This document shows, one piece after another, positions 1 through 36,682 of a DNA stretch of 36,682 nucleotides. Source of the DNA: Minisyncoccota bacterium (GTDB lineage: Bacteria; Verrucomicrobiota; Verrucomicrobiia; Methylacidiphilales; Verrucolacustridaceae); contig JASGCJ010000003.1 of NCBI GenBank assembly GCA_030054195.1, positions 1 through 36,682 of the forward strand, written 5' to 3'. Both the position numbers and the translations under genes were made by a program. The first letter of the stretch is position 1, and each line of letters begins with the position of its first letter. The notes beneath the pieces are model-generated. The model was given only the letters and a program-made list of their open reading frames with translations, had not been told where the DNA came from and searched no databases.

Positions 1-1057
1 TAATCAACGGCCCGAAATCCAAAGCAGGCAACGGATCCTCCGCTTTGTCCACGAGGAGAGGATGCCCACACTTCAACCCTTGAACCACGCCAAGGTACAT
101 TTCTAAAAATTTTGGAAACATGGAGCGCTGAACGACGTAGCGCGGGTAGGCTGTACACCTCTGCTTGCCAAACTCGAACCCCTTCTTGATCTGGGCCGCC
201 AAGCTCTTCCAGTCCGAATACTCCCAAACCCCGTAACAGTTCACCCCGTCCATCTCCAACATATACCGCTTGGATCGATCGTAGAACGCGGCTGCAATCT
301 CCCGACCATTATTTTTTCCACCCACGAAAGCCAAACAGGCGATCGCTTCGTTTCGGACGAGGGCCTCGCTCAGCTCACCCCCGGATCCGCTGACCAAGCT
401 CACCGGCAATCCACGCCGGCGGGCTAGGGCCATCGCCAAAGTGACAGCGTGAATTCCACCATCCGTAGGTGTTTTTGCGATGACGGAGTTACCCGCCAGA
501 CATTGCACCAGAACGGCATGAATGAGCACGGAGAGAGGATAGTTCCAAGAGGCGATGTTCGAGATCAACCCCAGGGGCTTTCGACCCTCCATCATCCTCT
601 CAATCTGACCCACATACCAACGCACTCCTGAAATACATCGCTCAACGCTGACCTTCGACTGCGGGTACGGCTTGCCGATCTCCCAAACCAGTGTCTTCGC
701 CAGCAAGTCGGCATTAGCTTCTAGATCTCCCAAGGTCTCCATCACCATCCGCTTGCGCTCATCTAAATCGGTTTTCGACCAAGCGTGGAATTCCGCCTCA
801 GCCGCAACCACTGCCGCACGGGCGGCATCCAACCGAATCATCGGATATCGACCTAAGGGGGTGGCATCAACAGGAGACAGAAACAGCTTTCCGTGGCCCG
901 GTTGCTGCCACTTGCCGTTGATCAGGTTGAAAAGATTGCCTTCGGGGCCAAACGCCTCAGGCGCCACCTTGCGGTGCTGCTCAATCAGGTTCGGCCAAGA
1001 GGCCCATGGAGAGATAAACTTGCTCAAGGAAGAAAAAGAGTACTCCAATTTTCCCAT
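1..1057 (-). CDS. Aldehyde dehydrogenase family protein (3' end outside window)
   Basis: The reverse strand is open from an ATG at 1057 to the window edge, giving the first 352 residues of an NAD(P)-dependent aldehyde dehydrogenase, which oxidises an aldehyde to the acid. The family landmarks are present: SWNYP with Asn172, Lys195 in the cofactor-binding AGNSVIAK stretch, the general base Glu268, and the nucleophile Cys301 in GKQRCTA. The Glu-Cys spacing of 33 fits the family. The motif around Glu268 is odd: most members have E-[LM]-GGK-[NS]-P, whereas this one reads EMDGVNCYG. The C-terminal oligomerisation part is missing because the gene leaves the window. It is divergent from mazG with a 51-base gap that must hold both promoters. 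TTG codons at 1048 and 1027 are alternative starts. The fold is sure; the substrate cannot be told. Confidence 0.85.
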   Translation of the reverse strand, partial: MGKLEYSFSSLSKFISPWASWPNLIEQHRKVAPEAFGPEGNLFNLINGKWQQPGHGKLFLSPVDATPLGRYPMIRLDAARAAVVAAEAEFHAWSKTDLDERKRMVMETLGDLEANADLLAKTLVWEIGKPYPQSKVSVERCISGVRWYVGQIERMMEGRKPLGLISNIASWNYPLSVLIHAVLVQCLAGNSVIAKTPTDGGIHAVTLAMALARRRGLPVSLVSGSGGELSEALVRNEAIACLAFVGGKNNGREIAAAFYDRSKRYMLEMDGVNCYGVWEYSDWKSLAAQIKKGFEFGKQRCTAYPRYVVQRSMFPKFLEMYLGVVQGLKCGHPLLVDKAEDPLPALDFGPLI

Positions 1058-1108
1058 TCGTCACGCTCAGACTCGACGAATGCGATTCTCATCCCTTACC
1101 TGCAAAGA

Positions 1109-1873
1109 ATGAAAGAGGTGGAAGCTTTGACCCGAATCATGGCTCGGCTCAGGGGCCCTAAGGGTTGTCCCTGGGATCAAAAGCAAACTCATCGCACTCT
1201 TCGACCCATGTTGCTGGAGGAGGTCTATGAACTCCTTGAAGCGATCGATCAGAAAGATGACCATGCCCTGGAGGAAGAGTTGGGGGATGTTCTTCTACAC
1301 ATCATTTTTCATGCTCAGCTAGCCCAGGAGCGGCGAGCCTTTGATTTTCGTAAGGTGGCGTCACATCTCGCCAAGAAACTCATCAGTCGGCACCCCCACG
1401 TATTTGGTAAAGAACGTCTTGTCACGACTCAGCAGGTTCTCCACCGGTGGCATCAGCTCAAGCAGGTGGAAAAACCCTCCCGCAAGAGCGCACTGGATGG
1501 CATTCCGATGGGTCTTCCATCCCTTCTTCTGGCCCAAAATCTCCAAAAACGCGCAGCGCGGGTTGGATTTGATTGGCCGAATCCAGAGAAAGGCATCCCA
1601 GCCAAGATCCGGGAGGAGATAAGAGAGGTTTGCCAAACGAAAGGTCGCGGAACGGCCTTCGCCCGAGAACTTGGAGACCTCCTTTTTACCTTGGTCAACC
1701 TCGCCCGACATCGGGGAGTGGATGCAGAGACCGCTTGCCGTGACTCAGCTAACCGTTTTGCTACCCGTGTTCGCCATATTGAATCCGCCCTTTCCAAGAA
1801 AGGCAGAAAAACGGGGGAGCTAAGCCCTCGAGAGCTAGACCAAGAGTGGAAAAAAGCTAAGAAAAGGCGATGA
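1109..1873 (+). CDS. mazG: MazG nucleoside triphosphate pyrophosphohydrolase
   Basis: MazG hydrolyses (d)NTPs to the monophosphate and pyrophosphate, a cytoplasmic housecleaning role. The 254-residue protein begins MKEVEALTRIMARLRGPKGC, the usual MazG opening, followed by PWDQKQTH. It carries two MazG domains. The first has the metal-binding acidic residues in LLEEVYELLEAID and EEELGD (about residues 36-60). The second has EEIREV and ARELGDLLFTLVN toward the C terminus. The open frame continues upstream to 893, but those residues run over the start of the divergent aldehyde dehydrogenase and do not resemble MazG, so the ATG at 1109 is chosen. There is no clear Shine-Dalgarno sequence. The 137-base gap to the rhodopsin gene suggests it is transcribed separately. 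Confidence 0.93.
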   Translation: MKEVEALTRIMARLRGPKGCPWDQKQTHRTLRPMLLEEVYELLEAIDQKDDHALEEELGDVLLHIIFHAQLAQERRAFDFRKVASHLAKKLISRHPHVFGKERLVTTQQVLHRWHQLKQVEKPSRKSALDGIPMGLPSLLLAQNLQKRAARVGFDWPNPEKGIPAKIREEIREVCQTKGRGTAFARELGDLLFTLVNLARHRGVDAETACRDSANRFATRVRHIESALSKKGRKTGELSPRELDQEWKKAKKRR

Positions 1874-1929
1874 TTTTACTTAAAATACAGTAGATAATAC
1901 TCACAACTTGCTCTTGTTGTTGTCTGGTT

Positions 1930-1960
1930 TTGACTTGCTCGCAAACGCTCTGTCTTTAAG
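1930..1960 (+). promoter_or_regulatory. Possible sigma70-type promoter of the rhodopsin gene
   Basis: In the 137-base gap before the rhodopsin gene there is a TTGACT hexamer (1930-1935). It is followed after 19 bases by TTTAAG (1955-1960), which matches four of six positions of the -10 consensus. The spacing is longer than the optimal 17. A second AT-rich candidate, GATAAT, lies further upstream near 1890 without a good -35. This is only a candidate; no transcription data are available. Confidence 0.3.
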
Positions 1961-1979
1961 AATCCTCATTCAAGCAAAC

Positions 1980-2001
1980 GCCCCAATAGGGGCAGAAGGA
2001 G
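1980..2001 (+). promoter_or_regulatory. 5' UTR hairpin abutting the rhodopsin ribosome binding site
   Basis: GCCCC (1980-1984) and GGGGC (1989-1993) form a perfect 5-bp stem with an AATA loop. It is directly followed by AGAAGGAG, a strong Shine-Dalgarno sequence 9 bases from the ATG at 2011. This is the clearest ribosome binding site seen upstream of any gene here, consistent with a highly expressed protein. The hairpin could stabilise the transcript or tune ribosome access; that role is inference. Confidence 0.45.
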
Positions 2002-2010
2002 AAACACACT

Positions 2011-2757
2011 ATGCTAGCAGCTGCAGCAATGAAAACGGGTGACCTTGTCGGGTTCACCTTCTTTATCGGGACCATGGCTATGTTTGCCGCCTCGGTCTTC
2101 TTTTACTTCGAGCGGCAGACCGTCTCGGATAAATGGAAGACCTCGCTGTTGATCAGTGCGCTGATCACCACGATCGCGGCCGCCCACTACATGTATATGA
2201 GAGAGTACTGGTGCGCGAACTTCAACGGCACAAATGCCGGGGTCGCTTCGCCCACCGAATTCCGCTACATCGATTGGCTCCTAACCGTGCCTCTTATGTG
2301 CGTGGAGTTCTATCTCCTCCTCAAATCCGCCGGTGCCAGCGTGAACATGCTCTGGCGCCTCATCGGTTATTCCGTCCTCATGTTGGTGGCCGGATACGTC
2401 GGCGAAGTCTCTGCCAAGCTCGGTCAACCCGTGCGTGGCTTTGAGAACTTCGGCTGGGGTGTCATCTCCACCATCGGTTGGGCAGGAATCGTTTATGAGA
2501 TCTTCTTCGGGGAAGCCAAACAACTGGCCGACGGCAGCAGCGATGCCAACGTCCGCAAGGCGTTCAACCTCCTCCGTGGCTTTGTTCTCATCGGTTGGGC
2601 GATCTACCCGATCGGCTATATGACCTTGCCGGGCAACGTGCTCAGCAACTCGGTCGAATTGGCCTCCAAGATGAACGTCATCTATAACATCGGTGACGCC
2701 GTCAATAAGATCGGCTTCGGCTTGATCGTCTGGAATCTCGCCAAACGCGCGAAATAA
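2011..2757 (+). CDS. Proteorhodopsin-type light-driven proton pump
   Basis: A 248-residue seven-helix retinal protein of the inner membrane that pumps protons outward on illumination. The helix C signature RYIDWLLTVPL gives the proton acceptor Asp88, Thr92 and the proton donor Glu99 (Asp97, Thr101 and Glu108 of marine green proteorhodopsin). His59 in HYMYMR matches the His75 that shares the counter-ion. Lys233 in NIGDAVNKIGFG is the retinal Schiff-base lysine. The spectral-tuning position (Leu105 in the green marine protein, Gln in blue ones) is Met96, predicting green absorption. At the helix E site where marine proteorhodopsin has Phe152 this protein has Gly150 by ungapped alignment, a small residue of the kind found in carotenoid-antenna rhodopsins. 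There is no obvious signal peptide. A strong Shine-Dalgarno precedes it and a strong terminator follows. The blh gene downstream supplies retinal. Confidence 0.97.
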   Translation: MLAAAAMKTGDLVGFTFFIGTMAMFAASVFFYFERQTVSDKWKTSLLISALITTIAAAHYMYMREYWCANFNGTNAGVASPTEFRYIDWLLTVPLMCVEFYLLLKSAGASVNMLWRLIGYSVLMLVAGYVGEVSAKLGQPVRGFENFGWGVISTIGWAGIVYEIFFGEAKQLADGSSDANVRKAFNLLRGFVLIGWAIYPIGYMTLPGNVLSNSVELASKMNVIYNIGDAVNKIGFGLIVWNLAKRAK

Positions 2758-2775
2758 TCAGATTTAAATCTTCGG

Positions 2776-2836
2776 CGCGGGATTTTCTCCCGCGTTAAGT
2801 TGGGGGATCTCCGAAAGGGGATCCCCCATTTTTTTC
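2776..2836 (+). terminator. Rho-independent terminator after the rhodopsin gene
   Basis: Two hairpins lie in tandem. The first is a 7-bp stem (2776-2782 with 2788-2794) and a TTTTC loop. The second is the terminator proper: an 11-bp stem (2802-2812 with 2817-2827, one G-T wobble) closed by a GAAA tetraloop, followed by ATTTTTTTC (2828-2836). It lies 45 bases after the rhodopsin stop and 37 bases before blh, so it should limit readthrough and make blh less expressed than the pump. Confidence 0.92.
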
Positions 2837-2872
2837 ATCCTATCCCTCCCCATTCTGCCCCTACTCTCTCCT

Positions 2873-3793
2873 ATGCCCGTCCTCCTTAGGCAAACCGCCC
2901 CTTGGTTTCTCGCGGCCTTCATCACCCTTCTCTCCCTTCTTTTTCCTCAACCTGCCTTCACCCTAGCTCCATGGTTTTTTCTCTCGTCCGCTCTCATCCT
3001 CGGCGTGCCCCACGGTGCCTGCGACCCATGGATTCCAGGTTGGATTCTACATCGTCCCTCTCGCCTGTCCTTTCTCATCCCCTTCTTCCTCATCTACCTT
3101 GGGATTTCTGCCGCATATCTACTCCTTTGGCGCTCCTACCCGCTTCCCTCCACTATCTTTTTCCTTTTTCTAACCGCTTGGCACTGGGGCACAGCCGACG
3201 CCTCTCTCGAATTAACCCCAGGCCTTCGATGGCTTCTCTTTGGAATCGGGCGAGGCTCGCTCGTGATGCTCGCCCCCTTTGTATTTCACTGGGCCGACAC
3301 CTGGTCGGTCATTCTTCTCATGGCCCCCAATGCCGGCCTACCCCCCTACAGTCTTCCCTTTATCCCAGCACTACTCCTCGCCATCGGCCTCAACCTTTTC
3401 TCCCGCCCATCCATCCACCAAACTATCGAAACTCTACTGCTACTTCTCCTTTTCTACCTCACGCCACCACTCCTCTCCGTCGGTACCTACTTTGTTGCCT
3501 TTCATGCCTGGCGACACCTTCTCCGGCTCACTGCCTTGCGGGACCACAGAACTTCGATTGATCCCATCAGTTGCTGGACCCACTCCCTCTCCCAACTCCT
3601 TCTTCTCTCCATTCCCCTCACTCTCGCTAGCTTGGCCTTTCTTCGCTGGATTCCCCCTTTTCTCACCTCATCGTTCCCAAAAGGAGAAAATTGGGTCGGC
3701 CCCTACCTCGTTCTCCTCGCCGTTCTTACCCTACCCCACGCAATTCTTGTTGTTTGGGTCGATAAAAAGACCAAAGCAGCCCTTGTTTACTGA
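2873..3793 (+). CDS. blh: Brp/Blh family beta-carotene 15,15'-dioxygenase
   Basis: An integral membrane enzyme that cleaves beta-carotene symmetrically into two molecules of retinal, the chromophore of the rhodopsin encoded just upstream. The 306-residue protein is strongly hydrophobic with several membrane segments. It keeps the family's iron-binding histidines: His47 in GVPHGACD, His104 in TAWHWGTAD, and His211 and His215 in FHAWRHLLRL, with a further PHA at 288-290. The spacings of 57 between the first two and 4 between the last two match those I recall for characterised marine Blh. It starts at an ATG without a recognisable Shine-Dalgarno. It probably depends on readthrough of the terminator or on its own promoter within 2837-2872. 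No beta-carotene synthesis genes (crtE, crtB, crtI, crtY) are in the window, so they must lie elsewhere. Confidence 0.93.
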   Translation: MPVLLRQTAPWFLAAFITLLSLLFPQPAFTLAPWFFLSSALILGVPHGACDPWIPGWILHRPSRLSFLIPFFLIYLGISAAYLLLWRSYPLPSTIFFLFLTAWHWGTADASLELTPGLRWLLFGIGRGSLVMLAPFVFHWADTWSVILLMAPNAGLPPYSLPFIPALLLAIGLNLFSRPSIHQTIETLLLLLLFYLTPPLLSVGTYFVAFHAWRHLLRLTALRDHRTSIDPISCWTHSLSQLLLLSIPLTLASLAFLRWIPPFLTSSFPKGENWVGPYLVLLAVLTLPHAILVVWVDKKTKAALVY

Positions 3794-3862
3794 TTGTAAA
3801 TTGTTGTTTTAGAGGATTTTATATCCGAAGCGAAAGCCACCCCTACCATTTTTACGCATTGT

Positions 3863-4375
3863 GTGATATGGTTAAATGTGAGTTTGTTACCAAAACTTCG
3901 CCAAGACTTTCAAAGTGCCGAATCTGCCGTTGGTTACGCAAATCTTGGCATGTACGCCGATGCCCTTGCCGAACTGGAAAAGTTATCGCCTCAAATGGTG
4001 GGAGATGACGGCGTACAAGAGTTCAAGCTTCGTCTCCTCGAACGCGCCTGCCGCTGGCAGGACGCTGCAGGCCTCGCCGCCCGCCTAGCCACTTCCCACC
4101 CAGACGAGTCCCGCTGGTTTATTGCATGGGCCTTCGCGAAACGTCGAAGCGACTCGATTGAGACCGCCTCAAAAATTCTTACTGATGCCGCCCACCTCCA
4201 TCCCAAAGATCCCCTCATCCAATTTAACCTCGGTTGCTACGCCGCCCAAAGGGGAGACCTAACCACCGCCCAGACTTATGTCCGGCGCGCGATCGAACTC
4301 GATCACGACCTAGAAAAACTTGCCCACCAAGATCCCGACCTTGAGCCCCTCCGCCAAGCGCACCTCATCGACTAA
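3863..4375 (+). CDS. TPR-repeat protein of unknown function
   Basis: A soluble protein of about 170 residues whose helical pairs fit tetratricopeptide repeats, for example the stretches containing ANLGMYADALAELEKL, IQFNLGCYAAQRGDL and AQTYVRRAIELD. TPR proteins are scaffolds for protein-protein contact; the partner here cannot be told. The start is a GTG at 3863 or, five codons later, a GTG at 3878; neither has a clear ribosome binding site. The gap 3794-3862 is AT-rich and could hold a promoter. The stop overlaps the stop of the small convergent gene that follows (4372-4375). Confidence 0.75.
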   Translation: MIWLNVSLLPKLRQDFQSAESAVGYANLGMYADALAELEKLSPQMVGDDGVQEFKLRLLERACRWQDAAGLAARLATSHPDESRWFIAWAFAKRRSDSIETASKILTDAAHLHPKDPLIQFNLGCYAAQRGDLTTAQTYVRRAIELDHDLEKLAHQDPDLEPLRQAHLID

Positions 4376-4626
4376 TCTCTCCCTCCCTTTCCACTCAGGC
4401 TTTTCTCCTCCGCCTCCAACTCGATCAAATACCGCCTCACTTCCCCCACCCGCTCGTCCGGCAAATCGCCGTAACTACACCCGAACCTCTCCTTCACACA
4501 TCCCGCGACATGCGCATATGGATTGCGACCCCGCGGATGTCGAACATCACTTTGTAAGACCCCCTGCAGACGATCCCCCACCGCCCGCATCTCCGCCCAA
4601 ACCTCCCTCTTTAAATCTGGACTCAA
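4372..4626 (-). CDS. Small basic protein downstream of the SpoIIE-type phosphatase
   Basis: An 84-residue ORF that starts with a TTG immediately after the stop of the upstream phosphatase gene, so it is probably co-translated with it. The middle contains HPRGRNPYAHVAGCVKERFG followed by SYGDLPDERV and a helix. This resembles the short helical C-terminal segment seen in some phage-antirepressor-type proteins (Y-x-HVW...LK..FGV-x-SYRDIP). That similarity is from memory and weak. The TTG start and small size leave some doubt whether it is made. No function is assigned. Confidence 0.5.
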   Translation of the reverse strand: MSPDLKREVWAEMRAVGDRLQGVLQSDVRHPRGRNPYAHVAGCVKERFGCSYGDLPDERVGEVRRYLIELEAEEKSLSGKGGRD

Positions 4627-5898
4627 CTATTTTCGCCGCTGAATCGCTAGCAATGTGATGTCGTCTGACCTCTCCGCTTCCAAAACAAAGCCCTCTACTT
4701 GCTCAATCACCCGCTCTGCAATTTTCTCCGGAGAAAGACTCGCTACCCCCGTGACTGCCTTTTCGAGACGATCTTCTCCAAACAGATCTTTTGCCTCATT
4801 CATCGCTTCTGTCACCCCGTCCGTATAGACCAGAAGGGTTTCTCCGGGCTTCAACTGCAACTCCCGCTCACCAAACTTCGCATCCTCAAAAACTCCCAGA
4901 GGCATCCCGCCCGCCGGCTCATAAGTCGGCTTCCCCTGTGCAGGCACAAGAATGGGCGGATTGTGCCCACCCTGCCCGTACACCATCCGGCCTGTAGTCG
5001 TATCCACAATTCCCAAAATCATCGTCACAAATAAACTCGCCTGATTCTCCTTCGCCAATTGCGCGTTCACCCGATTCATAATTTCTAAAGGGCTTCTACC
5101 TGGCACGGTCGTGGCTCGAATCAAGGTTCTCGTCACCGCCATAAATATTCCTGCCGCAATACCCTTGCCCGACACATCTCCCACCACAAAACACATCTTA
5201 CCCGGCTCGATCGTGAAAAAATCATAAAGATCCCCACTCACCTCCTTGGCCGGTTCTAGTCTCGCAAAGAGTTCAATCCCCGGTGCTTCCTCCCTTGTCG
5301 GAAACACCTTGGGCAGAAGCCCCCCCTGCAACTCCCTCGCCAAATCCAAATCCCGCTGGACCGCCGCCCGCTCCAAAGCCGCCTTGTGAGCCCGAATACG
5401 GACCAGCGCAGCCGCCACCAAACCCGCAAAATACTCCACCATTGTCTCATCACTGCTCGTGAAGGCCGATCGCCCAATCGGATTCAGAAACTCAATCACC
5501 CCAACGCACTCCCCCCCGTCCAAAAGAGGGGAAGCAAGTAACGCCTTCGTCTTCCAACCAGTCTTCTCATCCGCCTTTGAATAAAATCGCGGATCCTTGC
5601 TCACGTCATCCACTCGAATCGTTTTCTTCTCCTCCATGGCCGACCCCACGATCCCCTTACCCTTGGGAACGCGTAATGTTCCCAACTGCGGTGCGCTATC
5701 CCCTTGGGCCGAGTGAATCGCTAACTCCCCCGTTTCCTCGTCCGGCAGGAAAATCGAACAGGCTTCGGCCTGAATCCAAGGCCGGCTCTTATTCAAAATC
5801 ATCAGCAACAAACCGCTCAGATCTGTCTCCCTCCCAATCTCACCCGCCAACTTAAACAAAGGCCCATAATCGATCGGTTGTTCTACACTTTTGATCAT
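4627..5898 (-). CDS. GAF-domain PP2C/SpoIIE-type serine phosphatase (RsbU-like)
   Basis: A 423-residue soluble signalling protein. Residues about 10-175 form a GAF sensor domain (ILNKSRPWIQAEACSIFL, KGKGIVGSAM, ASPLLDGGECVGVIEFLNP). A linking coiled coil includes DLARELQGGLLP. Residues about 205-420 form the metal-dependent phosphatase domain, with VSGDLYDFF, GDVSGKGIAAG, GGHNPP, YTDGVTEA and the terminal SDDITLLA supplying the metal-binding aspartates. In partner-switching systems such enzymes dephosphorylate an anti-sigma-factor antagonist and so release a stress sigma factor. No antagonist or kinase gene is nearby, so the target is unknown. The GAF domain probably senses a small ligand. 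It is divergent from the cupin gene across a 62-base gap. Confidence 0.9.
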   Translation of the reverse strand: MIKSVEQPIDYGPLFKLAGEIGRETDLSGLLLMILNKSRPWIQAEACSIFLPDEETGELAIHSAQGDSAPQLGTLRVPKGKGIVGSAMEEKKTIRVDDVSKDPRFYSKADEKTGWKTKALLASPLLDGGECVGVIEFLNPIGRSAFTSSDETMVEYFAGLVAAALVRIRAHKAALERAAVQRDLDLARELQGGLLPKVFPTREEAPGIELFARLEPAKEVSGDLYDFFTIEPGKMCFVVGDVSGKGIAAGIFMAVTRTLIRATTVPGRSPLEIMNRVNAQLAKENQASLFVTMILGIVDTTTGRMVYGQGGHNPPILVPAQGKPTYEPAGGMPLGVFEDAKFGERELQLKPGETLLVYTDGVTEAMNEAKDLFGEDRLEKAVTGVASLSPEKIAERVIEQVEGFVLEAERSDDITLLAIQRRK

Positions 5899-5960
5899 TT
5901 CACTATCCTACCGAAGAGCAAAGGGTTGTCAGATGGATTCTCGTCCGCCAAGTTCGAATC

Positions 5961-6338
5961 ATGTTCCCAACCATTCGCCTTCCCAACACAACTATGTGGG
6001 AGCCCGGCCCTTATCCTGGGGTTGAGTTTGCCCACCTTTCACACGACTCAGGAAACGGTGCTAGGTTTCTCCTTCGTAAATTTGCCCCTGGAACCACCAT
6101 CCCTGCTCATCGCCACCCCCAAGCGTCCGAGTCGGTCGTTGTCCTCAAAGGAAAGTGGATCGAAGGAAATGTCGAATACGGTCCAGGCTCATTTTTGCAT
6201 GCCCCTAAAAATACTGTCCATGGACCTCACCGCGCAGACAAAGAAGTGATCAGCGTTACGTGGTATGACGGCCCTCTGAGCATTGAGACGGCCGATGCTG
6301 CAGATCCTGCCGCAGGGGCAGTTCCACCGATCCCCTAA
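5961..6338 (+). CDS. Cupin-domain protein
   Basis: A 125-residue single-domain cupin, a small beta-barrel that usually binds a metal. The first motif is HRHPQASESVVVLKGKW (two His and the Glu ligand) and the second is GPGSFLHAPKNTVHGP (His ligand). The tail ends in an Ala/Pro-rich stretch. It resembles the ChrR/anti-sigma-type cupins in length and motif spacing, but a role cannot be assigned. It is divergent from the phosphatase gene and its end overlaps the end of the OmpA-domain gene by four bases. Confidence 0.8.
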   Translation: MFPTIRLPNTTMWEPGPYPGVEFAHLSHDSGNGARFLLRKFAPGTTIPAHRHPQASESVVVLKGKWIEGNVEYGPGSFLHAPKNTVHGPHRADKEVISVTWYDGPLSIETADAADPAAGAVPPIP

Positions 6339-7261
6339 GGCTTGGGAATCGGCTTAAAAACAATCTCCACCCGCCTGTTCTTTGCCCGGCCTTCGGGTGT
6401 ATCGTTCGTAGCAACAGGATGACTGTCCCCATACCCAACAGCCGCTAACCGATCCGCTGGAACCATTCCTGTCGCTTGGAGTGTCCTGACTGCCACTGCC
6501 GCGCGCGCAGTGGATAGCTCCCAATTACTCGGATAATATTGCGCTAGCACAGGGGCGATTGGATCACTATCCGTATGCCCCTCCACGCGCACCTCATCCT
6601 GAGACTGATTCGCCGCCGCCGCGACTTTCCGCAAAACATCTGCTCCCGCAGGTGCCAGTTCGGCCGATCCGCTCGGAAAGAGAATCTCACTCGCTACCGT
6701 AACCTTAAGCTGATCCTTTAACCGCGAAATCACCACATCTTGATCTGCCAACTTTTTCTTAAGTTCTTCTTCCAGCTTCTGCTCCTGATCGGTTGGAACA
6801 GTCGTCGCCTTTAACTTTTCCAAGGCTAACTGCTGATCTGCCAACTTCTTTTCTAAAACCTTTCTCTCCGAGGCGGAAATATCCTTCCACTTAGCCAACT
6901 CCGATTTGGCCTGCTCCAACTCCAACGAGGAAACCGAGAGCTTCTTCATCTCCTCCTTGGACTGCTCCAACTGCGCTTGCAGAGCTTCCTTCGCTAAATC
7001 CGCTTTTTTCGCCCGATCCTCTAACGCGCCCGCTTGCTGCTCCATCTCCGTAAGCTGCGACCGAGCCTTCGTATCCCGATGAAGATAATACCCTCCACCG
7101 CCCAAACCCAACGCCGCCGCCGTCGCCAACGAAATGGTGTGCCACGCCGCAACCTTCGCCACCCCCCCCGCCGCCGCTTTGGCTGCCCCCGTCGCCACCG
7201 CCTTGCCTGCCGTGCTTCCCCCTGCAATCGGGGAAAGATCAGGTTTTACTGGGTCTGCCAT
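6335..7261 (-). CDS. OmpA-domain envelope protein with membrane anchor and coiled coil
   Basis: A 308-residue protein. After an Ala/Gly-rich cytoplasmic start there is one hydrophobic helix (about residues 39-62, ending GGGYYLHR), a long Lys/Glu/Gln-rich coiled coil (about 70-185), and a C-terminal OmpA/MotB peptidoglycan-binding domain (about 190-305). That domain shows RVEGHTDSDPIAP, NWELSTARA, VGYGDSHPVA and AKNRRVEIVF. The layout predicts an inner-membrane protein reaching through the periplasm to the cell wall. There is no lipobox. It lies 9 bases downstream of the SYLF gene on the same strand, so the two are likely an envelope operon. The ATG at 7261 is the natural start. Confidence 0.88.
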   Translation of the reverse strand: MADPVKPDLSPIAGGSTAGKAVATGAAKAAAGGVAKVAAWHTISLATAAALGLGGGGYYLHRDTKARSQLTEMEQQAGALEDRAKKADLAKEALQAQLEQSKEEMKKLSVSSLELEQAKSELAKWKDISASERKVLEKKLADQQLALEKLKATTVPTDQEQKLEEELKKKLADQDVVISRLKDQLKVTVASEILFPSGSAELAPAGADVLRKVAAAANQSQDEVRVEGHTDSDPIAPVLAQYYPSNWELSTARAAVAVRTLQATGMVPADRLAAVGYGDSHPVATNDTPEGRAKNRRVEIVFKPIPKP

Positions 7262-7270
7262 AAATTTTCC

Positions 7271-8002
7271 TTAGCTGGTTCCCTTTTTCTTGTTCTCTTG
7301 GGATGGTGTCTTTCCCTTAATTGCCGGTTTCTTATCCAACTCTTCCAATGCTTTCCATAACCGGTGAACCGCTTCCGGAGTTTTCTTCACTTTGCCATCC
7401 AAAATCTCCCGAGGATTCAAACGTTCCCCGTAAAAGTTTTCATTCGTATCATCAGCCGATGCAAATCCCAATCCCGACAACGAAACTCCACCAAACAGTC
7501 CCTTGCTAAAGCTGTAGGTATAAACAGGGGCGTTCACGGTTGCTACGCCGGCCGACAACTCTCGTCCTACGGGACCCGCTGTGCCTTCCACCCCTGCACT
7601 GCTCGTATAATTTCCCTTCTGCATGAACTGCTTCACCGCTTCCTCCGTATTCAGCAAAAGCACGTAATTCTGCACTGAACCACCCGCCTGAAATCCAACC
7701 CCCGCGCCCGCGGCCGAAATCCCCGAAGGAGGCGACCACTTGTTCCCCTTTCGAATCACCACCAGACCTTCTCCTCCCTCAGCTCCGATAATAAAGGCCG
7801 CTTTGTAGATCGAGAGAATCACCAATCCTTTGCACTCATGAAATACATTGCGAGGAATCGAGTCCCCCTGAGCCCTTCCATACTCCTCCAAAATATCGAC
7901 CGTCTTATCAATCGACTCTCCCAGCGTACTTCCTGCAAAACTTGCGTTTAGGGTGATTCCAAGCAGGGCAACGAATGTGAGGATAGGATTCTTCATAGAC
8001 AA
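7271..8002 (-). CDS. SYLF/YSC84-domain exported protein
   Basis: A 243-residue protein with a signal peptide (hydrophobic FVALLGITLNASFAG, cut near residue 23) and a SYLF (YSC84/DUF500) domain: CKGLVILSIYKAAFIIGAEG, SPPSGISAAGAGVGFQAGGS, and SFSKGLFGGVSLSG. SYLF domains bind phospholipids; the bacterial exported members are poorly characterised. A Lys-rich tail ends the protein. Two starts are possible: the TTG at 8002, which has GAAGG nine bases ahead, or the ATG at 7996. The TTG is kept because of its better-placed ribosome binding site. It precedes the OmpA-domain gene by 9 bases. Confidence 0.88.
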   Translation of the reverse strand: MSMKNPILTFVALLGITLNASFAGSTLGESIDKTVDILEEYGRAQGDSIPRNVFHECKGLVILSIYKAAFIIGAEGGEGLVVIRKGNKWSPPSGISAAGAGVGFQAGGSVQNYVLLLNTEEAVKQFMQKGNYTSSAGVEGTAGPVGRELSAGVATVNAPVYTYSFSKGLFGGVSLSGLGFASADDTNENFYGERLNPREILDGKVKKTPEAVHRLWKALEELDKKPAIKGKTPSQENKKKGTS

Positions 8003-8040
8003 ACTGTGTCGCCTTCAAGGAGCTTTGGCAATCCGATCCC

Positions 8041-8478
8041 TCACCACGATCTCCCCTCATCCGCGTCAATATAGTCGAAAAATGTTTCAATCTCATCCCT
8101 CGCCTCCCACCCTGCCTCTTTCTTTCGAAAAATCAGCCGATCCGACATCTCATCTCGCCAACCCCTTTTCGCAAGATAAGCCCCCCAGATTCTCTTTTCC
8201 TCCTGATCCCGTGCCCGGCCCACCTTCCCACACCAATCCAAGATCTCTTCATCCGTCCCTCCCTCCCGAACTCTCGTTCTGAGCTTTTCGTACGATACCC
8301 CCAAGAAATCACAACACGCCTTGTCAAAGCCCTCCCCCAAGTTCGCCCGATAATCCTCAGGCAATTTTCCTGACTGTTCCAACCTCACTTTGTCCACCAT
8401 CCGCCCAAAATAAACTAATCCTCCCACACCCACCCGCGGACTTCGTAAGCCCTCGATAGGCTTTCGCTCTCCACTCAT
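8041..8478 (-). CDS. DUF5069-domain protein
   Basis: A 145-residue protein with the DUF5069 pattern: GLRSPRVGVGGLVYFGRMVD, then KACCDFLGVSYEKL, and TDEEILDWC. I know no established function for this family. The C terminus continues with KRGWRDEMSDRL and an acidic end. Its ATG overlaps the stop of cbpM by ATGA, so it is translationally coupled to the DnaJ-like chaperone genes and is the last gene of that run. The position hints at a stress or protein-quality role, which is inference only. Confidence 0.8.
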   Translation of the reverse strand: MSGERKPIEGLRSPRVGVGGLVYFGRMVDKVRLEQSGKLPEDYRANLGEGFDKACCDFLGVSYEKLRTRVREGGTDEEILDWCGKVGRARDQEEKRIWGAYLAKRGWRDEMSDRLIFRKKEAGWEARDEIETFFDYIDADEGRSW

Positions 8479-8804
8479 CGGCCCATCGCCTCCCGCAAAC
8501 TCCGAATCTCGTCCTCCAACTCCTCTACCCTCGCCGCCAGATCCAAAACCAGCCCTGCCCCCGACGAAGAAACCCCAAACTCAATCCGCAACTGCTCAAT
8601 TCGCCTGACCAGAAATAGAGATCCCTCCCCAAATCGAATCTCGGGCCCCACCTCCCGCATCTCATCCCCTAAAAGCCCCATCTCACAATACTCCCACACC
8701 AACTCTTTCGTTGTCTCCGCCAAACGAGCCAACTCCTCCAAAGCCAAACTTCTCTCCATTTCCTCCCGCACCTTCTGAGCCAGTTGAAATCGTTTGTCTT
8801 TCAT
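8475..8804 (-). CDS. cbpM: CbpM-like MerR-type chaperone modulator
   Basis: A 109-residue protein with a MerR-like helix-turn-helix (ALEELARLAETTKELVWEYC, about residues 20-40), then GPEIRFGEGSLFLVRRIEQL, and a C-terminal coiled coil (ARVEELEDEIRSLREA). This is the layout of CbpM, which binds the J-domain of CbpA and blocks its stimulation of DnaK. It begins three bases after the cbpA stop, the normal cbpA-cbpM arrangement, which supports the call. Its end overlaps the DUF5069 start by ATGA. Confidence 0.82.
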   Translation of the reverse strand: MKDKRFQLAQKVREEMERSLALEELARLAETTKELVWEYCEMGLLGDEMREVGPEIRFGEGSLFLVRRIEQLRIEFGVSSSGAGLVLDLAARVEELEDEIRSLREAMGR

Positions 8805-8807
8805 ACT

Positions 8808-9737
8808 CTATTCTCTGCCCTTAGGTCTCCAGCGACTCATCTTAGCCAAATCCTCCCAAGCTTTTTTCTCCTCTGTGCCCACCTCGGATGGAACCCCCAC
8901 CTCCAGAACTGCATACAGATCCCCACGCCCGCCATCTTCCCGCGGAAGCCCCTGACCCCGCAATCTCAGTTTCTGATCACCCACCGCTCCCGCCGGCACT
9001 TTCAACATCACGACACCTTCCAACGTTCGAACTGGAACGCTTCCTCCCAAAACCATCTCCCAAGGTGCCATCTCCACATCCGTAACCAAATCTGAACCTT
9101 CCACCCGCAAATCTGGATGCCGGGCCAACCGAACTCGTAAATAAAGATCCCCCGACTCTCCCCCACTCGCACCCGCTTCTCCCCTGCCTGCCAGACGAAT
9201 TCGTTGCCCCTCCCGCACCCCCGCCGGCACCTTCACACGATACGTCTCCACCTTTCCTCCGCCTCTCTGCAATGTCACCTCCCTCATGGATCCACGCATC
9301 ACCTCCTCCAGCGTTACCAACAAATCCCCCTCCACATCCGAACCCCTCCGTGCCATTCGCCTCCCCCCACCACTCCTCATCCCCTCCACTCCACCCATTC
9401 CCCCAAACATGCTTTCAAAAAAATCGCTGAAACCCGTCCCGCCAAAATGCACTTCCTCCATCCCAGGCCCAGCCTCACCTCTCCCTCCTCCTCCAGACCA
9501 ACCATATCCACCCCCCGGCACCTCTTGCCCCATCTGGTCGTACTTCGCCCGCTTCGCCGGATCGCTCAACACCTCATACGCCTCATTCACCTCCTTAAAC
9601 TTCTCGGCTCCCTTCACCTTGTCCTTCGCCACATCGGGATGATGCTCCCGCGCTTTTTTTCGGAACGCAGAACGAATCTCCTCCGGCGTAGCCGTCTTAC
9701 TCACCCCCAAAACTTTATAGTAGTCCTGATACTCCAT
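8808..9737 (-). CDS. cbpA: DnaJ-like co-chaperone CbpA
   Basis: A 309-residue J-protein that stimulates the DnaK ATPase. The J-domain is residues 1-70, with the essential HPD in [10 protein letters not shown] Gly/Phe-rich region (about 73-118) follows, then two beta-sandwich substrate-binding domains (about 130-300), with DLLVTLEEVMRGS, VKVPAGVREGQRIRLAGRG, GDLYLRV and GDLYAVLEV. There is no zinc-finger domain, which separates it from DnaJ proper. Its start has GGGAG six bases ahead of the ATG. Its first 114 codons (9396-9737) lie inside the duplicated segment and recur at the start of the chimera upstream. Confidence 0.95.
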   Translation of the reverse strand: MEYQDYYKVLGVSKTATPEEIRSAFRKKAREHHPDVAKDKVKGAEKFKEVNEAYEVLSDPAKRAKYDQMGQEVPGGGYGWSGGGGRGEAGPGMEEVHFGGTGFSDFFESMFGGMGGVEGMRSGGGRRMARRGSDVEGDLLVTLEEVMRGSMREVTLQRGGGKVETYRVKVPAGVREGQRIRLAGRGEAGASGGESGDLYLRVRLARHPDLRVEGSDLVTDVEMAPWEMVLGGSVPVRTLEGVVMLKVPAGAVGDQKLRLRGQGLPREDGGRGDLYAVLEVGVPSEVGTEEKKAWEDLAKMSRWRPKGRE

Positions 9738-11598
9738 ACTTTCTCCCTACTCCCAGTTTCCGCCTGTTGCTCCCTCAGGCCCCAATTCGACCTCTCCCTG
9801 TTCCGACACCGCCGCTAATCCGTCGGTAAAAGCACGAGCCTTCGTATATTTCGGCTCCAATCCCCAACTTCCGTCTGGCTTCAGATACCCCCACTTTCCC
9901 CCAGGCTCTTTTGCCGCAGCCAACCCACCGTGGAAAACCAGCGCCCGCTCAAACTTGGGCGGAATCGCCCACTTTCCCTCAGAATCCAAATATCCCCACT
10001 TGCCCCCCGGCTCTTTCGCCGGTGCCCGTTCATCCCCAAATGGCCCTACCGCCTCCAACACGTCCTGCCCCACGCCCTCCCCATCCTGATTTTTTAATCC
10101 CGGACGAATCTCCATCACCCGCTCCTGTAAATCCATCAAACCCCACCCTCCACTCTGTTTCCACGCTACCCGCTTTGCTCCCAACGGAACCAACCCCCCA
10201 TAATTTTTCGTAGTTCGAGTCTTAATCTTACTATCAATCAAAACCCACGGCATTCCCTCACCCAACGCCTGTACGGCCGCGCGACCATCCAAAAAATCTC
10301 CCGCCACGGCAAAGTCCAACCTCCCCCACAATTTTCCACTCGGCAAAATATAACCCCACGCCGCTGGCCCCGCAGGCTTCTTTGCCTCCGCTTCGCTCTT
10401 GTCCTCCACGACCTCATCTCCCTCTCCGACCGGAGCATCCTCACTCTCCTCTACCGCCGCTAAGCCCTCCGAAAAATCCTTCGCCTGCAAAAACCTAGGC
10501 GCAATCGCCGTTCGAATTCCCCCATCTTGATACGCCACGTATCCCCACCGATCCATGACCTTGACTGCCGCTAATCCCCCCCGCACTTTCCGCGCTGCAT
10601 CAAACTCTGCCTTCTCTGACATCCCCAGCGAAAAACCTTTCGCCTTTTTCCCGTCCGTCGCCTTGGAAATCAAACGACCCTCTCCATCCACAAACGCCCA
10701 CTTCTCCCCCACTCGCACAGGCGCCATTCCCCCCAACATCGAACCCACCTCCATATAACGATCCTGCGTCACTCTCGTTCCCCTCTCATCCGCATAAAAC
10801 CACTCGCCACCCAGCTTCACCGGCACTCGACCGATCCCCATCTTTGCGACCGCCTGCCCAACCTTTACCTCCTCCCCATCTTTGACCTCAATCTTAACCA
10901 AAGTTCCACTCCCAGGTGCCTGCAACATCGCCATCGCTTCTTTGGGGCGAACCTCCGCAATCTTCTCCCCCTTTCCCACCGCATCCCCCTCAAGCTTGAG
11001 CCACCGCACCATCGTGGCTGACCCAGGATTCGGGCCATACCCAGGGCAAATCACATCAAACTGCTTTTTTTCAAACATTCCCACATGGGCTAAATTTCTC
11101 ACTGAACCAAGGACCGACCCAGGAATCGCCGCCCCACCCGCTGGCACCCCTATTTTCACCAACATCCCGGAAATCGGCGACTCAACGGGAAGAACAGGCT
11201 CCACCATCTCCATCTGCGCGAGCGGCTCCCCTGCTTTCACCTCATCCCCCTCCGCTTTGAGCCACTTCTTGACCTTCGCCCCTTTAACGCCTGGTAAAAA
11301 TTCTGGAAGGGTAAACGATCTTTTTAAATCCCCGCGAAATTCCCCCACCTCCTCATACTTCTCGGCTAACCGCCACGTCCCCGTGGTATCCACCATTCCC
11401 CACTTACCCGCACCCCAACTGACCCCCATCCCCAAACCCCAAAGAAAAACCAGAGAAAGCTTCACCCCACAAATTCTGCTTCCCCCACCCCCAAATCTCA
11501 ACCCCTTTGCCGTCTCCCCGCCCATCACAGATACTCGATCTTCCTCATCACCACCCCACTCCTCTTGGCAAACTCTGCCATCCCCTCCTTCTCCTCCC
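9394..11598. repeat. Tandem direct repeat, copy 1 (2202-base period)
   Basis: The sequence from 9394 onward recurs 2202 bases later (9394 pairs with 11596). It holds the 5' end of cbpA, a whole WG-protein gene and the last codons of mqnA, all on the minus strand. Positions 9393 and 11595 differ, marking the left edge. The two copies looked identical wherever I compared them, and every shadow reading frame inside recurs at the same offset with the same translation. Only three bases, CCC, are shared at the join. Confidence 0.95.
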
Positions 11599-11939
11599 AT
11601 TCCCCCAAACATGCTTTCAAAAAAATCGCTGAAACCCGTCCCGCCAAAATGCACTTCCTCCATCCCAGGCCCAGCCTCACCTCTCCCTCCTCCTCCAGAC
11701 CAACCATATCCACCCCCCGGCACCTCTTGCCCCATCTGGTCGTACTTCGCCCGCTTCGCCGGATCGCTCAACACCTCATACGCCTCATTCACCTCCTTAA
11801 ACTTCTCGGCTCCCTTCACCTTGTCCTTCGCCACATCGGGATGATGCTCCCGCGCTTTTTTTCGGAACGCAGAACGAATCTCCTCCGGCGTAGCCGTCTT
11901 ACTCACCCCCAAAACTTTATAGTAGTCCTGATACTCCAT
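9747..11939 (-). CDS. Chimeric J-domain/WG-repeat protein made by the duplication
   Basis: A 730-residue frame with three parts. Residues 1-114 are identical to the start of CbpA (J-domain with HPD, plus the Gly/Phe region to FGGMG). Residues 115-138 are a linker read from the 3' end of mqnA in a different frame. Residues 139-730 are a complete copy of the WG protein, including its hydrophobic export segment and two lipoyl-like domains. The second WG copy could also be made alone from its own ATG at 11525. If the full chimera is made, the hydrophobic segment would act as a membrane anchor with the J-domain inside the cell and the WG part outside. It keeps the cbpA ribosome binding site. It may instead be an assembly artefact; see the findings. 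Confidence 0.7.
11525..11598 (-). pseudogene. mqnA: 3' fragment of mqnA left at the duplication join
   Basis: The last 23 or so codons of mqnA (ending [10 protein letters not shown], then TGA) are repeated here, cut off from the rest of the gene. The stop still overlaps the ATG of the second WG copy as TGATG. No start remains in this frame that would give an MqnA product; the chimera reads through it in another frame. Confidence 0.85.
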
Positions 11940-13800
11940 ACTTTCTCCCTACTCCCAGTTTCCGCCTGTTGCTCCCTCAGGCCCCAATTCGACCTCTCCC
12001 TGTTCCGACACCGCCGCTAATCCGTCGGTAAAAGCACGAGCCTTCGTATATTTCGGCTCCAATCCCCAACTTCCGTCTGGCTTCAGATACCCCCACTTTC
12101 CCCCAGGCTCTTTTGCCGCAGCCAACCCACCGTGGAAAACCAGCGCCCGCTCAAACTTGGGCGGAATCGCCCACTTTCCCTCAGAATCCAAATATCCCCA
12201 CTTGCCCCCCGGCTCTTTCGCCGGTGCCCGTTCATCCCCAAATGGCCCTACCGCCTCCAACACGTCCTGCCCCACGCCCTCCCCATCCTGATTTTTTAAT
12301 CCCGGACGAATCTCCATCACCCGCTCCTGTAAATCCATCAAACCCCACCCTCCACTCTGTTTCCACGCTACCCGCTTTGCTCCCAACGGAACCAACCCCC
12401 CATAATTTTTCGTAGTTCGAGTCTTAATCTTACTATCAATCAAAACCCACGGCATTCCCTCACCCAACGCCTGTACGGCCGCGCGACCATCCAAAAAATC
12501 TCCCGCCACGGCAAAGTCCAACCTCCCCCACAATTTTCCACTCGGCAAAATATAACCCCACGCCGCTGGCCCCGCAGGCTTCTTTGCCTCCGCTTCGCTC
12601 TTGTCCTCCACGACCTCATCTCCCTCTCCGACCGGAGCATCCTCACTCTCCTCTACCGCCGCTAAGCCCTCCGAAAAATCCTTCGCCTGCAAAAACCTAG
12701 GCGCAATCGCCGTTCGAATTCCCCCATCTTGATACGCCACGTATCCCCACCGATCCATGACCTTGACTGCCGCTAATCCCCCCCGCACTTTCCGCGCTGC
12801 ATCAAACTCTGCCTTCTCTGACATCCCCAGCGAAAAACCTTTCGCCTTTTTCCCGTCCGTCGCCTTGGAAATCAAACGACCCTCTCCATCCACAAACGCC
12901 CACTTCTCCCCCACTCGCACAGGCGCCATTCCCCCCAACATCGAACCCACCTCCATATAACGATCCTGCGTCACTCTCGTTCCCCTCTCATCCGCATAAA
13001 ACCACTCGCCACCCAGCTTCACCGGCACTCGACCGATCCCCATCTTTGCGACCGCCTGCCCAACCTTTACCTCCTCCCCATCTTTGACCTCAATCTTAAC
13101 CAAAGTTCCACTCCCAGGTGCCTGCAACATCGCCATCGCTTCTTTGGGGCGAACCTCCGCAATCTTCTCCCCCTTTCCCACCGCATCCCCCTCAAGCTTG
13201 AGCCACCGCACCATCGTGGCTGACCCAGGATTCGGGCCATACCCAGGGCAAATCACATCAAACTGCTTTTTTTCAAACATTCCCACATGGGCTAAATTTC
13301 TCACTGAACCAAGGACCGACCCAGGAATCGCCGCCCCACCCGCTGGCACCCCTATTTTCACCAACATCCCGGAAATCGGCGACTCAACGGGAAGAACAGG
13401 CTCCACCATCTCCATCTGCGCGAGCGGCTCCCCTGCTTTCACCTCATCCCCCTCCGCTTTGAGCCACTTCTTGACCTTCGCCCCTTTAACGCCTGGTAAA
13501 AATTCTGGAAGGGTAAACGATCTTTTTAAATCCCCGCGAAATTCCCCCACCTCCTCATACTTCTCGGCTAACCGCCACGTCCCCGTGGTATCCACCATTC
13601 CCCACTTACCCGCACCCCAACTGACCCCCATCCCCAAACCCCAAAGAAAAACCAGAGAAAGCTTCACCCCACAAATTCTGCTTCCCCCACCCCCAAATCT
13701 CAACCCCTTTGCCGTCTCCCCGCCCATCACAGATACTCGATCTTCCTCATCACCACCCCACTCCTCTTGGCAAACTCTGCCATCCCCTCCTTCTCCTCCC
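11596..13800. repeat. Tandem direct repeat, copy 2 (2202-base period)
   Basis: Copy 2 of the duplicated segment. Its right edge lies inside mqnA: after CTTCTCCTCCC the sequence continues GACCTAACTC here but ATTCCCCC at the end of copy 1. The CCC at 11596-11598 belongs to both copies. The arrangement is strictly head to tail, with no transposase, target-site duplication or terminal inverted repeats at the edges. This favours replication slippage or microhomology-mediated joining, or an assembly error, over a mobile element. Confidence 0.95.
11949..13727 (-). CDS. Exported WG-repeat protein with two lipoyl-like domains
   Basis: A 592-residue protein. The chosen ATG at 13727 overlaps the mqnA stop as TGATG; the frame stays open to 13892 but that part lies over mqnA. 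Residues 20-40 ([17 protein letters not shown]) form a probable signal peptide or anchor. A first WG repeat ([11 protein letters not shown], 41-51) is followed by two lipoyl/biotinyl-like domains (about 71-141 and 157-229). These keep the fold pattern [20 protein letters not shown] and [20 protein letters not shown]. At the position of the modified lysine the first has Glu109 and the second Glu196 (next to Lys195), so neither looks lipoylated. At least seven more WG-type repeats follow (near 241, 275, 326, 389, 460, 509 and 544). WG repeats are thought to be protein-binding beta modules. The function is unknown. Confidence 0.85.
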   Translation of the reverse strand: MGGETAKGLRFGGGGSRICGVKLSLVFLWGLGMGVSWGAGKWGMVDTTGTWRLAEKYEEVGEFRGDLKRSFTLPEFLPGVKGAKVKKWLKAEGDEVKAGEPLAQMEMVEPVLPVESPISGMLVKIGVPAGGAAIPGSVLGSVRNLAHVGMFEKKQFDVICPGYGPNPGSATMVRWLKLEGDAVGKGEKIAEVRPKEAMAMLQAPGSGTLVKIEVKDGEEVKVGQAVAKMGIGRVPVKLGGEWFYADERGTRVTQDRYMEVGSMLGGMAPVRVGEKWAFVDGEGRLISKATDGKKAKGFSLGMSEKAEFDAARKVRGGLAAVKVMDRWGYVAYQDGGIRTAIAPRFLQAKDFSEGLAAVEESEDAPVGEGDEVVEDKSEAEAKKPAGPAAWGYILPSGKLWGRLDFAVAGDFLDGRAAVQALGEGMPWVLIDSKIKTRTTKNYGGLVPLGAKRVAWKQSGGWGLMDLQERVMEIRPGLKNQDGEGVGQDVLEAVGPFGDERAPAKEPGGKWGYLDSEGKWAIPPKFERALVFHGGLAAAKEPGGKWGYLKPDGSWGLEPKYTKARAFTDGLAAVSEQGEVELGPEGATGGNWE

Positions 13801-14428
13801 GACCTAACTCGTACCGAATGCACTTCGTCAGATACTCCTTTTCCATCTCCCCTTCTGCTAGTTCTGCCCGCTTTGCGATTCCTGCCAAACACTCCTTACG
13901 AAACTTTTTCACCTCTCCCTCATTCGGTCGAAAGCCCTCCCGCATCGCCCATACGGCGAAAACAAACGGCTTTCCCGTCCAATCCCACCAAGCTTTTCCC
14001 AAATCGGTCACTCCCCTTCCCTTCCTTTCCGTCCACTCCCGAAGCGCCTCATCCCCAATACGCAACCGCGCTTCCCCATCCTCTCTCTCCTCCAACTTCA
14101 GCCCCCACGCCCCTTTCGAAACTACCCTCCACAACTGAACCGAACTCATCGAATGAGGAGTCAGTGAAATCCCCCCACACTCCACCAACGGTTTGTCATG
14201 AAATACCGCAACACTTCTAACCTCCCCCCGCGATCCAACCGCCAAACCATCCACCACCCGATAGCTGGGTCCAGTCAAAATCTCCCATACTGGCACCAAC
14301 GCCAAATCCACCTCCCCACGCTTCAACCTCCCGACTAAATCCTTTGGATGATCCCAAACTACTTCTCCTACCTTCCAACTCACTCCAAAAGGTTTTGCAT
14401 GATCATAGGGAACACATCCAATTCTCAT
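13727..14428 (-). CDS. mqnA: Chorismate dehydratase MqnA (futalosine pathway)
   Basis: MqnA dehydrates chorismate to 3-[(1-carboxyvinyl)oxy]benzoate, the first step of the futalosine route to menaquinone. The 233-residue protein has the periplasmic-binding-protein-like fold landmarks of the family: GEVDLALVPVWEIL, VDGLAVGSRGEVRSVAVF, ISLTPHSMSSVQL, ARLRIGDEAL and DLGKAWWDWTGKPFVFAVW. It is somewhat short for the family. It lies downstream of mqnP and mqnE on the same strand, and its stop overlaps the start of the WG-protein gene by one base (TGATG). The 95-base gap upstream contains a perfect inverted repeat. The other pathway genes (mqnB, mqnC, mqnD) are not in the window. Confidence 0.92.
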   Translation of the reverse strand: MRIGCVPYDHAKPFGVSWKVGEVVWDHPKDLVGRLKRGEVDLALVPVWEILTGPSYRVVDGLAVGSRGEVRSVAVFHDKPLVECGGISLTPHSMSSVQLWRVVSKGAWGLKLEEREDGEARLRIGDEALREWTERKGRGVTDLGKAWWDWTGKPFVFAVWAMREGFRPNEGEVKKFRKECLAGIAKRAELAEGEMEKEYLTKCIRYELGREEKEGMAEFAKRSGVVMRKIEYL

Positions 14429-14461
14429 TCCACAACTCTACCATACTCAAACCAACAGCTA

Positions 14462-14484
14462 GGCCACTTTTGACACAAGTGGCC
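14462..14484. promoter_or_regulatory. Perfect 8-bp inverted repeat upstream of mqnA
   Basis: GGCCACTT (14462-14469) and AAGTGGCC (14477-14484) flank a 7-base spacer, in the 95-base gap between the small membrane-protein gene and mqnA. There is no U-tract after the stem on the minus strand, so it is not a classic terminator. It could be an operator or an mRNA hairpin 34 bases before the mqnA start. Its role is not known. Confidence 0.5.
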
Positions 14485-14523
14485 GACTCTCTTCTCCTAT
14501 TTCCTTAGAACCACGCAACAAAC

Positions 14524-14739
14524 CTACTCAGTGCCCGATGCAGTGGAAATTTGCCCCATCTTTTGAGACGTATACGAGTAGCGCTCCACCCTCTTCATCC
14601 AAATCCAACTACCAAATCCCACAAGTAGTGTAATGAGCAAGATAGCGATCGCCCGATACTCCAAAAGTTGACCCGTTGGCACTCCTGCACCCTGATGTCT
14701 TACCTTTCTTGCCCCAAAAAGTAGCTTTAAGAGTGACAT
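14524..14739 (-). CDS. Small single-pass membrane protein between mqnE and mqnA
   Basis: A 71-residue ORF beginning MSLLKLLFGARKV at 14739; a TTG at 14775 is an alternative, longer start. It has a basic N-terminal part, one hydrophobic helix (IAILLITLLVGFGSWIWM, about residues 31-48) and a polar tail ending TASGTE. The orientation is predicted to be N-terminus inside. It lies 59 bases after the mqnE stop in the same direction. No family is recognised. The membrane position and place among menaquinone genes are all that can be said. No good ribosome binding site is seen. Confidence 0.55.
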   Translation of the reverse strand: MSLLKLLFGARKVRHQGAGVPTGQLLEYRAIAILLITLLVGFGSWIWMKRVERYSYTSQKMGQISTASGTE

Positions 14740-14798
14740 TGTTATAATAATACGCCTGCCACTCGAAATTCGCAAACCCTATTTTAGGCTTCGCTTCT

Positions 14799-15878
14799 TC
14801 AAACTATCTCGTAGAACGTATTCCTCTGCACCGGCTCCCTCCCCGCTTCCCGAATCGCACTCTCCAGATTTCCACGAGTCTGCCCCACCGGCGTTTGCGC
14901 TCCCGCCATATGAAAGATTTTCTCTTCCCCAATCGTCCCATGCAAATCATCCGCCCCATAACTCAACGCGATCTGAGCTAAAGGCAGTCCCGTGCTGATC
15001 CAGTACGCCGTCACATGATCAAAGTTATCCAGAATCAACCGACTCGCCGCAATGACCCTTAACTCCTCCAGAGCACTCGCTCTCCGAATCTTTCCTAACT
15101 CCGCCAATCGCGTCTGCGATGGCTCGAACGCAAATGGAATAAAGCCGGTAAACCCACCCGTCTCATCCTGCAACCCTCTCAACTTTTCCAAATGATCCAC
15201 TCTCTGCTCCGCTGTCTCCACATGCCCATACAACATCGTGGCCGTGCTCCTGCCGCCCATCTCGTGCCAGATCCGATGCACCTCCAACCACTCCTCTGCC
15301 GACTCCTTTCCCTTGCAAATTCGCTCTCTCACTTCAGGAGCAAAAATCTCTGCCCCTCCGCCCGTTAACGAATCCAAACCCGCATCCCGTAAATCCATCA
15401 ATACCTCTCGAATCGACTTCTTGGCAACTCGCTCAGCCAAATGGCGAATCTCAATTGCCGTAAAAATCTTGAGCATCGGCTTGGGCTGAATCCCCGCTAA
15501 CGCCTTCAACATCTCCAAGTAGAACGAGTAGGGCAAACTGGGATGTAACCCACCCACAATATGAATTTCCGTCGCCCCTGCAGCGACCGCCTTGCTTGCC
15601 TCGCACACCATCTCCTCAACCGAAAGCTCAAATGTCCCCGGCTCGCGCTTCCTCCTGGCAAAGGCACAGAACTGACAGCTCAAAATACAAACATTCGAAT
15701 AGTTCAGATACCTGTTCAGGACATAACTAGCCCGTTTACCCACCTTCCTCTCCCGCACTCGGTCGGCCAACTGTCCCAGCTGGTGAAAATCCCCATCCCG
15801 AAACAGATAAACTCCCTCCTCAAACGAAAGCCGTTTCCCCGCCTCCACCTTCTCTTCAATTTTTTCCCACATGCTCAT
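14799..15878 (-). CDS. mqnE: Aminofutalosine synthase MqnE (radical SAM)
   Basis: MqnE joins the MqnA product to adenosine in a radical S-adenosylmethionine reaction, giving aminofutalosine. The 359-residue protein carries the [4Fe-4S] motif Cys64-x3-Cys68-x2-Cys71 in NVCILSCQFCAFARR. EIHIVGGLHPSLPYSFYLEM, KIFTAIEIRHLAE, LDSLTGGGAEIF, TATMLYGHVET and ALSYGADDLHGT fit MqnE rather than MqnC, which typically has a QGGVHP motif and HGFSPPE. The ATG at 15878 overlaps the upstream mqnP stop as ATGA and gives the usual family start; the open frame up to 16055 lies over mqnP and is rejected. Its presence implies the aminofutalosine branch of the pathway. Confidence 0.93.
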   Translation of the reverse strand: MSMWEKIEEKVEAGKRLSFEEGVYLFRDGDFHQLGQLADRVRERKVGKRASYVLNRYLNYSNVCILSCQFCAFARRKREPGTFELSVEEMVCEASKAVAAGATEIHIVGGLHPSLPYSFYLEMLKALAGIQPKPMLKIFTAIEIRHLAERVAKKSIREVLMDLRDAGLDSLTGGGAEIFAPEVRERICKGKESAEEWLEVHRIWHEMGGRSTATMLYGHVETAEQRVDHLEKLRGLQDETGGFTGFIPFAFEPSQTRLAELGKIRRASALEELRVIAASRLILDNFDHVTAYWISTGLPLAQIALSYGADDLHGTIGEEKIFHMAGAQTPVGQTRGNLESAIREAGREPVQRNTFYEIV

Positions 15879-16717
15879 TTCCAGAAAATCTCCCATAGGA
15901 ATCCAAACAAGACGAGCAGACTCACCGCCGCATTCGCTTGAAAAAATGCCCTGCCCCTTGTCTCTCTCTTTTGGGCCCAAAAGGTTTCCATTCCTAAAAC
16001 TGCCACCATCAGCCCACACACTACCCCATAACGCCACCCAAAACCCGCCATCCAACCCGCTACTCCCAAGCCCAGCACCGCTAGCCCATGCAACCCTGTC
16101 GCCATCTTCAATGCTGCGGTTTCTCCAAACCGGGCGGGAAAACTCTTCAACTCATGCTCCCGGTCGAACTCCCGATCCTGCAACGCATAGATCAGATCGA
16201 ATCCCGCCACCCACAACCCCACCGCCGTCCCCAACACGATCGGCACCCACGAATCAAACTGACCCCTCACCGCCAGCCACGCCCCCACAGGAGCCGTCCC
16301 CAATGCCAACCCCAGAAACCCATGCGACCCCCACGTGAATCTCTTTGTCAGGGAATAAAAAAAGACAATCCCCACCGCGACCGGGCTCAACATCAGGCAA
16401 AGCGGATTCAAAATCCACGCTCCACCCACCAAAGCCAACACGCCTCCCACCATCGTCGCATACGCGGTCGTTTTGGAAACAAGGGTCGACCGCACCGCCG
16501 TCCGCGAATTCTTTTGATCAATCGACCAGTCTGCTAATCGGTTGAACGCCATCGCTGCCGTTCTCGCTCCGACCAGGCAAACCACCACTCCCCCCACCAC
16601 TCTTACCGATGGAACTCCTCGCGCAGCCAGAAACATCGCCGCCAATCCAAACGGCATCGCAAACACGGTGTGCTCAAACTTGATAAACTCAGCCCACCTG
16701 TAGATCGCTGAAGACAT
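15875..16717 (-). CDS. mqnP: UbiA-family prenyltransferase of the futalosine pathway (MqnP-like)
   Basis: A 280-residue integral membrane prenyltransferase with about eight helices. It has the two Asp-rich motifs that hold the prenyl diphosphate through magnesium: NRLADWSIDQKN (about residues 59-70) and DLIYALQDREFDRE. UbiA-type enzymes next to mqn genes are thought to prenylate the naphthoate intermediate of the futalosine route. It heads the mqn run and is coupled to mqnE by ATGA. Family membership is sure; the exact substrate is inferred from context. Confidence 0.87.
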   Translation of the reverse strand: MSSAIYRWAEFIKFEHTVFAMPFGLAAMFLAARGVPSVRVVGGVVVCLVGARTAAMAFNRLADWSIDQKNSRTAVRSTLVSKTTAYATMVGGVLALVGGAWILNPLCLMLSPVAVGIVFFYSLTKRFTWGSHGFLGLALGTAPVGAWLAVRGQFDSWVPIVLGTAVGLWVAGFDLIYALQDREFDREHELKSFPARFGETAALKMATGLHGLAVLGLGVAGWMAGFGWRYGVVCGLMVAVLGMETFWAQKRETRGRAFFQANAAVSLLVLFGFLWEIFWK

Positions 16718-16781
16718 TCCCTGATCTTACCACACTCTGCTGTTACAAGTTTAGGATAAGGTTTAGTTTATCCGTGAGGTC

Positions 16782-18257
16782 ATGAAAATCTCCTTCAAAC
16801 CCAATCAAAGACCCAAGCTCTTTTCGATGCGCGCTTGCCTCCTCATCACTCTCCTCCTTCTCCCCTTTCACAGCCGTGCCCTTGCCCAAGCCGAAGTGGG
16901 TCTTATCATCAATGCCATCCTTCAAGGCCTGCAAACAGCAGAAGCCATTCGGCGTTCGGTAGATCAATCCAACCAATTTCCCAATCCACCCAAACAGCCT
17001 GCGGGAGATCCGATCTGGAATTATGACGAAGCCTCCCTCATCCCCTCTCAGATTCTAAAAACAGGCCCCTATCGCAATCTTCAAGGCCAAATTGTGCTGA
17101 GTGCACGCAAATCCAAACCCAGTGAGATCGAACTTCTCTTCTACCGCTCAGACGAATCCATCTATCGTCGCGAATTCTGCCAGTCGGACCAGCGGGATGG
17201 TCGACGCATCGACCTTGATGAAAAAGGAAAGAGAACAGCCGAGGGTCCGATTCGGAAAGGACTGCCCGAAGGCGACTGGCTCTTCTACTCAGCAGATGGA
17301 AAGCTTAAGGCCGAAACCCGAATGCTAGCTGGCCAAATGACAGGCCCTCAGGTCCTTTTCGGAGACGATGGAAAAACTCGCGCCTCCAATACCCTCCTTC
17401 AAGGGAAACGCCAAGGCCCCTCCACTCTCTTTCATCCCGACGGCTCCGTTTCCGATAATCTTTTCTACTCAGCCGATAAGCTCAACGGCCCTGCCACCGG
17501 TTGGTGGCCCGATGGTCTTCCCCGTTACACGGCAAACTGGAGGGACGGTCAGTTGGACGGCCCCAGCATTGAAAACTTCCCATCTGGAATGAAAAAGTCG
17601 GAGACCTTCTATCGATTTGGAAAGAAAGAAGGAGTCGCGCGTCAGTGGGATGAGAGGGGCACACTTCTGACTGAGGAGAACTGGCAAAGCGATCGTCTGG
17701 ACGGACAGGTACGCGAATTTTACTCGGACGGCAAACCCCGCAGCCTCACTCCCTACCTTGCTGGAAAGAAAAATGGCCGATATGAAAGCTTCAATCCCGA
17801 TGGAACCCTCGCAACATCGGGAGAGTTTCTAGACGGAAAACTTCAAGGCCCGATCACTCTTCACTACCCCACAGGCCAACCGTTTGCCGTATGTGACTAC
17901 CAAGCAGATCTCCTGACAGGTGGACGTTTGCTGTATCCGGACGGAAAAGAATTGGGCCAGTTTGGCCCTATTTCAGGCAAGGAAGGGAAAGTCAGCTTTC
18001 TCCTTCTCCAGTATCCCGATGGGAAACCCCTCTCCACCGCCCGCTTCGAGGCCGCCACCGGAAAAACCCAATGGAAGGGCTGGAACTCCGATGGCTCTCT
18101 TCTTGGGCAAATGGATCATCCTTACACCTCTCGCCTACCAACTCCCGCAGACAACTCTTCCAACCCCCAGCTCTCCTATTGGAAAGCACAGCAAGAATCT
18201 TTGGAACAACAGATTGGCTTGAGTTTTCCGGCTGAATTTAATCTTCTGCCTAGATAA
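16782..18257 (+). CDS. Exported MORN-variant (YwqK-like) repeat protein
   Basis: A 491-residue protein with a signal peptide (ACLLITLLLLPFHSRALAQ, cut near residue 36). From about residue 130 it has roughly ten to twelve repeats of about 23 residues of the MORN_2 type, such as LPEGDWLFYSADGKLKAET, KLNGPATGWWPDGLPRYTA and KKNGRYESFNPDGTLATSG. Such repeats occur in proteins annotated YwqK family antitoxin, but nothing here suggests a toxin pair. It is probably a secreted or periplasmic structural or binding protein. A short GAGG lies two bases before the ATG. The divergent gap (16718-16781) contains GGATAA/TTATCC (16754-16773), a 6-bp inverted repeat of unknown role. Confidence 0.82.
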   Translation: MKISFKPNQRPKLFSMRACLLITLLLLPFHSRALAQAEVGLIINAILQGLQTAEAIRRSVDQSNQFPNPPKQPAGDPIWNYDEASLIPSQILKTGPYRNLQGQIVLSARKSKPSEIELLFYRSDESIYRREFCQSDQRDGRRIDLDEKGKRTAEGPIRKGLPEGDWLFYSADGKLKAETRMLAGQMTGPQVLFGDDGKTRASNTLLQGKRQGPSTLFHPDGSVSDNLFYSADKLNGPATGWWPDGLPRYTANWRDGQLDGPSIENFPSGMKKSETFYRFGKKEGVARQWDERGTLLTEENWQSDRLDGQVREFYSDGKPRSLTPYLAGKKNGRYESFNPDGTLATSGEFLDGKLQGPITLHYPTGQPFAVCDYQADLLTGGRLLYPDGKELGQFGPISGKEGKVSFLLLQYPDGKPLSTARFEAATGKTQWKGWNSDGSLLGQMDHPYTSRLPTPADNSSNPQLSYWKAQQESLEQQIGLSFPAEFNLLPR

Positions 18258-18266
18258 CCCTGCCCT

Positions 18267-19013
18267 TTAGACCTTTTTAGCCGCCGAAACCGCATAGTCC
18301 CGATTCATTCGCCCAATCCAGTCTGCCGAGATTTCCTTCGGACAAACCGCCTCACACGCATACTGATTCGAACAGTTTCCAAAACCGGCCGCATCCATCG
18401 CCGCAACCATTTTACGCACCCGCTCCGCCCGCTCGGGTTGACCTTGTGGCAAAAGACCCAAATGCGAAACCTTCGCCGCCACAAACAGCATCGCCGACCC
18501 ATTCCGACACGCCGCTACACAAGCCCCGCACCCAATACAGTGTGCCGCATCGAAAGCCTGCTCGGCCACTTCCTTGCCGATTGGAATCGCGTTCGCATCC
18601 GGAGCCTGACCCGTATTCACCGATACGAATCCCCCTGCCTGAATAATCGAATCGAATCCCGACCGATCTGCCACCAAGTCTTTGATCACAGGAAACGCCC
18701 GTGCCCGCCACGGCTCCACCGTCAAGGTCTCCCCATCCTGAAACGACCGCAAATAAACCTGGCACGTGGTCGCACCCTGATTCGGTCCGTGCGGTTCTCC
18801 GTTGATCGCCATAGCACACGAACCACAAATCCCCTCACGACAATCGTGCTCAAATGCAACTGGCTCCTTACCCTCTTTCGTCAACCGATCATTCACCACA
18901 TCTAGCATCTCTAAAAACGACATGTCCGGCGTCAAACCATCCGCCTCATACGTCTCAAACTGGCCCTCACTGTCCTTGGACTTTTGTCTCCAAATTCTAA
19001 GGTTCAGCTTCAT
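18267..19013 (-). CDS. sdhB: Succinate dehydrogenase iron-sulfur subunit
   Basis: The 248-residue electron-transfer subunit of succinate:menaquinone oxidoreductase (complex II). The [2Fe-2S] cluster ligands are Cys58, Cys63, Cys66 and Cys84 (CREGICGSC, then ATTC). The two further clusters use Cys159, Cys162, Cys165 and Cys169 ([11 protein letters not shown]) and Cys214, Cys220 and Cys224 ([11 protein letters not shown]). The start overlaps the sdhA stop as ATGA. It is the last gene of sdhCAB and ends 9 bases from the convergent MORN-repeat gene. Confidence 0.96.
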
Positions 19014-20941
19014 TTGTAACTCCTCGTGGCCAACTGCACTTCCTCAAAGGACAAAGGCTCGGCATGTCTCACCTCCGCCTTGCCCTCACCCTGATACTCC
19101 CACGCTGAAACATGCGAAAACTCCTTGTCCTTACGCTCACACTCTCCATCCGAAGTCTGGTGCTCCTCCCGAAAATGACAACCACACGACTCGTCCCGCT
19201 CCAATGCGTCCCGACACATCAACTCGCCCAACTCCAGAAAATCCGATACCCGCCCCGCCTTCTCCAGCGACTGATTCAAATCCTCTCCCGATCCAGGAAC
19301 ATTCACATTTTCCCAGAACTCTTTCCTCAACTCACGCACCGCATCGATTCCCTTCTGCAATCCCTGCTTGGTTCGGCTCATTCCACACTGATCCCAAAGA
19401 ATTTTTCCAAGCCTTCGATGAAAATCACTCACAGGCCTGCTTCCCTTCACGCTAAGCAGTTTTTTTGTCCGAGCTTGAACCGACTCCGTCGCTTCCCAGA
19501 AAGCCTCTGCTTGCCGACCACTCTTTGCGCCCCCTGGTTTCTTTTGGGAGAGATAATCCCCAATCGTATACGGCAAAACAAAATATCCATCCGCGAGACC
19601 TTGCATCAACGCACTTGCTCCTAGCCGGTTGGCTCCGTGATCGGAAAAATTCGCCTCCCCCAACACAAACAACCCGGGAATGTTGCTCATCAAATGATAA
19701 TCCACCCACAACCCACCCATCGTGTAGTGCACTGCTGGAAAAATTCTCATCGGGGACTCATACGCACTCTCTCCCGTTATCTCGTGATACATCGAGAAAA
19801 GATTCGCATACCGTTCACGCACCGTGCTCTCCCCCAATCGCTCGATCGCTTCTGCGAAATCAAGATACACCCCCAATCCTGAAGGCCCCACCCCCCGACC
19901 TTCGTCGCATACCCGCTTCGCTGCCCGGGACGCAATATCCCGTGGTGCCAAATTTCCATAACTCGGATACAACCTCTCCAAAAAGTAGTCCCTCTCCCCT
20001 TCGGGAATCTGAGACGCCGATCGCTTATCGCCCGAAACTTTAGGAACCCAGCAACGCCCATCATTCCGGAGCGACTCCGACATTAAGGTCAATTTCGACT
20101 GATAATCTCCAGACACAGGAATGCAGGTCGGATGAATCTGCGTAAAACAGGGATTCGAAAAAAGAGCCCCACGCCGATGCGCCCGCCACGTCGCGGTTAC
20201 GTTCGAACCCCGTGCGTAGGTCGAGAGATAGTAGGCATTCCCGTACCCGCCCGTGCACAGAAGCACCGCATCGGCCTCATGTGCCTTCAGCTCTCCCGTT
20301 ACAAGATTTCGCGTGATGATGCCCTGAGCTCTTCCCTCATCCACCACAAGATCCAACATCTCATGCCGCGGAAACATCCTGACTCGCCCCAATCCAATCT
20401 GCCGACTCAACGCCGAGTAAGCCCCCAAAAGGAGCTGCTGCCCCGTCGCTCCCCGCGCATAGAAAGTTCGCGATACTTGCGCCCCGCCGAACGACCGGTT
20501 CGCCAACATTCCCCCATACTCCCGCGCAAAAGGCACCCCTTGTGCCACGCACTGGTCGATGATGTTGACGCTTACCTCTGCCAACCGATGTACATTCGCC
20601 TCCCGAGAACGAAAATCTCCTCCCTTGATCGTGTCGTGAAACAACCTGTGCACCGAATCACCGTCATTTTGATAATTCTTGGCCGCATTAATTCCACCTT
20701 GGGCCGCAATCGAGTGCGCCCTACGCGGGCTATCCTGGAAACAGAAGGATTTTACCCGATACCCCAGCTCCGCCAAACTTGCGGCAGCAGAGGCCCCTGC
20801 CAGACCCGTCCCCACCACAATCACTTCGTACTTCCTCTTGTTGGAGGGATTCACCAAACGCGCATTCGCCTTAAACCTTGTCCACTTGTCGGCTAACGGA
20901 CCCCCAGGAATTCTCGGATCCAGCTTCATGGCCGTATCCAA
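19010..20941 (-). CDS. sdhA: Succinate dehydrogenase/fumarate reductase flavoprotein
   Basis: The 643-residue catalytic subunit, which oxidises succinate to fumarate with covalently bound FAD. The dinucleotide-binding motif is [19 protein letters not shown] (about residues 41-60). The FAD-attachment region is [19 protein letters not shown] with its His. Active-site stretches include [21 protein letters not shown] and [10 protein letters not shown]. The long C-terminal helical domain ends with [12 protein letters not shown]. The sequence is of the type found with a single cytochrome b subunit (as in Bacillus and Bacteroidota), which uses menaquinone; this agrees with the mqn genes nearby. It overlaps sdhC by 16 bases and sdhB by 4. 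Confidence 0.96.
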
Positions 20942-21630
20942 CCCAGCATCACCCCGACAGGAATGGAGCTAAACCCTACAAAAAGCGCCAAGGCCAAAAT
21001 CCATGCCCCCGCCTGAATGACCTGAACCAACTGCCTGTCTCGTAACCCAAACGTCTGAAAAACACTCGCTGCTCCATGCTTCAAATGGGAAAAAAGCAGG
21101 GCCATCGCAATCAGATAGAAACCGCTGATCCAAGGATTTGAAAAACCTTTGATCACCATCCGATACACATCGTGCATCGCCACACCACCTACGGCCGTTT
21201 CCATACTCGCATACGATTTGTCCACCACTTGGGCGGTAAAATGGAGGAGATGGAACACCACAAAACCTAAAATCACTGTCCCGCTAATCACCATCGTCAC
21301 GCTCGTCCATGTCACCTTCAGTCGCGATTTTCTTCCCGCGACCGCATAGTCGACAGGCTTTGCCCTTCGATTTTCCCGTGCCAAGGAGAGTGTTCCCCAG
21401 ATGTGGAGGCCTGTCACCGCGATTAAGCCCAAACGAAAACCCCAAAGCACCAGCGGATAGGAGTGCAAAAGGTGGGCGTACAAATTGATTTTATCCGGCG
21501 TTCCCGCAAACATTTGCAGATTTCCCGTCATGTGAACGAAGATAAAACCGATCATCAAAATCCCTGTGATGGCCACAATCCACTTCCTTCCAATCGAGGA
21601 TTGAATCATAGACGTAATTTGTGTGCTCAT
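20926..21630 (-). CDS. sdhC: Succinate dehydrogenase cytochrome b subunit
   Basis: A 234-residue membrane anchor with five hydrophobic helices and several His residues suited to bind two haems ([46 protein letters not shown]). It passes electrons from SdhB to menaquinone. It is the single-subunit (SdhC only) type, explaining the absence of an sdhD gene. The start at 21630 has no Shine-Dalgarno; instead the leader carries a perfect 7-bp inverted repeat. Confidence 0.93.
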
Positions 21631-21638
21631 GGTTTGGG

Positions 21639-21655
21639 CATTTGCAGGGCAAATG
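21639..21655. promoter_or_regulatory. Inverted repeat in the sdhC leader
   Basis: CATTTGC (21639-21645) and GCAAATG (21649-21655) are perfect mirror halves around AGG, starting 9 bases upstream of the sdhC ATG. The place corresponds to where a ribosome binding site would be, and none is present. It may be an operator or a small RNA hairpin that controls translation of the complex II genes; both are inference. Confidence 0.45.
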
Positions 21656-21667
21656 TTTACTCAGTAG

Positions 21668-21696
21668 AAAATGCGCCCTTCTTGCCCTTCTGTCAA
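21668..21696 (-). promoter_or_regulatory. Possible sigma70 promoter of sdhCAB
   Basis: On the minus strand a perfect -35 hexamer TTGACA (21696-21691) is followed, after 17 bases, by CATTTT (21673-21668), which matches three of six -10 positions. The start of transcription would lie about 30 bases before the sdhC ATG. The -35 and spacing are good, the -10 is weak. Confidence 0.4.
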
Positions 21697-21726
21697 AATC
21701 CCTCCACCCCTATAAGAACCCAAAAA

Positions 21727-22386
21727 TTAAACTCTCAGATCCTCTAATGCCTCCCAAAGACCCCTTTTGGGCCTATCGACCAAAGAACAGAACCACCCCG
21801 CTCCTTCCGCACCCGCGCGATCACTTTTCGGGTCGTCCCCGATCAAGGCACACTCATGCGAACGAATTCCCACCACCTCCTCCGCCTTTCGGAAAAATCC
21901 AGCACCAGGCTTCTCCACTCCCCACTCCTCTGAAATTAAAATAGGATCCAGCTCCTTGGCCCAAGAAAAGCCCGACAAAACAGTGCGTAAACGCGGATCC
22001 CAGTTGGACAACAGCCCGACTCGGACTCCCTTCCTCCGAACCGCTTCAATCACTTCGCCCGTCTCAGGAAAATCCCGCCACGCTTGCGGCCGGGCAAAGG
22101 CCTCATACACCTCCTCAAAATATTCGGAAAAAGAAAAATCCAAGGGCATTTGGGCAATCTGCACACTTTCGTAAACAATTCGTTTCCATCCCTCCTTCCC
22201 TAAAGTTCCATCGGCACCGGCTCCCTCTTCTCGTCTTTTTTTCCAAGCCATCCGAAATCCTTTTTCAAACTCCTCCTCATCGCCTCTCCATCCATGGGAG
22301 GCCGCAATTCGCGCATAGGTTTTTCCGACAGGCTCCGCAGGGTGAAGCAGGGTTCCCCCCGCATCGAAAAATAGCACGCGAATCAC
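21727..22386 (-). CDS. HAD-superfamily hydrolase (HDHD3/YjjG-like)
   Basis: A 219-residue HAD-fold protein with a cap domain between motif I and motif II. Motif I is FFDAGGTLLHP with the nucleophile Asp7; the usual second Asp two residues on is Gly, as in DAxGTL-type relatives, so phosphatase activity is uncertain. Motif II is GLLSNWD, motif III the Lys in GVEKPGAGFFRKA, and motif IV is LIGDDPKSD. The GTG start overlaps the folC stop as GTGA. The substrate is unknown. Confidence 0.85.
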   Translation of the reverse strand: MIRVLFFDAGGTLLHPAEPVGKTYARIAASHGWRGDEEEFEKGFRMAWKKRREEGAGADGTLGKEGWKRIVYESVQIAQMPLDFSFSEYFEEVYEAFARPQAWRDFPETGEVIEAVRRKGVRVGLLSNWDPRLRTVLSGFSWAKELDPILISEEWGVEKPGAGFFRKAEEVVGIRSHECALIGDDPKSDRAGAEGAGWFCSLVDRPKRGLWEALEDLRV

Positions 22387-23537
22387 TCCAAATCCTCTCC
22401 CACCTCCCGTAGCACCTCACCCACAAGCACCAAAGAGCCCAACAGGAGCGTTCCTCCTCGGGTTGGATTTCGCTCATCCTCCATCACCGCCTGCGCAACA
22501 GTACGCCATAAACGATCAGGATGGACTTCCCACTCTAACGGACTCGACCCTCGTTTGCTCTGCAACTCTACCCCCCACAATTCCGCGCCTGTCTTTCGAA
22601 GTTGCGCCAAGATTTCATTGGCTGGCTTATCTTCCAAACACCCAAAAATTACCCGCCCCGGCATCCCAAGAAACAGCTCATGCCAAGTCTGCAGGGCCGC
22701 GCGTACTCCTTCCAAATTGTGCGCTCCATCCAACACTCGCCGACTGCGCCCCTTCAGCCGCATAAATCTTCCCGGCCAAACAGTTCGCTCCAATCCCCTC
22801 GCTAAAATCGAATCCGGAAACCCCAAATACCTTCCAACGGCAATCGCAAGCGCCATGTTTTGCCTTTGGTGACCTCCCTCTAAAGGCAGTCGATCCTTTC
22901 CCTGAACCAACGGCTTCACCACCCTCCATGGACACCTCAACCTCCTCGCTCGAGAGGCCAAGATCTTTTGCGCCTCTTTCGGCCATGGAGCTGAAAATAC
23001 AGGCACTTCCCGCTTTAAAATCCCCGCTTTCTCCATTCCGATATTTTTCCAACCCACTCCCAATACCGATTCATGATCCCGCCCCAGCGAGGTCAACACA
23101 CAGCACTCAGGCACGATCACATTGGTCGCGTCAAGACGTCCTCCCAGACCCGTTTCCCAAACCACAAAATCCACTTTAGCTTCGCGAAAAATCAGCAAAG
23201 CCAAAACGGTTGTCGCCTCAAAGAAAGTTGGCCTACCTGCTGCTGGCCATTGCCGAATCTTTCGAATCAATACTTCCAGATGCTTTTGGAGTACACTTTT
23301 TTCCACTTTTCTACCTCCACACCGAAATCGCTCGCGAAAATCGACCAAGTGCGGGGATGTGTAGAGCCCAGAGAAAAATCCTGCGGCCCGTAGAATCGAG
23401 TCGATCGCAGCAGCCGTGGATCCTTTCCCATTTGTCCCAGCCAAATGAATGAAATTGAGCCCCTTCTCTGGATGCCCGACCTGGGCAAGTAACTTTTTGG
23501 TGCGACCCAAGCCAGGTTGTATGCCTGCTGCACACAC
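22383..23537 (-). CDS. folC: Folylpolyglutamate synthase/dihydrofolate synthase
   Basis: FolC adds glutamate to folates (and to dihydropteroate in the bifunctional form) using ATP. The 384-residue protein has the P-loop HLAGTNGKGSTAAAI, LYTSPHLVDFRERF, WETGLGGRLDATNV, the Mur-ligase-type GHQRQNMALAI and RRVLDGAHN. The N terminus is shorter than usual: family members normally have some 15-20 more residues (a helix ending FGIKLGL) before the P-loop region. The frame is open upstream without ATG, GTG or TTG nearby, so either the GTG at 23537 is used or a rare start such as CTG. It lies 32 bases after accD. Confidence 0.9.
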   Translation of the reverse strand: MCAAGIQPGLGRTKKLLAQVGHPEKGLNFIHLAGTNGKGSTAAAIDSILRAAGFFSGLYTSPHLVDFRERFRCGGRKVEKSVLQKHLEVLIRKIRQWPAAGRPTFFEATTVLALLIFREAKVDFVVWETGLGGRLDATNVIVPECCVLTSLGRDHESVLGVGWKNIGMEKAGILKREVPVFSAPWPKEAQKILASRARRLRCPWRVVKPLVQGKDRLPLEGGHQRQNMALAIAVGRYLGFPDSILARGLERTVWPGRFMRLKGRSRRVLDGAHNLEGVRAALQTWHELFLGMPGRVIFGCLEDKPANEILAQLRKTGAELWGVELQSKRGSSPLEWEVHPDRLWRTVAQAVMEDERNPTRGGTLLLGSLVLVGEVLREVGEDLE

Positions 23538-23569
23538 CTGCTCCAGTCGAGCTACGGAGTCGGGCTGCT

Positions 23570-24412
23570 TCAGAGGTAGTGGAGGAGACGCGCCAAGGCC
23601 CCCTTCATCTCGGAGCGTGAAACAATCATATCGATTAACCCGCGCTCATGCAGAAATTCTGATGTTTGGAACTCCTTCGGAAGCTCCTGCTGGGTCGTCT
23701 CCCGAATCACACGGGCTCCAGCAAATCCAATCATCGCCTTCGGCTCCGCCACAATGATGTCACCCAAAGAAGCAAAACTCGCCATCACTCCTGCCATCGT
23801 GGGGTTGGTGAGAACTGAAATAAACGGCAAACCCGCCGCCGCCAACTTTGCCAACGCCCCGCTCGTCTTCGCCATCTGCATCAGACTGAACATCCCCTCA
23901 TACATCCTCGCACCCCCTGAGGCAGAAAAAATGATCACAGGCATTTTCTTTTCCAATCCCCTCTCAATCGTTCTCGTTACCTTTTCCCCCACCACCACTC
24001 CCATACTTCCGCCCAAGAAAGCAAACTCCATCGCTCCCAATGAAACCTCTCGCCCACCGATTTTCCCTACTCCACTAATCAGGGCATCAGGCATTCCGGT
24101 TTTCTTTCGGTTCGCCTTCAGCTTGCTCGCGTAACTCGCGACACCTTTGAACTGCAAGACATCCACCGCCTCCATCTTCGCATCGTGTTCGTGAAACTTT
24201 CCACCGTCACACACCATAATCAGACGCTCCCTAGCTCCATAAGGAAAGTGATGCTCGCACTTGGGGCAAATCTGATGATTTTTTTTAAGGACCTGATTGT
24301 ATACTACCTCCCCACAACTCGGACACTTCGTCCATAGCCCTCTGGGCACACCCCGAGAGCGAGGTTTTGCCTCTTTCCTAGGCTCATATTTCCTGCGCTC
24401 AAATACCGCCAT
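23570..24412 (-). CDS. accD: Acetyl-CoA carboxylase carboxyltransferase subunit beta
   Basis: The beta half of the carboxyltransferase that makes malonyl-CoA for fatty acid synthesis, partnered by AccA encoded at 26029. The 280-residue protein starts MAVFERRKYEPRKEA. It has a four-Cys zinc finger (Cys30, Cys33, Cys49, Cys52). The carboxyltransferase core shows FAFLGGSMGVVVGEKVTR, FSASGGARMYEGMFSLMQM, TNPTMAGVMASFASLGDI and PKAMIGFAGARVI. The open frame extends upstream to 24451, but the ATG at 24412 gives the family start. comF lies 10 bases upstream and folC 32 bases downstream. Confidence 0.95.
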   Translation of the reverse strand: MAVFERRKYEPRKEAKPRSRGVPRGLWTKCPSCGEVVYNQVLKKNHQICPKCEHHFPYGARERLIMVCDGGKFHEHDAKMEAVDVLQFKGVASYASKLKANRKKTGMPDALISGVGKIGGREVSLGAMEFAFLGGSMGVVVGEKVTRTIERGLEKKMPVIIFSASGGARMYEGMFSLMQMAKTSGALAKLAAAGLPFISVLTNPTMAGVMASFASLGDIIVAEPKAMIGFAGARVIRETTQQELPKEFQTSEFLHERGLIDMIVSRSEMKGALARLLHYL

Positions 24413-24422
24413 AAATTGTGGT

Positions 24423-25085
24423 TTATCCTCGGGCCACGGCCAGAGCCGCAACCTCCTCGGCTCCTGCTTGCTTCAGGACCCGCGCACATGCGTCCGCAGT
24501 AGCTCCTGTTGTGAACACGTCATCACAGAGTAGCAATCGCCGTCCCCGGGGGTCAAACCCAGGAGCAAGGGCCAATGCCCCCCTCAAATTCCGCAACCGT
24601 TCCGCCCTACGCAATCGTGCCTGCGGAGGTGTGGCCTTAACCCGAACCAACCCCTCCTCCACCTTCACCCCCACCTTGGCTCCTAGCCAGCTCGCGATTT
24701 CCGAGCTCTGATTAAATCCTCGCTCTTTACGGCGCTCGGGATGAATCGGCACAGGAATCAGAGCATCCCACCTCTCTTCTGCATAGTATCGCCGGAATCC
24801 ATCCCTCATCCATCGGCCCAACCACGGCCGAAGGAAATACTCCCGCTGATATTTAAATCGAAGCACCACCTCCCGAACTGTACCCACCGCACGATACGCC
24901 GCCCGTACACGAGCCAAAGCCCATCGTCGCCCCTCACAATTGCTACAAAGAAACTCTCCGGGCGCATGCCGCGCGTAAGGCTCCGCACACCTCGAACAAA
25001 ATGGCTCCTTTAATTGCACCCATGGCCGAGGGGGTCGCCCTACGGGAAATATCAAACCTCGAAAAGCTTCAAGCCAAACGCGCAC
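24423..25085 (-). CDS. ComF-family phosphoribosyltransferase-like protein
   Basis: A 220-residue protein with the ComF layout: an N-terminal four-Cys zinc finger (Cys30, Cys33, Cys47, Cys50), the LRFKYQREYFLRPWLG stretch, IPVPIHPERRKERGFNQS, and a PRPP-binding motif LLLCDDVFTTGATADAC near the C terminus. Members support DNA uptake in naturally competent bacteria; the biochemical role is not settled. The GTG start at 25085 lies inside the end of the protease gene (17-base overlap). Confidence 0.9.
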   Translation of the reverse strand: MRVWLEAFRGLIFPVGRPPRPWVQLKEPFCSRCAEPYARHAPGEFLCSNCEGRRWALARVRAAYRAVGTVREVVLRFKYQREYFLRPWLGRWMRDGFRRYYAEERWDALIPVPIHPERRKERGFNQSSEIASWLGAKVGVKVEEGLVRVKATPPQARLRRAERLRNLRGALALAPGFDPRGRRLLLCDDVFTTGATADACARVLKQAGAEEVAALAVARG

Positions 25086-25932
25086 GAATGGGCCGCCCCC
25101 AAAGCCAAAATGCTACAACGAGAAGAAGTAGAAAAGGCAGCGGCCCCTCGGCCAAGGAAGGTCCCCACCATCCCGCTACCGCCGCAGGCACTACAGGCCA
25201 CCCACTCTCCGCCCAACGCAGACCCGCCACCCAACCCGCATGCAATCCGATTGCCCCCGCTAACGTTTTCTCATTCAAAACCACTCGAGCCAAAATCAAC
25301 CCCATCAAAACAAGCCCTGCCAATTTCCAAAGATGCGAACTTCCCGACCACAGCTCCAACCTCCCCCACGCCAAAAACCCCTCCGCCCAGCCCATCTCCC
25401 CACCCTGCCCAGGCCCAGGCCGAATAAAATGCGCCGCTGCAAAAATTATCGCCCCCACAAAAATCGCCACCCCCACCCCCCGTTCTCCCACAGCTCTCCA
25501 CCATGCCAACCCCAATACCCCACGGAAAAAAAACTCCTCCAAAATTCCCACTCCCAACCCCGTGCCGACCGCTCCTGCCCAAACTTCCACCCCAGGCCAC
25601 CCCCCCCAACTCCTCACCCCTAACACCCACTGTACCGCTACCACCACACCCACCATGATAAACCCAACACACGCCCACATTCCCAAACGACCCAACTCTG
25701 TCCTCCACCTACCCACATCCAGCCACTTCCTCGGATTCTCACCCCACCACCTCATCAATCCCACGGCAAAGACCAGCGCCACCCCCAACTCCACCCGGCC
25801 GAAAATCCTCGAAAAAGGGAATACCCCTGGTGCGACCGCTTCCACAGCTCGCGCCACAGGCCACGCCAAAACCGAAGTCGTGAGCCACCACAGCCCGAAA
25901 TATCCCAAAATCCCTGCTACCCCGCGGTTCAT
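25069..25932 (-). CDS. CPBP-family intramembrane metalloprotease
   Basis: A 287-residue multi-helix membrane protein of the CPBP (Abi/CAAX-processing type) family. The motifs are Glu132-Glu133 with Arg137 in LEEFFFRGVLG, His168 in AAAHF, and His231 in GLHAGW, which together form the metal site. Bacterial members cleave membrane peptides or have protective roles; the substrate here is unknown. The frame is open to 26127, but that part overlaps accA on the other strand, so the ATG at 25932 is used. It is Trp- and Gly-rich with a long GC-rich tail. Confidence 0.87.
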   Translation of the reverse strand: MNRGVAGILGYFGLWWLTTSVLAWPVARAVEAVAPGVFPFSRIFGRVELGVALVFAVGLMRWWGENPRKWLDVGRWRTELGRLGMWACVGFIMVGVVVAVQWVLGVRSWGGWPGVEVWAGAVGTGLGVGILEEFFFRGVLGLAWWRAVGERGVGVAIFVGAIIFAAAHFIRPGPGQGGEMGWAEGFLAWGRLELWSGSSHLWKLAGLVLMGLILARVVLNEKTLAGAIGLHAGWVAGLRWAESGWPVVPAAVAGWWGPSLAEGPLPFLLLLVVAFWLWGRPIRARLA

Positions 25933-25990
25933 ACACCTATCTTGCGCTCCTTTCTCTGCCCACCGCCAACTTTTTTCCTCTCCCCAAGCG

Positions 25991-26019
25991 TTGCCCCCTT
26001 CCGATGCATCGTTTAATCT
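25991..26019 (+). promoter_or_regulatory. Possible promoter of accA
   Basis: TTGCCC (25991-25996), a 17-base spacer and TAATCT (26014-26019) lie directly upstream of the accA ATG at 26029. Transcription would start only a few bases before the start codon, giving an almost leaderless mRNA. This would agree with the lack of a Shine-Dalgarno sequence. Weak match; candidate only. Confidence 0.28.
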
Positions 26020-26028
26020 TCTATACCT

Positions 26029-27000
26029 ATGGCCGAAGCCAAGCCCATCGCCCCACTTGAGTTCGAAAAGCCTCTTGCGGATCTGGAAAAACGGATCGAG
26101 GAACTTCGCAAACTTTCGGGCAAACAAAAACTCGGTGCCGAAGCCGAAATCACCTCTCTCCAGAAAAAATGGGCAGACGCGCGTCGAGAAGTCTATGGCA
26201 ACCTAACCCCTTGGCAGCGCATTCAAATCGTTCGCCACCCTCAACGCCCTTACCTACTCGACTACCTGCGCCATGGCGCCACCGAGCTCTTCGAACTCGG
26301 AGGCGACCGCGCCTTTGGCGAAGATCGCGCGTTGATCGGCGGGTTGGCCACCTTGGACGGGCAACGCGTTGTCTTCCTCGGCCACCAAAAAGGTAGGGAT
26401 ACAAAAGAAAATCTCCTCCGCAATTTCGGATGTGCCCATCCCGAAGGATATCGAAAAGCCCTTCGCCTGATGCGTTTGGCAGATCGATTCCGTCTTCCCA
26501 TCATCACCTTCATCGATACTCCTGGTGCATTTCCTGGCGTAGCCAGCGAGGAACGGCACGTCGCTGAAGCCATTGCGGTGAACATCCGCGAAATGTTTAA
26601 CTTCCGCGTTCCCATCATCGCCGTGGTCATCGGGGAAGGCGGAAGCGGGGGCGCTCTTGGAATCGGCGTCGCCAACCGAGTCCTGATCCTCGAAAATGCC
26701 TACTACTCCGTAATCTCCCCTGAGGGCTGCGCTAGTATTCTCTGGAAAGATCGAGCTTTCGCTCCCCAAGCTGCGGAAGCTCTTCGCATCTCTTCAAAAG
26801 ACCTGCTCCATCTTGGCCTCGTGGATGAAGTGATTCCTGAGCCGATAGGAGGCGCACACCGAGATTGGAAAACCACTATCTCAAGCACAATGGACAGGAT
26901 TCGCCACCACCTTGCGGAGCTAAATCAACTCCCCCAATCCCGTCTCATTGAAACCCGCCACGCTCGCTTTCGTGCCATTGGCACAATCCAAGAACCTTAG
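26029..27000 (+). CDS. accA: Acetyl-CoA carboxylase carboxyltransferase subunit alpha
   Basis: The alpha half of carboxyltransferase, 323 residues, starting MAEAKPIAPLEFEKPLADLE as usual for the family. Landmarks include TPWQRIQIVRHPQRPYLLDY, FELGGDRAFGED, FLGHQKGRDTKEN, FIDTPGAFPGVASEERH, VVIGEGGSGGALGIGVANRV and SVISPEGCASILWKD. It acts with AccD, encoded on the other strand 1.6 kb away. It is divergent from the protease gene and ends 4 bases from the convergent mcsA-like gene. Confidence 0.96.
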   Translation: MAEAKPIAPLEFEKPLADLEKRIEELRKLSGKQKLGAEAEITSLQKKWADARREVYGNLTPWQRIQIVRHPQRPYLLDYLRHGATELFELGGDRAFGEDRALIGGLATLDGQRVVFLGHQKGRDTKENLLRNFGCAHPEGYRKALRLMRLADRFRLPIITFIDTPGAFPGVASEERHVAEAIAVNIREMFNFRVPIIAVVIGEGGSGGALGIGVANRVLILENAYYSVISPEGCASILWKDRAFAPQAAEALRISSKDLLHLGLVDEVIPEPIGGAHRDWKTTISSTMDRIRHHLAELNQLPQSRLIETRHARFRAIGTIQEP

Positions 27001-27004
27001 TTTT

Positions 27005-27544
27005 CTACCCTTCCTCCCCAATTTTTCCTAACTCATCCCGAATCCGGGCCGCCTCCTCAAACTGCTCTTTCCCCACCGCCGTGCTCAGGTCCTCTTGCAG
27101 ACGCTTCTTGCTCGGCTTTCGCAAGCTCTTGGGCACTTTGCCTGCATGACGCGTCCCTTTCTGACAATCATTCAAAACATCCTGTAACAGGGACGAAAAT
27201 ATCCCATAGCAATCCCCACAACCCAATCGTCCCGTTTTTCGAACATCCTCAGAAGTGAAACCACAACTCGGACACTTGTTAGAAGCCGTAGGGGTCGGAG
27301 TAGGAATAAGAAGCGATTTGGCTGAAATCTCCTTAATCTCATTTTCCACCGCAGCCGCAGGATCCTCTTTTCCCTTGCTGGATGCTAACTTTGAAACAGC
27401 TCCCCATATGTCGAAATCCACCAGATCTTTTTGCGCCAACTGGGGAATGCACTTCTCACACACGTGTACGTCGATCGACTTCGCATTCACCAGCTTGCTC
27501 AAATGGCATGTCGCTTGGTTGCCCGGACAGAAGGTGCACTCCAT
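27005..27544 (-). CDS. McsA-like protein with zinc fingers and UVR motif
   Basis: A 179-residue protein with two pairs of CxxC at the N terminus (CTFCPGNQATCHLS, VCEKC), two more in the middle (CPSCGFTSEDVRKTGRLGCG DC region) and a C-terminal UVR motif (LQEDLSTAVGKEQFEEAARI). This is the build of McsA, which in Firmicutes activates the arginine kinase McsB and works with CtsR and ClpC. None of those partners is in the window. A middle segment rich in Ser, Pro and Thr separates the two zinc-binding parts. It is divergent from the methyltransferase gene with a 15-base gap. Confidence 0.85.
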   Translation of the reverse strand: MECTFCPGNQATCHLSKLVNAKSIDVHVCEKCIPQLAQKDLVDFDIWGAVSKLASSKGKEDPAAAVENEIKEISAKSLLIPTPTPTASNKCPSCGFTSEDVRKTGRLGCGDCYGIFSSLLQDVLNDCQKGTRHAGKVPKSLRKPSKKRLQEDLSTAVGKEQFEEAARIRDELGKIGEEG

Positions 27545-27559
27545 AACTAGAAATTAACC

Positions 27560-28465
27560 ATGCCCAACCCTCTAGGCAAATCTCCCGCCCAAGACCTTCA
27601 GTGGCTTTCTGCGAAAGTTTGGGAACAGATTCTTGCCTCAAACACGACCGCTTTTCTTGCCGCTTACGGCGCCGGCATCCGTGCAGAACGATGGGGCAGC
27701 GCCCTTCGCTGGATCAGCTCTGCACCCCTCGTCACGCCTCCCCCCTCACCTCCCCCTTCTCTCTCATGGCAACCAACCACAATCCTCTTTCAGGAGGATT
27801 TGAATCCCACTGCCACATTTTTACTTGGCGAAACCTTTCAACAGGAAGTCAACGAACTTGGCTTACACTATGCGATCGATCTTTCCCCAAATATCTCCCC
27901 TGGCCTTTTCCCGGATCAACGGGAAAACCGTCTTCACCTTAAATCCCTTCGCCCTGCCCGCCTTTTGAACCTCTTTGCTCACACCTGCGCTTTCGGTGTC
28001 CTCGCCGCTTCCGTCGGAGCCGAAACTCTGAATATCGACTCCTCCTCTCGCTCCCTCGCTCGCGGAAAAGCAAACTACCAACTCAACCACCTCGGCGGAT
28101 CTACCCACCGCTTCTGGACAGAAGATGTTCGCCGTGTTCTTCCCCGATTAGCCCGGCGGGGCGAGACCTTTGATGCCATCATCCTCGATCCCCCCACCTT
28201 TTCTCACGGGGGACGAGGACGCGCTTTTCGAATCCACCGCGAGCTCGAACCTCTTCTTCTTGCCTGCTTACCCCTTCTCACAGCACGTGGCTCCCTCCTC
28301 CTCTCCATCAATCAAGCCGAAACCACTCCAACGAATCTTCACTCTATGGTTCGAGAGATTCTCCAACGCGAAGCTTTTCCCGCACAGATCCTACCCGGTC
28401 ATCGCCCTGAAGATATTCCCCCCGAGCGAATGCCCTCCACCCTTTGGATCGTTCGGCAGGATTGA
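27560..28465 (+). CDS. Class I SAM-dependent methyltransferase (RlmI/RlmK-like)
   Basis: A 301-residue protein whose C-terminal two-thirds form a Rossmann-type methyltransferase. The SAM motif is ARLLNLFAHTCAFGVLAASV, then ETLNIDSS. The catalytic-region motif is FDAIILDPPTFSHGGRG. The family around RlmI and RlmK methylates cytosine or guanine in 23S rRNA. The N-terminal PUA domain of RlmI is not seen, so the target cannot be told. It starts at an ATG 15 bases from the divergent mcsA-like gene, and overlaps the next gene. Confidence 0.82.
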   Translation: MPNPLGKSPAQDLQWLSAKVWEQILASNTTAFLAAYGAGIRAERWGSALRWISSAPLVTPPPSPPPSLSWQPTTILFQEDLNPTATFLLGETFQQEVNELGLHYAIDLSPNISPGLFPDQRENRLHLKSLRPARLLNLFAHTCAFGVLAASVGAETLNIDSSSRSLARGKANYQLNHLGGSTHRFWTEDVRRVLPRLARRGETFDAIILDPPTFSHGGRGRAFRIHRELEPLLLACLPLLTARGSLLLSINQAETTPTNLHSMVREILQREAFPAQILPGHRPEDIPPERMPSTLWIVRQD

Positions 28466-29046
28466 CACCCCGCCTCGACGATCGAATTGTATCTCTTGTG
28501 CACGGACTCCTCTCCTTGGCCTCAGTCGCGCTAAACCTATTTCGCGAGTTCATCCCAGGACATCCAGATGCCGCACGCTTCTGGCTCGAAATCGGCGCAG
28601 GCTCCATTTCCCTCCTCGTCGTACTTGGACTTCTTCTCCGTTTTTTTGGATCGGAAAACGCCCGCCCTGGACTTCTGACAGTAGGGGCCACTCTAGGCCT
28701 CCTACTCCTTGCCGCAGGCCCAGCCGCAGTCGAACTCTATCTTATCCCCTCCATCCCTGCCTCAACCTTGGCCCATATCGATACCTTCTCCAATTGGGTA
28801 GGGCAGCGCATCCATCAACCCCCTTGGCCCGCCCGAACCGCTCTCCTTTCCCTCGGCCTCGTTCTCAGCCTGATGTTTGTTGTGATTCCCCTGACCAAGT
28901 GGACATTTCGTGTTCCCCACTTTCTCTCTCTTCTCGCATGGCTCGTTGCATTAACGACTGCAGGCACCATCTCCTCACTCATCCGCGTGAAACTCCCTCC
29001 CGTGCCTAATGCGCACGTGGAAAAGAGTAAGCTTCCCTCCCCTTAA
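28444..29046 (+). CDS. Integral membrane protein of unknown function
   Basis: A 200-residue protein with four hydrophobic helices: one near residues 50-67 (ISLLVVLGLLLRFF), one near 78-100, one near 133-152 and one near 158-178. It ends with a short polar tail. It overlaps the methyltransferase end. Starts are TTG at 28444 or TTG at 28462; the latter overlaps the upstream stop as TTGA and would fit coupling. No family is recognised. Its end overlaps the end of the convergent acyltransferase gene by 4 bases. Confidence 0.68.
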   Translation: MDRSAGLTPRLDDRIVSLVHGLLSLASVALNLFREFIPGHPDAARFWLEIGAGSISLLVVLGLLLRFFGSENARPGLLTVGATLGLLLLAAGPAAVELYLIPSIPASTLAHIDTFSNWVGQRIHQPPWPARTALLSLGLVLSLMFVVIPLTKWTFRVPHFLSLLAWLVALTTAGTISSLIRVKLPPVPNAHVEKSKLPSP

Positions 29047-29672
29047 TCTCCTAGAGCTTCCTCCAACTGGCGCCGTGCTTCTTCAAACGTATTGGGGTCA
29101 GGGGATGGAGGCGGAAGTATATTTGGGCCAATCACCAGACGACAGATCGATCCGGGTAAAGGAATTTGGAATCGATCCCACGAGGGCAGTTCCCACTTCC
29201 AACTGTAGTGAACGGTTGCGGGAATAATCGAAACTCCGCTCGCCGCAGCCACGGCTAACACCCCATCCTGCACTTTTCCACGCGGCCCCCTCGGGCCATC
29301 CGGCGTAATGACAATATCCCGTGCATTTTTTTGTCCTAACTCTCGCACCATCTCCAACATCGCCCCCACCCCACCCTTCGAAGTGGATCCTCGTGCCGTC
29401 TCAAGCCCAAATCGCCGCGCGACTTGGGAAATAAACTCTCCATCGCGACTCCGACTGATCAGGACCAAACACTTCCGACGTGCACAGAAACGCTCGTAAA
29501 TATACGACATCAGGAGAATCCGATTATGCCAAAACACAAAGATTCGCGGGTCTCTCTCCTCCTGCTGAAGAATTCGATCCGGATCCTCAACACGAAAACG
29601 AATCGTCCACGCCAAAGCACGGATCAATCCCGCCACCAAAGGAGGACTGGTTTGAGCTAAAAACCTCTTCAT
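29043..29672 (-). CDS. Lysophospholipid acyltransferase family protein (DUF374)
   Basis: A 209-residue membrane-associated acyltransferase-like protein. It has an N-terminal hydrophobic helix, FWHNRILLM as the variant of the catalytic HxxxxD region, SRSRDGEFISQVARRFGL, the conserved RGSTSKGG, and TPDGPRGPRGKVQDGVLAVA. These fit the DUF374 group thought to acylate lipid or lipid A precursors. The ATG at 29672 overlaps the MFS stop as ATGA; the open frame to 29714 lies within the MFS gene. Coupling with a transporter suggests a joint lipid-related task, which is inference. Confidence 0.86.
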   Translation of the reverse strand: MKRFLAQTSPPLVAGLIRALAWTIRFRVEDPDRILQQEERDPRIFVFWHNRILLMSYIYERFCARRKCLVLISRSRDGEFISQVARRFGLETARGSTSKGGVGAMLEMVRELGQKNARDIVITPDGPRGPRGKVQDGVLAVAAASGVSIIPATVHYSWKWELPSWDRFQIPLPGSICRLVIGPNILPPPSPDPNTFEEARRQLEEALGD

Positions 29673-31024
29673 GCGAAGGGCCTTCGGTTCCACCAGCGGG
29701 TGATCGAGCGCCACGGGCTCTCCAAAACAAGCTCCCTCAAAAGCTCCTCTGTGGTGCTCGCCCTTTCCTCATGAATTCTTCGCAACGCTACCATGGCAGG
29801 GATCAGAATGAGAGTGATCGTCACGTAGAGAATCACGAATTGGTTCACTTGGAAAACTGTCCCAAATTTCACCGTCTGCAGGGCATCCGTCAACAATCCC
29901 CAGCCCAGCGGAGCTAACCCCGCCACCAAACTGGCAGCCACACTAAAGAGGGCAAAAAAATGACTGCGCCCCATCGCAGGTACCGTCGCCATCAAAAGTC
30001 TCATATGAGCGCTATTGTAAAGCGCCAGCCCAATCCCCGCCGTGGCCTGTTGAAATAAGATCGGTCCCCACTGAAAAGGCACAAGATGAGCCGCCACCGC
30101 CCCCCATCCCAACCAGTGAATTCCAAAGATAAAAGCCGCCAGACCAAGCACAGGACGGCTTCCGACCCGATCCAACATTTTTCCCGTCGCTAACGAGGTG
30201 AGCACAAAAACCGCACCCCAGATCAGATGCAGAATCATAAACTTCGAGTCGGAAATTCCCAACTGATCCCTCGCGAAGGGAATAAAGATCAATCCACCCC
30301 CCGACAAAGCCAACATCATGATCGCATGAAAGATCACCAGCCTGAGGAAAGGCCCGTGCTGGATCATCGCTTTCCAAGGAACCTCCTCTCCCCCCTCCCG
30401 TGCCGCTGGAGAAATAGGTGCGTCAGGAATCTTTTTTAGGTAAAACAAAGACAGTCCCGCCAAAACAAGACTCACGGCAAAGAGAGCGCCAAATGCAGCG
30501 GGTGAGTCTACTGCCTGCAGATAAACCGCGCTGAGAGCGACCGTGAGAAGAAGTGCTGCCTGCGAGGCCGCTTGATCCATGGTTAGAAAACGGCCTCGGA
30601 CCGATTCGGGCACAATGGCACTGATCCAAGGCAGATACCCACTTAGCGAGATTCCCCTGGCAATATTGAAAAGAAAAAGAAGAAATAAGACGAGAATTTG
30701 CCGGGTTGCCTGGTCTACACGCAAAGGAAGGCTCACGACCAAGGCCACCCCGGCTATCATCAAGCTTCGGCTCATCCAACCGCGAAGAACAAATTTTCGA
30801 TATCCGATTCGCTCTACAAACCGTGCGGCAGGTATTTGAAAGATATTCATCAAGGCCCCCAAAGCCGCAACCACCCCCAAAACTGTTGCCGACGCCCCCA
30901 TTTTTTTAAAGTAGAGCATCATGGGTAGCCCCATGATCAGGTAAAAGGAGCTGGTGTTGAAAACCTGAAATAGGAATGCGTTGAGCAATGGCCCTCGGGC
31001 CAGCCCAAATCCGCTCTCCTTCAC
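29669..31024 (-). CDS. Major facilitator superfamily transporter
   Basis: A 451-residue protein with about 12 membrane helices and MFS features: the loop after helix 2 with ARFVERIGYRKFVLRGW, a central cytoplasmic loop rich in charged residues (APISPAAREGGEE), and GKMLDRVGSRPVLGLAA in the second half. The start is a GTG overlapping the lysS stop as GTGA, and the stop overlaps the acyltransferase start as ATGA. The substrate is unknown; the acyltransferase partner makes a lipid or lysolipid plausible. Confidence 0.87.
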   Translation of the reverse strand: MKESGFGLARGPLLNAFLFQVFNTSSFYLIMGLPMMLYFKKMGASATVLGVVAALGALMNIFQIPAARFVERIGYRKFVLRGWMSRSLMIAGVALVVSLPLRVDQATRQILVLFLLFLFNIARGISLSGYLPWISAIVPESVRGRFLTMDQAASQAALLLTVALSAVYLQAVDSPAAFGALFAVSLVLAGLSLFYLKKIPDAPISPAAREGGEEVPWKAMIQHGPFLRLVIFHAIMMLALSGGGLIFIPFARDQLGISDSKFMILHLIWGAVFVLTSLATGKMLDRVGSRPVLGLAAFIFGIHWLGWGAVAAHLVPFQWGPILFQQATAGIGLALYNSAHMRLLMATVPAMGRSHFFALFSVAASLVAGLAPLGWGLLTDALQTVKFGTVFQVNQFVILYVTITLILIPAMVALRRIHEERASTTEELLRELVLESPWRSITRWWNRRPFA

Positions 31025-32469
31025 GCCGAAGTCTCTCGAGGGCGAAGCAACGGAAATAAGATTACCTCGCGGATCGAATCCGAGCCCGACAGAAGCATCG
31101 CCAATCGATCTACCCCCAAACCCATTCCCCCAGCGGGTGGCATTCCACTTTGCAAGGCTTCCAAAAAGTCTTCATCAACTTTTTGCGTATGCTCTCCGAC
31201 CTGCTTGCGAAAACGCTCCGCCTGGAGAAGTGGATCATTCAACTCCGAATACCCAGGAGAAACCTCCTGTCGCCCCAGAAGCAGCTCAAAAACATCCACC
31301 ACCGTCGGATCCTCACGGTTTAATTTCGCCAACGGCACTAACTCCGCAGGCAAATGAGTAATAAAGATTGGGTTAACCGCTTGGCCTTCGACTTTTTTCT
31401 CAAACACCTTTTGCGTGATCTCCGCTGCTGCCAGTTTCGGCTCCAAATCCAGCCCCAGACCCTTCGCCTTTTTCTCCATCTCCTCGAGGGAAAGCTGAAA
31501 CCAATCCGCTCCTGCAACCTCAACGACAGCATCCCAATACCGCTTTCTTGGCCAAGGACGAGTGAAATCAATGACCGACCCATCGCTTTGTTGAACTTGA
31601 AGCCCTCCCGTCAGCTCCTGAGCCGCTCCTGAAATCATCTCCTCCACAAGGCCGGCCATACCCTCGAAATCGGAGTAGGCCCAGTATGCTTCCAGCATGG
31701 TGAATTCAGGATTATGTTTTCGTGAAATCCCTTCGTTGCGGAAATTTCGGTTAATCTCAAAAACCTTCTCCATTCCTCCGACCAAAAGCCGTTTGAGATA
31801 GAGTTCGGGGGCGATTCGCAAAAAAAGATCCATCCCCATCGCGTTGTGTCTGGTTTGAAAAGGTTCTGCCGCCGCACCTCCCGCCACCGTTTGCATCATG
31901 GGCGTCTCCACTTCCGTAAATTCCCGTGCGTGCAGAAAGTCTCTCAAGTACCGGACCAAGCGAATCCGCAAATCCAAAGCCTTGCGGGATCCCTCATTTG
32001 AAATTAGATCCAGATGCCTTTGTCGGTGCCGTGTCTCCACATCCACCAACCCGTGCCACTTGTCAGGCAACGGAACCAGTGACTTGCTAAGGAGCGTCAA
32101 GCTCTCGACCCGAACAGAGGGCTCCCCCGCCTTGGTCATAAAGAGTGTTCCCTCAACTCCCACAATATCCCCCAAATCGAGTAGTTGAAACACCGCCAAC
32201 TCCTTTTCGGCTAACGCAGGTTTCTGAACATAAATCTGTAGACGTCCTGCTCGATCCTGCAGATGCAAAAACTGGCTTTTCCCCATGTCCCGATGCGAAA
32301 CAATCCGCCCCGCCAATCTCACTCGCCGCCCCTCTTCCCATCGACCCCGGATCTCCCCTGTCGACTCCGTTCCCGAATAGGCCGCACCATAGGGATCTAC
32401 CCCGAGTAAGCGGACCTTCTCTAACTTTTCTCGGCGTGCGGCTAACAGGGGGGCCAAATCTTCACTCAT
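31021..32469 (-). CDS. lysS: Lysyl-tRNA synthetase, class II
   Basis: The 482-residue enzyme charges tRNA-Lys. The N-terminal OB-fold anticodon-binding domain (about 35-140) has RLAGRIVSHRDMGKSQFLHL. The catalytic core has motif 2 in FRNEGISRKHNPEFTMLEAY and motif 3 in GMGLGVDRLAMLLSGSDSIR. The ATG at 32469 is chosen because the family normally begins close to there and GAGAG lies just upstream; the open frame extends to 32538. It is coupled to the MFS gene by GTGA, an unusual downstream partner for a tRNA synthetase. Confidence 0.96.
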   Translation of the reverse strand: MSEDLAPLLAARREKLEKVRLLGVDPYGAAYSGTESTGEIRGRWEEGRRVRLAGRIVSHRDMGKSQFLHLQDRAGRLQIYVQKPALAEKELAVFQLLDLGDIVGVEGTLFMTKAGEPSVRVESLTLLSKSLVPLPDKWHGLVDVETRHRQRHLDLISNEGSRKALDLRIRLVRYLRDFLHAREFTEVETPMMQTVAGGAAAEPFQTRHNAMGMDLFLRIAPELYLKRLLVGGMEKVFEINRNFRNEGISRKHNPEFTMLEAYWAYSDFEGMAGLVEEMISGAAQELTGGLQVQQSDGSVIDFTRPWPRKRYWDAVVEVAGADWFQLSLEEMEKKAKGLGLDLEPKLAAAEITQKVFEKKVEGQAVNPIFITHLPAELVPLAKLNREDPTVVDVFELLLGRQEVSPGYSELNDPLLQAERFRKQVGEHTQKVDEDFLEALQSGMPPAGGMGLGVDRLAMLLSGSDSIREVILFPLLRPRETSA

Positions 32470-32550
32470 GAACTCTCTTTCTACCCCAATCCGCCTATTC
32501 TTGAAAGAGTTAGCCTTGCCCCTTCCAACCCGATCCAAAACGCAAAGTCT

Positions 32551-34332
32551 TTAGCCAACCAACTCGGGATAAACCCGCTGCGCCATATCGACGAGGATCT
32601 TACGACACTCCTCTCCAGAATCCATTTTTAGCACTTTCTTTGCCAAGGCTTGACACTCCCCATAGTGCAAACTTTGCACCGCTTTTTTGACCCGCGGAAT
32701 GGCCACCGAGCCCATGCTCATCTCATCCACCCCCAAGCCCAATAAAATCGGCGTCATGACAACGTCCCCCGCCATCTCTCCACATACCCCCACCCAGATC
32801 CCATTCGCATGCGCTGCCTCCACAACCCTATCAATCAAAGTTAGCACGGCAGGATGGGTCGGCTGATAAAGCGATGCGACTCGCTCATTCGTGCGATCCG
32901 CAGCCAACGTATATTGAGTCAAATCGTTCGTTCCGATGCTGAAAAACTGCACCAAGGGAGCCAGTCGATCGACAATCAAAGCCGCGGACGGAACCTCAAT
33001 CATCGCTCCCGCTTCAACCTCTGCCGCAGCGGGAATATCCGCCGCTTTCAGTTCGTCCCTCGCCTCCCCTAGCAAAGCCAACGCCGCGACCAGCTCCTCT
33101 TTTGTCGCGATCATCGGGAACATCACCCTGACCTTTCCTCCTGGATTCGACCGGCAGATCGCCCGGAGCTGAGTCTTGAATAAATCAGGCTTCTCCAAGC
33201 AGTACCGGATCGCTCGCCACCCCAAAAATGGATTCGCCTCAGGATCGAATCCTTGATGCGAAGGCAACTTATCTCCACCCAAATCTAAAGTTCGAATAAT
33301 TGCCAAATGAGGCCGCGACGCCTGCACCACCTGCTGATAAATATTTGCCTGCTCCTCCTCCCCTGGAAACTGGACACGATTCAGGAAAAGAAACTCGGTG
33401 CGATATAACCCAATCCCCTCTGCTCCACTCTCCGCAATGAGAGGCAAATCCTCAGGAAGCTCCACATTGGCCGAAAGCACCAATCGTCTTCCATCCTTGG
33501 TAGTCGCAGGCGTATCCCGCAGAACTTCCAGGCTCTGCTCGACCGCCAAACGCCGTTTCTCAATCTGCCCGTACTCATATCGCGTCTGCTCCGTTGGGTT
33601 GACGATGAGCAACCCCGCGTATCCATCCAAAATAACAGGCGAACCAGATTCACACTTCGCCAAAACACTGTGCAAGCCCACCACCGCTGGAATATTCAGC
33701 GAGCGCGCCATGATCGCCGTGTGAGACGTTGTGCTCCCCACCTCCGTTGTAAAACCAAGAACGAGCTGGCGATTTAGAAGAGCCGTGTCAGACGGTGTCA
33801 AATCATGCGCTAAAATCACACTCGGAGAATCTAAGGAGTAGAGGTCTGCCAGCTTACGTCCGAGCAAGTTATAAATTACCCTTCGTCCCACATCTGAAAT
33901 ATCTGCAGCTCTCTCCCGCAGATATGGATCCTCCATCTCCTTCATGCTTTGCGCATACGCATGAATCACGTGTTGATAGACGTGCTCTACACACACTTTC
34001 CGCAGCTCCAACTGTCTCCGCACCGCCCCAGCAATCGTACTGTCGGCCGCCACTAAAAGATGCGCCTCAAAAATCTCCGTCTGCCCTTCCCCAAGCGAAC
34101 GGGCAAGGTGATCCTTAATCCCCTGAATCTGCTCCCGTGTTTTAAGGAGTGCCGCCTCTAATCTCCGCAACTCATCCGGAATCTGGGACTCCTCGATCGG
34201 CGTAGGACGCACCCGAACCTCCTCATGAGAAAAAATGGCCAACCGGCCGCTTACCACCCCAGGGGAAGCAGGAATACCGGCGAGACGGAGCTCCGTGCCG
34301 GGAACAGAAGAGGGCTTATCGGAAGCAATCAC
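32551..34332 (-). CDS. ptsI: Phosphotransferase system enzyme I
   Basis: The 593-residue EI takes phosphate from phosphoenolpyruvate and passes it to HPr. The phosphorylated His204 lies in TTSHTAIMARSLNIPAVVG. The PEP-binding C-terminal barrel has LYRTEFLFLNR, RTLDLGGDKLP, NPFLGWRAIRYCLE, FFSIGTNDLTQYTLA and GVCGEMAGD. It begins at a GTG 23 bases after the HPr gene. No enzyme II genes are in the window. Confidence 0.96.
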   Translation of the reverse strand: MIASDKPSSVPGTELRLAGIPASPGVVSGRLAIFSHEEVRVRPTPIEESQIPDELRRLEAALLKTREQIQGIKDHLARSLGEGQTEIFEAHLLVAADSTIAGAVRRQLELRKVCVEHVYQHVIHAYAQSMKEMEDPYLRERAADISDVGRRVIYNLLGRKLADLYSLDSPSVILAHDLTPSDTALLNRQLVLGFTTEVGSTTSHTAIMARSLNIPAVVGLHSVLAKCESGSPVILDGYAGLLIVNPTEQTRYEYGQIEKRRLAVEQSLEVLRDTPATTKDGRRLVLSANVELPEDLPLIAESGAEGIGLYRTEFLFLNRVQFPGEEEQANIYQQVVQASRPHLAIIRTLDLGGDKLPSHQGFDPEANPFLGWRAIRYCLEKPDLFKTQLRAICRSNPGGKVRVMFPMIATKEELVAALALLGEARDELKAADIPAAAEVEAGAMIEVPSAALIVDRLAPLVQFFSIGTNDLTQYTLAADRTNERVASLYQPTHPAVLTLIDRVVEAAHANGIWVGVCGEMAGDVVMTPILLGLGVDEMSMGSVAIPRVKKAVQSLHYGECQALAKKVLKMDSGEECRKILVDMAQRVYPELVG

Positions 34333-34355
34333 GGGAGAAACTATCTCCCTTCCAC

Positions 34356-34643
34356 CTACTCCTCGTCGAACTTTCTTTCTATTAATTCAAGTAACGATTG
34401 GATGGCAGTCTCCGCTCCGGGCCCTGCCGCCCGCAGGCTGATTTTCGAGCCCATCCCTGCCGCCAACATCATCAACCCCATAATACTCTTCCCGTTAATT
34501 GTCTCCCCGTCCTTTTCCACTAAAATCTCGCACGCGTGCCGGTTTGCCTCCCGGACAAACATTGCGGCAGGACGCGCATGCAGTCCCAGCCGATTTTTGA
34601 TCGCAACCTCTTTCGAGGCTTTTTCCTCTGGTCCTTTACCCAT
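34356..34643 (-). CDS. ptsH: Phosphocarrier protein HPr
   Basis: A 95-residue HPr with the phosphorylated His22 in RLGLHARPAAMFV and the regulatory Ser53 in INGKSIMGLMMLAAG, the site that HPr kinase modifies. It carries a short charged extension at the N terminus (MGKGPEEKASKE). It lies 2 bases after hprK and 23 before ptsI, so kinase, carrier and EI are made together. Having both sites intact suggests that HPr is controlled from both EI and the kinase. Confidence 0.95.
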   Translation of the reverse strand: MGKGPEEKASKEVAIKNRLGLHARPAAMFVREANRHACEILVEKDGETINGKSIMGLMMLAAGMGSKISLRAAGPGAETAIQSLLELIERKFDEE

Positions 34644-34645
34644 AC

Positions 34646-35593
34646 TTAGCCCTCCTTCAGCTTCAGCCGGCTCATCAATTTTTCATTAAACTCAAGCGCT
34701 GAGAATTGCCCCATCGTCTTCATCTTCTGATCCAGAGCCGCCACCTGTACCAATCCCGCTAAATCTCGCCCAGGCCGGATCGGAAGTTTCACATGGGGAA
34801 TCTTCAGCCCCAAGATTTCATAGAACTGTTGATCTAAACCTGTTCTTTCGATCTCCTCCACCTTGTCCCACTCCTCCAGCGTCACTACCAGATCCAATCT
34901 TTTCTCCGTTCGAATCGCCCGCCCCCCAAAGATCGCCGCCACATTGATGATTCCAATACCCCTCACCTCCATAAACGTCCTCGTCACCTCCGCCGAGGTG
35001 GCCATCAACTCTCTACCTTCAAGAAGCCTCAATCGCGTGATGTCATCCGCCACGAGAGAATATCCCCGCTCCACCAACCCCAAAGCACACTCACTTTTTC
35101 CCACTCCGCTCTCCCCTCGAATCAGCACCCCAACCCCCATGATATCCACCATACTCCCGTGCTCGCTGGTCGTGGGGGCGAAATCCTCCTCCAGACACAG
35201 AGTGATCAGATTCACCAACCGGGGTGTTGGAATCGGGGAAATAAAAACTGGAATCTTGGCCTTCTGCGCCTCTTTTAAAATGATCGCCGGAGGCCGATTG
35301 TCCCGACTAAAAACAATGCATGGGATTTTCCGATCCAAAATTGCGCGAATCCGAGCCTGCCTCGTTTCCGAATCCAGCGACTGAAAGTAGCTGATCTCGC
35401 TTTTGCCTATCAGTTGAACGCGGCGAAACGCAAAATATTTAATAAATCCCGTTAGCGCCATCCCCAAGCGATTCACCGCACCTTCCCGGATCAATCGCCC
35501 CATCCCTTCCTGTCCTGCGACGAGCTTCAACTGCAACCGTGCCGCGTGTTGCGTGTAGAAATGTTCCACGGAAACTGTTAAAGGCTTTTTCAT
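34646..35593 (-). CDS. hprK: HPr kinase/phosphorylase
   Basis: A 315-residue bifunctional enzyme that phosphorylates or dephosphorylates the regulatory Ser of HPr. The P-loop is GESGVGKS (residues 160-167), His145 in SEHGSMVDIMGVG lies upstream of it, Asp183 and Asp184 follow in LVADD, and the family signature MEVRGIGIINVAAIFG is at 208-223. In Gram-negative bacteria without a full sugar uptake system it links carbon state to gene control or envelope processes. It lies in the galE-hprK-HPr-EI run, 12 bases after galE. Confidence 0.96.
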   Translation of the reverse strand: MKKPLTVSVEHFYTQHAARLQLKLVAGQEGMGRLIREGAVNRLGMALTGFIKYFAFRRVQLIGKSEISYFQSLDSETRQARIRAILDRKIPCIVFSRDNRPPAIILKEAQKAKIPVFISPIPTPRLVNLITLCLEEDFAPTTSEHGSMVDIMGVGVLIRGESGVGKSECALGLVERGYSLVADDITRLRLLEGRELMATSAEVTRTFMEVRGIGIINVAAIFGGRAIRTEKRLDLVVTLEEWDKVEEIERTGLDQQFYEILGLKIPHVKLPIRPGRDLAGLVQVAALDQKMKTMGQFSALEFNEKLMSRLKLKEG

Positions 35594-35605
35594 TCGGAAG
35601 ATCTC

Positions 35606-36577
35606 CTAGTCAGCATACCCTTGAGGGTGGGCCCGATGCCAATTCCAGGCACTCGTTAAAATCTCCTCCAGCCCCGAATGCTTTGCTTTCCAGCCTAGTT
35701 CCCTCTGCAACTTATGGGAGCCCGCCACCAAGGCCGGAGGATCCCCCGCCCGAGCAGGTTGCGCCCGGGTCGGAATCGGTCGCTGCGTTACTTTTTTTGC
35801 CGTTTCAATCACCTGCTTTACAGAATAGCCATTCCCAGTGCCCACATTGAAAAACCCAGGCTTATCCCGATCCAATGCTAGAATGTGTGCGGATGCCAAA
35901 TCCTTGACGTGAATATAGTCCCGAATGCAGGTCCCATCGGGGGTCGCATGGCTCTCTCCAAACACATCCACCACCTCCCGTTGACCCAAAGCAGCTAAAA
36001 GGACATTTGGAATCAGATGCGTTTCGATCCGATGATGTTCTCCCCGCTCCTGCGAAGCTCCAGATGCATTGAAATATCGGAGTGCCGTGGGAATCAACCC
36101 ATGCACATGCGCATACCAAGTCAAAATCTGTTCAAAAACCAATTTTGAGTGCCCGTAGGGATTGATCGGTTTTTGCGGGGTCTGCTCATCCATCGGCACC
36201 TTTTCAGGCAGCCCATACGTTGCACAAGTGGAGGAAAAAATGATTTTTTTACATCCAGACGCAACCATCGCATCCAGAAGATTGACCCCCCCAGAAACAT
36301 TTACCCGATAGTATAGCGAGGGATCCTTCATGCTTTCGGGAACGAGCGCCTTGCCGGCAAAATGAATTACCGCATCGGGTTTATGATCCGCGAGAGCCCG
36401 ATGCAAAAGATCCCTGTCCGCTAAATCTCCCTGCAGAAAATGAGCCTGCGGATGAACAGCCGCGCGATGGCCCTCGCTTAAATTATCCCAAACCACCACG
36501 CCGTGGCCTGCGCCGATCAACTCCTCGACGCAAACTGAACCGATATAGCCGGCTCCGCCCGTGACCAGGACTTTCAT
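35606..36577 (-). CDS. galE: UDP-glucose 4-epimerase
   Basis: A 323-residue short-chain dehydrogenase-type epimerase that interconverts UDP-glucose and UDP-galactose with bound NAD. TGGAGYIGS binds NAD (residues 6-14). The catalytic set is the Ser/Thr in FSSTCATYG and Tyr141 with Lys145 in YGHSK. ALRYFNASGA, IRDYIHVKDLA and FNVGTGNGYSV complete the family pattern. It feeds sugar nucleotides to surface polysaccharide or lipopolysaccharide. It lies 18 bases after the rho stop. Confidence 0.95.
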   Translation of the reverse strand: MKVLVTGGAGYIGSVCVEELIGAGHGVVVWDNLSEGHRAAVHPQAHFLQGDLADRDLLHRALADHKPDAVIHFAGKALVPESMKDPSLYYRVNVSGGVNLLDAMVASGCKKIIFSSTCATYGLPEKVPMDEQTPQKPINPYGHSKLVFEQILTWYAHVHGLIPTALRYFNASGASQERGEHHRIETHLIPNVLLAALGQREVVDVFGESHATPDGTCIRDYIHVKDLASAHILALDRDKPGFFNVGTGNGYSVKQVIETAKKVTQRPIPTRAQPARAGDPPALVAGSHKLQRELGWKAKHSGLEEILTSAWNWHRAHPQGYAD

Positions 36578-36584
36578 CTTCCAG

Positions 36585-36605
36585 AAAAAGGAGGCCTACT
36601 CCTTT
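36585..36605 (-). terminator. Short terminator-like hairpin at the end of rho
   Basis: On the minus strand AAAGGAG (36605-36599) and CTCCTTT (36593-36587) form a 7-bp stem with a TAGGC loop that includes the rho stop codon, followed by a run of T ending at 36585. The stem is short and A/U-rich at its base and the T-run is brief, so it would be a weak terminator; galE may be partly transcribed from the rho promoter. Confidence 0.45.
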
Positions 36606-36682
36606 AGGTTCATCGCCAACAGGAATTCCACATTGTTTTTTGTCTTCTTGAGTCGGCCCAAGAGCAACTCCATCGCCTCCAC
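36596..36682 (-). CDS. rho: Transcription termination factor Rho, C-terminal end only
   Basis: The reverse strand reads into the window with 28 codons ending in TAG at 36598-36596. The residues VEAMELLLGRLKKTKNNVEF, ending LLAMNLKE, are the characteristic tail of Rho. The rest of the gene lies beyond the window edge. Confidence 0.88.
   Translation of the reverse strand: MEAMELLLGRLKKTKNNVEFLLAMNLKE

Follow-up and report, generated by a model that had tools for sequence, protein, structure and literature searches.

A perfect direct repeat with a period of 2,202 bp, located in the binned draft genome of a bacterium of the Opitutales type of Verrucomicrobia (100 contigs, 1.87 Mb, 87% complete), is probably the product of a short-junction tandem duplication that some or all of the sampled cells carry. 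Our analysis suggests that a single slippage or template-switch event produced it and that the two-copy arrangement of the contig is the work of the assembler. The window analysed here is the first 36,682 nucleotides of a 96,352-base contig. Self-comparison of the window shows that the two copies agree over 2,205 bases with 0 mismatches, and chance is excluded as the source of such a repeat. Whole-genome search places the unit at these two adjacent positions only (Table 1), and the 19-bp string spanning the junction occurs once in the genome. No second repeat of at least 30 bases was found by a 30-mer search of the window, and a 305-kb sample of this genome contained no other repeat longer than 62 bp. 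An exact duplication of 2202 bases with a three-base join, its left edge in cbpA and its right edge in mqnA, had been described in the initial annotation, and both the repeat and its edges are borne out by our comparison.

Table 1. Features of the duplicated locus (positions in the window).
Feature	Position	Strand	Remarks
Repeat copy 1	9394-11598		From the left edge in cbpA across the WG gene; includes the final 74 bases of mqnA
Repeat copy 2	11596-13800		Identical to copy 1; right edge in mqnA
Join	11596-11598		CCC common to both copies
Imperfect repeat, left-edge member	9378-9396	+	CATCCCCTCC-ACTCCACCC; 17/20 identity with 13781-13800
Imperfect repeat, right-edge member	13781-13800	+	CATCCCCTCCTTCTCCTCCC; occurs also at the join, 11579-11598
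mqnA	13727-14428	-	233 aa, whole; PF02621 (VitK2_biosynth), E 5.5e-30
WG-repeat gene, upstream copy	11949-13727	-	592 aa from ATG 13727; 572 aa from GTG 13667
Fusion ORF	9747-11939	-	730 aa; CbpA J domain and second WG copy, in frame
cbpA	8808-9737	-	309 aa, whole; PF00226 (DnaJ) and PF01556 (DnaJ_C)

All genes of the locus are read from the minus strand in the order mqnA, WG-repeat gene and cbpA. The unit has its right edge within the 3' end of mqnA and its left edge within the G-rich linker of cbpA, and the WG-repeat gene is the sole whole gene that is doubled. Open reading frames and Pfam domains confirm the earlier statement that mqnA, the WG gene and cbpA all remain whole. Within the unit, the WG gene is preceded by about 73 bases if it starts at ATG 13727 and by 133 if it starts at GTG 13667; the latter start is favoured because four relatives carry a stop just before it. 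Coding effects of the duplication are limited to the second WG gene and to an ORF in which CbpA is fused to it, present beside the intact cbpA and mqnA. This fusion ORF consists of cbpA codons 1 to about 115 (the J domain and the G-rich part), a stretch of about 23 codons in which the mqnA tail is translated out of its own frame, and the whole second WG copy. Pfam recognises in it DnaJ, two Biotin_lipoyl-like hits and WG repeats, with no internal stop. The fusion and the imperfect repeat at the join described below are the two features that the initial annotation had overlooked.

The WG-repeat protein (11949-13667, minus strand, the second copy being identical) contains two stretches that resemble Biotin_lipoyl domains, but the lysine motif typical of such domains is degenerate in them, as seen in close relatives. 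In the second stretch, 12 of the 12 aligned relatives are without the lysine, which suggests that it may form a structural barrel-sandwich fold and not a cofactor carrier. The case of the first stretch is less clear, as it reads VELKEP or similar in five more distant relatives. Between 8000 and 14000 the minus, coding strand is very G-rich, with a strong GC skew of about -0.50 to -0.53 per kb.

The join had been described as three shared bases, CCC. These bases are indeed common to both copies, but the description is incomplete: CCC is the terminal part of an imperfect repeat (CATCCCCTCC..CTCC.CCC) with one member at each edge of the unit. Once the two edges are aligned at the join, 17 of 20 columns are common to them. 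Positions drawn at random from this C/T-rich stretch score as high with P about 0.0012-0.0015, so that chance would give such a match in about 1 of 700-900 tries. Bare microhomology of at least 3 bases is found in 8% of random pairs in the region and is hence weak on its own. The sequence at the join follows the right-edge version through CCC and then continues as the left-edge one, as would be expected if a nascent strand had slipped from the right-edge repeat back to the left-edge repeat. Homology of 17/20 between the edges is not expected from a random misjoin of ends, and it therefore speaks for a genuine event of slippage or template switching. In such an event, two imperfect C/T-rich repeats of about 20 bp each, one in mqnA and the other in cbpA, would have served as the sites, and a single exchange between them would have been resolved in the terminal CCC. 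The resulting tandem duplication of 2,202 bp would then be carried by the sampled population, or at least by a part of it.

Other origins for the edges were considered. The earlier statement that no mobile element or terminal repeat is present agrees with our searches, in which the window contained no tRNA, the Pfam hits of the genes in the unit included no transposase or recombinase, and the edges of the unit showed no tandem array; an origin from a mobile element, a tRNA or a terminal repeat is rejected on these grounds. An extended G-quadruplex motif covers 9363-9404 at the left edge. We rejected it as the cause of this edge because the motif is not distinctive, 31 of its kind being present on that strand within the window.

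How the record was assembled determines what the identity of the copies can mean. Each of the ten N-runs sampled is exactly 100 Ns long, and five of them have an identical 55-mer on both sides. One such gap (36683-36782), with the same 55-mer on either side, lies just beyond the end of the window. Gaps of this kind insert false 55-bp duplications into the record. In file order, the contigs form classes within each of which size declines without exception, as with length-rank names sorted alphabetically (chance about 6e-10). Together, the 55-mer flanks and the rank-ordered names point to a short-read assembly on a k-mer graph by an assembler of the metaSPAdes/SPAdes type with a final k of 55. 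The contig ranks also imply an assembly far larger than the bin, so an origin from single-cell MDA was judged unlikely.

In a short-read de Bruijn graph an identical sequence of 2.2 kb is stored once, and two copies in a contig represent a loop that is walked twice. Differences between the two copies would collapse in such a graph. The two exact copies in this contig were therefore apparently written by the assembler passing twice through a loop, and the number two would be its choice and not a measurement. Since both copies would be the same graph path, their exact identity is uninformative on age or selection. Thus, the earlier proposal that identity implies a very young duplication or one under active selection is unsupported, whereas the assembly artefact that it also named was rightly kept in view. 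Likewise, the remark that the copies look identical holds for the letters of the record but not as independent evidence on the DNA. More generally, a perfect tandem duplication of kilobase scale in a short-read metagenome assembly is no evidence of youth or selection.

No Ns are present at the join, in contrast to the 100-N scaffold gaps. The three exact bases shared there are far fewer than k=55, which means that k-mers from reads spanning the junction would have been required. We consider it likely that the junction is real, at least for a part of the population sampled. A pure artefact, in which all cells carry a single copy and a false back-link arose from a graph error or from library chimeras formed when PCR switched templates within the imperfect repeat, is an unlikely alternative. 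Homology of 17/20 would promote PCR chimeras as well, contigs of relatives repeatedly break at the left edge, and every relative readable across the locus has a single copy. However, a chimera would have to be abundant enough to pass the coverage filters of the assembler, and the 305 kb sampled from the genome hold no other duplication of this kind.

It is less probable still that the junction is real but stems from an excised circle of 2,202 bp, a longer array or a minority strain, the main chromosome being single copy. A short-read graph with one loop would look the same for these arrangements as for a tandem of two copies. However, the unit carries no replication or mobility gene, and the junction was absent from a viral contig collection. 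A tandem duplication by slippage or template switching, with some cells probably carrying two copies, accounts better for the locus.

Comparison with close genomes, which had been proposed as a check, indicates that the duplication is derived. The cbpA-WG region is single copy in nine genomes of the same genus, mqnA being included in this comparison only where the relative is close enough to align, and this indicates that the single-copy state is ancestral. Across the full locus, identity to genomes of the genus does not exceed about 83%, and several relatives align straight through both edges without interruption. The named counterparts of the relatives are mostly freshwater bins of Verrucomicrobia subdivision 6; a second independent assembly of the same species was not found. 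Recurrent duplication within the genus was not seen among the relatives examined. In one genome, mqnA and WG lie on two contigs with an identity of about 84-85%; the additional contig looks like that of another species of the genus and is probably contamination of the bin.

In four other relatives the contigs end within about 80 bases of the left edge. Their breakpoints fall in the G-rich cbpA linker (homologous to about 9360-9460), pointing to sequencing trouble on G-rich DNA. In one of the four, two contigs overlap in the linker without an exact match of their ends. Because the short-read contigs of relatives often break there, trouble in assembly at the left edge is plausible here also.

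We see very little likelihood that the duplication reflects a selected increase in WG gene copies or a membrane-anchored fusion of the J domain with WG repeats that has a function. In favour of these readings, no whole gene other than the WG gene is doubled, the genus is rich in WG repeats, and the fusion runs in frame for 730 aa without a stop. However, a join falls in frame by chance about once in three, none of the relatives read at the locus has the fusion, and the identity of the copies carries no signal of selection. The fusion ORF can be regarded as in frame by chance, and the duplication is explicable without any function. Least credible of all is the view that a natural, fixed duplication in a freshwater lineage of Verrucomicrobia has been caught at the birth of a new membrane-anchored J-domain::WG fusion beside intact CbpA and WG proteins.

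The locus shows two direct copies side by side, edges that lack a mobile element, a join in short or imperfect homology and a single-copy ancestral state. The duplication, if real, is most likely of the ordinary short-junction type, and nothing suggests a dedicated mechanism or function. If the junction is present in the reads, the locus would offer, from an uncultured lineage, a small and clean case in which a duplication has imperfect C/T-rich repeats at its ends. The record resembles loop unrolling by metaSPAdes in its 100-N gaps with identical 55-bp flanks, its contig names ranked by length and its copies exceeding any short read. It differs from the usual outcome of short-read de Bruijn assembly, in which most repeats collapse and are not duplicated. 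Among known biological systems, duplications with 0-5 bp of common sequence at the join have been described in Acinetobacter baylyi (PMC9997567), and microhomology has been reported at the junctions of lac amplification in E. coli (PMC3161906). The unit described here is like the duplications of Acinetobacter, E. coli and Salmonella in being a direct tandem without a mobile element, in having very few exactly matching bases where the copies meet, and in its edges within genes, preserved parent genes and hybrid gene at the join. Unlike the amplicons of the Acinetobacter Ben+ system, which span 12-290 kb (PMC9997567), it measures 2.2 kb and is known from an assembly alone.
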